IMG/VR virus record: IMGVR_UViG_3300009149_000028
Location: 1-64,000 of that record
DNA: 64,000 nucleotides
Strand: one strand, 5' to 3'
Source of the DNA: a virus
The position numbers and the translations under genes were made by a program. The notes under the pieces are model-generated. The model had not been told where the DNA came from and made no database searches. It saw nothing but the letters and a program-made list of their open reading frames with translations. Positions within the stretch are counted from its first letter, which is position 1, and each line of letters opens with the position of its first letter. Shown piece after piece: positions 1 to 64,000 of this stretch.

Positions 1-3000
1 CCTCCAGCAATATCCCCGTCAAATCCGCCTCCGAATCCTCCAGCTCCACCGTCACCAAGACCTTCCTCGCCTCCTTCTCCAGGAGTCTGTATAGCCGCAT
101 GAGGGTTTTCATACTTTTTATCAAGATCTTTAAATAACCCGATTTTCTTATATGATTCCGCTGCAGATTCAATTTCCATGAATAGTTTCTTCTCAACTTT
201 CTTCTGCTTCAAGATAAGTTTGATCTCTTCTTTAGAGAATCCCATAACATTCTCCATAGCCCATGTATATGAAGCTGGAGACATTCCTTCTGGAGTAAAC
301 ATTTGAGAGAAAACTTCTAACTTAGATTTCCACGTCTCCATGTTCAACAATACTTGTTGAGTAGAAGGGTTAGTAAGTTGCAAATCGAAATTATCTATAT
401 CATCTTCAAACCCTAAGAATAATAAGTGAATATTAGCTATTCTTCTTAATTCCATCAACACACACTCCTGTATCATGTTAATAGTTCTTGCGAACCTTAA
501 ATCAGATTGAGACAATAAACTTCCACCTGGAATAGATTCCGTGTAGTTCAAATAAGGTTTTGGAACCTTAATTGCAGCAAACAATTTATTTTGAAGATAT
601 TCAATATCCATGATATCACCAAGATTTGTTGCCCCTGGTAAAGTATCAATCTTTGAAGACTTATCTCCCCTAACTGGTATGAAGTAATCTTCTTCAACAC
701 TAGGGGGGTTGTATTTTCTATTTGAGTTTCCGTTTCTTGAATCTACGACTGGCTGTCTTTTAAGACGAGTTTTGATATCTTCAATATATTGTAAAACGTC
801 AGCATCATCTATGTTTCCTACATCAATGTAGAATACTCTACGTTCTGGAGCTCTAACAATACGATATACAAGCATTGCATCTTCTGCAAGCTGTAATTGT
901 TTCCAAAGTTTTCTATCTGGATCTAATACCGATCTACCATAAGGTAATCTACGAGTGTCTTCAAGTAATCTGAAATGGGCAATTTGCCAATCTTCAAATA
1001 TCATTCCTTGAGTGTCCCATCTGAATCTGGTTCTTCCTGGCTCACCTTCAACGCCTTCTTCTCTATGAATTTCTTCAGAAGGCAAGGCTAGTACATCAAA
1101 AATACCATATTCTTTATCAATGTGTAAATGTAAAAAGAAATCTCCATATTTACACAAATCTCTAATCCACAACCTCATGTTAAATTCAACATTCAATCGT
1201 TTCTTAAGAAGATCATTCAACACTTCTTTAACTCTTTTGTTAGGGGAGAAGATCTCAAGGATATTACCTCTCTCATTTCTGGTCAAGCAATTGTGAGTGA
1301 AAACACCAGTTCCATTTGAGGTTAGAATGGCGAAATTATGATGCTCGCCCACATTAACTAAATCATAAGTCTTCCTTTTACCAACAAACTCAACAGATTT
1401 AATTGAATGGTTTGTCGCAGACACAAAATTGGTCCAATTTTTATATTCAGATCTTGACAATAAGCCTTCAATTTCTTTTCTAGAAATATCATTATCTCTA
1501 CAAATTTTAGATAAATTTGGCCTTTCACCTTGTGAAGAAAGATATAAACTCTTTATATAATTTAATCTTTCTTTTTTAGAATTATATTTTTTTACAAAAT
1601 CAGTCCATTTGCCATATCCATTTTTCTCAAGATATGTATTAACCTTTTTTGGTCTCCAATTAAAATCATCACATATTTTTGACATATTATTCTCAAGAAT
1701 AATTTGTCCTAAATAATTTTCACACGCTCCCTCTATTGCTTGTATAGATATTTTGCTATTGTGAAACCCTAAATCCTCCCACCTTTGTAAATTTAAAGAT
1801 TTATATACTTTTGATTTATACAGAATTCTTCTAGTAGTTCCAAGAATCTCACAAGCCTCTTCGACTGTTGATGAATTATTATACGCTTGCAATAATTCAT
1901 GAATAGAAAATTCTCTTTTTTTATCATGAAGATATCTTCCATTTTTTTCTCCAGACAATCTATACCCTTTACCATACATAGGGTTTTCTTTTCCTGAATA
2001 ACCAAATAAATCTTTTAATTCTTCTTGAGAATAATTTGAGTATTTTCTTTTTTGTCTGTCAGAAATTTCTTGGACTCTTTTAGATCTCCATTCTGGATCG
2101 CTCCAATATGGACCTGAAGAAGAATTTGTTTCAGAAAACACTTTTTTCATCTTATCTGAATAACTCTTGTCATTTTTCCACCTGTCAGAATTAAGAGAGC
2201 TATGAAGCTTTTGGTGATCAAACCAATCCATGACCTGAAGATTGGATGGATCATTATTTAGTTTATTAAAATCCTTATGGTGAACAACTCCTTTTTTCTC
2301 TCCCCAAAGACTACGTTTAACAATTCTATGCGTATATTCCCATTTACCATCTTCAAAAACCATCTCATAACCACTTATTCTATCACCATCTCCAGATGCT
2401 CTAGTATAAAACGGTTGTATTGATTGGCTCTCTTTGAGATCTGATGTTTTTATATATTTGTCTTCACCATTAGAAAGCCATAAATGTTCTGAAGTAGCCA
2501 TTACGTGAGAATCATCATCAAACGTCACTTTATACACATCTTGTTCGCCTTTATATATGACTCTTTGACATATAGCTGGCTCACTTCTCTGTAATTCAGG
2601 ATTATATGAATAAACATGGAAATTTTCCATATTTTCATCATATAGCTCTTCTATTGTTTTTCTTTCCCCACTTAAAAGCGGGATTACAGTATTTGCATCC
2701 AAGCATTCATCCCTCATGATGTCAAGCGCTGCCGCTATCTCAGGGGATTGGTCCATAGCCCTAAAGTCTTGATAGGATGTTATTCTATCCGCATCAAAAT
2801 ACATAGTTCTCGTATACAAGTCTCTAGCTATTGAGTCTACTTGCCAATCAAGGAACTGTTGTTGTTGCTGCTCTCTAGGGTCTTGATATCTATAAAATCT
2901 ATCGTCACCTTTCTTCCCAGAGCCATTATCCTGACTTGGAGTGTGCCCTACTGGGGCTTGTGTGTATTCCTTTTCTCCAGGATCTCTAGGATCTGGCTTG

Positions 3001-3053
3001 AATCGTTGTGCAACTCTTTGAAATATTGTTTTTTGTGCGTTATTATCTGCCAT
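1..3053 (-). CDS. 20: Portal vertex protein, T4 gp20 family, interrupted by an intein (3' end outside window)
   Basis: The frame is open from the ATG at 3053 to the window edge. It encodes a T4-like portal, the dodecameric ring at the head vertex through which DNA is packaged. Residues 1-116 (N-extein) end in ALDIMRDE. A 472-codon intein follows (1290..2705), and the portal resumes as CLTRNERGNILEIF. Joining the exteins gives a continuous, sensible portal sequence. The downstream part carries the family segment RRVFYIDVGNIDDADVLQYI and the tract KVPKPYLNYTESIPGGSLL. The last visible residues are a Gly-rich, acidic tail. The terminase gene lies just upstream, as is usual for T4-like packaging genes. 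Family assignment rests on recognised motifs; the C-terminus is not in view. Confidence 0.93.
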   Translation of the reverse strand, partial: MADNNAQKTIFQRVAQRFKPDPRDPGEKEYTQAPVGHTPSQDNGSGKKGDDRFYRYQDPREQQQQQFLDWQVDSIARDLYTRTMYFDADRITSYQDFRAMDQSPEIAAALDIMRDECLDANTVIPLLSGERKTIEELYDENMENFHVYSYNPELQRSEPAICQRVIYKGEQDVYKVTFDDDSHVMATSEHLWLSNGEDKYIKTSDLKESQSIQPFYTRASGDGDRISGYEMVFEDGKWEYTHRIVKRSLWGEKKGVVHHKDFNKLNNDPSNLQVMDWFDHQKLHSSLNSDRWKNDKSYSDKMKKVFSETNSSSGPYWSDPEWRSKRVQEISDRQKRKYSNYSQEELKDLFGYSGKENPMYGKGYRLSGEKNGRYLHDKKREFSIHELLQAYNNSSTVEEACEILGTTRRILYKSKVYKSLNLQRWEDLGFHNSKISIQAIEGACENYLGQIILENNMSKICDDFNWRPKKVNTYLEKNGYGKWTDFVKKYNSKKERLNYIKSLYLSSQGERPNLSKICRDNDISRKEIEGLLSRSEYKNWTNFVSATNHSIKSVEFVGKRKTYDLVNVGEHHNFAILTSNGTGVFTHNCLTRNERGNILEIFSPNKRVKEVLNDLLKKRLNVEFNMRLWIRDLCKYGDFFLHLHIDKEYGIFDVLALPSEEIHREEGVEGEPGRTRFRWDTQGMIFEDWQIAHFRLLEDTRRLPYGRSVLDPDRKLWKQLQLAEDAMLVYRIVRAPERRVFYIDVGNIDDADVLQYIEDIKTRLKRQPVVDSRNGNSNRKYNPPSVEEDYFIPVRGDKSSKIDTLPGATNLGDIMDIEYLQNKLFAAIKVPKPYLNYTESIPGGSLLSQSDLRFARTINMIQECVLMELRRIANIHLLFLGFEDDIDNFDLQLTNPSTQQVLLNMETWKSKLEVFSQMFTPEGMSPASYTWAMENVMGFSKEEIKLILKQKKVEKKLFMEIESAAESYKKIGLFKDLDKKYENPHAAIQTPGEGGEEGLGDGGAGGFGGGFDGDIAG
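1290..2705 (-). mobile_element. Intein with HNH homing-endonuclease domain inside the portal gene
   Basis: This is a 472-residue in-frame insertion with the full set of protein-splicing signals. Cys1 starts block A (CLDANTVIPLLSGE). A TSEH block-B motif follows in VYKVTFDDDSHVMATSEH. Block F is YDLVNVGEHHNFAIL. Block G is GVFTHN, followed by Cys+1 of the extein. The centre contains an HNH-type core (VVHHKDFNKLNNDPSNLQVM, around 2240-2300), a NUMOD3-like segment (NPMYGKGYRLSGEKNGRY) and helix-turn-helix-like segments further on. These are DNA-binding modules common in homing endonucleases. All residues needed for splicing are present, so it is probably active. No stop codon was found in the parts of the frame that were checked codon by codon. 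Confidence 0.93.
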
Positions 3054-3089
3054 TTGATAAAATATATATAATCATTGTTGTAATATCAA

Positions 3090-4841
3090 TTAATCTAGTA
3101 ACCAACTTAGATCATTGTCCTCTTCAGCCGCCTGCGTGGCAGCGTCCTTAGATAAATAGATGGGTTTCATATTTGACTTATGCTTCTCATCAAATTCTTT
3201 TGTTTTCTTTTTAGTGTGTTGTCTATCTGCCTCAGAAGAACCTTTACCATCATAAGGGTTCTGGCTATAGCTTATAGCTCCAAGCATTGCTTTATACAAG
3301 TTTCTCCCCTCTACAGCTTTCTCCCAAACATATTCTTTAATATAACAAACAATAGCGAATGCTATCAAAAGGTCATCATGACTTCCTGATTCATGCTCAA
3401 TTTTACCATTGGGCTTTTGAACAAATGTCTCCATTTCTATAACCACTCTAGGCGAATTAAGCGTAACTACTTTTTCTGATAAATATTTCTTAAGAGCGCT
3501 AATTAATAAAGGTCTTGTTTTTGGCGTGGTCTGAAACCCTGGCACCACTTCATTTTCAACCACTTTAAATCTAGAATCTCTAGGCCCAGTCCAAGTCTCT
3601 CTATAAGCTGAAGCTTTATGGACTCTTTTGTATCCTAAATTCTTATGCAACTCATAACAAGTTGCTGATCCCATATTATTAAACTCAATAGCAACGTAAG
3701 CTTCATTGTAAACCATTCCTACAGCATATATTACATGAGCTAATTCGTGAGCGTCTAATTTCTTATGATACTCAGCCACTTGAATCATATCTATAGCTTC
3801 AAATACTTGTATAGTAGAGTAATCCTTTCCATCTCCACGCGCAACATCTGATGCAATTATGTACTCGCAACCTTCAACTGGCTTATGATATACCCAGAAT
3901 GAATTTTTATCCTTAACAAAAGGATCCTCACCTTCTTTATGCTTCTTCTCATCAAAATAACAAATAGGTTTAGTTCCATTAGTTTGTTGAGCATAATATT
4001 TCCTAACCCTATCTGGGATAACGGTGGCCTTCGAACCTTCAAAAGATAAATCAAGCTCTTGAGCAATTTTTACCTCATCTCTATGTAATTGATTACATAT
4101 CTCTTCATACCAAGGGCTCCAATACCTAGTGGTTCCATCGTCTTGAGCTCTAAGCTCAAGACCCTGAGCACAGTAAGGATTGTCTTTCCAGTGTACAACG
4201 CTTCTACAGAACTTATTCTGTCCCTTGATAGAAGATTGCCAAGTTTTATAGTAATAGCCTGAGGTACCGTTAGGTGTCGAAATAATGATAGTCTTACCAC
4301 CAGTTCTGGATACAGCAAGACCAGCTCCCATATTGATTTGATCCGCATGTTCAATAAAAGCTGCTTCATCCAAAATCAACATTGTCAAAGAATCCCCACG
4401 ACCAGCGTCTGGAGAAGATGCCACAGCCTTAATGCTTGATCCATTAGAAAATGTAAGTTCGTTTTGATTATCCTTAAGCCTAGCTTCAGGCATTAAGAAT
4501 GGAGGCGTGTTATTAATATATTGTTTAACTGTTTCTAGGAATCTTTTCGCTCCTTTAAAATCATTGGCAATAATTAGTATTCTTTGATCGTGTTTAAATA
4601 AAGCCGCCCATGCAACATATCCAGCGGTAGCAACCGATAAACCTGTTTGCCTACTTTTTAGTATAATGTTATTTTGATACTTGTTAAACTTGTAGATTAC
4701 TCTCTTTTGGTATTCATATGGGGAAAACTTTGAAAGCTCACTTGTATCCGCATCGAAAATAACTCCGTAATTCTCCAGGTAATATATCGGATCAGCCATG
4801 CATTTGGCCAACTCTAATTCTTCGTAGGTAAGTTCAGACAT
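3090..4841 (-). CDS. 17: Terminase large subunit, T4 gp17 family
   Basis: The packaging motor ATPase and nuclease, 583 aa, close to the 610 aa of T4 gp17. An adenine-binding-type N-terminus is followed by a Walker A-like loop KSRQTGLS (residues 62-69), Walker B LILDEA (155-160) and the coupling motif ISTP (187-190). The C-terminal half is an RNase H-fold nuclease: the first acidic residue is in IIASDVARGDGKDYS (Asp332) and a late acidic pair is in GSHDDLLIAFA. The gene sits between the fibre genes and the portal on the same strand, and a CTATTTATAA motif lies 13-25 bp upstream of the ATG. No inserted element is seen in this gene. Confidence 0.96.
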   Translation of the reverse strand: MSELTYEELELAKCMADPIYYLENYGVIFDADTSELSKFSPYEYQKRVIYKFNKYQNNIILKSRQTGLSVATAGYVAWAALFKHDQRILIIANDFKGAKRFLETVKQYINNTPPFLMPEARLKDNQNELTFSNGSSIKAVASSPDAGRGDSLTMLILDEAAFIEHADQINMGAGLAVSRTGGKTIIISTPNGTSGYYYKTWQSSIKGQNKFCRSVVHWKDNPYCAQGLELRAQDDGTTRYWSPWYEEICNQLHRDEVKIAQELDLSFEGSKATVIPDRVRKYYAQQTNGTKPICYFDEKKHKEGEDPFVKDKNSFWVYHKPVEGCEYIIASDVARGDGKDYSTIQVFEAIDMIQVAEYHKKLDAHELAHVIYAVGMVYNEAYVAIEFNNMGSATCYELHKNLGYKRVHKASAYRETWTGPRDSRFKVVENEVVPGFQTTPKTRPLLISALKKYLSEKVVTLNSPRVVIEMETFVQKPNGKIEHESGSHDDLLIAFAIVCYIKEYVWEKAVEGRNLYKAMLGAISYSQNPYDGKGSSEADRQHTKKKTKEFDEKHKSNMKPIYLSKDAATQAAEEDNDLSWLLD

Positions 4842-4853
4842 AATTCCCTATTT

Positions 4854-4866
4854 TCTTATAAATAGG
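4854..4866 (-). promoter_or_regulatory. Candidate late promoter motif upstream of terminase
   Basis: On the minus strand this reads CCTATTTATAAGA, 13 bases before the terminase ATG. The same core recurs before many virion genes on both strands. Its promoter role is inferred from position and recurrence only. Confidence 0.5.
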
Positions 4867-4877
4867 GGAAAATAAGC

Positions 4878-5192
4878 TTAAAGACCCACAAAGACCTTCA
4901 CTGCATCAAAGTCAGAATCAGGTAAAACTTGATAAGTGTCCGTGATATAAATAACTGATGTAGAGCTGTTTTTGTAATAAACTTGATAATCTCCCACTGT
5001 TGATGCTGACCAAGAACTAGCATAAGCTCCTGTTTCAGCATTAACTAAAGACATTGAGACGGTGTCGCCAGTAATTGGAGTTCCATCACGGTATATATCA
5101 ATATCAAAAGTTACTGGAGTAACTGCAGAATTGTTTCTATCTACCGAGTAAATAATTTCATTAATTGTCTCGCCTGTCCTAAATCTTGCCAT
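4878..5192 (-). CDS. Small beta-rich (Ig-like) hypothetical virion protein
   Basis: A 104 aa protein of unknown function. It starts MARFRTGETINEIIYSVDRN and reads like a single Ig or fibronectin-type beta sandwich, with alternating hydrophobic strands, a GDYQVYYKN strand and no helix-rich stretch. Two other small proteins here (31616..31978 and 32005..32367) have a similar size and texture. This suggests a class of small baseplate or fibre accessory domains. An ATATTTATAATT motif sits directly before the ATG. It lies between the terminase and fibre genes on the same strand. The fold is inferred by eye. Confidence 0.75.
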   Translation of the reverse strand: MARFRTGETINEIIYSVDRNNSAVTPVTFDIDIYRDGTPITGDTVSMSLVNAETGAYASSWSASTVGDYQVYYKNSSTSVIYITDTYQVLPDSDFDAVKVFVGL

Positions 5193-5213
5193 AATTATAA
5201 ATATATGCTATTT

Positions 5214-5351
5214 TTAAGGAGTTATAAATAAATCATCTTCTGGATCCAAAGTTTGTTCGAAAACTTTATATTCGGACAAACTATACTCTTTTATAACTGC
5301 GCTATTAGGATCTATGCCTTGATCTACTTTTAAACTACTTGCAACCTTCAT
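5214..5351 (-). CDS. Very small hypothetical protein (45 aa)
   Basis: The ATG at 5351 is preceded by a GGAAAT purine run and overlaps the last 17 bases of the patatin gene in another frame. The product starts MKVASSLKVDQGIDPNSAV and ends EDDLFITP, acidic and without membrane segments. Without it there would be an unexplained gap between two tightly packed genes. Its function is unknown. The support is the open frame, start context and spacing only. Confidence 0.45.
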   Translation of the reverse strand: MKVASSLKVDQGIDPNSAVIKEYSLSEYKVFEQTLDPEDDLFITP

Positions 5352-6315
5352 TATTTCCTTTTTCAACTTTCTCATTGACAAGTACTATACTTCTCTTTTC
5401 ACAAGTACCGTCTTCTATACCTTTCATTCCTAAATTCCACCAATCCTCCATTACTTTTTTATCAAACATAAGAGAATTTTCAGCTAGCATATAAGGGGTA
5501 TAATAAACATTTATTTTCACATCTTTATCTTTTGCCTTAAGTCTACCTATAGATATATCATCCTTTGAAATTTCTTTATGCATAATCCCACTAACTCTCA
5601 TAAAAAGCTGTAAAACATTTTTAGCAAAAAAATTATCTTTAGCTGCGTACTTAGCTGGTCTATGAACAATTACATCAATCTCATCAACCCCTCTATCTAT
5701 AGCTCCTTGAATTGGTATATGCTCTATTATTCCTCCATCCACAAATTCGCTTCCTTCTTTTTTAAGTAAAGACATCCATATTGGAACATTTGAAGATGCC
5801 CACATCCAATCAACAAAATCCTCATAACTATATTCATTTGAAGATTTGTATTCTGATAATCCTGTTTTTAAATTAACAACTACAGCAACTAACTCTTTAC
5901 CTAGCTCTTCTCTTATTTTAATATAATCTTGTTCAGTAAAAAGTCCTTTAATTGTTTTTCTTAAATTTTCAGACTCACCTAGAGTTGGTCTATTTTCTCC
6001 TTTAAACAATTTACATATAGGATTTAATATCAAAACTCTATATAAGGCATTAAAAACATTTATTCCACCTTTTTTAGTAAAAGGATTAATGTTGAATATA
6101 CTTTCTTGAGTGACTGAAGTATATGCCTCTTTCAATCTTGCCATTTCCTTTGTTGCGGTCAATGGAGATAATAAAATTCCAGTAGATGATCCAATACAAA
6201 CATCGTAATCACCTCCATTTTTATTAATTAAACCTTCTATGGTTCCACCGCCCCATGCACCGAAAGCTCCACCGCCACTTGCTACAATTGCTCTTGTTTT
6301 TTTCTTATTACTCAT
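5335..6315 (-). CDS. Patatin-like phospholipase
   Basis: 326 aa. The N-terminus has the patatin oxyanion loop ASGGGAFGAWGGG (12-24). The nucleophile elbow GSSTG follows (Ser44 in G-x-S-x-G), and the catalytic Asp is in FVDGGIIEHIP (Asp193, DGG motif). This completes the Ser-Asp dyad of patatin or RssA-type lipid acyl hydrolases. There is no signal peptide, so the enzyme should act in the host cytoplasm or on the inner membrane face, or be packaged. It lies among fibre genes on the minus strand. The family is clear; a role in lysis, entry or membrane remodelling is only inference. Confidence 0.88.
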   Translation of the reverse strand: MSNKKKTRAIVASGGGAFGAWGGGTIEGLINKNGGDYDVCIGSSTGILLSPLTATKEMARLKEAYTSVTQESIFNINPFTKKGGINVFNALYRVLILNPICKLFKGENRPTLGESENLRKTIKGLFTEQDYIKIREELGKELVAVVVNLKTGLSEYKSSNEYSYEDFVDWMWASSNVPIWMSLLKKEGSEFVDGGIIEHIPIQGAIDRGVDEIDVIVHRPAKYAAKDNFFAKNVLQLFMRVSGIMHKEISKDDISIGRLKAKDKDVKINVYYTPYMLAENSLMFDKKVMEDWWNLGMKGIEDGTCEKRSIVLVNEKVEKGNNEGCK

Positions 6316-6335
6316 TCTTTATATATATATATAAT

Positions 6336-7406
6336 TTAAACGTTTCCATGTACTCCAGCATAGTCCATAACCCCTGCAGATAATTGACCATATAAATATT
6401 GCTGTATTGTGTTGCCTTCTTGATTTATTACTGTTAAAAGCCAATCATGAACTGATGTGTCTGAAGTCAGAATAGATGCTATAAGAGGGTTTGTGTTACC
6501 TTTTACATATTTGTTTATGTCTGAGTCTAAGCTGTCTAAGAATGGCATTGCTATAGCTTCAGCTTCAGGTATAGATGTAGCTCCTGAGTGAGACATTAAT
6601 ATTAATCCTCCTGTAGCAAGAATAACTTCATCAATAACATTTTCTCTTCTCCTAACCCCTTCTGATCTAGCTAATTTCTTAGTATAATATTTTGTTGAGT
6701 CTTTTGTGTTAATTGTGTCATATTCACCATCGGCTTTAACCCATGATCTTTTAACAAGCCTGTGAGACACATACCCATCAGCTTCAACGTGATATTGAAA
6801 CTCCGCCTTTAGAATAGGGTTTTCATATACTAGGTCAGACAATCCTGTCTGAGGATTAATTACAATATTAACAGTTTCATAATATTCAGTATTTATTAAA
6901 AAACCATTAGAAAATGTAAATTTAGGATGCAATTTTCCATTTATATCTTTTTTATAGTCTATAGATTTTGGAGTTATTGTGTAATCTAATTCACCAAGCC
7001 TTTCAATTGTATCATCAGAAATATAGTGATACAACTTATAATGATTATATTTCTCTTGCTCTTCTTCAGTTAATACTTCATCTCTTTTATCTTTATCTAC
7101 AATAAAGTTCTTACTTAATATTTTTTTTTCTTCTAAAGTATAAGCACTCCATGTCTGCCCAGTATTAGATTCATATATATCCCTTATTTCTTCTCTTACG
7201 AAAAAATGTCTCTGCCCAGCTTCTTCACCAAATTTTTCCCAATTAACTATTGAAGTTATGTTACTATACCCTGGGTACGTAGATGACCCTGAAACAACAA
7301 ATGTAGTTGCTCCGCTTAACTCTTTCTCATCCCAAACTAATGCTTCTAAACCAATTCTGTAATCAGTTAATCCGCTTAAATTATATGCAAATATATTATT
7401 TCCCAT
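6336..7406 (-). CDS. Hypothetical virion protein sharing a module with its neighbour
   Basis: 356 aa, starting MGNNIFAYNLSGLTDYRIG. Residues about 80-130 (TLEEKKILSKNFIVDKDKRD, then VLTEEEQEKYNHYKL) match in pattern a stretch of the adjacent 271 aa protein (SLSDGEKEELSKNFATNKSD, then ILSEDEIKIYS). The two therefore share a roughly 45-residue helical module. The remainder is beta-rich. I do not recognise a named family. Its position in the fibre block suggests a tail or receptor-binding component. Confidence 0.75.
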   Translation of the reverse strand: MGNNIFAYNLSGLTDYRIGLEALVWDEKELSGATTFVVSGSSTYPGYSNITSIVNWEKFGEEAGQRHFFVREEIRDIYESNTGQTWSAYTLEEKKILSKNFIVDKDKRDEVLTEEEQEKYNHYKLYHYISDDTIERLGELDYTITPKSIDYKKDINGKLHPKFTFSNGFLINTEYYETVNIVINPQTGLSDLVYENPILKAEFQYHVEADGYVSHRLVKRSWVKADGEYDTINTKDSTKYYTKKLARSEGVRRRENVIDEVILATGGLILMSHSGATSIPEAEAIAMPFLDSLDSDINKYVKGNTNPLIASILTSDTSVHDWLLTVINQEGNTIQQYLYGQLSAGVMDYAGVHGNV

Positions 7407-7424
7407 TTTTTTATAAATATTAAT

Positions 7425-8240
7425 TTATTTTTTACACATTTCTATTCTAGCCCTTCTCATTTTCACAGAAGTATTCTTTTTAGATTTTATCTTTATAGAA
7501 ATTTTATATGAATCCTCGTCAAGATCCGCATAAACAAACCCGCTATAGGATTCCCAATTATCTTTATTTTTGAATTCTATAGTATTTTCTGATAATGTAC
7601 TAGAATCATCTATATCCACCTTAATATCTGTCGATTTGCTGTCGCTGCCACTAACTTCATAATACCAACCTATTCTATAATTTCCTTTTGGTATATCAAT
7701 AGTGTTTAGTATGCAATTTTCATAATAAGAACTACTTGATGTTGTTATCTCACCCTCTGATGATGCGCTCTCAGAATAAGATGACGCTGGAGTTGTTGTT
7801 AAAACAGGTATATCATCACTAGACATTAGACTACTTAATATTGTTTCTAAATCTTTATTTTTACTATCTTCATTTATTAAAGATTGAGTCTCAATAGAAT
7901 ATATCTTTATTTCATCTTCAGATAAAATAGATTCTCTATCACTTTTATTGGTAGCGAAATTTTTTGATAATTCTTCTTTTTCTCCATCTGATAATGATGA
8001 AAAATCTGTCACAGAATAGTAAGAAACTAAAGATTCTCTATATTCTGTGTATGTCATATTTGATGATGAATAGCTGCTTTTTAAGTTATCTATATTTGTA
8101 ACATCTGTAGAGTTATTAGATGCAAAATCATAATCATCAGAAACAACAATCAACTGCCTTCTTTTATATCTATCCTCAGGCTCTCCATCTACAAATATAC
8201 TATCCTGCCTAGGCAATAAATCTAATCTTGCTATTTTCAT
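7425..8240 (-). CDS. Hypothetical virion protein with Ser-rich middle and beta-sandwich tip
   Basis: 271 aa. It contains the shared helical module (about 70-115), then a low-complexity Ser/Thr linker (TTPASSYSESASSEGEITTS) and a C-terminal beta-rich domain. That domain has an amphipathic strand pattern like a carbohydrate-binding jelly roll (SGFVYADLDEDSYKISIKIK). It is followed within 3 bases by the next fibre gene. The carbohydrate-binding reading is inference. No catalytic motif is visible. Confidence 0.75.
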   Translation of the reverse strand: MKIARLDLLPRQDSIFVDGEPEDRYKRRQLIVVSDDYDFASNNSTDVTNIDNLKSSYSSSNMTYTEYRESLVSYYSVTDFSSLSDGEKEELSKNFATNKSDRESILSEDEIKIYSIETQSLINEDSKNKDLETILSSLMSSDDIPVLTTTPASSYSESASSEGEITTSSSSYYENCILNTIDIPKGNYRIGWYYEVSGSDSKSTDIKVDIDDSSTLSENTIEFKNKDNWESYSGFVYADLDEDSYKISIKIKSKKNTSVKMRRARIEMCKK

Positions 8241-8242
8241 AA

Positions 8243-10558
8243 TTAACTATTTATGGTCCAATTCATATCTGTAACTTTTATATTTTGTGATGATGATGTA
8301 TTCTCAACAAAAATGGCTAACATATCTCCATTAGACACTTCTATAAGGCATTTAGAGTTAGAAAAAGTAGTTTCATTAGACCCTTGAGTTTTAGACGGGG
8401 CTTTAGAGCTATTTATCAACGCAAATCCAGAACCAGTATCCAAAGCTATATAGAAATCCGCTTCTTGATTATTCCCTGATGTAAAATTTATTGAAGTATT
8501 CACTGATAATCTAATTGTAGTATCTCCAGTATAAGTTACAACACCTGCAGCATGAGAAAAGTCAGTAATAAAATCAACATTGTAATTATTTGATGCTATT
8601 TGGACTGGGGTGTCTGCTGCTGATATAATTGTGTTTGTGGCATTATTTAATATGTAAATCTCTACACTTGGTACAGAAACAGTCGTAAGGGTGCTTATAT
8701 TTATAGATGTCCAACCAGATCCGTTATAGTAAAATATATCATCAGTAACAGGGGATCCTGTAAATGAAACATCATTTAAATTAGATAGTACAGTATCATA
8801 TTTATTTAAAAACACACTATTTAAATTTGTCCCTCCTGAATATATAGTTCCACCAGATAATGTCGGAGCATAAACTCCTCCAGTAAATGTAGCACCAGAT
8901 AGATTAGCTTTAGAATTAAGTGCTCCCTGTAAGTTATTTATATCACTTATGTTATGAGTATGAATCTTACTTGCAAACACATTATTTAAATTTGTCCCTC
9001 CTGAATATATATTACTAACATCCAATGATTCCCCAAAAAACACTGCCTCTGTTGTGTTTCCAGAAAAAACATCAGAATAAGTTGTTCCTGTTATATATAA
9101 ATCTGTAAAATTTTGAGTTTCTAAACTTCCAGAGTCTCCCTTTAGTCCTCTAGGGCCTTGTATTTTAACAATATTAAGAGAGGATCCATTGGCTTGTAAT
9201 TGAAGTGTCCCACCTCCCTGTCCTCTTCTAAATCCTATTCTTAATTTATACCCTTCTTTTAAATCTAAAGAAACAAAAAATGATCCTGTTGCACCAAACC
9301 CTGTTTGCCTGATATACATCTCAGATAACGTACCGTCTACTTCTTGCCATGTGGATCCTGTGTTTATTTCTAGTCTACATTCTGCCTGAGTTCTACTAGT
9401 ACTACCAGTTCCTTTTATAGACACTCTACCAAGAACAAGATATGTAAAATCTGAATTTATAGTAACTTCATCACTGTCTACTATTACATCATGAGAAAAG
9501 TTTAAATCTGTTTTCCTTTCTTCATTTAGAGGTACTGTTGCGACCCAGGCTGTAGATGTTGTCGTTGTTCCCCCGACTCCATCATAAGCATCAAAATAAG
9601 AAGTTGATAAACCTGATAGCGACTCATCTATTATAGAGTCTATTATATCTTCTAAATATGTTCCGCCAGAATATATAGTAGTAGCCGATAATATATTAAA
9701 TAATGAATCTCCACTAACTGAGATGTTATCAAATGAACCTCCACTTATATTTACCGTTGGATTATTGTCCGTCCCCCCAGTAAATGTATTTAACCCATCT
9801 TGAACTCTTGTTATGTCACTTGTGCCCCCAGTTGGTATCAAAGATATAATTACATCCTCTAAATCTGTTCCGCCTGAATATATAGTCCCACCAGATAATG
9901 TCGGAGCATAAACTCCTCCAATAAACGTAGCGCCAGATAAATTAGCTTTAGAATCTAGGATGCCCTGGAGATTGTTTATATCACTTATATTATGCGTGTG
10001 AATCTTGCTTGCAAACACATCACTTAAATCCGTGCTTCCAGAATATATAGTAGTAGCCGATAACGCATTAAATAAAGAACTTCCACTAATTGAAATGTTA
10101 TCAAATGACCCCCCGCTTATATTCACAGTAGGATTTAAAATAGTACCTCCAGTAAATGTATTTAATCCATCTTGTATTTTTGATGAATTTTGTGCTGTAG
10201 ATGCCGTTATTACACTTTCTAAATCAGTTCCACCTGACAATATCACACCAAAAGATGCTGTAGACGCTGTTACATTCCCAACTATTGTTACATCTGAATT
10301 TATAACACCATTATATGCTGCTATATAATTAATTCCTACCGTATTAACATTTATAATTAAATCCCCGTCTGATGATAAAATAATATCACCAGAATCAACA
10401 CTACTTTGAAGATCCAATGAAGCCCTTACTTCATCAATAGTAAAATTGCCATCAGGAGAAATTAACTCGGTAGAAGTGCCTGCTGAAAAAATAGTTCCAT
10501 TAGGCTCTATTAAATCACTTATTAATTGAGTTGTTATAGCGCTTAATATAATCCCCAT
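8243..10558 (-). CDS. Tail fibre-like repeat protein with collagen-like stretch and jelly-roll tip
   Basis: 771 aa. It has two copies of the FTGGT/NPTVNISGGSFDNIS repeat and repeated TIYSGGTNLEDV units. Two HTHNISDINNLQ segments resemble the HxH metal-binding motifs of T4 gp37-type trimeric fibres. A mid-protein beta domain ends in GPRGLKGDSGS, a short collagen-like Gly-X-Y run. A C-terminal domain of about 140 aa (ends KVTDMNWTINS) looks like a TNF/C1q-style jelly roll. The start codon overlaps the stop of the upstream fibre gene (TAATG), so the two are probably translationally coupled. Fibre or adhesin role is supported by architecture, not by a family name. Confidence 0.85.
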   Translation of the reverse strand: MGIILSAITTQLISDLIEPNGTIFSAGTSTELISPDGNFTIDEVRASLDLQSSVDSGDIILSSDGDLIINVNTVGINYIAAYNGVINSDVTIVGNVTASTASFGVILSGGTDLESVITASTAQNSSKIQDGLNTFTGGTILNPTVNISGGSFDNISISGSSLFNALSATTIYSGSTDLSDVFASKIHTHNISDINNLQGILDSKANLSGATFIGGVYAPTLSGGTIYSGGTDLEDVIISLIPTGGTSDITRVQDGLNTFTGGTDNNPTVNISGGSFDNISVSGDSLFNILSATTIYSGGTYLEDIIDSIIDESLSGLSTSYFDAYDGVGGTTTTSTAWVATVPLNEERKTDLNFSHDVIVDSDEVTINSDFTYLVLGRVSIKGTGSTSRTQAECRLEINTGSTWQEVDGTLSEMYIRQTGFGATGSFFVSLDLKEGYKLRIGFRRGQGGGTLQLQANGSSLNIVKIQGPRGLKGDSGSLETQNFTDLYITGTTYSDVFSGNTTEAVFFGESLDVSNIYSGGTNLNNVFASKIHTHNISDINNLQGALNSKANLSGATFTGGVYAPTLSGGTIYSGGTNLNSVFLNKYDTVLSNLNDVSFTGSPVTDDIFYYNGSGWTSINISTLTTVSVPSVEIYILNNATNTIISAADTPVQIASNNYNVDFITDFSHAAGVVTYTGDTTIRLSVNTSINFTSGNNQEADFYIALDTGSGFALINSSKAPSKTQGSNETTFSNSKCLIEVSNGDMLAIFVENTSSSQNIKVTDMNWTINS

Positions 10559-13449
10559 TATATACTTAGTTTTGTTATTGTTATATTACTATCATTAGCA
10601 ATTGTTGTTAATGAACCACTTCCAGCATGAATAGATATTTGAACTTTTATCTTATCTCCTGAGTTAAATCTTTGTTTTATAGTTTTTGAAATGCTGCATT
10701 CGCCATTTGCTGTGCTTCTATGATATCCATAAGAAGCGCTTCTAAATATTTCATTATATCCACCGCCAGAGTCTAACACAATTCTATTTTTTGAATTCTT
10801 TCTACCTCCTGAATTAATATCTATAGATAATCCATATGTTACCTCATAGAAACCATCAGTTAATAGAGAAACTTCAGTGCCAGAATGAGAATAATTACTT
10901 CCAACTATTATTTCTGAATCCCAATTAACATCAGAATACACCCCTGTAGTAATAGTTGTCCCTGATTGGTATATGTCTAAATTCCAATCTTCTTTTATTA
11001 TTTGATCATAACTTACTCCGCCAGTAATGGTAATATTATTTAAATCATTTCTGCTTAGCGTAAATGTTCCCCCTGACGAAACCGTACCTCCTGTAACAAA
11101 GGTGTCTGAAGAATTTATAATATCCTCAAGATTAGTCCCTCCAGAATATATAGTACCCCCACTTATCGTAGGAGCATAGACTACACCAGTAAATGTTGCT
11201 CCAGATAAACTTGCTTTTGTATCAAGGCTTCCCTGTAGATTGTTTATATCATTTATTTCATGAGTATGTCCAGTTACTGAAAATAACTCATATAAATTAG
11301 TGGATCCTGAATTTATAGTGTCAGCACTTAATGTGTTAAGATTTGTTGATCCAGTTACAATTAAACTATCAAATGTTCCACCGCTAATATTGACTGTTGG
11401 ATTATTTGCAGTGCCTCCAGTAAATGTGTTGATACCATTCCCAATACGGGTTATATCACTTGTGTCCCCGCTTAAAATTAAAGAAATTATTATATCTTCA
11501 AGATCCGTTGAACCAGAATACAAAGTTCCACCACTTAGGGTAGGAGCGTAAACCCCACCAATGAATGTTGCTCCAGATAAATTTGCTTTTGAATCAAGAC
11601 TTCCCTGTAGATTGTTTATGTCACCTATTTCATGAGTATGTCCAGTTACCGAGAATATCTCATATAGATTAGTGGAGCCAGATATTATAGTACTAGCACT
11701 TAATGTGTTAAATGAGGATGATCCACTTACTGAAATGCTATCAAATGTTCCACCGCTAATATTAATTATTGGATTTAACTCAGTTCCTCCAGTATATGTA
11801 TTTAAACCATTTTGGACACGAGTGACATCTAACAATTCAGTTTCGGATGCAATTGATCTAATTATATCATCAAGTTCAGTAGAACCAGAATATATAGTGC
11901 CACCGCTTAATGTTGGAGCATATACTCCCCCAGTAAATGTTGCCCCAGAAAGATTAGCCTTTGAATCAAGGCTTCCCTGCAGATTGTTTATGTCACCTAT
12001 TTCATGAGTATGTCCAGTTACTGAGAATATCTCATATAAATTTGTAGACCCTGAACTTATATTGCTAGCACTTAATGCATTAAGATTTGTTAGCCCAGTT
12101 ACAATTAAACTATCAAATGTTCCTCCAGTGATGTTAATTGTTGGATTATTATCTGTACCTCCCGTAAAAGTATTTATTCCATTACCAACGCGAGTTACAT
12201 CACTCGTATCCCCGCTTAATATTAAAGAAATGATTACATCTTCAAGATTTGTTGATCCTGAAAACAAAGTCCCTCCACTTAGTGTATTTGCGCTAAATGA
12301 GTTAGACGAGCTTGTTCCTGATACATAAAGATTATCTAAGCTAGCGCCAGTAATATTAACTGTTGGATTTAAATCAGTTCCTCCCGTAAAAGTATTTATT
12401 CCATTACCAACGCGGGTTACATCACTAGTATCACCGCTTAATATCAAAGAAATGATTACATCTTCAAGATTGGTTCCTCCAGAATATATGGTGCCACCGC
12501 TTATTGTTGGAGCATATACTCCCCCAGTAAATGTTGCTCCAGAAAGATTAGCTTTTGAATCAAGACTGCCTTGTAAATTAAGTATATCGCTTATTTCATG
12601 AGTATGTATCTTGCTTGCAAACACATCATTAAGATTGGTGTTTCCAGAATAAATACTACTTCCTGAAAGTGATGTCGCTGCAAATCCTACATTTGAATTC
12701 CAGTCTCCATTGAAAATTGTGGATATGCTTGATGAACTACCATCAGTCTGTCCAGACAATACTGTTATCCCTCCGCCTACAGCGCTAAGATGTGTACCAC
12801 CATAATTAAGATCAATGTTATTGTCTTTAGATTGAACTACTTCTGTGTTTAATGTCGTAGCTGTGCCAAGCACTTCTAAATCTCCAGTAATCGAAACATT
12901 TCCTGTGATAGTCCCGCCTGTTTTGTCATACTTAGAAACATTTAGATCATTAATAAAAAACCCTAAATCAGTACTTCCAGAATAAAATGTGGTAGCACTC
13001 AGCGTGTTAAACGCAGCTTCTCCACTAACTATTATATTATCAAAAGTTCCCCCAGTAACATTAACTGTTGGATTATTATCTGTGCCTCCCGTAAAAGTAT
13101 TTATTCCATTACCAACGCGAGTTACATCACTAGTATCACCGCTTAATATCAAAGAAATGATTACATCTTCAAGATTGGTTCCTCCAGAATATATGGTAGA
13201 CGCGCTTAGCGTATCAAATAAAGATGCTCCACTTACTGATATATTATCAAAAGTTCCTCCAGTAATATTTACTGTAGGGAATAATTTAGTGCCTCCAGTA
13301 AATGTATTTAAACCATTTTGTACTGAAGTAGCATTTTGATTTAATATAAATCCAAGCTCAGTAGACCCTGAATAGTAAGTTGACGCACTAAAAGATTGCC
13401 TCACTATAGAGCTTCTATCAATATCTAACCCTCCCTTTACTTTTGCCAT
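10558..13449 (-). CDS. Large tail fibre-like repeat protein
   Basis: 963 aa, the most repetitive fibre gene. It has six copies of the FTGGT...VNITGGTFDN unit and four HTHEI(G/S/N)DI segments followed by LQGSLDSKANLSGATFTG. A segment ending in LEVLGTATTLNTEVVQ plus NNIDLNYGGTHLSAVGGG is also found in 27789..29777. The last 145 residues (from WNLDIYQSGTTITTG) form a beta-rich tip. The pattern is that of a long homotrimeric fibre shaft with repeated HxH sites. Several repeats are almost identical in DNA, so unequal recombination is likely. A GATATTTATAAA motif lies 12-23 bp upstream of the ATG. Confidence 0.87.
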   Translation of the reverse strand: MAKVKGGLDIDRSSIVRQSFSASTYYSGSTELGFILNQNATSVQNGLNTFTGGTKLFPTVNITGGTFDNISVSGASLFDTLSASTIYSGGTNLEDVIISLILSGDTSDVTRVGNGINTFTGGTDNNPTVNVTGGTFDNIIVSGEAAFNTLSATTFYSGSTDLGFFINDLNVSKYDKTGGTITGNVSITGDLEVLGTATTLNTEVVQSKDNNIDLNYGGTHLSAVGGGITVLSGQTDGSSSSISTIFNGDWNSNVGFAATSLSGSSIYSGNTNLNDVFASKIHTHEISDILNLQGSLDSKANLSGATFTGGVYAPTISGGTIYSGGTNLEDVIISLILSGDTSDVTRVGNGINTFTGGTDLNPTVNITGASLDNLYVSGTSSSNSFSANTLSGGTLFSGSTNLEDVIISLILSGDTSDVTRVGNGINTFTGGTDNNPTINITGGTFDSLIVTGLTNLNALSASNISSGSTNLYEIFSVTGHTHEIGDINNLQGSLDSKANLSGATFTGGVYAPTLSGGTIYSGSTELDDIIRSIASETELLDVTRVQNGLNTYTGGTELNPIINISGGTFDSISVSGSSSFNTLSASTIISGSTNLYEIFSVTGHTHEIGDINNLQGSLDSKANLSGATFIGGVYAPTLSGGTLYSGSTDLEDIIISLILSGDTSDITRIGNGINTFTGGTANNPTVNISGGTFDSLIVTGSTNLNTLSADTINSGSTNLYELFSVTGHTHEINDINNLQGSLDTKASLSGATFTGVVYAPTISGGTIYSGGTNLEDIINSSDTFVTGGTVSSGGTFTLSRNDLNNITITGGVSYDQIIKEDWNLDIYQSGTTITTGVYSDVNWDSEIIVGSNYSHSGTEVSLLTDGFYEVTYGLSIDINSGGRKNSKNRIVLDSGGGYNEIFRSASYGYHRSTANGECSISKTIKQRFNSGDKIKVQISIHAGSGSLTTIANDSNITITKLSI
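12146..13197 (-). repeat. Near-identical DNA repeats within the fibre gene
   Basis: Three copies of a block of about 120 bp lie at about 12146-12265, 12371-12492 and 13073-13197. Each contains the run tttattccattaccaacgcg followed by the same tract to cttcaagatt. They differ at only a few bases, far more alike than needed to keep the protein sequence. This indicates recent duplication or gene conversion. Confidence 0.8.
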
Positions 13450-13460
13450 TACTAGTGTTT

Positions 13461-13472
13461 TTTATAAATATC
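13461..13472 (-). promoter_or_regulatory. Candidate late promoter motif
   Basis: The minus strand reads GATATTTATAAA 12 bases before the ATG of the 963 aa fibre gene. It is a variant of the recurring CTATTTATAA element. Confidence 0.4.
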
Positions 13473-13505
13473 AAAAACTTATTAAAATAAGCTTTTTATT
13501 ATGCT

Positions 13506-15824
13506 TTAAATGTCAACCGTTGTAATAACAGCCATGCATATTTTAATGCCATTTATACCGACCCCGCTACCTGATTGATTTTCAAACTCAATACCTATTA
13601 GATCTCCAGATGATATAGATCCAGAAATATCTAAATTAGCACTTTGAAAGGCGTTGCCAGTCAAATCATTATTAACCCCTATACCTGATGTATCACTAAG
13701 CACTATGTTAGCTGTTTCTAGCAATGTTCTAGATGAATATAAATGTTTGTATATATTAATCCTTAAAGTTGGACTGAGGCCAACAGAAGCATTGTCAACA
13801 GATGCGTTTGCAATAGTAATAGATATGTTTTTTAGATTTGAATCCTTTGGTATTATAAAAGGGTTGATGCTTCCTCCACTAAAAACGTTTACGCTACTGG
13901 TTGTTGTTATGCCAGAATCATTAGTGAATTTATAAAAAGGGGCGGTAGCTCCCGTTATCTCATTGAGATATTCAAACTGATATTCTCTTTCTTTTTTAGT
14001 TAAAGAGTTAATTATAGTTTCAAGATCAGTTCCTCCAGATAAAAAGAGAGATGAGTCTATGGAATTAATTCCACTTAAATCATTTGAATCGTTTAAAAGT
14101 ACATTGGAGCCTTTTATCACTTTCCCGCTTGTTCCATTAAATCTAGATAATGAATTATTTATAGAAGATGCTGGAGCAATAACATCACCAAACGACCCTC
14201 CAGATACAATTACATTAGAAGAACCGCATTTCTGAACTATCGTTCTGATTGTACAACCGCTATCACCCACAAATACTCTAATAGATTCATTATTTAACCT
14301 TTCAATATCTCCAGGTATAATATCTCTATTATTTGTTAGATCATATGCAGTTATATCAACATCTAAACTTCCTAAATTATGCTTAAAGTCTGCATAGTAA
14401 AAAGATGTGTCTGCTGAAAACGGAAACCAAGTACTAAGAGTGGTTGCTGTGCATCCAGTTATTTCTGGTATAGCATCTTTTATAATGTCGTATAGATCAG
14501 TGGTCCCAGAGTAGAAAGTAGCAGCTGTTATAGTTGTAGCGCTCAAAGCGTTGAACACGCTTTGACCTGAAGCGTTAATGCTATTAACTATTGGATCATC
14601 AATTAATCCAACTATTGGCTTATTAGCCGTGCCTCCAGTATAAATATTGTTTCCAGGCTGAACTCTTGTCAATTCACCGCTCGTAACAGTTGAACCGCAT
14701 TTCTGAACCAGTGTTCTAATGGTACACCCGCTATCGCTTATGTAAAGCCTTACATCATCAACGCTTATTCTTTGTATGTCATCTAAAAAAATGTCTTTTT
14801 TAGTAAAAAAGTCATAAGCAGTAACATCAACATCGTAAGTATCTAGATTGTGATTAAAATCTGCATAGTACAAAGTGGGGTCTCCTGAAAATGGCAGCCA
14901 GGAACTTATTGTAGTAGAAGCACATCCTGAAATTTCAAAGTTAATTAAATTACTTATTATCTCTTCAAGATTTGTTCCTCCAGAATAAAAAGTGGTAGCC
15001 GATATTGTAATAGCGCTCAATGTGTTAAACACAGAGTCTCCGCTTACATATATATTATCAAAAGTTCCACCAGTAATATTAACTGTTGGAAAATTATCAG
15101 TGCCTCCAGTAAATGTGTTTACACCACTTTGTACACGAGTTATGTCTCCAGTTGCACCGCTGCCAACCAGGGATATGATTACATTTTCAAGATTTGTTCC
15201 TCCAGAATATATAGTGGTTGCGCTTAAAATATTAAGACTAGTTGCCCCGCTTACATTTAACGTATCAAAAGTTCCTCCAGTAATGTTAACTGTTGGGTAA
15301 TTATCTGTGCCTCCAGTAAATGTGTTTATACCACCTTGAACGCGAGTGATATCTCCAGTAGCCCCGCTTCCAGCTAGTGATATTATTATATCCTCAAGAT
15401 TAGTGTTTCCAGAATAAATTGTAGTAGCTGACAGTTCATTAAATGAAGAGTCCCCACTAACTGTTATATTGTCAATTGATAAACCTGTTACATTTACCTC
15501 TGGGTAATTATCAGTTCCTCCAGTAAATGTGTTTATACCACCTTGAACGCGAGTGATATCTCCACTCCCCCCTCCTCCACTTCCAAAAATATCATATAAA
15601 TCAGTAGAGCCAGAATATATAGTTCCAGCAGAAATTGTAACCGCGCTAACACCAGCATTAAACGTAGTTAACCCTGTAACGGTCCCGCCAGATAAAGGTA
15701 GGAAGTTTTTAGAAAAATAATCATTACAATAATTTATAGATTCGAAATTATCATTTAACTTTATTCGAAGTCTATGCTCATTGTTAATGTCCGTGTTAAA
15801 TATTTCTTGAAGATTACAAGGCAT
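13506..15824 (-). CDS. Tail fibre-like repeat protein with Cys-containing paired domains
   Basis: 772 aa. The N-terminus (MPCNLQEIFNTDINNEHRLR) differs from the other fibres and may be an attachment domain. Three full FTGGT repeats follow, plus one variant (YTGGTANKPIVGL). There is a duplicated domain of about 80 aa, each copy carrying LPFSGDPTLYYADFNHNLDT-like and SDSGCTIRTLVQKCGS-like segments with conserved cysteines. The C-terminal 150 residues are beta-rich (ends KICMAVITTVDI). A CTATTTATAT motif is present upstream. Receptor-binding function is inferred from the shared architecture. Confidence 0.85.
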   Translation of the reverse strand: MPCNLQEIFNTDINNEHRLRIKLNDNFESINYCNDYFSKNFLPLSGGTVTGLTTFNAGVSAVTISAGTIYSGSTDLYDIFGSGGGGSGDITRVQGGINTFTGGTDNYPEVNVTGLSIDNITVSGDSSFNELSATTIYSGNTNLEDIIISLAGSGATGDITRVQGGINTFTGGTDNYPTVNITGGTFDTLNVSGATSLNILSATTIYSGGTNLENVIISLVGSGATGDITRVQSGVNTFTGGTDNFPTVNITGGTFDNIYVSGDSVFNTLSAITISATTFYSGGTNLEEIISNLINFEISGCASTTISSWLPFSGDPTLYYADFNHNLDTYDVDVTAYDFFTKKDIFLDDIQRISVDDVRLYISDSGCTIRTLVQKCGSTVTSGELTRVQPGNNIYTGGTANKPIVGLIDDPIVNSINASGQSVFNALSATTITAATFYSGTTDLYDIIKDAIPEITGCTATTLSTWFPFSADTSFYYADFKHNLGSLDVDITAYDLTNNRDIIPGDIERLNNESIRVFVGDSGCTIRTIVQKCGSSNVIVSGGSFGDVIAPASSINNSLSRFNGTSGKVIKGSNVLLNDSNDLSGINSIDSSLFLSGGTDLETIINSLTKKEREYQFEYLNEITGATAPFYKFTNDSGITTTSSVNVFSGGSINPFIIPKDSNLKNISITIANASVDNASVGLSPTLRINIYKHLYSSRTLLETANIVLSDTSGIGVNNDLTGNAFQSANLDISGSISSGDLIGIEFENQSGSGVGINGIKICMAVITTVDI

Positions 15825-15840
15825 TTATAAATTTTTTTTT

Positions 15841-15850
15841 ATATAAATAG
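15841..15850 (-). promoter_or_regulatory. Candidate late promoter motif
   Basis: The minus strand reads CTATTTATAT, 16 bases before the ATG of the 772 aa fibre gene. Confidence 0.45.
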
Positions 15851-15886
15851 CTGTCATTTTAAAGCAAGACAGCTGTATATAAAAAA

Positions 15887-16315
15887 CTACCTTATATAAG
15901 ATTTGGTGCCAAACACTCTCACCATAGCATATCTTATAATATTATCAGTTAAACTCCACAATGTCCTATCATTTAAAACATTGCTCCACATTAACTGCTC
16001 TTTATCGGCAAGTTTTTTAGCTACTTTAACTCCAGAAATGCTTCTTACATAGTCAAACTCATACATCCAATCATGTATCATTGCAGCAAACAAAAATGGG
16101 CCATAAGCTGGGAAAATCCCCCTTAATAATCTAGGTGAAGAGCTGCCATTAAAATTAAAGCCTTTATCTATAGTTATTATACTTCCGCAAGAAAGTTGTA
16201 TGTCTATTTCTTTGTTTACAATAAAATACTTTTCATCATCAACAAACTTATTAGAAATAACTCCTATATATTTATTAAGATCTAATTCTTTAACATTAAC
16301 TAAAGTAACTAGCAT
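15887..16315 (-). CDS. DUF1353-family phage protein
   Basis: 142 aa. It shows the DUF1353 signature: a beta strand leading into IDKGFNFNGSSSPRLLRGIF, then AAMIHDWMYEFD with the conserved H-D-x-x-Y. This family is common in tail regions of diverse phages, and its biochemical role is unknown. The gene overlaps the next upstream gene by one base (stop and start). Calling it a structural or morphogenetic accessory rests on context only. Confidence 0.8.
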   Translation of the reverse strand: MLVTLVNVKELDLNKYIGVISNKFVDDEKYFIVNKEIDIQLSCGSIITIDKGFNFNGSSSPRLLRGIFPAYGPFLFAAMIHDWMYEFDYVRSISGVKVAKKLADKEQLMWSNVLNDRTLWSLTDNIIRYAMVRVFGTKSYIR

Positions 16316-16644
16316 TATAATTGTATTTCTACAATCCCAGTAGCACCAGAGCTATATCCTAATTTTTCTAAAACCCAATACTTCAAGTATTCGTTAACAC
16401 CCTCTGGGTCTAAAGCTAAATATCCTGCCTGATCTAAAACTAGATTATAATTGTTAGGAAATTCATTTATTCTTCTAATTTTTGACATCCCATTATCATA
16501 GTCAGTCTCAGATCTGTATATACTTAAATTGTAGTCAACGTTATATCCTTTTTCTGGAAATATTGTTGAAAATTTTACTAATGATCCAGATGCTACAACT
16601 CCACCATCTGGTGTGTTTAATTCTTCGTTTATTTTAAGTGCCAT
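16315..16644 (-). CDS. Hypothetical protein
   Basis: 109 aa, starting MALKINEELNTPDGGVVASG. It has a beta-rich N-terminal half, then a helical segment (LDPEGVNEYLKYWVLEKLGY). There is no signal peptide or membrane segment. It is coupled to the DUF1353 gene by a one-base overlap, so the two products may act together. I do not recognise the family. Confidence 0.75.
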   Translation of the reverse strand: MALKINEELNTPDGGVVASGSLVKFSTIFPEKGYNVDYNLSIYRSETDYDNGMSKIRRINEFPNNYNLVLDQAGYLALDPEGVNEYLKYWVLEKLGYSSGATGIVEIQL

Positions 16645-16686
16645 TTTTGTATTATTTATTTTAAATATTATTCTTAAATATTATTT

Positions 16687-19224
16687 TTAATGGAAATCAA
16701 CCCACGTACTTCCATCATACCCTCTAAATTTGCTAGTAGTAGAATTAAAAACTATCATTCCAGCCGTTGCTGTCAACGCTCCCTCCTCGGTAGTATCTAC
16801 AACATTAGTTTTAAAAACTCTTGTTGTAGATTTCAAATCTAAACCAACAGAGGAGGTTGTCGCAGTAAGCCCGTGTATTACTAAAGCGCCAGTTCCATTT
16901 ATGTATTGATCTTCAGTTTTAGCAAACAACACTCTAGGCACGTCTTCAGCCCATCCAAGAGCAAAAGAATCACTTAGTAAATTATCTACTGAATCCCCCA
17001 TTGTAATAGAACGAGCCCCTAAAGCCTGATTGTAATTAACATTATTACCAATACTTATAGTGTTTATTCCAGATGTTCCAGTAGTACCTCCTCCAGCTCT
17101 ATATCCAATACAAACTTGAGCCTGAGCTCTAGCTGCAGATTGCGTACCTATAGACACAGCATTTGTGCTATCCACTGTAGCATCTCCAATAGCTATAGAC
17201 CCATTACCACTCGCAAAAGAACTACTTCCAATAGCGATAGACCCGCTACCATCACTTCTAGATGTGCTACCAATAGCTAAAGCTGTACTGCCAGAAGAGC
17301 TTGCTCCTGGACCTATTGTGACTGAGTTTGCTCCGATTGTTGCAGCGTTATAATTAGTCGCGCTTCCTATGGTTATAGAAGAGGCACCAAACGTTGTCAC
17401 ATTACCACCACCCGCTCTATATCCTAAAGAAATTGCTCCATTAGCATCGCTTTCAGATTGATTTCCGATAGCTACAGCATTTGCGTCTTTAGCTTCAGAC
17501 TGAGTCCCTATTGCTACAGAGTTGGATCCTATGTTTACAGATCCATCGTTTGATTGATATCCTATAGAAACCGAAGAATTCCCTTTTGTCCCTGTCGTAT
17601 TTCCAGCGTTATACCCAACAGCTATAGCTCCAAGAACTTCGCTTGTAGCTACATTTCCTATAGACAAAGAATATTGACCTGATGCTACTGAGCTCCTCCC
17701 TAGTGATATAGAATATAAACCGCTAGAATCCACATTATGACCTACAGCTACAGAGGATGTAGTTGTTGCTTGCGATAAGTAACCTATACATACTGATTCA
17801 CCTCCCGATGACGTAGTTGTACTGCCGACTGCTACTGAATTATTACCTATATCTGTAGTGCCTTGATTTGAGTTATACCCCATTGACACCGTCACTGAAC
17901 CTTTGGTTCCAGTGGTGTTTCCAGCGTTTTTACCAATGGTTACAACTCCTAAATTCTCAGCTTTAGCTGACCTACCTATAGCTATAGATTCAAGACCTGA
18001 AGCTATAGAATTGTATCCTACAGAAACTGAATCATTTCCATCTGACTGAGAAAAGCCTCCAACTGATATACCTCTTTCCCCCTTAGCATTTGAAGCTCCT
18101 CCAATAGACACAGATGTTACACCTGTAGCTTCAGCCAAATACCCTAAGGAAACAGAGTAGTTAGAACGAGTCTTAGATTGATATCCTATTGCAACAGAAT
18201 CTAAACCTATATCATTAGATCCATTATTAGATAAATGCCCAATGCTTATTGCATAATTATTTTTTGCACCGCTAGTGTTTCCAGCATTATACCCAATCGA
18301 CACGCACCCTGAAGCAGATTTAGAAAGCCTACCTATAGAAATGCTATCGGTTTCTGTAGATGAAGCTTCCGAGCCTATAGCAATGGAATAGTCACCAATT
18401 GCATCCGACTGATACCCTACAGCAGTAGGTCTAACTCCAGAAGCGTTAGCGCTCTCACCTACAGATACAGCTGAAGAACTACTTCCAGAAGCCAAATAAC
18501 CTAAACTAAAAGAGCCATCATTTTTTAAAGTTAATAAATCATTCGACCCAGTTTTGAAATCCAAATCATAACTATTAAGCTCTAGTGAGGTGTCTTGAAT
18601 TATGCTACCTCCAAACCCAAAAGTGTTTGCGCTATATTCAGTTATAGCATTTACAAAACTATTAGAAGATCCACCCCCGCCTAATAGTAAAGATAAATCC
18701 GTACTACCTGAATAAAACGTGGTTGCACTTATCGTAGATGCGCTAAACGAGTTAGCTGAATTACTTCCGCTTACGTATAAATTATCTAAACTTGCTCCAG
18801 TGATATTTACCGTTGGTAAATTTTCCGTCCCGCCAGTGAATGTGTTTACACCATTACCAATTCGAGTAATATCCACAGCTCCATTTCCAAACAACAAAGA
18901 CAAATCCGTACTTCCTGAATATATTGTTGCAGCGCTTATTGTAATAGCGCTAAACGAGTTAACCTGACTATCTCCACTTACCGTAATATTATCAACAGTT
19001 AAGCCAGTAATGTTTACCGTTGGTATATTATCCGTTCCTCCAGTAAATGAATTTACACCATTACCAACGCGAGTAACATCTATAGACCCGCTTCCAAACA
19101 ATAAAGACAAATCCGTACTTCCAGAATATATAGTGTCACCCGAAATAGATGGATTCGAATTTACACTGCTTAAAAAATTATTTTCATCTAATCCCCTTCT
19201 AGGAAAACCACTCTTACTTCCCAT
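16687..19224 (-). CDS. Adhesin with trimeric-autotransporter (YadA/Hep-Hag) head repeats
   Basis: 845 aa. The N-terminus carries two FTGGT repeats shared with the other fibres. Residues about 250-760 are a long run of 14-15-residue repeats of the form SIAIGS-x-A-x-A-x-G-x-x. Examples are YSIAIGSEASS, SVSIGGASNAKGE and GSIAIGSSSFASGN. This is the left-handed beta-roll repeat of YadA-type trimeric adhesin heads. The C-terminus ends RGYDGSTWVDFH, a terminal strand often seen in phage fibres. There is no autotransporter membrane anchor, so it should act as a virion fibre rather than a bacterial surface protein. The repeat identification is firm; the receptor is unknown. Confidence 0.88.
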   Translation of the reverse strand: MGSKSGFPRRGLDENNFLSSVNSNPSISGDTIYSGSTDLSLLFGSGSIDVTRVGNGVNSFTGGTDNIPTVNITGLTVDNITVSGDSQVNSFSAITISAATIYSGSTDLSLLFGNGAVDITRIGNGVNTFTGGTENLPTVNITGASLDNLYVSGSNSANSFSASTISATTFYSGSTDLSLLLGGGGSSNSFVNAITEYSANTFGFGGSIIQDTSLELNSYDLDFKTGSNDLLTLKNDGSFSLGYLASGSSSSAVSVGESANASGVRPTAVGYQSDAIGDYSIAIGSEASSTETDSISIGRLSKSASGCVSIGYNAGNTSGAKNNYAISIGHLSNNGSNDIGLDSVAIGYQSKTRSNYSVSLGYLAEATGVTSVSIGGASNAKGERGISVGGFSQSDGNDSVSVGYNSIASGLESIAIGRSAKAENLGVVTIGKNAGNTTGTKGSVTVSMGYNSNQGTTDIGNNSVAVGSTTTSSGGESVCIGYLSQATTTSSVAVGHNVDSSGLYSISLGRSSVASGQYSLSIGNVATSEVLGAIAVGYNAGNTTGTKGNSSVSIGYQSNDGSVNIGSNSVAIGTQSEAKDANAVAIGNQSESDANGAISLGYRAGGGNVTTFGASSITIGSATNYNAATIGANSVTIGPGASSSGSTALAIGSTSRSDGSGSIAIGSSSFASGNGSIAIGDATVDSTNAVSIGTQSAARAQAQVCIGYRAGGGTTGTSGINTISIGNNVNYNQALGARSITMGDSVDNLLSDSFALGWAEDVPRVLFAKTEDQYINGTGALVIHGLTATTSSVGLDLKSTTRVFKTNVVDTTEEGALTATAGMIVFNSTTSKFRGYDGSTWVDFH

Positions 19225-19235
19225 AATTAACTTTA

Positions 19236-19757
19236 TTAATAAATAGCATCAAATATACCTCTTGAATCCATCTCTAAAACTTTATTTCTAATCGCGTCTG
19301 GTAATGTTGCGTTTTTTTCAATCATTACTAAATTAAAGAAATAATCAAACTCACCTATCTCCGTCTCCATTCCTTCATTTAATAAAAAATCATTACCTAT
19401 TTTGAACGTGTGTCTCTTCTCAATAGGTAAACCCGATTCATCTATATATGTTATCAACATAGAAGCGTACATAGTTCTAGTGGAAAAATCCATGGGCATT
19501 GAGAGAATTGTTACCTTCCTTTCATTGTCAGTTTCTTCAAAAACATAATTTGAAATTATTACATCAAATATTGATTCTTCTTCTAAATCAAAATCGAAAA
19601 CAATGGAGCTATAATCAATATTCTTTCTTCTAAAAAAGTGTATAGCCTCATCCAGTTCACCAACAAAAGCTTTTTCTTTTGTTCTAGTTATAGACGTTTC
19701 TTCATGCTCTATACATGAAAGAACTTCTGTGTCGTTGTATAATATTCTATACTCCAT
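19236..19757 (-). CDS. Hypothetical virion-cluster protein
   Basis: 173 aa, starting MEYRILYNDTEVLSCIEHEE. The protein is acidic and mixed alpha/beta, with no repeat units of the flanking adhesins and no recognised motif. It lies between the YadA-like adhesin and the LRR protein with gaps of 11-15 bases, so it is probably co-transcribed. It could be a fibre chaperone or connector, but nothing in the sequence shows this. Confidence 0.75.
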   Translation of the reverse strand: MEYRILYNDTEVLSCIEHEETSITRTKEKAFVGELDEAIHFFRRKNIDYSSIVFDFDLEEESIFDVIISNYVFEETDNERKVTILSMPMDFSTRTMYASMLITYIDESGLPIEKRHTFKIGNDFLLNEGMETEIGEFDYFFNLVMIEKNATLPDAIRNKVLEMDSRGIFDAIY

Positions 19758-19772
19758 AATTATTTATTATTT

Positions 19773-22454
19773 TTAAATTCCACCACCATCAATTATTACC
19801 CAAGATGAATTGCTTATTAAGTTTGCTCTAGCTGTATCTGCCGCCCCACCTAGAGTGTATGTAGAAGAGCCAAAATCAGCAGTGACACTAGATTGAACCG
19901 CTCCACCTTCCCATGCTATTAATAGAGCATCATAATCAGCTGTTGATATATTAGTGCCATTTAAGAAACCTGTCATATCGGTAACGCCTGAAATGTCCCA
20001 TTCATCAAAATTAACACTAGTTAATGAAGTGCAATCTTTAAATGTATCCACTAACGTTGTATCTAAAATTAAATCTGGAATATCTGTTGCTGTTACTTCT
20101 AAGTTAGCGCATCCATTAAGATTAAGAGTGTATGGCTTATTAGTACCCCATTGTTTCACTTTTTTAATTTTCAACTTATCCCCCGTATCATCAAAATGAA
20201 AATGTGGTATATCTGTATTGTTTAACGACATCATTCTTATTTCATATGTACCAGCAGTACTATATTCGTGACTTAAATCAGGTGTTGTATTATGTCGCTC
20301 CGCTTCATCATCTCCCCAAAACACCTTAAAATTATTAGCACCTGCTCCTATATCTTGTGTAGGTAAAGTAAACGTTTCGTTACCACTTGTCGTTTCTACT
20401 TCAATGATAAACTCATTCCATATTTCAGATTCAGTTGTAACAGACCATCCAGCATTAGTCAAAGTTGTCACGGCAGATAACCCATCATAACCACCACTAG
20501 TGCCATCGGGTGCTGAATTGTTTGATATATTCAAACTTCCGCTTCCATAACTATGTGTAGTTTCCATACTAGCAATATCCACTAATATTTTATTTACTTG
20601 TGCTGTTGTAAAATAATTAGTAGTTAATTGTATATCTGTTCCTAAACAGTTTAATGCTGAAAAAGCATTTATATCTAAATCTGTAGTTAATCCATATAAA
20701 TTTGTTAACCACAAATTTGTCCCTCTTGACCCTCTTGCTAAATAACCACCTGTTCTAAAAGGGATTTCTTTTACTCTATGAAAATGTTGCAATCTTAAAT
20801 CTCTGTGATTTATAAATCCCGACATATCACATACTGTTCCATCATATTGATTTGTAAGAGCAAGGAAAGACGATGGTGGCGTAACATCACTACCACTAGG
20901 AGGAAATATAATATTAACGTCAGTGATGCTTAAATTTGATATATCTCTACAATCCATCCAAGCTGAAGCAATCATGTCTTCTCTTGATAAATCAAGAGTA
21001 CCTGTTAAGTTAGGCACAAATCTACAATTAAACTGAGTAATTCTACCAAACGTATTTGATGGAGTAAACATGTTAACGGTTGCTAAATTAACATTATTGC
21101 TTATAGTAAAGCTACCACCCAAAAAAATAGAGGTAGATAAATCTAATTCTGTGATAGTGCCATTATTTGTCAAATTTAATCCTCTAATTCTAGTCCCATC
21201 AAAATCGTATGATGAAACATTTAGATTTCCAAGTGATAATGATACACCATCAGTTCTTTGGTATGCTGAAAAATCTAAACTACCAGTGATACCACCGTTA
21301 TTTGTTAAGTTCAATGTTGAAATATTACTTTCTTGCCCATTATCTACTGTAAAAGATGTTAATCCAATATCATCTAATTGTAAATTGGCATCAACAAATG
21401 TAACACCTGTCAAATCCAATACTCCAATATTAGCACTAGAATTACTACCTATGTCTAACTCTGTATATGTTGTTGTTGCGTTTGGCGGCAAAGTTATAGA
21501 TGTTAAATTTCCTGTTCCTTGCCCTTGAACTCGGAGTATCCCATTAAAATTTTTAAAACCAGATAAGTCTAAAGTGTTTATTGTATTGTTATATAATCTT
21601 ACTTGTGTGATTTCATTAGTTATATTACTATTAAATGTTAATGTACTAATTTCACAATGATTTAAAAAAATATTACCACCTAAATTATGCATTGCTGATA
21701 AATCAAATACTTTATCAGCAGTATTATCAACACCAGTACCTTCTGTAAAATCTATTTTAGTTATTATAGGAGCATCCAATTCTACGAATGTTGGAAATGT
21801 TATATTACTATGCACTGTTCTATCTATTGTTATAGAACCACCCAATCTTGACCATGTTGATAAATCTAATACCGCATCAGCATTGGTATTGTTATCTCTT
21901 AGATTTAATATCGTCACTGGTCTAGTCACATTTATTGGTAGAATTGGGTCATTAACACCAAATATGTTAGAAAAATTTATTATACCACCAAACATACCAT
22001 TTACATTCAATGGTGTTAAATCCAACCTACCATCTATTGAATTTTCACCGCCATATGTTACTATTCCATCTAAATCATTAATTTGTGCTAACGGTACTAC
22101 AATCTCTGGTAATGTTATATTATCAGCACTCAAAAAAACAGAGCCTAATTGAATGTACTCTAGATATTTATATTCGGATAAATCTAAAACACCAATAGTG
22201 TTGGTATCAGGAACAGTATATGTATTACCTCTTTTTTGTTGTATTATTAAAGTTTCTAGTTTGTTTGTAAATCCAATATCATCATCACTCTGCTTAACGC
22301 CATAATCAATAAAATATGTGTTATTACTATATGAGCCATCTGCGTATTTTATTAAACCGAAATTACCACTACCATAACCAGATTCTTCATAATTTGGTCT
22401 AGGTATGACTAATCTTTTATACTTCGCTGATGCTAAAATTCCTCCAAATCCCAT
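19773..22454 (-). CDS. Leucine-rich-repeat/BspA-like adhesin
   Basis: 893 aa. Residues about 60-650 are irregular LRRs with recurrent N-x-(L/I)-x-x-L-D-L-S steps (for example ITELDLSTSIFLGGSFTISN). The C-terminal third has a PKD-like strand pattern (FKVFWGDDEAERH, then LSHEYSTAGTYEIRM). It is followed by DUF285/BspA-type repeats (FKDCTSLTSVNFDEWDISGV, then TDMTGFLNGTNIS). Such domains are frequent in Bacteroidetes surface proteins. There is no signal peptide or sorting signal, so it is probably virion-associated. Gene acquisition from a bacterial host is plausible inference. Confidence 0.85.
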   Translation of the reverse strand: MGFGGILASAKYKRLVIPRPNYEESGYGSGNFGLIKYADGSYSNNTYFIDYGVKQSDDDIGFTNKLETLIIQQKRGNTYTVPDTNTIGVLDLSEYKYLEYIQLGSVFLSADNITLPEIVVPLAQINDLDGIVTYGGENSIDGRLDLTPLNVNGMFGGIINFSNIFGVNDPILPINVTRPVTILNLRDNNTNADAVLDLSTWSRLGGSITIDRTVHSNITFPTFVELDAPIITKIDFTEGTGVDNTADKVFDLSAMHNLGGNIFLNHCEISTLTFNSNITNEITQVRLYNNTINTLDLSGFKNFNGILRVQGQGTGNLTSITLPPNATTTYTELDIGSNSSANIGVLDLTGVTFVDANLQLDDIGLTSFTVDNGQESNISTLNLTNNGGITGSLDFSAYQRTDGVSLSLGNLNVSSYDFDGTRIRGLNLTNNGTITELDLSTSIFLGGSFTISNNVNLATVNMFTPSNTFGRITQFNCRFVPNLTGTLDLSREDMIASAWMDCRDISNLSITDVNIIFPPSGSDVTPPSSFLALTNQYDGTVCDMSGFINHRDLRLQHFHRVKEIPFRTGGYLARGSRGTNLWLTNLYGLTTDLDINAFSALNCLGTDIQLTTNYFTTAQVNKILVDIASMETTHSYGSGSLNISNNSAPDGTSGGYDGLSAVTTLTNAGWSVTTESEIWNEFIIEVETTSGNETFTLPTQDIGAGANNFKVFWGDDEAERHNTTPDLSHEYSTAGTYEIRMMSLNNTDIPHFHFDDTGDKLKIKKVKQWGTNKPYTLNLNGCANLEVTATDIPDLILDTTLVDTFKDCTSLTSVNFDEWDISGVTDMTGFLNGTNISTADYDALLIAWEGGAVQSSVTADFGSSTYTLGGAADTARANLISNSSWVIIDGGGI

Positions 22455-22471
22455 TTAATTAAATCTATTTT

Positions 22472-24838
22472 TTAGTTATAACCTATACCTGTATCAATAC
22501 TAATATCAACACCATCATATTGGATGAATACTTTATTCGTATCATTCGCTATTGTGCTTAACGCTAATGGTGATTTAATACCATTATTGGCAACAATTGC
22601 AGTATTTGCAATGGTAACTTCGTGTCCACCTGTCCCATCTTGTTTAATGTTGGCTTGATATTCTCCACCATTTACATGGTTAGAAATTGTGATTGTGGTA
22701 TCCGCTGTTATTGTTATGGTAATCTTTGGCTCCACCGAAACATCCCATGCATAAGTTACTCCAGTGTTTCCAACTGCTGTAAAGGCGGTTGGGCCGCCTC
22801 CAGACAAGTCTCTAATAATTGTTTCTACATCCGTAGATCCAGAATAAAATGTAGTTGCGCTTAATGATGTGAAAGATGACTCTCCACTAACCGTTATATT
22901 ATCAACAGTTAACCCAGTTACGTTTATCGTTGGTAAATTTTCCGTCCCGCCAGTGAATGTATTTACACCACTTTGAACTCTTGTGATATCAGCATTGTCA
23001 CCAGTAGTATCTAAATCAACATACTCTTCAGGATTAAAGAACATCCTACCATCATAATACCAACCAACCTGCTGAAGGAATCCACTAGAATACTGGTTGT
23101 CAGTTAACCCTCCAAGAACAGTTTGAGAAAGATAAATAGCTGTAGCGCTTGAGTAGCCCAAATCTATATCTAAAGTTGACCCAACCGTGCCTATATTGAT
23201 AGTATTAGCGTCTACAACAGAGCTTACATAGTTTGTAACAAAGCTATCATTAATATCAGCGCTAGAGTTAGCTATAGATTTTGTCCAAACGGATCCGCTT
23301 ATACTCACCATATCACCTACTGATAATCCGTGACTAGCTTGAGTATAACTCAGGGATTCTGTAGCAAATATATCAAGTAAATTCGTGCTTCCTGAATAAA
23401 AAGAGGTTGCTGAAACCGATCCTTGAGCATTAAAATTGATCCCATAAACAGTGTCCTTTGTTTCCCCAGTAATGCTTTGCCCCCCTAAAATAACAGATCT
23501 AAAAGCCGCTGGTGTTAACATGTTGCTTTGGCCGCCTAATATTGCAGACTCGCTAGATATTACAGTTGATCCCGAAGAGTGAATAAATGATCTTGGTCCA
23601 ATAGCTGAAGATTTAGACCCTCCCGCGTGAGTATTATTTCCTAGCGCTGTAGTATACTCCCCTTCTGAATGAGAATTGGGCCCAGAAGCAGTAGTTGAAT
23701 AACCTTCAGCATGAGACGCTATACCTATAGCTTTATTGCTTAGACCTTCAGAAAAGGAAGCGTTACCTGACGCTGTTGTGCCAGAACCTATCGCGAAAGA
23801 AAAGTCGCCAGTAGATAAATTGTTCCCACTTACAGAGAGTATAGCCCCGTTTATTGGATTTCCACTAAGTGGGGATGATGTTATATTCTCTTTTATTAAA
23901 CCTATTGATGGTATGTTATTATCGTCAGTTGACCAGGTTACATTAGGTTCATCAGATGCTCTATCAAAAAACTTTAAACCTCTACCTGTATAGCTTTCTC
24001 TTATCGTGGTTCCTGAGTTAGAGACTCCATCAGGGTAAATGTAAAACCCTTGATATGTTGTGCTTGAAGAATATGTTTTTCTGTGTATTATTCCAATTCT
24101 TGTTGCAGAAACACCTGTAACTTCACCTCTAAGAGCAATTTCAGATCTAGTGATAGAAGAATAGTGGTCTGGATATCCTGCATTAGCTCTAAATGAAATT
24201 TTCCCTGGACCTGTTTCATATGGGACCCCAAAATAATCACCTTTTCTATTTGACCCTTGACTCGTATCAAAACTAGAAGAGTCGCCTACTTTTGTTGGGA
24301 ATGAATTAAAATATAATCCAGCATTTGTTTTTCCAACCGCATCAGATGATGATGTTGTAAAATCAATATAACCTCCAAACCCAGTAGTTCCAGACCCGAT
24401 GTTATTAAAAAACATTCCATCATTAGTCTTAAACCCTCCTTGTTTTAATCTAGATGATGAAGTACCTAGTGAAAGAATATTCGTGTCTCCACCATTTAAA
24501 TTTCTACTAGATGTTAATGTGCCATCGCTGTTATATATATTTGTCTCCCCTCCAAACAAATCAGACAGATCAGTCCCCCCAGAATATATAGTGGTTGCTG
24601 AAATTGAACCTGTTATATCCAGATCTCCTACAACTGTTCCCCCACTTAAATTTAGATAAGATTTAGCTCCAATTTCAAAAATGTTACTTCCGTCATAGGA
24701 AAACAACTTTTGATCAGCCGTGTTCAAAGCAAGCTCGCCTTGCTTAATAAGATTAGACTCGCTACCAGTAGTTCCAGATGGAACTCTACTAGGAATCGCG
24801 GTTTTCTTTACTATTAACCGTACGCTTCTATCTGACAT
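22472..24838 (-). CDS. Tail fibre/spike protein with SHAEG-type repeats
   Basis: 788 aa from the ATG at 24838. An upstream TTG at 24862 is less likely. Residues about 350-470 carry SHAEGYSTTASGPNSHSEGE-like repeats. An SAILGGQSNML segment, then SVILGGQSITGETKDTVYG, follow; the same cap occurs in 24967..27210. One FTGGT repeat sits near the C-terminus, and the last 105 residues are a beta-rich tip. An N-terminal stretch (LIKQGELALNTADQKLFSYD) is typical of phage fibre N-terminal beta domains. A hairpin lies just before the TTG (24865-24883). Confidence 0.85.
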   Translation of the reverse strand: MSDRSVRLIVKKTAIPSRVPSGTTGSESNLIKQGELALNTADQKLFSYDGSNIFEIGAKSYLNLSGGTVVGDLDITGSISATTIYSGGTDLSDLFGGETNIYNSDGTLTSSRNLNGGDTNILSLGTSSSRLKQGGFKTNDGMFFNNIGSGTTGFGGYIDFTTSSSDAVGKTNAGLYFNSFPTKVGDSSSFDTSQGSNRKGDYFGVPYETGPGKISFRANAGYPDHYSSITRSEIALRGEVTGVSATRIGIIHRKTYSSSTTYQGFYIYPDGVSNSGTTIRESYTGRGLKFFDRASDEPNVTWSTDDNNIPSIGLIKENITSSPLSGNPINGAILSVSGNNLSTGDFSFAIGSGTTASGNASFSEGLSNKAIGIASHAEGYSTTASGPNSHSEGEYTTALGNNTHAGGSKSSAIGPRSFIHSSGSTVISSESAILGGQSNMLTPAAFRSVILGGQSITGETKDTVYGINFNAQGSVSATSFYSGSTNLLDIFATESLSYTQASHGLSVGDMVSISGSVWTKSIANSSADINDSFVTNYVSSVVDANTINIGTVGSTLDIDLGYSSATAIYLSQTVLGGLTDNQYSSGFLQQVGWYYDGRMFFNPEEYVDLDTTGDNADITRVQSGVNTFTGGTENLPTINVTGLTVDNITVSGESSFTSLSATTFYSGSTDVETIIRDLSGGGPTAFTAVGNTGVTYAWDVSVEPKITITITADTTITISNHVNGGEYQANIKQDGTGGHEVTIANTAIVANNGIKSPLALSTIANDTNKVFIQYDGVDISIDTGIGYN

Positions 24839-24917
24839 AACAACGAAATTATATAACTTCAATTACCGCCCTTAAAGAGCGGTGAACTATAGAGTTCATA
24901 ATATAAATAACAAAAAA

Positions 24918-24947
24918 AAAAGCCCTTTCTATATAGAAAGGGCTTTT
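24918..24947. terminator. Bidirectional rho-independent terminator
   Basis: A perfect 30-base palindrome, AAAAGCCCTTTC-TATATA-GAAAGGGCTTTT, between two minus-strand fibre genes. The A- and T-runs make it usable on either strand. Confidence 0.85.
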
Positions 24948-24966
24948 GGTTTCAATTATTTTTTAG

Positions 24967-27210
24967 TTAGAAGGTTCCCCCATCTAAAACATCAAGCTCA
25001 GCTAAAAGCCTAACCCCGTTAGGTGACGAAATCGTCCCTGTCTCTCTTATTCTTACATCTTCCAAGTTCGTGGTAAACGCTCTATTGGAAATTCCAGTAG
25101 ACGCCCCTCTTATGTCAAAGAATACATCTGTACCAGGAGTTCCTGAACCGTCTTGTATTGACCAACCTGAACCTAAAGATGTAGATTCTGTAGAAGCTGT
25201 AGGGTTAAAATTTAATTCAATTTTATTGTCCTCAATATAAAGCTCTGAAGTAAATCCTGAAATAGCATCTCCAATTAAAAGAATATTACCATATACTGTT
25301 GCTGTTGTATCCGCTGTTGTAGCTGGATTACCAATAACAATGCTTGGAGTTTTCAACTCGTTGTTAACAGCGTCATAAGTAAATCCTGCCTCACCTGTTA
25401 AAACTCCATCAGTCCCAGCATAAGCAACTTGCTGATCTGTAAAACCGCCAGTCTCAGTTAAAAAAATTGATGATAAATCCGTAGATCCAGAATAAAACGT
25501 GGTAGCCGAAACTGAACCTTGAGCATTGAAGTTGATTCCGTAAACCGTATCAGATTCAGTCCCTGTAATATTCTGGCCACCTAAAACAACCGATCTAGCC
25601 GCAGATGAGGTTAACTCATTATTATTACCGCCTAGTATCGCAGATTCAGCGCCTCCAGCAATTGAGCTTCTACCGTGAACAAAAGAATACTGAGTGTCCG
25701 CTGTGGTACCATATCCTCCAGCGTGAGACTGATCTCCCAAAGCTTGAGTGCTATACCCTTCAGCATGTGACGCCACCCCTGACGCTGTAGTGTAACCTCC
25801 TTCAGCATGAGAGCTTTGACCATTTGCTGTTGTATTAAATCCTTCAGCATGAGAAGATGCCCCTAACGCTTTAGAGTATTGACCTTCAGCATGAGCTTGG
25901 CTTCCCGCTGTAGTAGATAAACCTTCAGCGTGACCAAATGATCCAGTAACTAATGTATATTGACCTTCAGCGTGAGATGCTAGTGTGGTTGCAGATGTCT
26001 TAAAACCTTGAGCGTTTGCAAATGAACTTGTTGCCTCAGTTCTATATCCAGTCGCTGTAGACCCTTGTCCTGATGCTATAGAATAAAATCCTGCCGCATG
26101 AGACTGATCTCCAGAAGCTATTGTGTGAAATCCTTCAGAGTGAGAACCGCTTCCTGATGCTGTGGTATTTTCACCTTCAGCGTGAGACTGATCCCCTGAG
26201 GCTAACGTGTATTGACCTTCAGCGTGAGATGAAAATGTTGTAGCTGATGTTTTAAATCCTTGAGCGTTCGAATAACTACCAGAGGCAACATTCTGTTTAC
26301 CTCCATTGACTATTGAATAGGACCCTGATGAAATATTACTACCGCTAATAGTGCTTATTGCTCCATTAATAGAGTTCCCGCTAAAAGGTGAGTTTATATC
26401 AGCAGCAGTTAAGAATAAATCTTCTAAATTAGTAGAACCAGAATAAATACTTCCACCACTTAAATTTACAGCATAAACCCCATTTAATACCGTATCATTA
26501 GTTACGGTTAAATTATCTAAAGTTCCCCCAGATATATTTACAGTTGGACTATTATCTGTTCCTCCAGTATAGGTATTTAAACCATTTCCAACACGAGTTA
26601 CATCTAATAATTCAGTCTCACTTGCAATAGTTCTTATTACTGAGTCAAGATCAGTAGAGCCAGAATAAATAGTTACACCACTTAAATTTGTTACATCAGC
26701 ATTAGTTATTGTTGCTGTAGTAATAGTAGAAACTCCAGATACAGATAAATTATTTACTGATGGACTATCTACTAAACTAACAATAGGAAGCGCAATAGTC
26801 CCCCCCGTTGCGATGTTTGATCCTGGTTGTACTTTTGTGGGATCTAAAGAATCCGCTATATTAGTTATATTAGCAAGAACAAATCCGTCAGTTGTTCCAG
26901 ATAGAAACTTACCAGTAAGACCAGAGCCATTAACCCCTTCATATGTTGATATTGTGCCAGTGTCTCCAGATATGACGAATTTAGAATTTATCGATAATCT
27001 ATTTGAGATAGATGAATTGAATAGTCTAGAACCCACTTCAAAGACACCGCTTTCACTTGATGTTTCAAAAGATCCTCCAGTTACACCAGAGTACTTTAGT
27101 ATACCATCGTATGCATTTACAAAACCTTCCCCAAAAAGTGCGTCTCCTGGTAACCCTCCGCCTGTAGTTAATTTTTTTCTTGTTAATATTGTTGCGCTTC
27201 TATTAGCCAT
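24967..27210 (-). CDS. Tail fibre/spike protein with long SHAEG repeat array
   Basis: 747 aa. An N-terminal domain is followed by one YTGGTDNSPTVNISGGTLDN repeat. Residues about 300-560 then carry some 15 repeats of the form SHAEG-x-x-T-x-A-x-G-x-x. A cap, ESAILGGNNNELTSSAARSV, precedes VLGGQNITGTESDTVYGINF. This repeat-plus-cap arrangement is known from spike proteins of unrelated phages and is a beta-roll or prism. The C-terminus reads like a Q/N-rich fibre end (FDIRGASTGISNRAFTTNLE). It shares the cap and N-terminal context with 22472..24838, so the two are paralogues. Confidence 0.85.
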   Translation of the reverse strand: MANRSATILTRKKLTTGGGLPGDALFGEGFVNAYDGILKYSGVTGGSFETSSESGVFEVGSRLFNSSISNRLSINSKFVISGDTGTISTYEGVNGSGLTGKFLSGTTDGFVLANITNIADSLDPTKVQPGSNIATGGTIALPIVSLVDSPSVNNLSVSGVSTITTATITNADVTNLSGVTIYSGSTDLDSVIRTIASETELLDVTRVGNGLNTYTGGTDNSPTVNISGGTLDNLTVTNDTVLNGVYAVNLSGGSIYSGSTNLEDLFLTAADINSPFSGNSINGAISTISGSNISSGSYSIVNGGKQNVASGSYSNAQGFKTSATTFSSHAEGQYTLASGDQSHAEGENTTASGSGSHSEGFHTIASGDQSHAAGFYSIASGQGSTATGYRTEATSSFANAQGFKTSATTLASHAEGQYTLVTGSFGHAEGLSTTAGSQAHAEGQYSKALGASSHAEGFNTTANGQSSHAEGGYTTASGVASHAEGYSTQALGDQSHAGGYGTTADTQYSFVHGRSSIAGGAESAILGGNNNELTSSAARSVVLGGQNITGTESDTVYGINFNAQGSVSATTFYSGSTDLSSIFLTETGGFTDQQVAYAGTDGVLTGEAGFTYDAVNNELKTPSIVIGNPATTADTTATVYGNILLIGDAISGFTSELYIEDNKIELNFNPTASTESTSLGSGWSIQDGSGTPGTDVFFDIRGASTGISNRAFTTNLEDVRIRETGTISSPNGVRLLAELDVLDGGTF

Positions 27211-27246
27211 TTTTTCTATTTATTTGATTATAAATACTATTTTTTA

Positions 27247-27774
27247 TTAATAAAGACCTCCGTCTAACGTGTCTCCAGATAGAAAAATATTATGCTCCGT
27301 CATTTCCCTTGTGCCTAATAATATTTTAGTGCTTGCTGTAAAATTGGTAGCTATACCATTTTTAGTGTGCAAGTTCCTAAATCTCTTAAAGGCATTACCT
27401 ATATCCACCGTATCATCTGCTATAGGATCAATACTATAACTAGCGTTTATCGTGCTTGAAGTTATAGTTGTTGATAATAAGGATGATGCCGTTGTAGATC
27501 CTGTAAAATTATAAGGACCTCCAGTGCCTCCAGATAATGCTAGGTATAAACCTAGATCACTAGAAGTGCCTATAGATTCCCATGTAGGAACCGTCTTGTC
27601 CTTTAAAATATATAACTGCTTTTCAGTTTCAACAAAAACTTGAAGGCCATTAAATTCTCTACCTGAGCCAATTAAACTGTCTCTGGATGTAATACCAGTA
27701 GCGACATACCTATCTCCATCGATAGGGTCAGCTCCTGCTATTCTTACTCCAAAAGGTAAATTAAAAAATGCCAT
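27247..27774 (-). CDS. Short fibre-related protein with duplicated N-terminal domain
   Basis: 175 aa. The first 70 residues (MAFFNLPFGVRIAGADPIDG onward) are nearly identical to the N-terminus of the next gene, 27789..29777, and the DNA is almost the same too. Only a short beta segment follows, ending REMTEHNIFLSGDTLDGGLY. This looks like an attachment domain with a minimal tip, or a shortened paralogue. It could supply an alternative fibre base. Confidence 0.8.
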   Translation of the reverse strand: MAFFNLPFGVRIAGADPIDGDRYVATGITSRDSLIGSGREFNGLQVFVETEKQLYILKDKTVPTWESIGTSSDLGLYLALSGGTGGPYNFTGSTTASSLLSTTITSSTINASYSIDPIADDTVDIGNAFKRFRNLHTKNGIATNFTASTKILLGTREMTEHNIFLSGDTLDGGLY

Positions 27775-27788
27775 TAAATTATATTATC

Positions 27789-29777
27789 TTAATTAATTGT
27801 TACGCTATAGTTAGCAGTAGATGGATACCCACCCCCTCCAATTGTTGTTGTATAAACATCATATGAAACAGGGTTGCCTCCAGCATCATCAACATTAAAT
27901 GTTGTAACTGAAAAAGATCCAGTCACATCAGCATTACTACTTTCCACATAAAGGACTGTTGCCGTCTTCCCTGCAGGAACCGCAAAGAACACTAAAGGCT
28001 CACTTGCCGCAATTGTAATAGTAAACGAACCATTATTACTTCCATTTAAGAAAACTCTATCTGTACCAGTTCTTACCTCACTTGAGTTTGCTGGCAATAT
28101 TCCAGTATCATAAAAGCCATAATACCTACCTGTTATAGTATTTGAGTTATCCGATACGTTTCCAGCAACCCTACTACCATCTAAAGAAGTGTCTACACCA
28201 CCTTTTGAATCGTAATAAAGTCCTGTTCCAATATCATGATTTACTAAAACGTTCCAAACATTAGACCCAAAGGCAACTTGTGAAGTTGTGAAACCTGTAT
28301 CACTTGTTGTGATTGAAGTTGGGTTCGTTGAAGTGTCTACAACTGAAGTTGTTGATATACCTGGTCCAGTAAATGTAAATTTATTAGCAAGACCTACTAA
28401 ATCTGGTCCAGAACTTCCATCACCATTCTCAATGTCACCCTGATTAAAAGTAGCAGTTAAAGTAGGGTCTAAAGTAGTACCCACCTCAACTGTAGACAAT
28501 GAAGGTGTAAAAGATAAAATTACAGACTTAGCTACAGATATTGTAGAGAATACTGTAGGGAATAAGTAATTATCTATAAAATCTGAAAAAGTTTGCCCAG
28601 TAACATCACCAACAGTCAGGCCTCCTGGTATTGTCCAACCAGGTGAAGTAGTTGCTGGAGGTATAGATGAAGTGTATGTATCTTGATAGTTTATCCCTTT
28701 AAACAGCTCACTCATATTAGTGCCACCAGAATAGATGGTTGTAGCACTTAATATATTAAGTTCAGTTGTTCCAGTGACTTCTAAATCATAAAAAGTACCA
28801 CCAGTAATATTTACTGTTGGATTTAAGTCGGTACCTCCAGTATAAGTGTTTATACCATCCTGTACACGAGTAACATCTAATTGCTCCGTTTCTGAAGCAA
28901 TATTTCTAATTATAGTGTCAAGATCTGTAGATCCAGAATAAATAGTATCTCCAGAAATGTTAGTAGCATAAAACCCTACATTTGAGTGCCAGTCTCCAGC
29001 ATCATCAGAAAGTATGCTCGATGAACTGCCGTCAGTCTGTCCAGAAATTAATGTAATACCTCCACCTACAGCGCTTATATGACTTCCGCTATAATTAAGA
29101 TCAATGTTATTATCCTTAGTTTGAACAACTTCAGTGTTTAAAGTCGTGGCCGTACCTAATACTTCTAAATTTCCAGTGATGGAAACATTACCACTTATAG
29201 TTCCGCCAGATTTATCATATTTAGAAGAAACATCTAAATTACTTATAATATCTCCTAAATCTGTACTTCCTGAATAAAATGTAGTTGCGCTAATTGCTCC
29301 CTGAGCAAAAGCGTTTGGCATATAAACAGTATCTTCAGAAGTTCCAGTAATTCCAGTCCCTCCTAAAATTGTAGAGCCAGTAGCTGAATTAATCAGTAAA
29401 CCTCCCTGCCCTCCTATTATAGAAGAGTAATTTCCATTTACTGTCCCACCTGTTCCTCCAGCTATAAAAGAGAAATCTCCAGAAGCAGTATTATCTCCCT
29501 CTACAGTGGAAATTGATCCGTTTACCGTATTAGCTGAGAAAGGGGATGTTGCCCCAGTCAAAGCTGAAGACCCTACTACATCCCAAGTACCTAGAGCCTT
29601 GTCTACTAATATGTATAATGTTTTATCAGATTCAACGAAAACTTGAAGTCCGTCAAATTCTCTACCTGAACCAACTAAACTATCTCTTGTAGCTAAATCT
29701 ACAGCTATATATCTATCTCCATCGATAGGGTCAGCTCCTGCTATTCTTACTCCAAAAGGTAAATTAAAAAACGCCAT
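27789..29777 (-). CDS. Tail fibre-like protein, mosaic of three shared modules
   Basis: 662 aa built from parts found elsewhere in the cluster. The N-terminus matches 27247..27774. The middle (LEVLGTATTLNTEVVQTKDN, then NNIDLNYSG) matches 10558..13449. One YTGGTDLNPTVNITGG repeat follows. The C-terminal 230 residues, including FFAVPAGKTATVLYVESSN and ending ANYSVTIN, match 29807..30883. This is direct sequence evidence of module shuffling between neighbouring fibre genes. A receptor-binding role is inferred. Confidence 0.87.
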   Translation of the reverse strand: MAFFNLPFGVRIAGADPIDGDRYIAVDLATRDSLVGSGREFDGLQVFVESDKTLYILVDKALGTWDVVGSSALTGATSPFSANTVNGSISTVEGDNTASGDFSFIAGGTGGTVNGNYSSIIGGQGGLLINSATGSTILGGTGITGTSEDTVYMPNAFAQGAISATTFYSGSTDLGDIISNLDVSSKYDKSGGTISGNVSITGNLEVLGTATTLNTEVVQTKDNNIDLNYSGSHISAVGGGITLISGQTDGSSSSILSDDAGDWHSNVGFYATNISGDTIYSGSTDLDTIIRNIASETEQLDVTRVQDGINTYTGGTDLNPTVNITGGTFYDLEVTGTTELNILSATTIYSGGTNMSELFKGINYQDTYTSSIPPATTSPGWTIPGGLTVGDVTGQTFSDFIDNYLFPTVFSTISVAKSVILSFTPSLSTVEVGTTLDPTLTATFNQGDIENGDGSSGPDLVGLANKFTFTGPGISTTSVVDTSTNPTSITTSDTGFTTSQVAFGSNVWNVLVNHDIGTGLYYDSKGGVDTSLDGSRVAGNVSDNSNTITGRYYGFYDTGILPANSSEVRTGTDRVFLNGSNNGSFTITIAASEPLVFFAVPAGKTATVLYVESSNADVTGSFSVTTFNVDDAGGNPVSYDVYTTTIGGGGYPSTANYSVTIN

Positions 29778-29806
29778 TTTATTTTTTTTATTTAAATTAT
29801 TATTTA

Positions 29807-30883
29807 CTAAACTATTGTTACATTATAAGTTGCGTTAGACGGGTATCCCCCCCCTCCAATTGTTGTTGTATAAATATCATATGATACAGGATTGCCTCCA
29901 GCATCATCAACATTAAATGTTGTAACTGAAAAAGATCCAGTCACATCAGCATTACTACTTTCCACATAAAGAACTGTTGCTGATTTACCCGCTGGAACTG
30001 CAAAAAACGCTAAAGGTTCATTTGCAGATATAGATATATTAAAACTACCAGCATTACTTCCACTTAAAAAACTTTTACTAGACCCAACTCTTACTTCATT
30101 TGAATTTGTTGGTAATATCCCAGTATTATAAAAAGCATAATACCTTCCCGTTATAGTGTTTGAGTTGTCTGAAACATTTCCAGCAACTCTATTTCCATCT
30201 AAATTGCTGGCAATATTACCTTTTGAATCAAAATAAACACCCGTACCTATACTATGTATTATGTTTACACTCCAAATATTAGAACCAAATACAGCTTTAG
30301 ATATTTCATAACCTGGGTTTGATGTATTTATATTTATAGGAGAAGACATTGAACTTATCACAACAGAAGTCGCGATCCCTGGACCAGTAAAGGTGTAGGT
30401 ATTTGGTAAACCCACTAAACTTGGCCCAGCAGATCCGTTCCCGTTCTGAATTTGCCCTTGATTAAATGATGCTGTTAAAGTTTCATTTAATGAAGTTCCA
30501 ACCTCTACCGTATTTAATGTAGGAGTAGCTATTAGTTGTCCTGATTTATTTGAAGATATACTTGCGTCCGTAGTAGGGAACACATAGTTATCTATAAAGT
30601 TTGAAAATGTTTGCCCTCTTATATCCTCTACAGTAGTTCCGACTGGAACATTGATTCCTGGAGAAGTGGTTCCGCTAAATAAATTGGTTTCATATATTGT
30701 AGCAGCAGTTAGGGTTGACGCTGTTGTTAAGAATATATTAGATATATCAGTATCTCCAGAGTAAATGGTGCCACCAGATAAAGTGCTGCCACTAATTCCA
30801 TTAGTAAAGTTTGTCAAACCAGTTACGGTTCCACCTGACAAATCTAAAAAATTACCCGAAGGAAATATGTATCTACCAGCCAT
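29807..30883 (-). CDS. Tail fibre-like protein sharing C-terminal tip with neighbour
   Basis: 358 aa. It has a short N-terminus (MAGRYIFPSGNFLDLSGGTV) and one TIYSGDTDISNIF unit. The roughly 270-residue C-terminal domain is highly similar to that of 27789..29777, with the last 70 residues almost identical (SSNADVTGSFSVTTFNVDDA). It is the first gene of the long minus-strand fibre block, behind a divergent promoter region shared with the tail tube gene. Confidence 0.85.
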   Translation of the reverse strand: MAGRYIFPSGNFLDLSGGTVTGLTNFTNGISGSTLSGGTIYSGDTDISNIFLTTASTLTAATIYETNLFSGTTSPGINVPVGTTVEDIRGQTFSNFIDNYVFPTTDASISSNKSGQLIATPTLNTVEVGTSLNETLTASFNQGQIQNGNGSAGPSLVGLPNTYTFTGPGIATSVVISSMSSPININTSNPGYEISKAVFGSNIWSVNIIHSIGTGVYFDSKGNIASNLDGNRVAGNVSDNSNTITGRYYAFYNTGILPTNSNEVRVGSSKSFLSGSNAGSFNISISANEPLAFFAVPAGKSATVLYVESSNADVTGSFSVTTFNVDDAGGNPVSYDIYTTTIGGGGYPSNATYNVTIV

Positions 30884-30896
30884 TAAAAACTTTTCT

Positions 30897-30906
30897 TTAT
30901 AAATAG
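30897..30906 (-). promoter_or_regulatory. Candidate late promoter for fibre block
   Basis: The minus strand reads CTATTTATAA 13 bases before the first gene of the fibre block. The divergent tail tube gene has the same element at 31013-31022. Confidence 0.55.
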
Positions 30907-31012
30907 CACAAAAATATATAGCACGCGCTATTTCCCTATTTAATTAATGGTTTTTTTAATATTTAATCATATATAATAATAAAAGAAAAAACATGTGTAA
31001 AAAATTTTTTTG

Positions 31013-31022
31013 CTATTTATAA
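31013..31022 (+). promoter_or_regulatory. Candidate late promoter for tail tube gene
   Basis: CTATTTATAA, 29 bases before the ATG of the tail tube gene. Together with 30897-30906 it makes a divergent pair in a gene-free, AT-rich 168-base region. Confidence 0.55.
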
Positions 31023-31051
31023 TAAACAAACACAACTTAAACTGATACGAC

Positions 31052-31540
31052 ATGGCAGATATGTTTAGACCAGTTCCAATTGAACAGGAACCTAAAAGAA
31101 AAAATAGGTTTGCTCTTGAATTTCCTACCGAGCTTGGTATTGATCAATTCATAGTGCAAACTTCTGGGAAACCAAAGTTAAATATTAACCCAGTGGAAAT
31201 ACCATATATGAATACTAGTACTTGGGTTGCTGGTAGATCTGTATGGCAATCGATTGATGTAACATTCATCGATGTTATCGGACCCTCTACTACTCAAAAG
31301 CTTATGGAATGGATTAGACTTCATTTCGAATCAGCTACTGGTCGTATGGGATATGCTGTTGGTTACAAAAAGAACTTAGTATTAAAAGCGCTTGATCCGA
31401 CTGGTATAGAGGTGGAAAAATGGACTCTTATCGGCTCAATGATTACTAATATCGATTTTGGTGGATTTGACTACGGCGATGATGGACTTGCTGACATCAC
31501 AATAAGTGTTCAAATGGACAGATGTTTATTAGCAGCTTAA
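31052..31540 (+). CDS. 19: Tail tube protein, T4 gp19 family
   Basis: 162 aa, matching the 163 aa of T4 gp19. The protein polymerises into the inner tube of the contractile tail. The family pattern is clear: KNRFALEFP near the N-terminus, WQSIDVTFID, a central LMEWIRLHFES helix, WTLIGSMITNIDFGGFDYGD, and the C-terminal strand ADITISVQMDRCLL. It is alone on the plus strand, about 6 kb from the sheath gene. In T4 the two are adjacent. A strong terminator follows the gene, so it is probably expressed as a single-gene unit at high level. Confidence 0.92.
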   Translation: MADMFRPVPIEQEPKRKNRFALEFPTELGIDQFIVQTSGKPKLNINPVEIPYMNTSTWVAGRSVWQSIDVTFIDVIGPSTTQKLMEWIRLHFESATGRMGYAVGYKKNLVLKALDPTGIEVEKWTLIGSMITNIDFGGFDYGDDGLADITISVQMDRCLLAA

Positions 31541-31558
31541 TTCTCTAAAAGAATACTT

Positions 31559-31608
31559 TAAAAGGATTTGTCTAACCTACGTCAGGTTTTAGGCAAATCC
31601 TTTTTTTT
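31559..31608 (+). terminator. Rho-independent terminator after tail tube gene
   Basis: Outer stem AAAGGATTTG / CAAATCCTTT with inner stem AACCT / AGGTT, followed by an eight-T run. It overlaps a spurious upstream extension of the next open frame, which supports the internal ATG at 31616 for that gene. Confidence 0.85.
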
Positions 31609-31615
31609 AACACTC

Positions 31616-31978
31616 ATGGCAAATATAAGACTATATAGAAAATTTGTATGTATTAGCGCTCCTACCAGCGCTACAACAGCTTATGAATTTATCACCCCTT
31701 TCGGACTAACCGCAAACACTACAACTGCAGCAAGTAGTGGTGGAACGTTTATTGAATCTGGACTGAGTCCGATTCAAGAATCTAAAGGAATTTACTATGT
31801 AGATCTAAATCCCAATTTATATGCTGGAGATGTTACTTATGAATTGATATGGAATGTGATATACCTTGCTGGGGTTCCAGTTAAAAGGTTGCAAACCAGA
31901 TTTAGAATAGCCCCAAATATAGTTGGGGGAAATTTGGCTATAGAGGTTATGAATTACCCATTAGAGATTGGTATATAA
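31616..31978 (+). CDS. Small beta-rich hypothetical protein
   Basis: 120 aa from the ATG at 31616. An upstream extension would run through the terminator hairpin. It is beta-rich (MANIRLYRKFVCISAPTSAT; GIYYVDLNPNLYAGDVTYEL; VKRLQTRFRIAP) and resembles an Ig-like domain of baseplate or fibre accessory proteins. There is no signal peptide. It converges on 32005..32367. I do not recognise a named family. Confidence 0.65.
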   Translation: MANIRLYRKFVCISAPTSATTAYEFITPFGLTANTTTAASSGGTFIESGLSPIQESKGIYYVDLNPNLYAGDVTYELIWNVIYLAGVPVKRLQTRFRIAPNIVGGNLAIEVMNYPLEIGI

Positions 31979-32004
31979 AATAATATGATTGATATTGAGA
32001 TTGG

Positions 32005-32367
32005 TTAAGAATTGTTGAGATCATCATTAATTTCAATATCTATACCTCCCACCTGCGGAATAGTAAGTTTCCCTCCTCCCGTGTATGATAATTCAAACTC
32101 CCCTTTATAATTTCCTGAAACGTTAGTATCTCCAAGTTTCCAATTATACTGAATCACCCCTCCTGAAACGCAAGTTATCTGAGCTTCTTGATTAAGTATT
32201 TTTGCTATGTCGCAAGAAGTGTCAACCATCGTAAAAGTAACTCCAGTTACCCCGCTTAAGCTATAGTATTGCTTTTGCAAAAGCCTACCTCTATCAATTA
32301 CATTTACCATCAATGATGGCATTGTGTCATTTCTTTTTATTGCGAATGTAGTTTTACTTAATGGCAT
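32005..32367 (-). CDS. BppU-like/Ig-like phage protein
   Basis: 120 aa. The layout is that of N-terminal domains of baseplate upper proteins: NDTMPSLMVNVIDRG, then GVTFTMVDTSCDIAKI, then a YNWKLGDTNVSGNYKGEFEL strand with the G-x-Y-x-G-E-F pattern, and finally IDIEINDDL. Such domains pair a D-x-x-P-x-L start with a W-x-x-x-D-T-x-x-x-G-x-Y core. It is likely a small virion adaptor. CTATTTATAA lies 18-27 bp upstream. Fold assignment is by motif pattern only. Confidence 0.7.
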   Translation of the reverse strand: MPLSKTTFAIKRNDTMPSLMVNVIDRGRLLQKQYYSLSGVTGVTFTMVDTSCDIAKILNQEAQITCVSGGVIQYNWKLGDTNVSGNYKGEFELSYTGGGKLTIPQVGGIDIEINDDLNNS

Positions 32368-32384
32368 CAGGAAACTCTATTTTA

Positions 32385-32394
32385 TTATAAATAG
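32385..32394 (-). promoter_or_regulatory. Candidate late promoter motif
   Basis: The minus strand reads CTATTTATAA, 17 bases before the ATG of the BppU-like gene. Confidence 0.5.
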
Positions 32395-32489
32395 ATCAGA
32401 AAAATTAATGATTACCCTTTTTATTATCCTTAATTTCATTTAAAACTCTACTATATTCTTCCCCCACTTTCATTTATAACATAATAACA

Positions 32490-32693
32490 TTATTTGTTTC
32501 TAATATACTTTTTTTTATTTATAGATTCTCTATCTCTTTTCTTAGATGTTAAGTGCCATCTATTACATAGATCGCATAAATATGACCTAATTGGCTTAAC
32601 TCCTCTATTCTTAGCTCTCTTTATCCTTTTTAAATCCTTATTAGCAGACCCTTGAGACACGTATCTAATTTTATCACACGATTCATCATTCAT
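32490..32693 (-). CDS. Small basic Cys/His protein
   Basis: 67 aa, highly basic, with a CDLCNRWH core that could bind zinc, followed by a Lys/Arg-rich tail (TSKKRDRESINKKKYIRNK). Its start directly abuts the stop of the upstream gene, so the two are probably coupled. Small nucleic-acid-binding proteins of this shape are common in phages. The specific role is unknown. Confidence 0.65.
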   Translation of the reverse strand: MNDESCDKIRYVSQGSANKDLKRIKRAKNRGVKPIRSYLCDLCNRWHLTSKKRDRESINKKKYIRNK

Positions 32694-33098
32694 CTAAAAT
32701 ACCTCCAGTTCTGGAACCCATCTCTTAGGAATCCTTTTAAATTTAACTTCTATTCTATCTGGTCCGCTTCCAGAATAAATTTCCCATTTTCTATGTTTAG
32801 GATCAGGTTTTCTATCATTATACCTAAAAGGGTTTGCCGCGTTCATTTGAACCTTGTCTTTCCAGAATTTCCAAATGTCTCTATGCTTACCTCGATGCCA
32901 AAGAGATAGGTTAACAAAATATTTTTCCTTGAAAGTCTGCTCTATATATTTTTCAACTTCTCTCAGATATCCTTTAACTAGAAAATTTCCCTTACTTGAA
33001 TATACGTATGCTAAAGTGTATGCCCCGCCCCACATGCCAGTTTCTCCGCTAGCAGGAACTTCAATAACGCTTCTCCATCTTGTTTTTTGTTTACTCAT
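32694..33098 (-). CDS. Hypothetical protein
   Basis: 134 aa, starting MSKQKTRWRSVIEVPASGET. It is basic and rich in Trp and aromatic residues (NLSLWHRGKHRDIWKFWKDK). There are no membrane segments. It abuts the small Cys/His gene downstream. I do not recognise a family. Confidence 0.7.
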   Translation of the reverse strand: MSKQKTRWRSVIEVPASGETGMWGGAYTLAYVYSSKGNFLVKGYLREVEKYIEQTFKEKYFVNLSLWHRGKHRDIWKFWKDKVQMNAANPFRYNDRKPDPKHRKWEIYSGSGPDRIEVKFKRIPKRWVPELEVF

Positions 33099-33158
33099 AA
33101 GAAAATTTTTAAAGAGGAAGGTATATTGAAATTTCCTTCTATTGGGTAGATTGAGCGT

Positions 33159-33284
33159 TTATAGTTCTACTCCTTTGTGAATCAGATAATGAACATAAGC
33201 CCAACCTGCAAAGCGAGAATACCACGGGAAATTTACCAAGGGCGTATTAAGCTTTCTGTATAGCCGCCACGTTTCACCTTCCTC
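33159..33284 (-). pseudogene. Protein-like fragment without a start codon
   Basis: A 41-codon stretch in one frame reads EEGETWRLYRKLNTPLVNFP, then WYSRFAGWAYVHYLIHKGVE before the stop. It looks like real protein (aromatic-rich, balanced). There is no ATG, GTG or TTG start in frame, and a stop lies two codons before it. It may be the 3' remnant of a gene whose front was lost. An alternative is chance or a non-coding segment. Confidence 0.35.
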
Positions 33285-33353
33285 TAATTATTTAATAAGT
33301 TAATGTCTTATATAGTACAACGAAGAAAGTTATAGAATTGTTGCGTGAAGCAA

Positions 33354-33464
33354 CTAATTATTTTTACCCTCTTCTTGCTTTCGAACTTCATATCCACATT
33401 CTCTACTGCATGCAGGAGAAGTTTCTTTAGGTAGTGGATTGCCACAAATTGTACATGTTCCCAT
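33354..33464 (-). CDS. Tiny zinc-ribbon protein (36 aa)
   Basis: ATG at 33464. The product begins MGTCTICGNPLPKETSPACS and has four cysteines in a C-x2-C ... C-x3-C arrangement, typical of a small zinc knuckle. CTATTTATTA (minus strand) sits two bases before the ATG, the same element as at virion genes. This supports it as a real gene although it is too short for routine gene calling. Confidence 0.6.
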   Translation of the reverse strand: MGTCTICGNPLPKETSPACSRECGYEVRKQEEGKNN

Positions 33465-33466
33465 GT

Positions 33467-33476
33467 TAATAAATAG
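33467..33476 (-). promoter_or_regulatory. Candidate late promoter motif
   Basis: The minus strand reads CTATTTATTA, directly upstream of the 36 aa zinc-ribbon gene. Confidence 0.4.
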
Positions 33477-33526
33477 ACAAAAAAAGATTTGTAATGATCC
33501 CTTTTTAAATATTAATTACGATAACA

Positions 33527-33575
33527 GAAAATAAAAGATAACTCTTCGAGTCGCTTAACGCTTATCTTTATTTTC
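33527..33575. terminator. Long AT-rich hairpin, probable bidirectional terminator
   Basis: Arms GAAAATAAAAGATAA (33527-33541) and TTATCTTTATTTTC (33562-33575) enclose a 20-base loop with a small inner CTC-TTC-GAG hairpin. It stands between the small-gene array and the zinc-ribbon gene. Confidence 0.6.
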
Positions 33576-33577
33576 GT

Positions 33578-33621
33578 GTTGTATGCCATTAAAACGGTAC
33601 GCTCGTACCTCGCCATACAAC
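33578..33621. repeat. Two-tier inverted repeat at end of small-gene array
   Basis: Outer arms GTTGTATG (33578-33585) and CATACAAC (33614-33621), inner arms GGTACG (33596-33601) and CGTACC (33604-33609). It marks the downstream end of the gene array, after the 52 aa gene. Its polarity (GTT first) is opposite to that of the dyads at 34.5, 34.9 and 35.7 kb. Confidence 0.7.
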
Positions 33622-33644
33622 ATGGTATATAAAACATACACTCA

Positions 33645-33803
33645 CTACCACTTTTCTTCTTTAAGAATTATAGGGTCAAAGGCGTAACCTAAATACGCCT
33701 TATACAGTTCAGGTCTTATCCAACCCCTATGTTTAGTTTTTAACCAAATTCCTTTTTTTATACGCCTTATTATGCGTATTTCATTCCATATACTTGTTAT
33801 CAT
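33645..33803 (-). CDS. Small basic hypothetical protein (52 aa), last gene of the array
   Basis: ATG at 33803, product beginning MITSIWNEIRIIRRIKKGIW and ending PIILKEEKW. It is basic and aromatic, with a protein-like composition (KTKHRGWIRPELYKAYLGYA). It follows 33847..34137 after a 43-base spacer and precedes the two-tier dyad at 33578-33621. The function is unknown. Confidence 0.55.
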   Translation of the reverse strand: MITSIWNEIRIIRRIKKGIWLKTKHRGWIRPELYKAYLGYAFDPIILKEEKW

Positions 33804-33846
33804 AATCCGTTCGTTTTACGTTTCATATACTTACCGTTGTAACACA

Positions 33847-34137
33847 TTAGCCAACTCTCGCTAAGTGCTTTCTAAAATCTTCGTTTTCCTTTTCCATAAA
33901 TTCAGTAGCCTTTTGCATACATTCAATTAGGTTGTGGTTCTTGGTTTCTATTATTTCAGCAACTCCTTTCCATTGTCTTACTTCAGATGGGCTACCTTTG
34001 TCGCTTACATTTATGAAATAACCATCTTCATAGTCATACATAAAACAGATATTTCTTTCTTTTGCCAACGCTTCAAAACGTGTTACAACATTTTGTATAG
34101 TGCATGGCTTAATTTCGTTTTCTTTATTAGTGTTCAT
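33847..34137 (-). CDS. Hypothetical protein of small-gene array
   Basis: 96 aa, starting MNTNKENEIKPCTIQNVVTR. Mixed alpha/beta (ICFMYDYEDGYFINVSDKGS; a C-terminal helix with MEKENEDFRKHLARVG). There is no signal or membrane segment. It is one of eight consecutive minus-strand genes, each 50-100 residues with its own spacer. An AAGG purine run precedes the ATG. The family is not recognised. Confidence 0.7.
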   Translation of the reverse strand: MNTNKENEIKPCTIQNVVTRFEALAKERNICFMYDYEDGYFINVSDKGSPSEVRQWKGVAEIIETKNHNLIECMQKATEFMEKENEDFRKHLARVG

Positions 34138-34219
34138 CCTTATTTAAGTTTTTGGTCATTTATTTAATTAGCGGTTTCAAATCGCCATGACACCATACAA
34201 GATGCCGTTGTGTGTAATA

Positions 34220-34429
34220 CTAGCAACTACCATATCTGAAACTCCCAAATCCTTCACCTTCGTATTCAGAATCAATAAAGAACCCTAATTTATCAAGTTC
34301 CTCAATATCATCCTTGCTCACTAATTCAGGGTCAATAGCTACATAAAAGTAGTCGTGTTCACAATGGCTTGGGTTTCTTGGGTTGCCATATTTTAAAAGT
34401 ATTTGTAATGCTTTAATTAAATCTTCCAT
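34220..34429 (-). CDS. Small conserved-type protein of array (69 aa)
   Basis: Starts at the ATG at 34429 (MEDLIKALQILLKYGNPRNP). A TTG further upstream would place the N-terminus inside the dyad repeat, so it is rejected. Features are His/Cys in SHCEHDYFYVAIDP and a C-terminal aromatic-acidic stretch ending FRYGSC. Proteins of this form occur as widely scattered small hypothetical proteins in bacteria and phages, from general recollection. The function is unknown. Confidence 0.75.
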   Translation of the reverse strand: MEDLIKALQILLKYGNPRNPSHCEHDYFYVAIDPELVSKDDIEELDKLGFFIDSEYEGEGFGSFRYGSC

Positions 34430-34464
34430 CTTTCTATTTAGTTTGTGGCTTAAATTCCGTACTA

Positions 34465-34562
34465 CACACAACAATGTATATAGTTTATAAGCCTAATTAA
34501 TATTATTTTTCAATTTGTAAATTTGTGCTATGGCTTACAAAACCATATACTCAACGTTATGC
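34465..34562 (-). repeat. attC-like imperfect palindrome (array spacer 1)
   Basis: Left arm 34465-34493 (ends GTATATAGTTTATAAGCC) and right arm 34532-34562 (GGCTTACAAAACCATATAC, then GTTATGC) pair over about 18 bases with a few bulges. The loop is 38 bases. On the coding strand the dyad opens with GCATAAC and closes with GTTGTG, the polarity of integron attC sites. It lies directly between two array genes. Confidence 0.55.
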
Positions 34563-34568
34563 TTAACA

Positions 34569-34820
34569 CTATTGCATTAATTCTAACATAGCGTCTATAC
34601 CATGTATTTGTTTAGTTGCTTTGAGTGTATCGTCTTCTTTGCTCTCTATATTTAAAGAGTAGCTTTTGCCATAACAAACTACTTTATCACTATGTATGTG
34701 GCAAAATCCAGCACTTATAGGTTCAAGGTGTTTAAAAGTCGAGTGTTCTATTGTTGTCGGGAAAATTATAATTTCGTCATATTCTCCTAATCTTACGTAT
34801 TTCTGTTTTGTATCGTACAT
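34569..34820 (-). CDS. Hypothetical protein of small-gene array
   Basis: 83 aa from the ATG at 34820 (MYDTKQKYVRLGEYDEIIIF), preceded by an A-rich TTGAAA leader. It is beta-rich, with several His residues (TTIEHSTFKHLEPISAGFCH). The product could be a small globular domain. Dyad repeats flank it on both sides. Confidence 0.7.
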   Translation of the reverse strand: MYDTKQKYVRLGEYDEIIIFPTTIEHSTFKHLEPISAGFCHIHSDKVVCYGKSYSLNIESKEDDTLKATKQIHGIDAMLELMQ

Positions 34821-34858
34821 TTTCAATTTTAGTTTAGTGGTTTAACAATCCGTGATAA

Positions 34859-34912
34859 GCATAACACAACCTATAAAGCCAAAAAAAAGGCTTATAGCTT
34901 TGTGCATTAGGC
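34859..34912 (-). repeat. attC-like imperfect palindrome (array spacer 2)
   Basis: Left arm GCATAACACAACCTATAAAG plus CC (34859-34880), A8 loop, right arm GGCTTATAGCTTTGTGCATT plus AGGC (34889-34912). Pairing extends over about 20 bases with one or two extrahelical bases. On the coding strand it closes with GTTGTGTTATGC. Confidence 0.6.
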
Positions 34913-34916
34913 ACAA

Positions 34917-35141
34917 TTAAGAAACGAACTCATTAAATTCATCTTCCTTAATTTCTCGTGCTTTACTATTCGTTACACCACCATACTTTTTAGATACCTT
35001 TAAAACCGCATCATCTTCATTTAATGCAAATGTGTAAGCACTCGAAGGTGTACAGTAAGGTCTTGATACCCTATAAAATTTAACTGTGCCTAACATTGTG
35101 TATAGCACATTGCTTTCGGTGTTTTTTGATACTGTATTCAT
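34917..35141 (-). CDS. Hypothetical protein of small-gene array
   Basis: 74 aa, starting MNTVSKNTESNVLYTMLGTV. The middle (VSRPYCTPSSAYTFALNEDD) and C-terminal half (SKKYGGVTNSKAREIKEDEF) look like a small alpha/beta protein. No motif is recognised. The stop is four bases from the dyad repeat at 34859-34912. Confidence 0.7.
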   Translation of the reverse strand: MNTVSKNTESNVLYTMLGTVKFYRVSRPYCTPSSAYTFALNEDDAVLKVSKKYGGVTNSKAREIKEDEFNEFVS

Positions 35142-35213
35142 AGTTTTAAGTTTTTTATTTTCAATTTAAGTTAGTGAGGCAACGCGCCATACACTCGTTC
35201 GTTATAGTGCATA

Positions 35214-35396
35214 TTATTGCTTTACTTCTTTACCACAATCAAAACACTCGTATTCTGTTTCGCTTATTGGTTTTTGCATACTTGGCTGCACACAATCGCA
35301 ATAAAACGTACCCTTCGGCACAATAACATTATCTATATTTAATAGCTTGTTTTCTGCTTCCTTTTTACCTTCGTTGTACATTTGAAAATCATTCAT
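35214..35396 (-). CDS. Small Cys-rich protein of array
   Basis: 60 aa, with CDCVQP and CFDCGKEVKQ spaced like a zinc ribbon (two C-x-C or C-x2-C half-sites). It begins with a short helix (MNDFQMYNEGKKEAENKLLN). The following spacer has only a weak dyad (GCAACG ... CGTTATAG). Zinc binding is inferred. Confidence 0.7.
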   Translation of the reverse strand: MNDFQMYNEGKKEAENKLLNIDNVIVPKGTFYCDCVQPSMQKPISETEYECFDCGKEVKQ

Positions 35397-35456
35397 AATT
35401 CATATTTTTAAGTTATTAATCGCTACTAAAACATAGACCTTACATTATATTTAATG

Positions 35457-35654
35457 CTACTTATGTAGTTCTAAACAACGGTATCTAAAATTATATTCAT
35501 CGTACCAAAAACTTCTACAATTCCACATATTTATAGCATCCCCATAAACATTATTATCAAACTTTAACCCTCTTTCTTCTGCTTGTTTGCAACTGTCTAT
35601 CACTTTAAATCTGTGATAAAAGCATACAGTCATAAATCTTAATATTTTTTTCAT
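35457..35654 (-). CDS. Small aromatic hypothetical protein of array
   Basis: 65 aa, starting MKKILRFMTVCFYHRFKVID. It is rich in Cys, Trp and Tyr (NVYGDAINMWNCRSFWYDEY), typical of a compact domain that may bind metal or nucleic acid. The spacer downstream has no clear dyad. The family is not recognised. Confidence 0.7.
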   Translation of the reverse strand: MKKILRFMTVCFYHRFKVIDSCKQAEERGLKFDNNVYGDAINMWNCRSFWYDEYNFRYRCLELHK

Positions 35655-35692
35655 TTTATCTATTTTGTTTTTAGTTAATTAACCGCACTAAA

Positions 35693-35744
35693 ATATAACA
35701 CGGTATAAAATGGCATTAAAACGCCATCTATACAACCGTTATAT
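35693..35744 (-). repeat. attC-like imperfect palindrome (array spacer 3)
   Basis: Left arm ATATAACACGGTATAAAATG plus GC (35693-35714), loop ATTAAAAC, right arm GCCATCTATACAACCGTTAT plus AT (35723-35744). The ends pair perfectly (ATATAAC / GTTATAT), as do the ATGGC / GCCAT ends at the loop. The middle pairs with bulges, as in attC sites. Confidence 0.6.
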
Positions 35745-35748
35745 GCAA

Positions 35749-36057
35749 TTATAGTTTTAGTATTTGTTTAATGTCTGAATAACTAAACGTGCTACTTTTG
35801 AATTGATTCTTATCATTAGGGTTATACTTACCTATTTTATGACAATCTCTTTGTATATGATACAATAAATCACCAGTAGCGTACAGACTGCCATTTTTAT
35901 TTATGCTGTAAACTACCCCTTCTTTTACCGTGTACAAATCTCTTCTTGCAACATAATCTCTACCACAATAACACAAAGATATTTCCGCAAACAACCCACC
36001 TTCAAGCTCTCCACTTATTCTTAAATTTTCGGATAGTTCTTTTTCTATTAAATCCAT
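35749..36057 (-). CDS. Hypothetical protein, first gene of small-gene array
   Basis: 102 aa, starting MDLIEKELSENLRISGELEG. It is a beta-rich middle (YCGRDYVARRDLYTVKEGVV) and a C-terminal helix with NPNDKNQFKSSTFSYSDIKQ. There is no signal or membrane segment. The stop falls five bases before the dyad at 35693-35744. The spacer to 36213 is 155 bases, AT-rich, without a gene. Confidence 0.7.
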   Translation of the reverse strand: MDLIEKELSENLRISGELEGGLFAEISLCYCGRDYVARRDLYTVKEGVVYSINKNGSLYATGDLLYHIQRDCHKIGKYNPNDKNQFKSSTFSYSDIKQILKL

Positions 36058-36212
36058 TCTATTAAGTTTATCGGTTAATAATCAACTGCATACAGCATAT
36101 AGTAAACGGCAATACAAAACTTCTACTTTAACATTATGAGCAACATTTTAACCATTTCTTTATTTGTGGTTATTTATCCGTAAAATAAAACATTTTATAG
36201 CTGTACTCATTA

Positions 36213-36851
36213 TCACCCTATTAGCTTAGTGTTTTGTTGAATTAACAATTGAGCACCTTCTGAATCTAGATCAAAAAACAAAGACATTTTTTTAACTAGT
36301 TCTTGCATGCCCTTTTTGATGTTTTCAAAGAACTCAAGATTATCTTTAGTGTATTCAATAAACGTCATCCCATCCAATACGGTCCAGTGAATATTATTTA
36401 CTGAAGAGACTTTATGATCCTCATCTACTGGAAAATACTCATTAGACTTCCCATTAAATACCTCCATGAAAATTTTATAATCAATTCCAATAGCGCAATC
36501 TGGAGCAGTAAAAGCATCGAACCCTTTTATCTTGCGCGACACGCCTTCAATCGTACCTGAATAACTACCTTCACTTACACTATTCATCGTTAGAGAAGTT
36601 GTTGCTTTGCATCTGTAAGCTATTACAAGGCGTTCACTTTTTTTAAATTCATGATACTTTGGTATGGCTTTATATATAGCTTCTGTCAGCTCAGCTTCTG
36701 TGTTGTAGCCAGCATTACTAACTCCCGTCAAATTAAAGAACTCCTCATCTATCCCTCTAATTTCAAAACCATATTTTTGAGTATAAAACAAAGGGTAGGA
36801 CACTGGATGTTCTGTGCCAATTCTAAATTCTTTTTTACCAACTTTAGCCAT
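36213..36851 (-). CDS. Hypothetical protein
   Basis: 212 aa, starting MAKVGKKEFRIGTEHPVSYP. It is a mixed alpha/beta protein with a C-terminal helical segment (FFENIKKGMQELVKKMSLFF). Middle motifs such as GFDAFTAPDCAIGIDYKIFM are not recognised. The gene lies between the tail sheath and the small-gene array and is separated from the sheath by a strong terminator. Confidence 0.75.
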   Translation of the reverse strand: MAKVGKKEFRIGTEHPVSYPLFYTQKYGFEIRGIDEEFFNLTGVSNAGYNTEAELTEAIYKAIPKYHEFKKSERLVIAYRCKATTSLTMNSVSEGSYSGTIEGVSRKIKGFDAFTAPDCAIGIDYKIFMEVFNGKSNEYFPVDEDHKVSSVNNIHWTVLDGMTFIEYTKDNLEFFENIKKGMQELVKKMSLFFDLDSEGAQLLIQQNTKLIG

Positions 36852-36980
36852 AACATATTTCTTTTGTATGATTTAATAACGAATTAATTTTAAATTTGTT
36901 GCCTATGAATCCGTTATAATATTATTACTTAATCGGAAATTTTCCGATTATCATATCTCATATTTACATTTTTAGCAAAA

Positions 36981-37009
36981 AAAAAGAGACCCTTTTGAGG
37001 TCTCTTTTT
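36981..37009. terminator. Bidirectional rho-independent terminator
   Basis: AAAAAGAGACC-CTTTTGA-GGTCTCTTTTT, an 11-bp perfect stem flanked by A- and T-runs, immediately downstream of the tail sheath gene. Confidence 0.88.
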
Positions 37010-37032
37010 ATATATTTGATTATTAATCTCTG

Positions 37033-39414
37033 TTAAAAATCTTCGAACGAAGCGCCAGTTGGTAAAACTTGAAAGGTCAAGTCGATGAATTCAACTGATG
37101 GAGTTGGTTGTAATTGAATCTTACCTACCAATGTGTTTCTATCAATTGTATCTGTAGAGTTCAAAGTGTCATCCATTACCACATTAAAAGCATTTAAACC
37201 TCTTTGGTTTTGGATATTCAATAATATTGGCTCCACTTTCGCTAAGAATTGATCTCTTAACGTCTGATCGTTTTGTTCGAAAAGCAATGTTAAAGATGCT
37301 GCAGCTACTAATCTTCTTACTTGAAGTAATAATCTTCTTACGTTGATTCTATCAAGTGAAGAACTTTGTCTCTGTAGTGTCTTCTGACCAAAGATAACGA
37401 TACCTTGTTGAACGAAAGATGCAATTGGATTGATTCTTCCTTGGTAAAGCGTATCTCTGTTTCCAGCGTTCATTTTCACATCAACTTTGTTTACAAAGTC
37501 TCCTAACAAACCTCTGTTGATACCTGCTGGCGCGAACCATGGGTTAGCAACATTATCTGTAAGCGCGATTGCTTGAACAGCTCCCATTGTAGGTGCTTGG
37601 TAAGTATAAACACTATTGTTAGCGTCTATAATTTGAATCCAAGGCCAATAAGTAGCAGCATAACTAGAATCAATTCCTGTTGAATCTAATATAGACACAA
37701 TCTCTTCTGGAGTTCCCTTAACTTCACCAGAGGTAAGTCTTGGAGCATCCATTATGTATAAGCTATCAGCTCTATCTTCAACCATTTCAAGCGCAGAATT
37801 AATTAACTCAAAGTTATTTGAGAAATCTATACCTGGCGTTGCGAATAGGTTGATGTCAACCTCTTCTGGATTAGAAAATGTTCCAATACCTGCTTTAAAT
37901 GAATTTGAGTTATCTATTTTAGATGCTGCAAATTCTTCATATTGCTCTTCATAAGAATACAATTTATCCCATCCATCAAAACCGCCTGCTGGCACTAATG
38001 TGAATTTCAATTTATTTCTATCAATTCTAGTTCCTGCAGCATTAGTATAAGCTGACATTGAAATTTTATCTCCAGTAGTAAATCCTGTTGGCGCAGCGCT
38101 TTCCATATGGAAACCGTTAACAGTTGTCATTCCGCTAGAAACCCCTCCTTGATAAGAGAAAAAATCTTTCTCAAGAGTCTTGATAGAATTCTGGAAAGAA
38201 ATCTCATTTTGAGTTTGAGAAGTGTATCCAAGCTCAGTAAGACCTAAATAAGATCTAAAGATTGAATCTCCTGACAAATATGTAGTTTTATAAAATAAAT
38301 CTGGAGCAGTTGTTCCAGAAACTCCATTATTTCTAATGCTATATCCTCTAAAACCACCTGGTACAGTGTTAGATGGTATATTTTGAGCCATCTCTACAGT
38401 TATGTAAGAAGATCTCCTTGGGTAATCCTCATCAGTTGTACCAATTACTCTTGCAATGTAACCGTTTGAAGTTTCATCTAACGAAAGATTAGAGAATCTT
38501 TCAAGAGCTGTTTGGCTAGCTGTTTTGTCTGTATCATTAAAGCTTCTTACTAGAAGATCGAATGTATAGTTGTTAATGTCAATGTTTTGAATTGATATCT
38601 TGATTTCTTGATTTGCAGAATCACCATCAGAAATTGTTCTAACCTTGAAAAGGTTTCTAACTTCATTTCCTATAACTCTAGAAACAACCCATGGAGTAAC
38701 TGCGTCAGAATAACTGTCAGCATAATCTGTATAAGAAGCATCATTTGCGTATACTAAAGTAGGACTCAAATCTGACAACTCACCTCTTGCAAAAGATTCT
38801 CTCACATAATGAGGAAAAATACTTTCAACATAAAGATCAATTTCCCCTGTTATAACATCTGGACTTTCACCTAACGCTCTAACAATGTAATCATCTCTAG
38901 TTTCATCTAAAGATACTGTCATTCCGCTTCCAGTAATCCCTGTCATAGGACCTGTAGTTGCGCTTAATACGAATGAACTAAGAGGTGTACTACCTGTAGT
39001 TAACCCCCCTATAGTCACGTCACTTTCCTCATTGAATGAGAACTCTCCGCTAATTTGATTTGCTTTACTTCTAAGAACTGCTAATACTGATCCAGCATTA
39101 GTTGATCCTGTTCCAGCAACGATTAACCACGCTCCTGAGTTAGTAAAACCATTTTGTCCCAAAATTCTTGTGACCGTTAACTCATTGGACTGTGCCAAGA
39201 ATGCGTTCGCAACATAAGGGAGTGAAAATTTAGGGTTTGTGCTTCCAAATCTTGCAAGGTACTCATCGGTACTTGCAATTTTTACTGGTTCGAAAGCAGG
39301 CCCTTTTAACGTTTTACCAACAAGACCCAATCTTGTGATACCAACTCTTGATGCAAAGATGGTAAAATCTTGTTCTCTAGTAAAAACACCTGGTGATAAG
39401 AATACTGTAGCCAT
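37033..39414 (-). CDS. 18: Tail sheath protein, T4 gp18 family
   Basis: 793 aa, longer than T4 gp18 (659 aa). The N-terminus has the family start FLSPGVFTREQDFT, followed by GLVGKTLKGPAFEPVKI and YLARFG. The C-terminal core, the part conserved among contractile sheaths, contains QGIVIFGQKTLQRQSSSLDR, then INVRRLLLQVRRLVAAA and the final strand FIDLTFQVLPTG. The extra length lies in the middle beta-rich protrusion domains. It is the first of a minus-strand run of tail genes. Confidence 0.93.
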   Translation of the reverse strand: MATVFLSPGVFTREQDFTIFASRVGITRLGLVGKTLKGPAFEPVKIASTDEYLARFGSTNPKFSLPYVANAFLAQSNELTVTRILGQNGFTNSGAWLIVAGTGSTNAGSVLAVLRSKANQISGEFSFNEESDVTIGGLTTGSTPLSSFVLSATTGPMTGITGSGMTVSLDETRDDYIVRALGESPDVITGEIDLYVESIFPHYVRESFARGELSDLSPTLVYANDASYTDYADSYSDAVTPWVVSRVIGNEVRNLFKVRTISDGDSANQEIKISIQNIDINNYTFDLLVRSFNDTDKTASQTALERFSNLSLDETSNGYIARVIGTTDEDYPRRSSYITVEMAQNIPSNTVPGGFRGYSIRNNGVSGTTAPDLFYKTTYLSGDSIFRSYLGLTELGYTSQTQNEISFQNSIKTLEKDFFSYQGGVSSGMTTVNGFHMESAAPTGFTTGDKISMSAYTNAAGTRIDRNKLKFTLVPAGGFDGWDKLYSYEEQYEEFAASKIDNSNSFKAGIGTFSNPEEVDINLFATPGIDFSNNFELINSALEMVEDRADSLYIMDAPRLTSGEVKGTPEEIVSILDSTGIDSSYAATYWPWIQIIDANNSVYTYQAPTMGAVQAIALTDNVANPWFAPAGINRGLLGDFVNKVDVKMNAGNRDTLYQGRINPIASFVQQGIVIFGQKTLQRQSSSLDRINVRRLLLQVRRLVAAASLTLLFEQNDQTLRDQFLAKVEPILLNIQNQRGLNAFNVVMDDTLNSTDTIDRNTLVGKIQLQPTPSVEFIDLTFQVLPTGASFEDF

Positions 39415-39437
39415 TTAACTTCTATTTTTAGTCTTTT

Positions 39438-39791
39438 TTACTCGGTTTTTTTTGTTTTTTTACTTTTTGCAGAAGAAGCTTCCTTAATGATTTCCGAATC
39501 TTTCTCATCAATCACTCCGTCCTTGTTTACATCTGCAATATATTCTTCAGTTTGTTCTTTAGCCTTTTCCACTTCAGAAATCACTTTCTTTGGTGCTTCA
39601 GGGGCTGGAGCTGCTATTGAAGCTTCTACTAGGTGTCCATGTTTAAATAGAAATTTGTTAACCACTTGATCAACACTATTCAAAGTTGGAATATCAACCG
39701 TTTCACCAGCTAATATCTTGTATACAACCGATCTAACTCCATCTTTGAAGTGTAATGTGGCATATCCTTGTTTTGTGTTCCTAACTATCAT
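39438..39791 (-). CDS. Hypothetical tail-cluster protein with EF-hand/dockerin-like motif
   Basis: 117 aa. The N-terminal half is beta-rich (GYATLHFKDGVRSVVYKILA). After an Ala/Pro linker comes DVNKDGVIDEKDSEIIKE, a textbook D-x-N-x-D-G-x-I-D-x-x-D calcium-binding loop with its exiting helix. A Lys-rich tail ends the protein (SSAKSKKTKKTE). It sits between sheath and gp15-like genes, so it may stabilise or decorate the tail. The calcium loop is seen directly; the role is inference. Confidence 0.78.
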   Translation of the reverse strand: MIVRNTKQGYATLHFKDGVRSVVYKILAGETVDIPTLNSVDQVVNKFLFKHGHLVEASIAAPAPEAPKKVISEVEKAKEQTEEYIADVNKDGVIDEKDSEIIKEASSAKSKKTKKTE

Positions 39792-39808
39792 TCTACACGC
39801 TATTTTTA

Positions 39809-39816
39809 GATAAATA
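39809..39816 (-). promoter_or_regulatory. Candidate late promoter motif
   Basis: The minus strand reads CTATTTAT, 17 bases before the ATG of the EF-hand gene. Confidence 0.4.
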
Positions 39817-39858
39817 GATAAAAATTTTCAAACTTATGCTTATTTACCTGAATACTAA

Positions 39859-40578
39859 TTAATCTTTTTTCTCGCAAATATTGATTGCTATTTTAGTAAT
39901 CGTACTTACTTTCTCAAAGTCAGAAGGGTCTATTAATTTTCCGTGTACCTCTAAAGGTATTCTCACCGTATAAATAGACTCTTGAGTCAAATCATCAATA
40001 TTATTTTCAGTGCTTGGATCTCCAGACATATATGCTGGAACATCGTATCCATTTATTTTCATATATCCTTGAAAATCTGAAAAACCATCTCTTATAATCA
40101 TCTCATAAAACTCATTTACATCTTCCATGTAATGAGTTTCAAAAATTAATTCATAACCAGTATTAACATAAGTTGGTTGTGGAATTTTATAAATATCATA
40201 CCCTTTTAAAGTTCCGTCAAAAACAGGAACTTTAACAAATGAAAATTTTCTCTTTCTTGGTATTGTTGACTTAAGTGGGGATAAGCCTTTTTTCACATTC
40301 GTCCTATGGATAGTAACAAACGGTCTAGCTATTTCCTCCCCTCTTTCTTCATTATTAAAAGCCCAGTTTTGTTTTCTTTCCGCCCAAAGTTCTTTGTTTC
40401 CCCAAAGAACTGGTACGGGTATTTGCTTATCCGTTTGATCTGTAACAGAAAAATTTAACTCTTTTATGTAATCAAAAACTCCTAGATCTAAATCCTCTAA
40501 AGCAAGCTTCTGAGGCAAAAAATTGCTGTTTTCAAAATTCTTATCCAGTAAATCTTGTTGGTTTTTTATAGTACCCAT
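39859..40578 (-). CDS. Probable proximal tail sheath stabiliser (gp15-like tail completion)
   Basis: 239 aa, near the 272 aa of T4 gp15. The layout matches the family: a strand ending QIPVPVLWGNKELWAERK (compare the IPV-x-YG start in gp15-type proteins), a long beta core with IPRKRKFSFVKVPVFD and GYELIFETHYMEDVNEFYEM, and a C-terminal VRIPLEVHGKLIDPSD. The position, next to the sheath and neck genes, fits. The assignment rests on pattern and context, not a diagnostic motif. Confidence 0.6.
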   Translation of the reverse strand: MGTIKNQQDLLDKNFENSNFLPQKLALEDLDLGVFDYIKELNFSVTDQTDKQIPVPVLWGNKELWAERKQNWAFNNEERGEEIARPFVTIHRTNVKKGLSPLKSTIPRKRKFSFVKVPVFDGTLKGYDIYKIPQPTYVNTGYELIFETHYMEDVNEFYEMIIRDGFSDFQGYMKINGYDVPAYMSGDPSTENNIDDLTQESIYTVRIPLEVHGKLIDPSDFEKVSTITKIAINICEKKD

Positions 40579-40590
40579 AGAGATGTTTAT

Positions 40591-40600
40591 TAATAAATAG
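40591..40600 (-). promoter_or_regulatory. Candidate late promoter motif
   Basis: The minus strand reads CTATTTATTA, 12 bases before the gp15-like ATG. Confidence 0.45.
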
Positions 40601-40694
40601 CTAACAAATATTTGATTTTTCGCTTTTTACGAGATATATTTGTTTTGTTGTAACCCTTAAAAGGGTGTGAAAGGATATTAAATACTTGAACATT

Positions 40695-40940
40695 AAACTA
40701 CGTTCCCCAATGAGATACACGGGTAATTGTTACGAATGCATCCCCATAATACTAGGGGGTAAATGCTAAGTCTATTATCTTTGTTCTGAGGTGTTATTGA
40801 GATAATGGAGCCTAAATCAATGGGGAACTCGTCTTCACAGGAAGTTATCTCGGTTAACATGCAATAAGCGCCCCCTATAGATTCCCTTTTTAAAGAGGGG
40901 GACTTTAGGGGGTGTTTCTTGCAGATGACCAATCTGCAAA
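40695..40940. ncRNA. Candidate structured RNA
   Basis: This 395-base gap between two tail genes is GC-richer than its surroundings and full of pairing. GTTCCCCA (40702-40709) pairs with TGGGGAAC (40821-40828), closing a domain that contains GCATCCCC / GGGG-ATGC (40738-40766) and ATTATCT / AGATAAT (40774-40806). A second domain pairs CCCCCTA (40871-40877) with TAGGGGG (40906-40912). It is followed by a perfect 8-bp hairpin TTGCAGAT / ATCTGCAA (40919-40939). The strand is not determined. An open frame of 79 codons overlaps it on the minus strand, but its codon use is unlike its neighbours. The RNA family is not recognised. Confidence 0.4.
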
Positions 40941-40973
40941 AGAATCTATCTTCTAGGAATTTATTCTTGAGCC

Positions 40974-41450
40974 TCAGTTAATAAAAGACTCTACTGACTC
41001 AATAAAAAATTCTATCTCAAACTGAAGGTTAGAAAAAGTGTTATCATATGATGAAACGGGAGATTTAACTGATTCGGGACATACGCCTCGAAGAGCGTAT
41101 TCACGAATTACATTACCTTCTTCAGAAATCTTCCTAATTACTCCAGATTTTCTAAAGTTATTGTAATTAACGTCACTTCCAGCGCCAATCCAATTTTTTA
41201 TTTGATTAAGTGTTCTTTCATCCGCCCTTCTTAATGTTAATTTTAAACTAGCAATTGTTCTTCCAATTAATCTATTTGTAGCAATTACATGATCCACTAA
41301 AAGCTCCTCTTGACCCACAGTTATAATCCCTTCACAAATAAAATTATTGATATTATCAAAATCAACCTCAAATAAACCATTTTCATAAAGGCTCGTTATT
41401 GGAGAATATTCCTTAATGATGTTATAAGCAATATAGAATTGTTTTCTCAT
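40974..41450 (-). CDS. Tail tube-like protein (possible tube paralogue)
   Basis: 158 aa, the length of T4 gp19. The C-terminal two thirds follow the tube-protein pattern: a strand (SLKLTLRRADERTLNQIKNW), an NYNNFRKSGVIRKI segment, EYALRGVCPESV, and a final strand LQFEIEFFIESVESF. The real gp19 is at 31052, so this may be a tube-initiator or terminator component, or a second tube subunit. It lies between gp15-like and neck genes. The assignment is pattern-based. Confidence 0.5.
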   Translation of the reverse strand: MRKQFYIAYNIIKEYSPITSLYENGLFEVDFDNINNFICEGIITVGQEELLVDHVIATNRLIGRTIASLKLTLRRADERTLNQIKNWIGAGSDVNYNNFRKSGVIRKISEEGNVIREYALRGVCPESVKSPVSSYDNTFSNLQFEIEFFIESVESFIN

Positions 41451-41487
41451 AATGGAATTTATTGATTTAAAATGTTAATGTAAACAA

Positions 41488-42054
41488 TTATCTTGCTCTA
41501 AAAACATCCCCATCTACCTCTTTCGCTTTTATCGTAAGAGAGAATCTTCTATCTCCAGCGTAAGAGTGTTGATTAGATATTTGAGCAAATCCATCGTCAT
41601 ATATTTCATAGAATTGACCTTTATGAGCAATGAAATCCCCAGGGTGAAGGTCTACTGTAATATCGCCACCATCTTTTTTAACCAATCCTTTTTCTTCAAG
41701 GTGAGAAATGTGAACAGCAGCAGTAAGGTTCCCAAATGCTTTTTTGTAAGGACCAACTCCATTTCTTTTAGATGGATCATTAACTTCTACATTAATTCTA
41801 CCAAATACTTCAATTTCTTCTTTCCAGTTTTTCTTTTTAGCTTCACCATACAATTTATGAGCCCTAGTTTTTTTCATATCCACTCTATAGAGAATAAACG
41901 CTTCTTTGAGAATGTCTATAGTTAATTCTTTACCAACTTGATCAAAAAATCTAGCTTCAGCTTCACCAAAGAAAAGATCAATACCTGTCTTTTTTGTAAG
42001 GTTTTCGTTTGCCTCATTGGGTCTTTGTCCAAATTCTCCTAATCCGTCTTTCAT
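41488..42054 (-). CDS. Probable neck protein (gp14-like)
   Basis: 188 aa, shorter than T4 gp14 (256 aa). It begins MKDGLGEFGQRPNEANENLT. The body has HKLYGEAKKKNWKEEIEVFG, a strand around DITVDLHPGDFIAHKGQFYE, and ends GDRRFSLTIKAKEVDGDVFR, a pattern typical of gp14-type neck and head-to-tail joining proteins (a late D-V-F-x-x-R). It lies directly after the gp13-like gene with a six-base gap, as gp13 and gp14 are in T4. Confidence 0.55.
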   Translation of the reverse strand: MKDGLGEFGQRPNEANENLTKKTGIDLFFGEAEARFFDQVGKELTIDILKEAFILYRVDMKKTRAHKLYGEAKKKNWKEEIEVFGRINVEVNDPSKRNGVGPYKKAFGNLTAAVHISHLEEKGLVKKDGGDITVDLHPGDFIAHKGQFYEIYDDGFAQISNQHSYAGDRRFSLTIKAKEVDGDVFRAR

Positions 42055-42060
42055 AATTTA

Positions 42061-43239
42061 TTAACCCCAGAATATACCTAAAGGAATTGATTGTAAAGAT
42101 TTGTTAACTGCTTCTTGCATAGCAGCTCTGTCTTCTAATATTTTCTTTAAAGAAAGTTTATCTAAAGTCTCTTTAAGTTGATCTAGTAACCTGTCTTGAT
42201 CAGCTCTACCATTAGTAATAAGGTCAGCGCTATTCATTGTAACAGTTCCATCAGGTATAGGTAATTCTCCACTAAATTTACCTCTAATACCAATCCCTAA
42301 CAACTCTTTAGATAAAGCTTCAGCATAAGCCTTTACCCAGTTTTTACCAACATCATTTAAATCATCAAATGCAATATTATATAAAGGCGCATCAGCTGGT
42401 CCAGAAACAAGTCCATTACCCGTTTTTCCAGTATCTCCTAATCCTTGAGGATTAGCAGTATTACCACTAAAAAGTGCATTACCATCAGTACCTACTCTAT
42501 CAAAGTATCTATAAAATAAAGTACCAGGAGTACCAGCGCCCATTGTATAAACATTTGATTCTCCAGAGCCTTGAGTTCTTGTAGGAATAGGATATAATCT
42601 TAAAACTCTAGTTCCGCCAGATCCAGCATGTATTGTGTAAGAAAATTCTGAACCTCGAACTTTATTTCTCAACTCCATCGCCTGAGCTGTAAGAATTGTA
42701 TCAAAAACTGGAACAACAGAATATAATGAGTTTCCAGCGAAACTTGCTCCAAACTCATAAAAATCTATACCATTATTACTAAAAGGGCTTAAACCATAAA
42801 GATTAATAAAACTAGGCGTGTACCACATAATTTCTTCAACCTCCCTGTTAGCTGGTATAGAATAATTCTGAGTACCTGCAGTTAATGATAAACCATCAGT
42901 TTTTAACTCTCGCGTAGTATTAACACCTCCACCAATCATTTCTGAAGGATGTTTAGCCATAGATTTCTCCATGTACAAGCTATTTGCTACATACTTAAGA
43001 GTAACGTCTTCATTATTTGGAAGCCCTAGCATTTCTGCCATCCTATTCTCTAAAGCCCAATTGTTAATGTTACTAGAATACATTTCGATAGCTTGGCATA
43101 TACACTCTTCTATTTGCTCATCTACTAACTCTACAGTAAGTACAGGAGCGCCAATTTTTCTACGAATCCTCCTGAAAAGCGCCTGTTGAGCGCTTTCAGT
43201 CATTCCAGTTAAACATTTTTCTACTACACAGATGCTCAT
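42061..43239 (-). CDS. Probable neck protein (gp13-like)
   Basis: 392 aa, larger than T4 gp13 (309 aa). The N-terminus is helical (QQALFRRIRRKIGAPVLTVE; QIEECICQAIEMYSSNINNW), as in head-tail connector proteins, with a beta-rich middle. The C-terminus returns to helices (KLSLKKILEDRAAMQEAVNK). Order on the minus strand (this gene, gp14-like, tube-like, gp15-like, sheath) fits the T4 head-to-tail gene order. No catalytic motif is visible. Confidence 0.55.
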   Translation of the reverse strand: MSICVVEKCLTGMTESAQQALFRRIRRKIGAPVLTVELVDEQIEECICQAIEMYSSNINNWALENRMAEMLGLPNNEDVTLKYVANSLYMEKSMAKHPSEMIGGGVNTTRELKTDGLSLTAGTQNYSIPANREVEEIMWYTPSFINLYGLSPFSNNGIDFYEFGASFAGNSLYSVVPVFDTILTAQAMELRNKVRGSEFSYTIHAGSGGTRVLRLYPIPTRTQGSGESNVYTMGAGTPGTLFYRYFDRVGTDGNALFSGNTANPQGLGDTGKTGNGLVSGPADAPLYNIAFDDLNDVGKNWVKAYAEALSKELLGIGIRGKFSGELPIPDGTVTMNSADLITNGRADQDRLLDQLKETLDKLSLKKILEDRAAMQEAVNKSLQSIPLGIFWG

Positions 43240-43248
43240 AATTATTTA

Positions 43249-43545
43249 TTAGTTAGGGAATACAACAGTGTTTGGATTAAAGCCTGGCTTGTCACCTTTT
43301 GTTCTAAAACCTACAAATGTACCTGAGGAAACCGAATAGCTTCCAACCATTATTTTTACACTTTGACCAGTAGTCATTGGGAATATTGCCGTTCCACCGC
43401 CTATAGCCGAAAGCTCAATTGACCCTGATGCAGTACAATAAACTTCGTGAACGGTTGTAGCTAATACTCCATCATAACCTGCTGCAGCTAAATCTTGAGT
43501 TCCAGAAAGGTTTAGAAATGAATAATTTGTATTATGAAATGCCAT
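43249..43545 (-). CDS. Small beta-rich virion protein
   Basis: 98 aa, starting MAFHNTNYSFLNLSGTQDLA. It is Gly/Ser/Thr-rich and beta-strand heavy (VYCTASGSIELSAIGGGTAI; GQSVKIMVGSYSVSSGTFVG), resembling small head-decoration or fibre domains. It is the first gene of the minus-strand neck run, and CTATTTATAA lies 18-27 bases upstream. A virion role is inferred. Confidence 0.7.
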   Translation of the reverse strand: MAFHNTNYSFLNLSGTQDLAAAGYDGVLATTVHEVYCTASGSIELSAIGGGTAIFPMTTGQSVKIMVGSYSVSSGTFVGFRTKGDKPGFNPNTVVFPN

Positions 43546-43562
43546 GATTAAATATTTTTTAT

Positions 43563-43572
43563 TTATAAATAG
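43563..43572 (-). promoter_or_regulatory. Candidate late promoter for neck/tail run
   Basis: The minus strand reads CTATTTATAA, 17 bases before the first ATG of the neck-tail block. Confidence 0.55.
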
Positions 43573-43659
43573 CTTTGAAAATTCTTCCTTAAGCTGTTTG
43601 GATATGATTATTCAAATCTATACATTTACTAAAATACATACATATTAACAAAATAAATT

Positions 43660-43914
43660 ATGTCCGAAAAGAAAATAACGTTAACTAAATGTATTGAATG
43701 CCCACATCATTCAGTAATAGGAGATCCTGATCCTAACGATTCTTTTTGCTACGATGACGAAGCCATAGTTTGTACTAAAACAGAAAAAGATGAGTCAGAA
43801 ATTAATTTTAATTCTTCATATGCTGTAGATTGGCAGAAGTTTAGAGCTGCAGATTCTGGCTGTAGACCATATCAAATTAAAAACGTTAAAATACCTGACT
43901 GGTGCCCTTTATAA
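43660..43914 (+). CDS. Small Cys-rich hypothetical protein
   Basis: 84 aa with six cysteines: CIECPHH near the N-terminus, FCYDDEAIVC, and a C-terminal DSGCRPYQ followed by IPDWCPL. The pattern suggests zinc binding. Similar small proteins ending IPDWCPL occur in unrelated phages, from general recollection. It is separated by two bases from the next gene and is likely co-transcribed. Confidence 0.75.
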   Translation: MSEKKITLTKCIECPHHSVIGDPDPNDSFCYDDEAIVCTKTEKDESEINFNSSYAVDWQKFRAADSGCRPYQIKNVKIPDWCPL

Positions 43915-43915
43915 T

Positions 43916-44623
43916 ATGAAATTTAAACTTCCAGAAGAGCACTTCTTCCTTACAGAGGAAGAAAGTGATCTGATATCTCAAAAAGTCATCAATCTTAAAT
44001 CTAAATGGATTAGTAGAGAAGGGTTTTATACATTAGGAGCAGCCTCTTATTTAGATAGTAGAGATATTGATGTCTATAAAAAATTATCAGACAATTCAAA
44101 CGTGATTTTACGTAAAGAATTTGAATCTGTTTATGATAAGATAAAATCATTCTTCGAATTAAAATTAGGGAAGCCAGTCAAATTCGACCTCGCGTGGCCT
44201 GGATTTCACATATTCGAATTTAATAAACAATTTTCTGAGATGAAAAATACTCAATACATAGCAAGTATACATGTAGATAAACCTTACTCAAATCATGATT
44301 GGGGTTTTGAGGTCAATGAAGAAGAGACGTTCTCATTTACTATACCAGTTAGAATCCCTAAAAATGGAGCAGGATTAAACTGTTTTAATACCGAAACTGG
44401 TCGTAATTATATAGAATTCTACAACTCACCTAATGAGTTACAAGAGCAATTGTTAGCTTCTAAAAATAGAATTGATTATATTAATGGCAATTTATATTAC
44501 CATGAGTTCGGTTTACTACATCAGATTTCTAATGATTCACCATTGACACATGGAGATATGCGTATAACCATTCAAGGGCACGGGGTTCTTTGTCATAATG
44601 AATATTACAATATATTCTTTTAA
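43916..44623 (+). CDS. Probable 2-oxoglutarate/Fe(II)-dependent oxygenase-like protein
   Basis: 235 aa, double-stranded beta-helix pattern. A putative Fe-binding H-x-D is in IASIHVDKPYS. A distal His is in YHEFGLLHQIS, and DMRITIQGHG, some 13 residues later, supplies the Arg that would bind 2-oxoglutarate. Such oxygenases are frequent in large phages and may hydroxylate proteins or nucleotides. The assignment is by motif spacing. The substrate is unknown. Confidence 0.5.
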   Translation: MKFKLPEEHFFLTEEESDLISQKVINLKSKWISREGFYTLGAASYLDSRDIDVYKKLSDNSNVILRKEFESVYDKIKSFFELKLGKPVKFDLAWPGFHIFEFNKQFSEMKNTQYIASIHVDKPYSNHDWGFEVNEEETFSFTIPVRIPKNGAGLNCFNTETGRNYIEFYNSPNELQEQLLASKNRIDYINGNLYYHEFGLLHQISNDSPLTHGDMRITIQGHGVLCHNEYYNIFF

Positions 44624-44670
44624 AGGCAACAAAAAACAAGAATTTACGTTAATAAAACAAATACAGACTT

Positions 44671-45231
44671 ATGAACGCATTAGAAAGGCTAAAAAAACAT
44701 TTTTTCATAAAACTATATACTTTTTCAGAGTATAGAGATTATATAGATGATGAGCATGATGAAACAATGGATTTCATTGAAGAGTCTTACGGTATAAATG
44801 GTTTAGTATTGATTGCTTGGAGAGGTGAGTATATGGTTGATTCTCATATAACAGAAATATATCCCTCACTAGAAGATTTGGGTATACTTGAAGAATGTGA
44901 AGGTTTCATGGTGTCTTCTGGAATACCTGAAAAAGACATGCTTGAAAGTAAGTTAAATGCTATGGGGTTTAAAACGAATATGGAAGACATGGAACCACTA
45001 TCAGATCAGCTATTCTATAAATTAATAGACGAGATAGATGAAATGGACGAGAGTGAAAGAGGGGGCATGGCTCAAGGCTATACTACTATTTCAGATCTAA
45101 TGGCAGGTAAAACTAAAGAAGAAATTGACATAGAGAGATATACTCGGTTTTTAAATAAAGCTGTAGAGGAAGAGGATTATATATTAGCTGCAGAGTTTAG
45201 AGATAAACTAAAAGAGGTCACGGGTGAATGA
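44671..45231 (+). CDS. Hypothetical protein with C-terminal UVR motif
   Basis: 186 aa, acidic. The C-terminal 30 residues (ERYTRFLNKAVEEEDYILAA, then EFRDKLKEV) match the UVR helical hairpin found in UvrB/UvrC, ClpC and McsA, a protein-interaction module. The N-terminal part is unrecognised. The stop overlaps the next start (ATGA), so the two are translationally coupled. Confidence 0.75.
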   Translation: MNALERLKKHFFIKLYTFSEYRDYIDDEHDETMDFIEESYGINGLVLIAWRGEYMVDSHITEIYPSLEDLGILEECEGFMVSSGIPEKDMLESKLNAMGFKTNMEDMEPLSDQLFYKLIDEIDEMDESERGGMAQGYTTISDLMAGKTKEEIDIERYTRFLNKAVEEEDYILAAEFRDKLKEVTGE

Positions 45232-45842
45232 TTGACTGGATTTACTGTTTAGACCTTTTTGGTACTGGCATTTTCGCTATATCTGGAGTATTGATGGCGA
45301 TTAGAAAAAAGTTTGACCTGGTCGGAACTTTAGTTATTGGTTTCGCAACCGCAGTCGGTGGCGGAACCATAAGAGATTTATTAATAGGAGTAAGTCCAGT
45401 TGGCTGGCTAAATGATAGAAATTATTTTATTGCAATAATATTTGGATACATCATAACTTATGCATTTAAAAACAATATTATACAATTTAAACGTAGCATG
45501 TTCATATTTGATACTATAGGTATTGGAGTATTTACTATACTTGGGATAGAAACTACTATGTCACATAATCTTAATATAGAAATTTGTTTAATAATGGGGG
45601 TTATTTCCGCTTGTTTTGGAGGTGTTATAAGAGACGTTCTCACAAATGAGGTGCCATTGATATTTAGAAGAGAGATTTACGCATCAGCATGCTTGGTAGG
45701 AGGAATAACATACCTTTTATCATCAAAACTAAGCTCGTATAGCGATCTAAATGTAATAACTTCTATTTTAGTTGTAATATGCATAAGATATCTTTCAGTA
45801 AAATATAAGTGGACACTAAACACGACATTCAAAAAGAAATAA
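45228..45842 (+). CDS. TRIC-type (UPF0126) cation channel-like membrane protein
   Basis: 204 aa and about seven membrane segments. The two conserved re-entrant signatures are present: AVGGGTIRDLLIGVSPVGWL in the first half and CFGGVIRDVLTNEVPLIF in the second. This internal duplication is diagnostic of the bacterial TRIC/YicG (UPF0126) family. It is very unusual in a phage. The gene is coupled to the UVR-motif gene. A role in host ion balance or a virus-induced membrane change is inference. Confidence 0.85.
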   Translation: MIDWIYCLDLFGTGIFAISGVLMAIRKKFDLVGTLVIGFATAVGGGTIRDLLIGVSPVGWLNDRNYFIAIIFGYIITYAFKNNIIQFKRSMFIFDTIGIGVFTILGIETTMSHNLNIEICLIMGVISACFGGVIRDVLTNEVPLIFRREIYASACLVGGITYLLSSKLSSYSDLNVITSILVVICIRYLSVKYKWTLNTTFKKK

Positions 45843-45852
45843 ATTTACCTAC

Positions 45853-46542
45853 ATGAAAACAAATGTAACATTAAAAAGCTCTGATAGAGATCTTTTTGGA
45901 ATAAAGATAAGGCAACAAACAAAAACTGAAATGCTTTCAGTTACAGATCTTCAAAAATCATACGAAAAAGCTAGATGGTCTTATGGTTGGTCTGAAAGAA
46001 CTTATCATACCGTAATGCAATCTAAAGATTTTCAAGAAAGATTGTTTTTTATATTAAAAGAGCAGGATTTCATAAACTTAGGAATTCCTCAGTTTATGGA
46101 AATGATAAAAAAAGAGTCGATTGCAAAGGTTTTGAAAGGTTTAGGGGTGTGGAAAACAACTGGTAGAGGAGAAAATAGGATGACAGTTTGCAATCCTTAT
46201 ATTTGGGTTCTTTTAGCGTTGGAGCTAAACCCTATGATTTATGCTAAGGTTATAATATGGCTTACTGACTCCTTAGTGTTTGATAGAATTGAGGCTGGCA
46301 CAGAATTCTTACCTATGAACTCAGCTATTAAATCTATTATCGAAAAACCTAATTACCCAGAATACTCCAGGACAATTAATAGAAAAGTTTTTGGAACTCA
46401 TCAGAGAGGTATTAGGGATTTATCATCATCTAAACAATTGAGGAAAATATCAGATATAGAGAAATTTGTCACAAATTGCATTAATATGAAAATTGTAACA
46501 AATGAAGCTCAGTTGTTTACTGTAATTAATGGGTATAAATAA
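45853..46542 (+). CDS. KilA-N-like DNA-binding protein
   Basis: 229 aa. The first 130 residues suggest a KilA-N-type domain: MLSVTDLQKSYEKARW, then VCNPYIWVLLALELNP followed by MIYAKVIIWLTDSLVFD (the conserved h-P-x-L-A-x-x-x-A ... V-x-x-W-x-x-x-L tail). The C-terminal part, with FGTHQRGIRDLSSSKQL, is basic and may also touch DNA. It converges on the capsid gene with a shared terminator. The assignment is moderate. Confidence 0.55.
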   Translation: MKTNVTLKSSDRDLFGIKIRQQTKTEMLSVTDLQKSYEKARWSYGWSERTYHTVMQSKDFQERLFFILKEQDFINLGIPQFMEMIKKESIAKVLKGLGVWKTTGRGENRMTVCNPYIWVLLALELNPMIYAKVIIWLTDSLVFDRIEAGTEFLPMNSAIKSIIEKPNYPEYSRTINRKVFGTHQRGIRDLSSSKQLRKISDIEKFVTNCINMKIVTNEAQLFTVINGYK

Positions 46543-46544
46543 AA

Positions 46545-46571
46545 AAGCCCCGACCAAAAGGTCAGGGCTTT
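46545..46571. terminator. Shared bidirectional terminator
   Basis: AAGCCCCGACC-AAAA-GGTCAGGGCTT with one mismatch, flanked by A- and T-runs, between convergent KilA-N-like and capsid genes. Confidence 0.88.
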
Positions 46572-46594
46572 AATGTAGTTATATTATCTACTGA

Positions 46595-48253
46595 TTATGC
46601 TGCACCGTAAGTGTTAACATTATCGATAATTACAACTCCGTAGAAACGGTTATTAACCATTTTCTTAGCGTATCTAGTCATGATACCTTTTCTTGGAGTG
46701 AAATCATTTGGATCGTAGATAGTTTGAGTCAATTGTAAAGGAATGTATGGAGCGTAGATATATCCAGCTTCAAGGAACGTAGACCCTTTGTGACCAACTA
46801 ATACAATTTGAGAAGGTAAATAAGGATCTTTAAATACAGAGTATCTGTTTCCTAAGTTACCAATTTTTTCAACACCTAAGTTGTACTTCTCCATATCAGG
46901 AGCTGCAGATCCAGCAACGTGGAAGTAATCCAAGTCATCAAATATTGCACCCGCCTCAGCAGAACATACAATCCAGTTAGCACCACCTCTTAAAGTAGCC
47001 TTGTGAATTTGAGCTGAAAGTTCATTTACTCTAGTAATAAGAGTTTGGTTCCAGTCTTTTTGCGTTCCGAAGAAGTTAGCATTGTTAGAAAGACCATTGT
47101 AATCCCATCTTGCTCTGAATGGAGCTTGGTTGATTAAGTCAATGATGATTTCTCTATCAATCTCTGCAGCAATGTGCTCAGAAAGAAGAGCTGTTAACTC
47201 AGCTTCTGCATCGATAGAGTGGTATGCTTCAAGATCTTGCGCTAATTCTGGAGTCCAGTGAGCTCTAAGTTTTCTTGTGATAGTTGTTACAGTTACAGAA
47301 GAGAATCTGATTGTAAGTTCAGCCATTTCAGACTTACCTTCAAGATCGTTAAACACTTCGTAAGCAGGAGTTATAGCAATATTGAATGCCGCACCAGAAT
47401 TACCAGCTCCGTCATTTATATTTGCAGAACTAAAGCTTGAAGAATCAACTCCAGCAGGTCTCAAGTCAAGAATAACATCAGCGAACTGAGAGCTAAACAT
47501 ATCTTGAGTATAATCTTGGATTTGGTGGTAATAAGGTACACCTTGACCAGCTGCTACAACTAATAAGTTCTGAGAACCTGAAGAGTAGTAGATGTCAGTT
47601 CCAGCAGAGAATCTTAAAGTAGCAGAAGACTGTTGCTTAGAGATATCAAAACCTTGACCTAAATCGAAAGTAGTAGATAAAATACCATTTGTCCATCCAG
47701 AAGCGTTAAGCGCTGCTGCAGTACCAACTACAGTTTCTCCTGTCCCGAAAGAAAGATCAAAACCCTTGTTGTTATAAAATCTTTCATATGCAGATGTGCT
47801 TGCAAATGTAGGACCAGGCTTTTCAGTAGCAGTGTTTGCAGGTGCAACTCTCTGTACTCTAGCCAATTCTTGTTGTCTAGTTAATTGATTTTTTTGAGTG
47901 TTATCAGCACCATTCCAAGATACTCTCGCATCAAGATAAAATAACAATCCAGAAGGAAGTGCTAAAGGTTGTACAGAAACTAACTCGTTAGCTAATAATC
48001 TTGAGAATACTCTTCTCACGATTGGAAAAGCTACAGTATCAAAACGACCTGCAGATGTATCAAGAGTAACCTCTTGTAACATGTGAGATGCTTGATTTTC
48101 TAGAAGTTGAGCGATGTTCGCTTTCTCCATTCCTTGAAGTCCTTTTAAAAGACCAGAGTTATCCCAAGAAGCCACGATAGACTTTCTTTGCTCTGCAAGG
48201 CTTTTAATGTTGGTTAAACCAACTTTGCCGCTTGTTAATAATTCGCTTGCCAT
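46595..48253 (-). CDS. 23: Major capsid protein, T4 gp23 family
   Basis: 552 aa (T4 gp23 is 521 aa). N-terminal part carries QGMEKANIAQLLENQASHML, which in T4-like capsids precedes the protease cleavage site, then FDTVAFPIVRRVFSRLLANE and the HK97-fold core. Late signatures include WNQTLITRVNELSAQIHKAT, VCSAEAGAIFDDLDYFH and KKMVNNRFYGVVIIDNV. The scaffold gene lies directly upstream. Fold and order fit T4 gp22-gp23. Confidence 0.94.
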   Translation of the reverse strand: MASELLTSGKVGLTNIKSLAEQRKSIVASWDNSGLLKGLQGMEKANIAQLLENQASHMLQEVTLDTSAGRFDTVAFPIVRRVFSRLLANELVSVQPLALPSGLLFYLDARVSWNGADNTQKNQLTRQQELARVQRVAPANTATEKPGPTFASTSAYERFYNNKGFDLSFGTGETVVGTAAALNASGWTNGILSTTFDLGQGFDISKQQSSATLRFSAGTDIYYSSGSQNLLVVAAGQGVPYYHQIQDYTQDMFSSQFADVILDLRPAGVDSSSFSSANINDGAGNSGAAFNIAITPAYEVFNDLEGKSEMAELTIRFSSVTVTTITRKLRAHWTPELAQDLEAYHSIDAEAELTALLSEHIAAEIDREIIIDLINQAPFRARWDYNGLSNNANFFGTQKDWNQTLITRVNELSAQIHKATLRGGANWIVCSAEAGAIFDDLDYFHVAGSAAPDMEKYNLGVEKIGNLGNRYSVFKDPYLPSQIVLVGHKGSTFLEAGYIYAPYIPLQLTQTIYDPNDFTPRKGIMTRYAKKMVNNRFYGVVIIDNVNTYGAA

Positions 48254-48293
48254 TTTTTAATAGTTTAATTTTAAATGCTTAATCTTAAATAGT

Positions 48294-48314
48294 CTGGAAA
48301 AACTGTTTTTCCAG
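48294..48314. promoter_or_regulatory. Hairpin in front of capsid gene
   Basis: CTGGAAAAA-CTG-TTTTTCCAG, a perfect 9-bp stem, followed on the minus strand by ACTATTTAAGAT, a variant of the recurring promoter-like element, and then the capsid ATG. A second CCAGACTATTTAA occurs at about 58074-58086. This may be a terminator for the scaffold transcript combined with a strong capsid promoter. Confidence 0.5.
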
Positions 48315-48317
48315 TTT

Positions 48318-49784
48318 TTAACCATTTAGTGGTTTAATTCCCGCTAAATTTTGCCATCTTCTTGACTCATCACTTTCGTAAAGAGTTTCAGTTTCTGACT
48401 TTTCAGTTGGTTGTCCAGCTTTGATACTTGAACTTCTCACTTTATCAAGTCCAGATTTCTTAATAGAAATACTGTGCTCTTTGATGATCTTGTCATATAC
48501 CTTCTTAGCTGCTTCTGCATTAGATGCTTCAGCAAATGCTTCGTTGATAGCGACTTTCTCACTGTTAGTTAAGCCTCCGTTCGTAAGAATCTTGTTAGCT
48601 AAAGCCAACTTTGCATTAAGAGTGTTCATTTCGTGAAACTGTGTTCTAAGTTCGATGAATGAATTTTTATATTCCTCGATCTCAGTTTTTAAACTATCGT
48701 TTTCCTCGTTCAGCTCCTCTATGTTAGAGTCTTGTTGAGCCGTCAGTTCCGAGAACTCTTTATGTTCTTTGTTTATTCTTTTACTTTGTGATTTTGGGTT
48801 GTTCTCCCCGCCAAATTTAGAGCTTTGACCTTTAGTAGATACAGAATGAGAAACTCCATGCATTTCTTCCATACCCTCTTCTCCTTCAACAGATTCGAAA
48901 TCATCTTCATCAACAATTTCAATCGTTTCTTCTAATTGCTCATCTTCAGCAATGAAATCACTTTCTTCAAAAGTGTTCATGCTAAACTCTTCTTCCATAG
49001 CTGGAGCTTCTTCCTCCGCTTCTGGTTCCATTGCAGTTTCGTCTCCAGCAGGCTCTTCACCTAAAGGGTCTTCCATCACTTCTTCCTCTCCACCCAATTC
49101 TTCTCCAGGCTCAGCTACTTCTTCGTCATCAACGATTTCAACTTCTCCTTCAGCATCGCCTTCATCAGATGTTCCACCTTCTAGTTTAGATTCAATATCA
49201 TCTAGTCTACTAAGAATAATATCAAACGGATTAGCCATTTCTGGTTCCCCCTCATCTTCTAATTCTTGGTCCTCTACAATTTCTTTAATCTCAAAAAGAG
49301 TTTCTTCAATCTCTTCAGGCTCTTCCTCATCTTCATCATCTTCATCAGATGTTTCATCGTCAATTTCTTCAGCTTCAGCTTCTTCAGAATCGAATGTTTC
49401 AATTTCATCTTCGGCGTCACCACCTTCAATTTCTTCCTCATCTCCGATAGCTTCAAAACCTGATTCAATTTCTCCACCCATAATAGGCTCAATTTCAGAC
49501 CCCATTTCAGCTCCCATATCGAAACCAGATTCAACTTCTGCTTCACTATCCCCAACAGTAACTTTAGTGCCACCCTTTTCAATAGTTACTGTAGTATCAG
49601 TAACTTCAACATCAACACCATCCTTTTCGATAGAGATGTTTTCTTTCAATTGTTTGTCGAGAATTTTCTCTAGCTTGGAATCTACTTTTTTTGCCATATC
49701 TTCTTTAGCTTCTTTCATAGCGAATTCAGTTATTTGGTTGTATTCTGCAATAGCTTCCTTGATGATGTGTTTTTTGTCTGCCAT
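48318..49784 (-). CDS. Head scaffolding core protein (gp22-like)
   Basis: 488 aa and extremely acidic: residues about 90-320 are rich in Glu, Asp, Gly and Ala, with long E/D runs. A predicted coiled coil (IEELNEENDSLKTEIEEYKN) and a C-terminal helix with NLAGIKPLNG follow. Charge, coiled coil and position between protease (gp21) and capsid (gp23) match T4 gp22, though it is longer. It should be degraded by the prohead protease during maturation. Confidence 0.8.
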   Translation of the reverse strand: MADKKHIIKEAIAEYNQITEFAMKEAKEDMAKKVDSKLEKILDKQLKENISIEKDGVDVEVTDTTVTIEKGGTKVTVGDSEAEVESGFDMGAEMGSEIEPIMGGEIESGFEAIGDEEEIEGGDAEDEIETFDSEEAEAEEIDDETSDEDDEDEEEPEEIEETLFEIKEIVEDQELEDEGEPEMANPFDIILSRLDDIESKLEGGTSDEGDAEGEVEIVDDEEVAEPGEELGGEEEVMEDPLGEEPAGDETAMEPEAEEEAPAMEEEFSMNTFEESDFIAEDEQLEETIEIVDEDDFESVEGEEGMEEMHGVSHSVSTKGQSSKFGGENNPKSQSKRINKEHKEFSELTAQQDSNIEELNEENDSLKTEIEEYKNSFIELRTQFHEMNTLNAKLALANKILTNGGLTNSEKVAINEAFAEASNAEAAKKVYDKIIKEHSISIKKSGLDKVRSSSIKAGQPTEKSETETLYESDESRRWQNLAGIKPLNG

Positions 49785-49846
49785 TTTTTGTCTTATTTTA
49801 CAATAAATATTTTGAAAAAATCAAAAAACGAGTATTACCTCATTTT

Positions 49847-50518
49847 TTATATATTTTTCCAGAAATCGTCGTTTAACATATTATTTAACTTCTGGTGATA
49901 TTCGTAGATACTTCCACTATCGTCCTTGGCTAATTTAAAAATCTTTTCGGCCTCTGGAGTAAGAGGGACCATTCCTCGCTTAGCATCCACCCCTTCCTTG
50001 AACATGTATGCTCCAGGTGTTGAAGGTGATGAAACAAAGTCAAATGCAATTAATTCAAAATCTTCTTGAACAACATCATTTCCACCTTTTGAAGTTACAG
50101 AACCCACCCCTCTTGATGAGATACCTAAAGTTCCTCCCATCTTTAAAAGTGATTTTAATTTTTTACCTGCATCATCTTCTGGATCAACTACTACTTTGCC
50201 ATAAAGAGTCTTCTCTTGCCACCACATATCTGTTACCAAATGTGATACGTTAGCTAAACTAACTACAGCTGAATCTGGATGATCTAACTCTCCGTAAGCA
50301 ACGCCTTTTTCTACACATTCCTGCATATAAGTTTCAGCTTGACGCTTAAGTATGTCGTATGGATAAATTCTACCGTTCCTATTTAGTGTGTCGGCTTTTT
50401 GTAAAATTCCAACTAAAGTAATAAGCCCGCCCTGCTCAATCGCTTCTTTAATAAGTTGCGGATCAGCTTTGAACTCGAAATATTCCGAGATGATGTATTT
50501 TTCCGATTTTGTGCTCAT
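49847..50518 (-). CDS. 21: Prohead protease, T4 gp21 family
   Basis: 223 aa from the ATG at 50518 (MSTKSEKYIISEYFEFKADP). An upstream ATG at 50590 would add 24 residues but leaves the promoter-like AATATTTATAG (50520-50530) inside the gene. The herpesvirus-like serine protease signature is present: a catalytic His in GELDHP (His80), the Ser in LGISSRG (134-135) and the conserved DFELIAFDFVSSPSTPGAYM. It should cleave scaffold and capsid subunits. It sits next to the scaffold gene, as in T4. Confidence 0.9.
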   Translation of the reverse strand: MSTKSEKYIISEYFEFKADPQLIKEAIEQGGLITLVGILQKADTLNRNGRIYPYDILKRQAETYMQECVEKGVAYGELDHPDSAVVSLANVSHLVTDMWWQEKTLYGKVVVDPEDDAGKKLKSLLKMGGTLGISSRGVGSVTSKGGNDVVQEDFELIAFDFVSSPSTPGAYMFKEGVDAKRGMVPLTPEAEKIFKLAKDDSGSIYEYHQKLNNMLNDDFWKNI

Positions 50519-50641
50519 GTCTATAAATATTGGTTTTTTTTCTAATTCACGTATTTTAGAATTAAAACAAAAAAATAAATCCATTTGCATGGATTTATAT
50601 AGACAATTGCTAGGAACTGTTAAAAAATATGTGCTACAAAG

Positions 50642-51133
50642 TTATTTTTTCCGAGACACATCAAAAATAGGGTTTTCATTCAAGTGAGGTGATTTGCATA
50701 TTATTTGAGCTATTTTTAAAGCCTCATCATATAAAGTTGTATTCTTTTTATTACTTAAAGGGAAGAAAGATTTACCATCTAAATTAATAGTGTGCAATGT
50801 AACATCAATAGAAACAAAATTCTTTTTTCCATTGTAGTCAATGTTTTCAGGAATATTTAATATGTATAAATTATCTTTAAATTTCGGAAAGAATTCATTA
50901 TCTCTTAAAACAGGATCAAGGTCTTGAGTGTTTATTTCGCTCAATTGTTTATGTAAAGCCTTTCTTAGTTCTTTAGAAGAAATATCGTGTTTTTTGTTTT
51001 TGATCCAAAAAGATATCTCCACATATATTGTTTCTGGTTTGTCCCTATTTTCAGCTGTACCTATTTTAATACTAACTGACTGATTATCAAATTCTTCAGG
51101 CTTTAACTTTATTTCTCTAGCTTTTACTAACAT
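50642..51133 (-). CDS. Hypothetical protein in head gene block
   Basis: 163 aa, starting MLVKAREIKLKPEEFDNQSV. Basic, mixed beta and alpha (VEISFWIKNKKHDISSKELR). It lies between the protease and a terminator that separates the 269 aa gene. I do not recognise the family. Confidence 0.7.
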   Translation of the reverse strand: MLVKAREIKLKPEEFDNQSVSIKIGTAENRDKPETIYVEISFWIKNKKHDISSKELRKALHKQLSEINTQDLDPVLRDNEFFPKFKDNLYILNIPENIDYNGKKNFVSIDVTLHTINLDGKSFFPLSNKKNTTLYDEALKIAQIICKSPHLNENPIFDVSRKK

Positions 51134-51183
51134 TGCTTATTTATTTATTTATAACTTAAACAAAAATTATAAATTAAGCAAAA

Positions 51184-51214
51184 AAAATGAGAGATGTTTT
51201 GCATCTCTCATTTT
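51184..51214. terminator. Bidirectional terminator
   Basis: AAAATGAGAGATG / CATCTCTCATTTT with a five-base loop, between two minus-strand genes. The strand-symmetric A/T runs allow either direction. Confidence 0.85.
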
Positions 51215-51236
51215 AAGTATATATCTTTGCAAAATT

Positions 51237-52046
51237 TTATTTAGATAATATCTCTTTTAGTTCGAAGCAAGAAATAATAGCCTCATCTATTTGAGCGATA
51301 TCCTGGGAATCAATCTTATCAAGTTTCTGTCTAAAGTTTCCTAGAGCAGCTACCTCTAATTCTTCAGAGCCACTTTCAATAAGTTTTTCTATAAGAGCTA
51401 TGTTTTCTAATTTTAGATCTTCCAAATAATTTGTTTTATGATTACTTGGAGAAAGTAAGACTTTTAATAAAGATCTATCCCCCTCATTAAGATGCTCATA
51501 TCTTTTATTAAAATTATTAACAGCTAAACTAGTTACGAATTTCCAAGATCCAATTTTAGGATTTTCTGTTGATTCATTAACTTGTTCAGGTTCAATAACT
51601 TCTTCAAGAGCAGGTCTCATGATATAATTTAAAACAACCTCATAAGCCTCTTGATCTTCAGTAGGGTTTATAGCATGACACCTAGACTCGATCAAAGTGT
51701 TTATAGAGTTAAAAAGTTCATCTTTACCTGAGGTGGAGCTTACATGGCTCTCACCTAAGAACTTAACCCTTACGTATTCATTAGTTTTTAGAATGTCTTT
51801 CCAATCCAATCCTTCAAACAATCTAAAGCTTTGATTTATGAATCTTTCAGCAAGATGATCTTTAGTGAAAGGTTTTGCGTTTTCAAAAATCTTATATATT
51901 AGATATTGTTTTTTAAGAATTTCGTTATTCTGTATTTCTTCCGCAAACCCACTAACGGTTTCCTTGTCTTCATTTAAGAATTGGTTAGCAGAATATCTAA
52001 GAACAGATTCTTTTATAGCGCCAAAGTTTAGAGATATTTCTTTCAT
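51237..52046 (-). CDS. Hypothetical protein in head gene block
   Basis: 269 aa, mostly helical and acidic, starting MKEISLNFGAIKESVLRYSA. Helices with FEGLDWKDILKTNEYVRVKF, LNYIMRPALEEVIEPEQVNE and a C-terminal DEAIISCFELKEILSK are visible. No motif is recognised. It has CTATTTATA 14-22 bases upstream and lies between GT-B and protease genes. A virion or head-assembly role is possible but not shown. Confidence 0.7.
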   Translation of the reverse strand: MKEISLNFGAIKESVLRYSANQFLNEDKETVSGFAEEIQNNEILKKQYLIYKIFENAKPFTKDHLAERFINQSFRLFEGLDWKDILKTNEYVRVKFLGESHVSSTSGKDELFNSINTLIESRCHAINPTEDQEAYEVVLNYIMRPALEEVIEPEQVNESTENPKIGSWKFVTSLAVNNFNKRYEHLNEGDRSLLKVLLSPSNHKTNYLEDLKLENIALIEKLIESGSEELEVAALGNFRQKLDKIDSQDIAQIDEAIISCFELKEILSK

Positions 52047-52059
52047 TACAATGTTTTCC

Positions 52060-52068
52060 TATAAATAG
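52060..52068 (-). promoter_or_regulatory. Candidate late promoter motif
   Basis: The minus strand reads CTATTTATA, 13 bases before the 269 aa gene. Confidence 0.45.
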
Positions 52069-52083
52069 ATGAAAAAAGAGAAA

Positions 52084-53364
52084 TTACGCTTTAATAATTT
52101 CCTTTTTATCAGTCATAATGCTTTTGTAGAAATCCACTCTTTCTTCAGTAACTTTCTTTATGTTGTATTTCTCGATAACAAACTGGTGAAGGTTATCAGC
52201 TAATTCCTCTCTGTAATCCTTGTCGAGAATAACTTTTTTAATAGCTTTATACCACTCTTTGTTATGCTTCTTTTTACATGGTATCAGTATACCGTTTTTA
52301 CCATCTTCAATTAACTCTTTATAGATACCGAAATCCTGAGCAATAAGAGTCTTCCTTTTTATACCAGCTTCAATAATCTTTAATTCAGATTTAACTTCAT
52401 TAAAAATATTGTGTTGATTAATTATTTGACCTTTAGGAGTTCTTATTTGATCTACATCACAAATAGGAGCTAAACATACATCACAGTAGTCATAATGCTT
52501 CCCGTACTGAGTTAATGGCAAAGTCCATCTTCTTACATAATTTTGCTCGTTAGCGGTCTTATATGGATCTTTAACGATTCTATTTAAATAATCAGTGTAA
52601 TCTGGATTGTCTCCATTTACCTTGTAATCTGAAGTAACTATTTCTTCAAACCTTTTCCAAACACTCTCATTTGGAGTTATCGGCCTAGTTTTCTGACGCC
52701 CATCTGGACTTACTTCCGTAATATTACCCCTAGTATCAAATCCGCAAAGCACCATTTGATATTTATCTTTAAGCTCAGCACTTGAGTGTAATATGCCCAT
52801 AGAAGTTTCTAGCAATTTCAAATCAGCATGGTGAGAAGATCCTCCAATCCAAGCAATTCTAACTTTGTCATTATCCTCAGATCTTTGATCGGTACCGCTC
52901 CACATTTTATGCTCTGGATATACAGAGTTTGGCAACACGGAAACATTAGGATTATATTTCAATATTTCATTTCTAAATATACTAGTGGTAGTAGTAACGT
53001 GATCAACTAAAGGTAATAGCGATCTAATTTTATCACCTATCTTTTCTTGTTTTATTATGTAATAGAGAGGGTGAGCTCCAAAAGGTTCCCAGTAATCATC
53101 AATATCCATAATCACAGTTAAACCCAAACTTTTAAGCATTTGAATTTGTTTTGGAGATGTGTTTATATCCCCAAGTTGCCTATGAAAATGAACTATATCA
53201 AATTTTTTGAAATATTCTAAATCATTAAAGTCTGGAGTTGTATTTATCTCCACTTCTATCTCATCTTGATGGTTTCTGTTGATAGCCTGAGCTGGCCATA
53301 TGTTACGAAAGTGACCAACACCCATTGTGTCAGAAGGAAGCATCAAAAGTTTTATCTTGCCCAT
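52084..53364 (-). CDS. Glycosyltransferase, GT-B fold (GT1/GT4-like)
   Basis: 426 aa. Rossmann-like N-terminal half (KIKLLMLPSDTMGVGHFRNI) and a C-terminal half with the GT-B acceptor-donor pattern IEAGIKRKTLIAQDFGIYKE, then LIEDGKNGILIPCKKKHNKE (the E-x7-E-like tail of GT4). VMDIDDYWEP and NVSVLPNSVYPEHKMW are further family-like segments. It lies in the head gene block rather than in the plus-strand glycan cluster. The target (virion protein, DNA or host glycan) is unknown. Confidence 0.85.
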   Translation of the reverse strand: MGKIKLLMLPSDTMGVGHFRNIWPAQAINRNHQDEIEVEINTTPDFNDLEYFKKFDIVHFHRQLGDINTSPKQIQMLKSLGLTVIMDIDDYWEPFGAHPLYYIIKQEKIGDKIRSLLPLVDHVTTTTSIFRNEILKYNPNVSVLPNSVYPEHKMWSGTDQRSEDNDKVRIAWIGGSSHHADLKLLETSMGILHSSAELKDKYQMVLCGFDTRGNITEVSPDGRQKTRPITPNESVWKRFEEIVTSDYKVNGDNPDYTDYLNRIVKDPYKTANEQNYVRRWTLPLTQYGKHYDYCDVCLAPICDVDQIRTPKGQIINQHNIFNEVKSELKIIEAGIKRKTLIAQDFGIYKELIEDGKNGILIPCKKKHNKEWYKAIKKVILDKDYREELADNLHQFVIEKYNIKKVTEERVDFYKSIMTDKKEIIKA

Positions 53365-53412
53365 AATTAGGTTTTTAGGAAAACTTAATCATACTTTCTT
53401 AGATTATAAAGC

Positions 53413-53439
53413 TTGGCAAGGAAAAAGTTTGTATATTTG
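53413..53439 (+). promoter_or_regulatory. Bacteroidetes-type promoter
   Basis: TTG (53413-53415) and TATATTTG (53432-53439, matching TAnnTTTG) are separated by 16 bases, close to the flavobacterial -33/-7 arrangement. The ATG of the small lipoprotein gene is 24 bases downstream. Its form suggests use by the host RNA polymerase. Confidence 0.5.
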
Positions 53440-53462
53440 TTTCTTATATATAAATAAATTAT

Positions 53463-53762
53463 ATGAAACAACTAAAAAGTGAGCCATTATATTTAATGGT
53501 GACAATGTTTGTTATTGCAATATTCTTGACTGGGTGCGCTGATTCAATTAATATTGATTAATGCGCAATTGATGAACCTTATGGATTTTTCTCAGGATTA
53601 TGGCATGGGTCTATCGTCATTTTCTCTTTCATAGGAAGTTTATTCTATGACGATATAAGCATTTATGCTATGAATAATTCTGGCGGGATGTATGATTTTG
53701 GCTTTATGCTAGGCAGTGGATTGATTGGTTTTTCAGCAGTTAAAGGGACATCTAGAAGATAA
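53463..53762 (+). pseudogene. Small lipoprotein gene with an in-frame stop
   Basis: The frame encodes MKQLKSEPLYLMVTMFVIAI, then FLTGCADSINID with a lipobox (LTGC). A TAA at 53559-53561 follows. The same frame continues without further stops as CAIDEPYGFFSGLWHGSIVI, then FSFIGSLFYDDISIYAMNNS to a normal TAA at 53760. The second part has hydrophobic and aromatic conserved-looking residues, so the two parts were one gene of 99 codons. Inference: a point mutation (such as TAT to TAA) or stop-codon readthrough. A sequencing error cannot be excluded. Confidence 0.65.
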
Positions 53763-53792
53763 AAAAAAGGATCTCGTTTGGAGATCCTTTTT
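53763..53792. terminator. Bidirectional terminator
   Basis: AAAAAGGATCTC-GTTTG-GAGATCCTTTTT, between the convergent lipoprotein remnant and the 102 aa gene. The T-run continues past the stem. Confidence 0.88.
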
Positions 53793-54101
53793 TTATTTCA
53801 TGTATTCATCAGTATTACTTTGGACTTTATCTATATGCCCAATTTCATATTGTTCTCCGAGTGGTAAATCTAATACGGAATTATCAAACTCTTCATCTAT
53901 AGTCACAAACCTTCTTCGGTTTTGAGCATCTAATGATGTAGTTATTTGAGCCATTCCTATTACAAAATTTCCAGGCTCTATAATAACAGCTTTACTTGCG
54001 TTACTGTTTATTTTAACAACTACTTTAACTTTTTGAGAGCTTGGAGCCCCAGAGTTACCAGTGTTGTTGATTACTTTCCAAAATTTAGGTTGTGCTTTCA
54101 T
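53793..54101 (-). CDS. Hypothetical protein
   Basis: 102 aa, starting MKAQPKFWKVINNTGNSGAP. The centre is beta-rich (KVKVVVKINSNASKAVIIEP) and the protein ends acidic. No signal peptide or membrane segment. It might be a small head-block accessory protein. The family is not recognised. Confidence 0.7.
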   Translation of the reverse strand: MKAQPKFWKVINNTGNSGAPSSQKVKVVVKINSNASKAVIIEPGNFVIGMAQITTSLDAQNRRRFVTIDEEFDNSVLDLPLGEQYEIGHIDKVQSNTDEYMK

Positions 54102-54149
54102 AATGTCTTTTCTTTGAATTTAACACATTCTTTATCATATGTAAAGCGA

Positions 54150-55244
54150 TTATCGCTTTACATAGCATTTGTTAGAAGAAATTATATTTACAGGATAAAA
54201 GTAAGACACGCCTTCAAACTTTAATTCTTGTACTTCTTTACCTTTAGAGACTAATAAACTATCTACATTTTTAGGGTCAGACAATGACTCTACTAACCCT
54301 TTTGGAGCATCGACTTTTCTATAAGCCCTCTCATTCATAGCAAGTTCTACCATTTTAATCTCATTCTCCTCAGCTTCAGATATTTCAGTTTTTACACTAT
54401 TTCTCCCCATAGCATCTTGCGCGTTATCTGCAATAATTAAATTCTCTTCTGTTTTTTTAGGAGACTCTTGCATAGGCATTTCTGGAGTTGGAGTTTCAGT
54501 TTCTGGAGCCTGCATTTGAAAGCTAGTATTTAACTGAGCTCTCAAAGCGTCTTCAATATACTTCTTCATCATACCTTCTATATTAATGGAACTTAGATCC
54601 ATAGTAATAGGTCCAGCTGAATTACTTCCAGTAACCTGCAAGTTAGCTGATCCGTCTGCGTATGGATTCTGCTTCTCTCCAGGGATTGAAATATTATTAA
54701 TTCTCTTTTCCTCGAATTTAGAAGTTCCAGCTAACGGGTCAAAGGATATATCTCCAATCTCTTCGAATTTAGCAACATATACTTTCGCTTTCCTTTTACC
54801 CTCCTCAATCCAGCATTGATGTATTGATCTCCTAATATCAGGATTATCAAAAGTTCTGAATTGTTTGTTTGAAAGATTTACCCCACCTTCACTTAACTCG
54901 TTCATATCAAATACTACAAATTGATCTGGCTCTATTTTATCTAGAAAAGAAGGCATTTGAGGCGTGTATCCTTCCACGTTAGCTTCAGTTGAGAAATCAG
55001 TATTATTAGGATCTTCTCCCCCTCCAGGTAGAGAGTCAACTACCCCACCGTCCTCCACATCCTCTTGTACAGCAGCGCTTTCTTCAGTGTCCACTTCCTC
55101 TTCTAAAACAGGAGTGTTAATTTTTTCAGATACTGTTTTTCGAACCTGATCAATGAATTCTTCGTTGAAAACAGTGTTCATTCCCATTTCTTTTATTTGT
55201 GAGGCTATCTCAGTAGCTAGTTGTTCTTTGGATAGATTTTTCAT
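54150..55244 (-). CDS. Hypothetical acidic head-block protein
   Basis: 364 aa, with helical N-terminus (MKNLSKEQLATEIASQIKEM), then a long acidic stretch (VLEEEVDTEESAAVQEDVED), a folded centre (ISFDPLAGTSKFEEKRINNI), Pro/Glu-rich linker and a basic C-terminus (PVNIISSNKCYVKR). This is similar in texture to scaffold and internal core proteins (48318..49784, 56416..57519). A core protein or scaffold-related role is inferred from composition. Confidence 0.7.
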   Translation of the reverse strand: MKNLSKEQLATEIASQIKEMGMNTVFNEEFIDQVRKTVSEKINTPVLEEEVDTEESAAVQEDVEDGGVVDSLPGGGEDPNNTDFSTEANVEGYTPQMPSFLDKIEPDQFVVFDMNELSEGGVNLSNKQFRTFDNPDIRRSIHQCWIEEGKRKAKVYVAKFEEIGDISFDPLAGTSKFEEKRINNISIPGEKQNPYADGSANLQVTGSNSAGPITMDLSSINIEGMMKKYIEDALRAQLNTSFQMQAPETETPTPEMPMQESPKKTEENLIIADNAQDAMGRNSVKTEISEAEENEIKMVELAMNERAYRKVDAPKGLVESLSDPKNVDSLLVSKGKEVQELKFEGVSYFYPVNIISSNKCYVKR

Positions 55245-55323
55245 CTTTAAGATCTTTTTTGATATAAATATCTAGATTTTTGTGATTTTTTTGTTTAGGT
55301 TATTTAAAAGGTATAAATGAAAC

Positions 55324-55333
55324 CTATTTATTA
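55324..55333 (+). promoter_or_regulatory. Candidate late promoter for phoH
   Basis: CTATTTATTA, 11 bases before the ATG of the PhoH gene, on the plus strand. Confidence 0.5.
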
Positions 55334-55344
55334 ACAAAAAACGT

Positions 55345-56094
55345 ATGGCTAAAGGTAAAAACCTATCGAGAGAACAAAAAGAAGAGTTTGATTTATATCA
55401 AATGTCTCAAGAGTTAAAGGAAAAAACTCATAAACGTATTAAGGAAATTAATTATAAACCTGGAATAAAAGCCAAGAATCCCTCCCAAGAAAAGCTTATA
55501 CAGAAAATAAAAAATAACAATATAATGTTCGTCTCTGGACCAGCTGGTGTTGGTAAAACTTTAATCGCACTTAAAGCGGCTATGGATGCTATGAAAAATA
55601 ATGAAAAAATCACTCGACTAATCTTTACAAAACCTATTGTGGAAGCTGATGAGTCTATGGGGTTTCTTCCAGGAGATATGTCTGAAAAGATAGCTCCATA
55701 CATGTCTTCATATTATTCAAACATGGAGAAATTAATAGGTTCATCCCCTACTCAATGGATGATTACAAACAAAATAATACAAGAAGAACCGCTTAATTTC
55801 ATGAGAGGTAACACGTATGATGATGCTATAATGATCTTAGATGAAGCTCAAAATACTACAATTAAAGGGCTAAAATTATTCATATCAAGATTAGGAGAAA
55901 ATTCTAAAATGATTGTTATGGGAGACGCTGATCAGACAGATCTCAAACTTAAAGGTAATGAAAAGTCTGGATTACAAGATGCTTTTGAAAGGTTTCAGGG
56001 ATTACAAGGCGTTACCACTCACGAGTTCGAGGAGAAGGATATAGTTAGAAACAGCATACTTATAGAGGTTATGAAAAGGTATAAAAACAAATAA
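55345..56094 (+). CDS. phoH: PhoH-like ATPase
   Basis: 249 aa. Walker A GPAGVGKT (65-72), Walker B AIMILDEAQN (161-170) and the PhoH signatures FTKPIVEADESMGFLPGD, then RLGENSKMIVMGDADQTDL. PhoH proteins are common in large phages, including T4-like marine ones. The biochemical role is unsettled; RNA-related ATPase activity has been proposed. A CTATTTATTA motif lies just upstream and a terminator follows the next gene. Confidence 0.92.
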   Translation: MAKGKNLSREQKEEFDLYQMSQELKEKTHKRIKEINYKPGIKAKNPSQEKLIQKIKNNNIMFVSGPAGVGKTLIALKAAMDAMKNNEKITRLIFTKPIVEADESMGFLPGDMSEKIAPYMSSYYSNMEKLIGSSPTQWMITNKIIQEEPLNFMRGNTYDDAIMILDEAQNTTIKGLKLFISRLGENSKMIVMGDADQTDLKLKGNEKSGLQDAFERFQGLQGVTTHEFEEKDIVRNSILIEVMKRYKNK

Positions 56095-56108
56095 CATACT
56101 TTTTACCT

Positions 56109-56118
56109 CTATTTATAA
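56109..56118 (+). promoter_or_regulatory. Candidate late promoter motif
   Basis: CTATTTATAA, 29 bases before the ATG at 56148. This copy has the same form and spacing as the one before the tail tube gene. Confidence 0.5.
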
Positions 56119-56147
56119 TTACTTAAGTACAATTTAAATAATCGATT

Positions 56148-56345
56148 ATGGACAATTTTTTAACAGACAATTTACTTGACCCTAATGGTTTAGACAAAAA
56201 CGGAAAACCATTAAATAAAGTTCAAGAACAAAAAAAGATCAATGTAGCTCAGGATGGGTTAATGGAGAGAAAGACTCCTAGCACGCCTTTAACTGATGAT
56301 GGAAGATCTTTATTAAAAGAAGAAAGTCACAAAGGCCTTCTTTAA
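56148..56345 (+). CDS. Small hypothetical protein (65 aa)
   Basis: Starts MDNFLTDNLLDPNGLDKNGK. Hydrophilic, with no visible fold motif, and ends LLKEESHKGLL. It has its own promoter-like motif and a terminator right after. The role is unknown. Confidence 0.65.
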   Translation: MDNFLTDNLLDPNGLDKNGKPLNKVQEQKKINVAQDGLMERKTPSTPLTDDGRSLLKEESHKGLL

Positions 56346-56363
56346 GAAAAACTCTTTTAAAAC

Positions 56364-56397
56364 AAAAAAGGATAGTCATTGACTATCCTTTTTTTTG
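56364..56397. terminator. Bidirectional terminator
   Basis: AAAAAAGGATAGTCA-TT-GACTATCCTTTTTTT, between convergent genes. Confidence 0.9.
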
Positions 56398-56415
56398 TTA
56401 CTTATTACTTTAAAT

Positions 56416-57519
56416 TTACATTCCAGCTAAACGTTGCATTCTAGCTCTAAATGATTCAGAAAGTAAAGACGCACCTTCATCTTTACCCTCATTTAATTTT
56501 TCTTTTACAGTATCTATTATTTCTTTAGACTCTTTAGATGTCATTTTAGAAGCTACGCTTTCTTGAATCTTTTCAAGATCAACCTCTTCCTCCACATCCT
56601 CTTCCTCTATAACCTCTTCTCCAGAAACTTCTTCCATCTCATACATTCCCATGTCTTCGATTTCAAAAACTTCTTCAGAATCATCAATTGAAAAGGAATC
56701 ATCTTCCATTTCATCTAACTCTTCTTTTAACCACTCTGGTAGCATTTCGCTCCCTGGCTCTTCAATAGATTCCGAGCTAAATTCCTCAATCTCACCATCA
56801 ACTATTTCTTCATCTTCAGCAACCATGCTAGTGTCTCCACCTTGAGCAGCGTCATATTTAGCTTTAAGAACACCAACGTGTTTAGATAGAGCTTTTTCAC
56901 CATCTGGATCAGTAAATACTATTTCACCATTCTCCATTTTAGCTATTGGAAGATCATATAGCTTTGCTATGTCGCCCTCCCATTGAATTGCGTTCTCAAG
57001 ACCTTCGTTAATTTCAGCCTCTCCCAAACCGCTTACTTCAGCAACCTCTTGGTTAGAATCGATTGAATTTGCAATTTTATCAGCAGAACCACCGCCTTTA
57101 GCGATTAGATTTTGAATATAACTATCTAAGTCTCCTTTACCTTGAACATCTCCTGGTGCAGAAATTTCTTCCCCATCACCTTCCGAAACAGATTGTTCAC
57201 CACCGCCTTTAGCGACTAAGTTTTGAATATACTTATCTAAGTCTCCATCACTCTTAACTTGGTCTGGAGAAGAAATATCACCTTCACCTTCCTCAGTTAA
57301 ATGCGTTCCTTTAACATCAAAAACAGGCTCCTTTTGGCCCGCGTGATAATCCTGGTTTTTATCCATTTCGGATCCAGCCATCACTTCATTTAATTGATTT
57401 AGTTCAGCTTGAAGCTTTGCCTTTTCTTCTTGAAGCGTTTTTTTCTTCGCGAAGTTAACAAGCTCTTTCTTTACCATTTCGTAAAGTGCGCCTTTAGTAA
57501 TTTCGTTTTTGTTTGCCAT
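56416..57519 (-). CDS. Acidic scaffold/core-like protein with internal repeats
   Basis: 367 aa, highly acidic in the C-terminal half (runs of E/D). It has two near-identical repeats of about 35 residues, with VKSDGDLDKYIQNLVAKGGG and VQGKGDLDSYIQNLIAKGGG. The N-terminus is helical. The C-terminus SFRARMQRLAGM resembles that of the scaffold protein 48318..49784 (SRRWQNLAGI), suggesting a shared capsid- or portal-binding tail. Lies in the head-protein block. Confidence 0.75.
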   Translation of the reverse strand: MANKNEITKGALYEMVKKELVNFAKKKTLQEEKAKLQAELNQLNEVMAGSEMDKNQDYHAGQKEPVFDVKGTHLTEEGEGDISSPDQVKSDGDLDKYIQNLVAKGGGEQSVSEGDGEEISAPGDVQGKGDLDSYIQNLIAKGGGSADKIANSIDSNQEVAEVSGLGEAEINEGLENAIQWEGDIAKLYDLPIAKMENGEIVFTDPDGEKALSKHVGVLKAKYDAAQGGDTSMVAEDEEIVDGEIEEFSSESIEEPGSEMLPEWLKEELDEMEDDSFSIDDSEEVFEIEDMGMYEMEEVSGEEVIEEEDVEEEVDLEKIQESVASKMTSKESKEIIDTVKEKLNEGKDEGASLLSESFRARMQRLAGM

Positions 57520-57567
57520 TGTAATGGTTTTTGAGTTCTTAAATTAGATACAAAAATAAAAATTCGA

Positions 57568-57966
57568 TTATTTTTTAATCGATTCTTTAATAGCTTTTTG
57601 CTCTTTTTTCATATCCTCGATTTGTTTTTTAAGTTCAGAAACAGTATCTACAAGATCTTCATTCACTTGCTCTGTAGCTTTTTCTTGAGCTATAGTTTCT
57701 TCGTGAGCCGCTTGTATCTCAGCTCCTAAGCTAGATAATCTACCAGCGTAGAATTCGTTCTCAAATCCAGTTTTAGTTTTAGCTGCAGTATCTCCAGGAG
57801 CCGCAAAGCCATGAGAGCTAACCATTCCTCTATGAGCTTCCTCAATAGTAGTCAATTCCTTAGCTATTTCAACAGCCTTACCCCAAAGCTCTTCTTTCTT
57901 CTTATTAAGAATAGCAGTTTCGATAATTATTTTCTTAAGAGATTCTTTTGAAAGTCCTTTTGCCAT
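57568..57966 (-). CDS. Coiled-coil hypothetical protein
   Basis: 132 aa, almost entirely helical: MAKGLSKESLKKIIIETAIL, a Gly/Ala loop with HGFAAPGDTAAKTKTG, then a long coiled coil (DLVDTVSELKKQIEDMKKEQ). It may be a small internal head protein or assembly factor. The upstream CTATTTATTA motif and the minus-strand location next to the acidic core protein are consistent. Confidence 0.72.
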   Translation of the reverse strand: MAKGLSKESLKKIIIETAILNKKKEELWGKAVEIAKELTTIEEAHRGMVSSHGFAAPGDTAAKTKTGFENEFYAGRLSSLGAEIQAAHEETIAQEKATEQVNEDLVDTVSELKKQIEDMKKEQKAIKESIKK

Positions 57967-57984
57967 GATCGGTTATGTTTTTTT

Positions 57985-57994
57985 TAATAAATAG
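57985..57994 (-). promoter_or_regulatory. Candidate late promoter motif
   Basis: The minus strand reads CTATTTATTA, 18 bases before the coiled-coil gene. Confidence 0.45.
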
Positions 57995-58185
57995 AACGAA
58001 AATTTATAAATTCCACGATTATAATTTGATTAAAAGGTGTAAAATGTTTAAATTTTAGTTACTGTCAATATTAAATAGTCTGGTTAATGGAAAATTCAAT
58101 TAAAATTATCACACCTTTTTTATTTGGTTTTTACCACTATTTAATGGAGCGATTTGTTTAACAATAAAATAAAAGCTGTTGTGAT

Positions 58186-58830
58186 ATGAAAAAGCCAACT
58201 ATAAACATATATTCAATAACAAGCTCTAATCAAAATTCATGTATATACATAGGAGTAACTTCTAGGAGTTTAAAAATTAGACTTTCTGAACATATTAGAA
58301 ATAATACTGGAACATGTTTCAAACAATGGTTGGAGCAAGAAATTAGCCAAGGTCATGAAATTTTTATTAACACACTAGATGTTGTATATAAAAAAGAGTC
58401 TAAATTTTGGGAAGGGTTTTGGATATGTAACTTTAAATCCTGGGGGTTTACAACCCTAAATTCAAATATTGGAGGAGGTGGCCCTCTTTATATGACTACA
58501 CAACAAAAAGAGAAAATGAGTCTTTGTAAGAAGGGTGTGAAAAACCCTTTTTATAATAAGAAGCACACAAAAATTTCTAAAGAAAAAATAAGCTGTAACA
58601 ACTCCAGGTATTGGAAAGGTAGAAAATTAAGACCAGAAATGGTTAGAAAACTTTCTGAATCCAACTCTATACCAGTGGATCAATTTGATAAATTAGGGAA
58701 CTTTATAAAGCATTGGAGCTCTATAACAGAGGCTTCAAACATATTGGGTATAGACTCAAGTTCAATCGTTAAAGTGTTAAAAAACAAAAGAAAAAAAGCA
58801 GGAAACTATGGATGGAAATATAAAAAATAG
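58186..58830 (+). CDS. GIY-YIG homing endonuclease, free-standing
   Basis: 214 aa. The GIY-YIG half has INIYSI ... CIYIGVTSRSLKIRLSEH (Tyr8, YIG at 21-23, Arg and His to follow) and a later Glu in FWEGFW. A NUMOD3-like motif KNPFYNKKHTKISKEK and a C-terminal helix-turn-helix-like NUMOD1/IENR1 segment (VDQFDKLGNFIKHWSSITEA) provide DNA binding. The 3' end overlaps the following glycosyltransferase start by 23 bases. It is likely a mobile gene at the edge of the glycan cluster. Confidence 0.93.
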   Translation: MKKPTINIYSITSSNQNSCIYIGVTSRSLKIRLSEHIRNNTGTCFKQWLEQEISQGHEIFINTLDVVYKKESKFWEGFWICNFKSWGFTTLNSNIGGGGPLYMTTQQKEKMSLCKKGVKNPFYNKKHTKISKEKISCNNSRYWKGRKLRPEMVRKLSESNSIPVDQFDKLGNFIKHWSSITEASNILGIDSSSIVKVLKNKRKKAGNYGWKYKK

Positions 58831-59563
58831 ATTTGTTATTATCACCCCTTTCTATAACCCAGGGGAGTTTTTAGATATTTGTGTTAGAAGCGTCATGACT
58901 CAAAAGTATGATGACTTTAAAGTTATTTTCATAGATGATGCGTCTACAGATGACTCATGGGACAAGTTGCCACATGAAGATAGTAGAGCAGTTTGCATTC
59001 GTAATGAAGAAAATCTTACCGCGCTGGAAAATATCCATAACGCCACCATGAATCATTGCGATCCAGATGATATTATTGTATTAGTTGATGGTGATGACTG
59101 GTTAAGTTCAAACAAAGTTTTAAATTACCTTAATGATTTTTACAATGAAAATGATTGCTGGATTTCTTACGGACAAGCCTCTTGGACTAACGGGATGAGA
59201 GGTATAGCTAGGCCTATGCCAAAAGAGGTATTTGAAAATATGAGAGAGCACTCTTTTTACATTTCTCATATAAGAACCTACAGAGCTGGACTGTATCAGA
59301 AGATTCAGGAACAAGATGAAAATTTTTCTTGCATGAAAGATAAAGATGGTAAATTCTATCGATGCACTTACGATGTAGCTATTATGTATCCTATTATGGA
59401 AATGGCTGGATATGACAAGACGAAGTATAACGATAAACCTTTGTACATATACAATAGAGATAATCCAATTTCTGATGATAGAGTTAGACAGGGCATGCAA
59501 TGGCAAATACATCAAGAAATACTTAAAAAGACAGCCTTTAAAAAGATTGAAAGCTATAAATAG
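58808..59563 (+). CDS. Family 2 glycosyltransferase (GT-A)
   Basis: 251 aa. The GT2 start FVIITPFYNPGEFLDICVRS, VIFIDDASTDDSW, and the DGDD-type Mn-binding motif VLVDGDDWLSSN are present. The remaining part (YGQASWTNG, HIRTYRAGL) is consistent with a bacterial GT2. Its first residues lie within the 3' end of the endonuclease gene, so the original start may have been altered by that insertion. It opens a glycan-modifying run of six genes. Confidence 0.9.
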   Translation: MDGNIKNRFVIITPFYNPGEFLDICVRSVMTQKYDDFKVIFIDDASTDDSWDKLPHEDSRAVCIRNEENLTALENIHNATMNHCDPDDIIVLVDGDDWLSSNKVLNYLNDFYNENDCWISYGQASWTNGMRGIARPMPKEVFENMREHSFYISHIRTYRAGLYQKIQEQDENFSCMKDKDGKFYRCTYDVAIMYPIMEMAGYDKTKYNDKPLYIYNRDNPISDDRVRQGMQWQIHQEILKKTAFKKIESYK

Positions 59564-60012
59564 TGAAAAAGATATTCTACATATCTCAATGCCCGCTACC
59601 GCATCCTAACTTAGACCTTGAAAGTGAGGTAGGTGAATTCATTGAAAAATTTATTCACCTACCTTTTATTCATCAAACAAATGCGTGGTATGAGAAAAGA
59701 TTTAATGAAGCTATAGACGCTTTTAATTCCCAGAGAGATAGTATAGGCAACGATCTATTTAATACTGGAGGTAAGATGAGATTAAAAAGGGATTCAATAT
59801 TATGGATCAGGAAAATTGCTCATATAAAAATTAAAATCGACCTTCTTGAAGGTATGGAAATAAATAATTCAGAATCAACCCCTATATACAATCAAAAGTT
59901 TATAGAAAAAAAGATTCTAAAATTAGAAGGGGATTTAAAATTAAACACACTTTTCCCTTTTCACAATTACGCTAATAGGTTTGATATAGCAAATGGAGGA
60001 ATGGTAGTATAA
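59563..60012 (+). CDS. Hypothetical protein in glycan cluster
   Basis: 149 aa, GTG start overlapping the previous stop (TAGTG). The product begins MKKIFYISQCPLPHPNLDLE and is basic and helical in the middle (LKRDSILWIRKIAHIKIKID). The strict overlap says it is translated with the GT2 gene. I do not recognise the family. Confidence 0.7.
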   Translation: MKKIFYISQCPLPHPNLDLESEVGEFIEKFIHLPFIHQTNAWYEKRFNEAIDAFNSQRDSIGNDLFNTGGKMRLKRDSILWIRKIAHIKIKIDLLEGMEINNSESTPIYNQKFIEKKILKLEGDLKLNTLFPFHNYANRFDIANGGMVV

Positions 60013-60014
60013 TT

Positions 60015-60926
60015 ATGGTAAATAACCCGAAAAATATGATAGATGAAATCAATGATAACATCTTCGATTATGATTCTGTAAAAAAAGACAGTATAATAAT
60101 CATTCAAAACCCTGATGAAATTTATGACATCAATGTTATAATTCCAGTGAAAGGTAGAAGGGAGTTTGCTCTACCTATGTACAACAGCTTTGTGGCAGCT
60201 AGGGAAAGTAGCGGTTTAAACATAACATATACAATAGTTGAATTTTCTGATATACCTGAGCATTCACAATTTTGTAAGAATAATAAAATAAATTATTTAT
60301 GGATCCCCAGCAAGCCTGGAGACCTGTTTAATAAATGCCTAGCATTCAATATAGGGGTATTCTTTAGTAATAGAGCAAAGTATATTTTAATGCATGATAT
60401 AGATTGTTTAATGCAATCTGATTTTTTTGTAAAACTAGAAGAGAATGTATCAGTTAAGAAATGTAAAGCAATACAATGCTTTACAGGGAGAAGGGTCCTA
60501 TATTGTAATTCAGAATTGACTTCAAAAATTATAGATGGAAATTTCGACATTGACAACCTAAGTATAGATATGCCAGAGGTTGATTACCCTAGGATGGGAG
60601 GTCAAATAATGATAGGAGCTCCAGGGGGATCCATCATGATTGATAGGGAATTGTTTTTTGAAGTTGGAGGTTATGATCCAGAATTATTTCAAGCCAATTC
60701 CCCAGAAGACGCATTCTTTTGGGAGAAAGTTAATACTATTTCTAAGATGGAAACAGCAAATGAGCCAGACATAGAAATATACCATATGTTTCACCCCCCT
60801 ACATATTATAGCAATCCTAAACTGCAAGACATGCAAGCTATACATCAATACTTCCAAAGAATGGATACTGATAGTAAAAAAAAAGTGATTGACTATAAAT
60901 CAGATTTAATAAAAAAATATAAATAA
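60015..60926 (+). CDS. GT-A glycosyltransferase (Glyco_transf_7C/galactosyltransferase-like)
   Basis: 303 aa. N-terminal VIIPVKGRREFALPMYNSFV, a D-x-D in MHDIDCLM, and the C-terminal signature GGSIMIDRELFFEVGGYDPE, then LFQANSPEDAFFWEKV, resemble Glyco_transf_7C proteins such as beta-galactosyltransferases. It is preceded by two bases of spacing, in the same operon. The sugar is not determined by sequence. Confidence 0.82.
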   Translation: MVNNPKNMIDEINDNIFDYDSVKKDSIIIIQNPDEIYDINVIIPVKGRREFALPMYNSFVAARESSGLNITYTIVEFSDIPEHSQFCKNNKINYLWIPSKPGDLFNKCLAFNIGVFFSNRAKYILMHDIDCLMQSDFFVKLEENVSVKKCKAIQCFTGRRVLYCNSELTSKIIDGNFDIDNLSIDMPEVDYPRMGGQIMIGAPGGSIMIDRELFFEVGGYDPELFQANSPEDAFFWEKVNTISKMETANEPDIEIYHMFHPPTYYSNPKLQDMQAIHQYFQRMDTDSKKKVIDYKSDLIKKYK

Positions 60927-60927
60927 T

Positions 60928-62118
60928 ATGACACCCACCTGGAAAGATGTAATGAAATTTGAATTGCCTGATAACCCTATTATTTTTGATATAGGAGGAT
61001 TTAATGGAGACTGGACCCAAATAGCGTTAGATGAATATACTGCACCAACGATTTATGTGTTTGAGCCTGTAAAGCAGTTTTATGAAAAAATCAAAAAAAG
61101 ATACGCCGATAAAAAAAATGTTAAAGTATTTCATTTTGGATTATCTGACTCCACAACATCTTTGGAAATTTCTGTATCTGGAGACGCCTCTTCTGTATTT
61201 AAGACAAATGGCGCCTCAGAAACTATACAGCTTAAAAGCATTGTTGAATTCATGAAGGAAGAGGGGGTTTACCATGTTGATCTTGCTAAGATCAACATAG
61301 AAGGGGAAGAATATAGACTCTTAGAGCACTTGGTAAAACTGCCTGAACTAAACATTTTTAACAATTTTTTAATACAATTTCATAAGTTTGTAGACAATTA
61401 CGAAGAGAGAAGAAGGCTAATTCAAAAGGAGTTATCTAAATATTATGACATGCCTTTTAATTTTGAAATGATCTTTGAAGGATGGTCTAATAAAAAGGTT
61501 GAATTGATTAATTGTGTAGGAGATAGTCATGTTAGCAATTTTGCTAACACAGAAAAATTGACTGATATGAAAGTGCCGTCTATCAATAATATGTTTAAAA
61601 CTTATAGAGCTGGCCCGTACACTGCTTTTAATGTAAATCAAAAAAGCGATGTTAAAAACTATATAGAATCTATTAGCGATAAAGAGTCTTTACTTATTTG
61701 TTTTGGGGAAATAGACTGCAGAGCGCAAGTGAAAAAGGTAATGGAAAATACCAACAGGAAATATAGAGAAGTGATAGACGAAATTATAGATAACTATATA
61801 GATATAATTCAAAACTTTAAAGGTGACAATGTATATTTATGCTCAATAACCCCATGCATAGAGGATAAACCTCACTGGTACTACTATGAATCTCACCAGG
61901 AAGCCTTTGACTGCCCTAAAGGGACTAAGGAAGAAAGAAATTCATATAAAGAATATTTTAATGAAAAATTAAAAAGTATATCTTCAAAAAAAGGATATAA
62001 ATTCATTAGCATTTTTGACTATGTCAAAGATAGAAAAGATTTTTACCTAGATGATATACATCTATCTCCAAAAAAAGTTAATTACTTAATAAGAAGGGAG
62101 GTACTAAAATTAGCATAA
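60928..62118 (+). CDS. Fusion: FkbM-type methyltransferase + SGNH-like esterase
   Basis: 396 aa with two domains. Residues about 1-190: FkbM-family SAM methyltransferase, with the SAM loop IIFDIGGFNGDWTQ, the acidic end of strand 2 in YVFEPVKQFYEKI and DLAKINIEGEEYRLL. Residues about 192-396: SGNH-type hydrolase, with Ser in INCVGDSHVSNF, an N/D-block CFGEIDCRAQV and a C-terminal DDIHLSPKK (Asp-x-x-His). The domains are continuous, without stop or frameshift. It probably methylates and de-acylates (or acylates) a sugar. Confidence 0.82.
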   Translation: MTPTWKDVMKFELPDNPIIFDIGGFNGDWTQIALDEYTAPTIYVFEPVKQFYEKIKKRYADKKNVKVFHFGLSDSTTSLEISVSGDASSVFKTNGASETIQLKSIVEFMKEEGVYHVDLAKINIEGEEYRLLEHLVKLPELNIFNNFLIQFHKFVDNYEERRRLIQKELSKYYDMPFNFEMIFEGWSNKKVELINCVGDSHVSNFANTEKLTDMKVPSINNMFKTYRAGPYTAFNVNQKSDVKNYIESISDKESLLICFGEIDCRAQVKKVMENTNRKYREVIDEIIDNYIDIIQNFKGDNVYLCSITPCIEDKPHWYYYESHQEAFDCPKGTKEERNSYKEYFNEKLKSISSKKGYKFISIFDYVKDRKDFYLDDIHLSPKKVNYLIRREVLKLA

Positions 62119-62915
62119 TGAAAGACATAATAGTAAAAAGTAATTGGGGCATGAAAGTTAATCTACAACATGAAAAACAAATATATCTTTTTGTTGATGA
62201 TTTATCTGGAGCGAACACTCAAGTTGACGGTGTTAAGATTTTGTATTTATGTGAGCCAAATGAAATTTCAGGATTAGCTCAAAAAGCTATTTTAGAAAGC
62301 AGCAAATTTGATTACGTATTAACCCATGAATCAACAGTGTTAGACAGATGTAAAAATGCTGTACTGTTTGAATTTGGAGGTTGTTGGATTCAAGGATATG
62401 AGTTCCCAGAAAAAGAGTTCTCAGTTTCAACAATCGTAGGTTTTAAGAAAATGGCTGAAGGTCATCTATTAAGACATAATTTATGGATTAGACAAGATGC
62501 TATAACTACTCCTAAAAAGTTCTTTATTAGCGGTAATGATCCTCACCACTTAAGGATGCCAGCATTTGGAGAAAACCCAGTATTGGAAGGGGAAAAAACC
62601 CCATTGTTTGATAGCATGTTTCATATTGTTATTGAAAACTGTAAGAAAGACAATTGGTTTACAGAAAAGTTAATAGACACATTACAAACGAAGACATTAC
62701 CTATTTACTGGGGATGCCCTAATATAGGTAACTGGTTCAATACTGACGGGATGATAATAGTTAATAATGTTGACGATCTTATTGAGCAAGTAAATAAATT
62801 AACCCCAGAATTATATCAAGAAAAACTTTCTTTTATTGAAAGAAATTACGAAAAATCCAAAGAGTTTATTAACTTAAGTGATAGGGTTGCAGATAAATTA
62901 AAAGAGATTTTATAA
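62118..62915 (+). CDS. Fucosyltransferase-like glycosyltransferase (GT10)
   Basis: 265 aa. The GT10 signature is clear: FHIVIENCKKDNWFTEKLID, then TLQTKTLPIYWGCPNIGNWF (the alpha-1,3-fucosyltransferase motif E-N-x-x-x-x-x-x-x-T-E-K ... P-I-Y-x-G). The N-terminal domain is short, as in bacterial members. The start overlaps the previous stop by one base. Confidence 0.85.
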   Translation: MKDIIVKSNWGMKVNLQHEKQIYLFVDDLSGANTQVDGVKILYLCEPNEISGLAQKAILESSKFDYVLTHESTVLDRCKNAVLFEFGGCWIQGYEFPEKEFSVSTIVGFKKMAEGHLLRHNLWIRQDAITTPKKFFISGNDPHHLRMPAFGENPVLEGEKTPLFDSMFHIVIENCKKDNWFTEKLIDTLQTKTLPIYWGCPNIGNWFNTDGMIIVNNVDDLIEQVNKLTPELYQEKLSFIERNYEKSKEFINLSDRVADKLKEIL

Positions 62916-62988
62916 TGAGGGTCATAGGAAACTATTTTTTCACCATTCTAGAAAAAGGGGAAGTTTGAAACTTTAAAATATATTGAAA

Positions 62989-63780
62989 ATGTATAAAAAT
63001 ATTGTCACATCTCAACTTGCTGGAGGCCTTGGCAACTATTTATTTCAAATAGCTGCAGCATACTCTTATGCTCTAAAGCATGGCAAAAAGCCAGTTTTTA
63101 ACACTAATTTATCCATAAAAGTTCACAGGGGAATAGAATGTTATTTTGACAACATACTTCGATCGATAGAGAAGAAAGATACGGTAGCAACTCAGACCAC
63201 AATTGGTGAACAAGGATTTCAATTTACAGAATTGCCTTTTGTTGCAAATGGAGTAGCTTTAACTGGATATTTTCAATCTGAAAAATACTTTAAGGAATAC
63301 GAAAAAGAGATTAAAGATCTCTTTTCCTGCCCTGATCACATAAAAGAATCTATAAACAAAAGATTCCCTAGTATGGATAGTGTGGAATCATGTTCTATAC
63401 ATGTCCGCAGAGGTGACTATGTAAAACTGCAAGATATACACCCAGTTCAGAGCATGCCTTACTTTATGAAAGCTTTAAATAAGATGCCAAAAGATTGTAG
63501 CATATTTGTTTTTTCTGATGATATAGAGTGGTGTAAAAATTCTTTCCCAGATATGGGGGAAAGAATTCATTTCGTAGAAGGATATTCCGATGTAGAAGAT
63601 TTGTATTTAATGTCAATGTGTGATCATAACATTATTTCAAATAGCACTTTTTCATGGTGGGCTGCCTGGTTAAATGATAATCCTAAAAAAATAGTAGTGG
63701 CTCCAAAGAAATGGTTTGGGCCAATGAACTCTCATTTAGATACAAAGGATATTTATCCAGAAAAATGGGAGAAAATATAA
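62989..63780 (+). CDS. Alpha-1,2-fucosyltransferase-like (GT11)
   Basis: 263 aa from the ATG at 62989; a TTG six bases upstream is less likely. GT11 hallmarks: GGLGNYLFQIAAAYSYALKH, the HVRRGDY sugar-nucleotide motif, ISNSTFSWWAAWLNDNP and a final Pro-rich stretch (VVAPKKWFG). GDP-fucose is the family's usual donor. A second fucosyltransferase-type enzyme directly follows a GT10, suggesting a fucosylated glycan product. Confidence 0.9.
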   Translation: MYKNIVTSQLAGGLGNYLFQIAAAYSYALKHGKKPVFNTNLSIKVHRGIECYFDNILRSIEKKDTVATQTTIGEQGFQFTELPFVANGVALTGYFQSEKYFKEYEKEIKDLFSCPDHIKESINKRFPSMDSVESCSIHVRRGDYVKLQDIHPVQSMPYFMKALNKMPKDCSIFVFSDDIEWCKNSFPDMGERIHFVEGYSDVEDLYLMSMCDHNIISNSTFSWWAAWLNDNPKKIVVAPKKWFGPMNSHLDTKDIYPEKWEKI

Positions 63781-63864
63781 TGATTTAGGTAGTGATATTA
63801 ATCTGAATCACTTTTGAATTTTGAAGGACCTAAAATGAGGAAAATGTTAAACGATAAAGGTAGT

Positions 63865-63888
63865 AAATGATTATCTAGATAATCATTT
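63865..63888. repeat. Perfect 24-base palindrome
   Basis: AAATGATTATCTAGATAATC plus ATTT is exactly self-complementary, located between GT11 and the next gene start. No T-run follows, so it may be an RNA processing hairpin or operator rather than a terminator. Confidence 0.6.
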
Positions 63889-63904
63889 AATAAATAGAAT
63901 TAAA

Positions 63905-63915
63905 CGTATTTATAA
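63905..63915 (+). promoter_or_regulatory. Candidate late promoter motif
   Basis: CGTATTTATAA, 17 bases before the ATG at 63933. Confidence 0.4.
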
Positions 63916-63932
63916 AAAAGATTGTGAAATTT

Positions 63933-64000
63933 ATGAGAAAACTCTTCTACGTAAATAATAGTGGATATAAAACGTCTCTTAATCAAACTCTCAGGCAAGC
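63933..64000 (+). CDS. Start of a further gene (truncated by window end)
   Basis: ATG at 63933, frame open to the end: MRKLFYVNNSGYKTSLNQTL and three more residues. It has the candidate promoter motif above and continues the plus-strand glycan cluster, so another glycan enzyme is possible. Too little is visible to assign. Confidence 0.6.
   Translation, partial: MRKLFYVNNSGYKTSLNQTLRQ

Follow-up and report, generated by a model that had tools for sequence, protein, structure and literature searches.

The window is a stretch of 64,000 nucleotides from a 66,017-bp IMG/VR virus record. At its left edge lies a T4-like portal (gp20) gene that carries a probable intein with its own endonuclease domain, and the gene for the large terminase subunit (TerL) adjoins it, 36 nt upstream of the portal open reading frame (ORF), the arrangement looked for around a T4-like portal. 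The features are listed below by position and strand; L numbers are our own labels.

3..3053, minus strand: T4-like portal precursor ORF, 1017 aa, running off the left window edge (PF07230, E 2.2e-65)
2706..3053, minus strand: N-extein, portal residues 1-116, ending ...ALDIMRDE; in L009-L011 the empty site comes right after the corresponding residues
1290..2705, minus strand: predicted intein, 472 aa, C117-N588 of the precursor (intein profiles, contig comparison, alignment, fold search)
2703..2705, minus strand: Cys1, N-terminal splicing nucleophile, invariant in 12/12
2484..2495, minus strand: block B TxxH, here TSEH, intein residues 71-74; T71 and H74 invariant in 12/12
2229..2336, minus strand: HNH_3 endonuclease domain, intein residues 124-159, including VVHHKDFNKLNNDPSNL (Pfam, PHROG HNH families, 1u3e profile match)
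1455..1865, minus strand: all-helical region with short helix-turn-helix-like units, intein residues about 281-417 (AF2 model)
1290..1406, minus strand: C-terminal splicing region, blocks F and G, TYDLVNVGEHHNF ... GVFTHN (alignment, family profile, AF2 model)
1290-1295, minus strand: His471-Asn472, C-terminal end of the intein
1287..1289, minus strand: Cys+1, first C-extein residue and second nucleophile (direct reading and relatives)
3..1289, minus strand: C-extein of the portal, incomplete at the window edge (Pfam portal match; match to gp20, 3ja7/6uzc)
3090..4841, minus strand: TerL, intein-free here, with inteins in the TerL of relatives

The precursor matches the Pfam family Portal_T4 (PF07230) with 221.5 bits against a curated cut-off of 22.9; the predicted structure of the portal is poor (pLDDT 62). 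Its full length, 1213 aa, is seen in a 388,594-bp IMG/VR contig (L006/L242) that differs from the window at 2 nt in 7,053. Since the portal ORF is complete there, an assembly frameshift, which the preliminary description had named as a possible refutation, is unlikely; the reading frame is open throughout the insert in both contigs. In the portal stretch RSVLDP(D)RK, the residue in parentheses is Asp in the window but Ala in the 388-kb contig and, at the aligned position, in relatives.

The insert borders proposed in the preliminary description were exact to the base, and the splicing residues it listed (Cys1, TxxH, THN and Cys+1) are all evident in the translation and kept by relatives. C1, T71, H74, H471 and N472 are invariant in an alignment of 12 inteins located at site 116 or one codon over. 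The Pfam Intein_splicing family (PF14890) spans the insert end to end, scoring 43.8 bits in the precursor and 47.1 with the insert alone (cut-off 35.8), and the NCBIfam model intein_Nterm (TIGR01445) marks the N terminus of the intein with 32.2 bits versus a cut-off of 24.5. The profile search that the preliminary description called for puts Portal_T4, Intein_splicing and HNH_3 all above their curated cut-offs. An AF2 model of the intein (mean pLDDT 84.6) puts the splicing strands at its two ends and helices between them, with a pTM of 0.53 that leaves the relative placement of domains uncertain. Foldseek matched this model to inteins, first PI-PfuI and Ssp DnaB, at target-normalised TM of about 0.5-0.6. 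The Ssp DnaB mini-intein (1mi8, 6frh) is also the best match in a profile search with the intein, and further HINT structures were matched as well; Ssp DnaB is similar in its HINT fold and splicing region but resides in a helicase gene, and its solved form lacks an endonuclease. The insert beginning at Cys1, block B, His-Asn, the +1 Cys and the predicted HINT fold, with the empty sites described next, are features looked for in a class 1 intein, for which splicing is predicted.

Portals without the insert are common among relatives. Those of L009, L010 and L011, 63-71% identical, are uninterrupted at the intein codon, and the portals of Mel-JY01, immuto and RM378 are also continuous through the insertion site. 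The nearest insert-free portals read MRDE/CITRGEKG or IRDE/CLTRSERG at this codon (the slash marks the insertion point) and align directly over RDE/C; the clean join of the exteins noted in the preliminary description holds. Cys is native at the +1 position in 39 of 47 insert-free clade portals among the matches listed. The search for intein-less alleles at the same site, proposed earlier, also turned up L262: its spliced portal DNA is 94.2% identical over 1494 nt to that of L272, which has a site-116 intein. Two further occupied/empty pairs were found at site 336 (L275/L282, 95.4%, and L296/L285, 92.9% nucleotide identity), and 60 of 80 clade contigs among the matches listed are free of any insertion in the aligned portal.

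These alleles bear on the possibility, raised in the preliminary description, that the 472 residues are a normal portal domain in this lineage. Although the continuous frame across the insert speaks for it, portals of 63-71% identity have no insert at precisely that codon, such an insert separates L272 from L262 at high DNA identity, and the insert matches an intein family over its whole length. The empty-site alleles refute this reading, and we give it next to no chance. A broken, non-splicing intein or an assembly artefact is very improbable as well. The window record is only a 66-kb fragment, which leaves room for an artefact; however, the same ORF recurs in the 388-kb contig, the splicing residues are all present and conserved, and the portal is essential in tailed phages. 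Our reading, which we put at a probability of about 0.93 given the anatomy, predicted fold, empty sites and distribution, is that Glu116 and the native Cys of a T4-like portal are separated by an intein bearing a homing endonuclease.

We then considered the endonuclease. HNH_3 (PF13392) scores 28.8 bits in the precursor and 30.0 in the insert alone, above the cut-off of 24.8; the window copy has the best HNH_3 E-value of the site-116 group, and its HHKDFNKLNNDPSNL core, HHKDFNKLNN, is intact. The domain also has a weak profile match (E 0.005) to I-HmuI (1u3e), whose HNH core is similar; I-HmuI is intron-encoded, whereas the HNH domain of the window lies inside an intein. The all-helical region is presumed to be the DNA-binding part of the endonuclease; some relatives show weak helix-turn-helix matches. 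The central region had been described as HNH/NUMOD3-like. The HNH part stands, but Pfam gave no match to NUMOD3 in the portal/intein protein at E<=1, and the NUMOD3-like stretch GKENPMYGKGYRLSGEKNGRY is visible by eye in the alignment only. NUMOD3 is a DNA-binding motif that is common in HNH homing endonucleases and not required.

Splicing steps through Cys1, Asn and Cys+1 are established intein chemistry. After translation, the HINT domain would transfer the N-extein first onto Cys1 and next onto Cys+1, Asn472 would cyclise, and the portal parts would be joined as ...RDE-CLTRNE.... The HNH domain would cut intein-less portal genes of a co-infecting phage, and repair would then copy the intein into the cut gene. 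We infer splicing and DNA cutting by the window copy from intein chemistry and distribution; the earlier statements that the portal must splice and that the element is mobile would follow likewise from sequence and distribution.

Alternatively, the intein may splice while its HNH domain is dead, the element being inherited vertically and kept since clean loss is rare. Two mini-inteins at site 116 (L101 and L112), of about 160 aa and without an endonuclease, show that the domain is occasionally lost, as expected of the homing cycle. Moreover, intein and extein identities mostly move in parallel among carriers (64% for the intein and 72% for the extein between the window and L272), a pattern compatible with extensive vertical descent and with homing alike. 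The above-threshold HNH_3 score of the window copy, the best in its group by E-value, and the intact core argue against a dead domain, which we consider unlikely, though it deserves some weight. HNH_3 was detected in 8 of the 12 aligned members, and the HNH motif is retained in most of the long ones. The inteins are distributed sporadically at the fixed site 116 over divergent hosts, the pattern looked for in HNH homing. The window insert is a real and probably active homing intein.

Co-conversion of flanks is expected after recent homing; flank divergence around the site gave no clear co-conversion signal. Inteins are commonly held to insert at conserved host residues. That rule is not supported here: at six portal sites, conservation did not exceed that of randomly drawn core positions (p 0.16). 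Conservation at site 116 lies at the 50th percentile, although Glu occupies the -1 position in 183 of 188.

Next to the single intein, we find its setting more interesting: the portal and TerL genes of this jumbo-phage clade are infested at multiple sites. Prevalence was taken from a scan whose query was a portal stretch lying downstream of every insertion site, giving at least 80 contigs and at least 63 lineages at 97% identity. Among the matches listed, 16 of 63 lineages have a portal intein, at about five sites (336 in 11 lineages, 116 in six, 235 in three and 260 in one), 14 of 63 have a TerL intein, mostly at KSRQ/TGLS in Walker A, and six have both. Three portal inserts each occur in L247 and L251; the second insert in L251 is a further one without a placed boundary, and some TerL inserts in L271 and L280 likewise have no placed junctions. 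In more distant T4-like portals, scanned with another uninterrupted portal segment, there was one insertion in 78 spanning loci. A scan with the inteins as queries, which is biased toward portal inteins and so was not used for prevalence, found many more in T4-like portals at about ten positions. Repeated uptake of inteins, at distinct positions in portal and TerL, is the wider pattern in this clade to which the window intein belongs. The TerL inteins at the Walker A codon KSRQ/TGLS (L246, L252, L271, L275, L280, L287, L290, L308, L310, L315 and L319) carry LAGLIDADG in the one tested, and that of L308 is a mini-intein of 141 aa. Inteins at portal site 336 (L243, L246, L254, L269, L296, L315 and others) have a penultimate residue other than His, with FTQN, FTKN or FTNN before Ser+1.

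In a tree of intein N termini, which has few columns and leaves some forks open, the 12 site-116 inteins and two at site 117 form one clade (support 100/98), with a separate group for each of TerL-65, TerL-330 and portal-235. LAGLIDADG domains are present in the inteins tested at sites 235 and 260, and a weak HNH match in one at site 336. Given the grouping by site and the endonuclease class at each site, the portal and TerL inteins seem to be largely site-specific families rather than one freely hopping intein. The T4-like portal, an essential virion gene, has been invaded at several codons by intein families with two endonuclease classes, HNH at 116 and LAGLIDADG at 235 and 260. Among related portals, empty alleles occur beside full inteins and mini-inteins, with empty and occupied ones in pairs down to 94% identical, which allows their gain, decay and loss to be traced. 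One could go further and propose that the portal and TerL genes of the clade serve as a lasting intein reservoir with multiple sites, with portal-intein splicing a checkpoint on portal ring assembly and not merely tolerated, but we regard this as a long shot.

The kind of intein is known, but the T4-like portal has been little described as its host gene and place of insertion. The preliminary description found a portal host unfamiliar. This is fair for T4-like portals, but portal (PORT) inteins are already published: six were reported in mycobacteriophage cluster C1 (Kelley et al. 2016, PMC5050341), likewise inside the phage portal gene. Intein endonucleases are generally LAGLIDADG according to that paper, while the window intein has HNH. 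A full-text search of open-access papers turned up no intein reported from a T4-like gp20 portal. TerL inteins of T4-like and jumbo phages are known from Salmonella phage Maynard (PMC3868846) and from RaK2 and K64-1 (PMC5259590); as here, the host is a T4-like packaging gene, but it is TerL instead of the portal, and the type in RaK2 and K64-1 is LAGLIDADG. Gut Jug phages have inteins, and their portal genes are described as fragmented or divergent (PMC12363816). Annotation that overlooks such inteins can leave portals unnamed or truncated.

Searches of plasmids and phage isolates gave only distant relatives of the window intein. Two unannotated genomes of uncultured huge phages, LR756508.1 (484 kb) and LR756511.1 (595 kb), similarly have T4-like portals with inteins. 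The one in LR756511.1 is one codon from the window site, 232 aa long and without a clear HNH core. LR756508.1 has three portal inteins, at sites other than that of the window, one of them with an HNH-like motif; at 146048-148321 (L001), mini-inteins of 150 and 141 aa are among the three, and the +1 residues are S, T and S.

Two further features were noted. Outside the window, in the 388-kb contig (L242:8795-14414), the DNA polymerase III alpha gene is split, in the order N-part with N-intein, two ORFs (one of 353 aa, DUF7487), C-intein ending ILVHN/SPPDIDIDF and C-part; the arrangement resembles a split intein whose halves flank an endonuclease-like gene. Within the window, positions 58186-58830 on the plus strand encode a free-standing GIY-YIG endonuclease with NUMOD3 and NUMOD1, as identified by Pfam.
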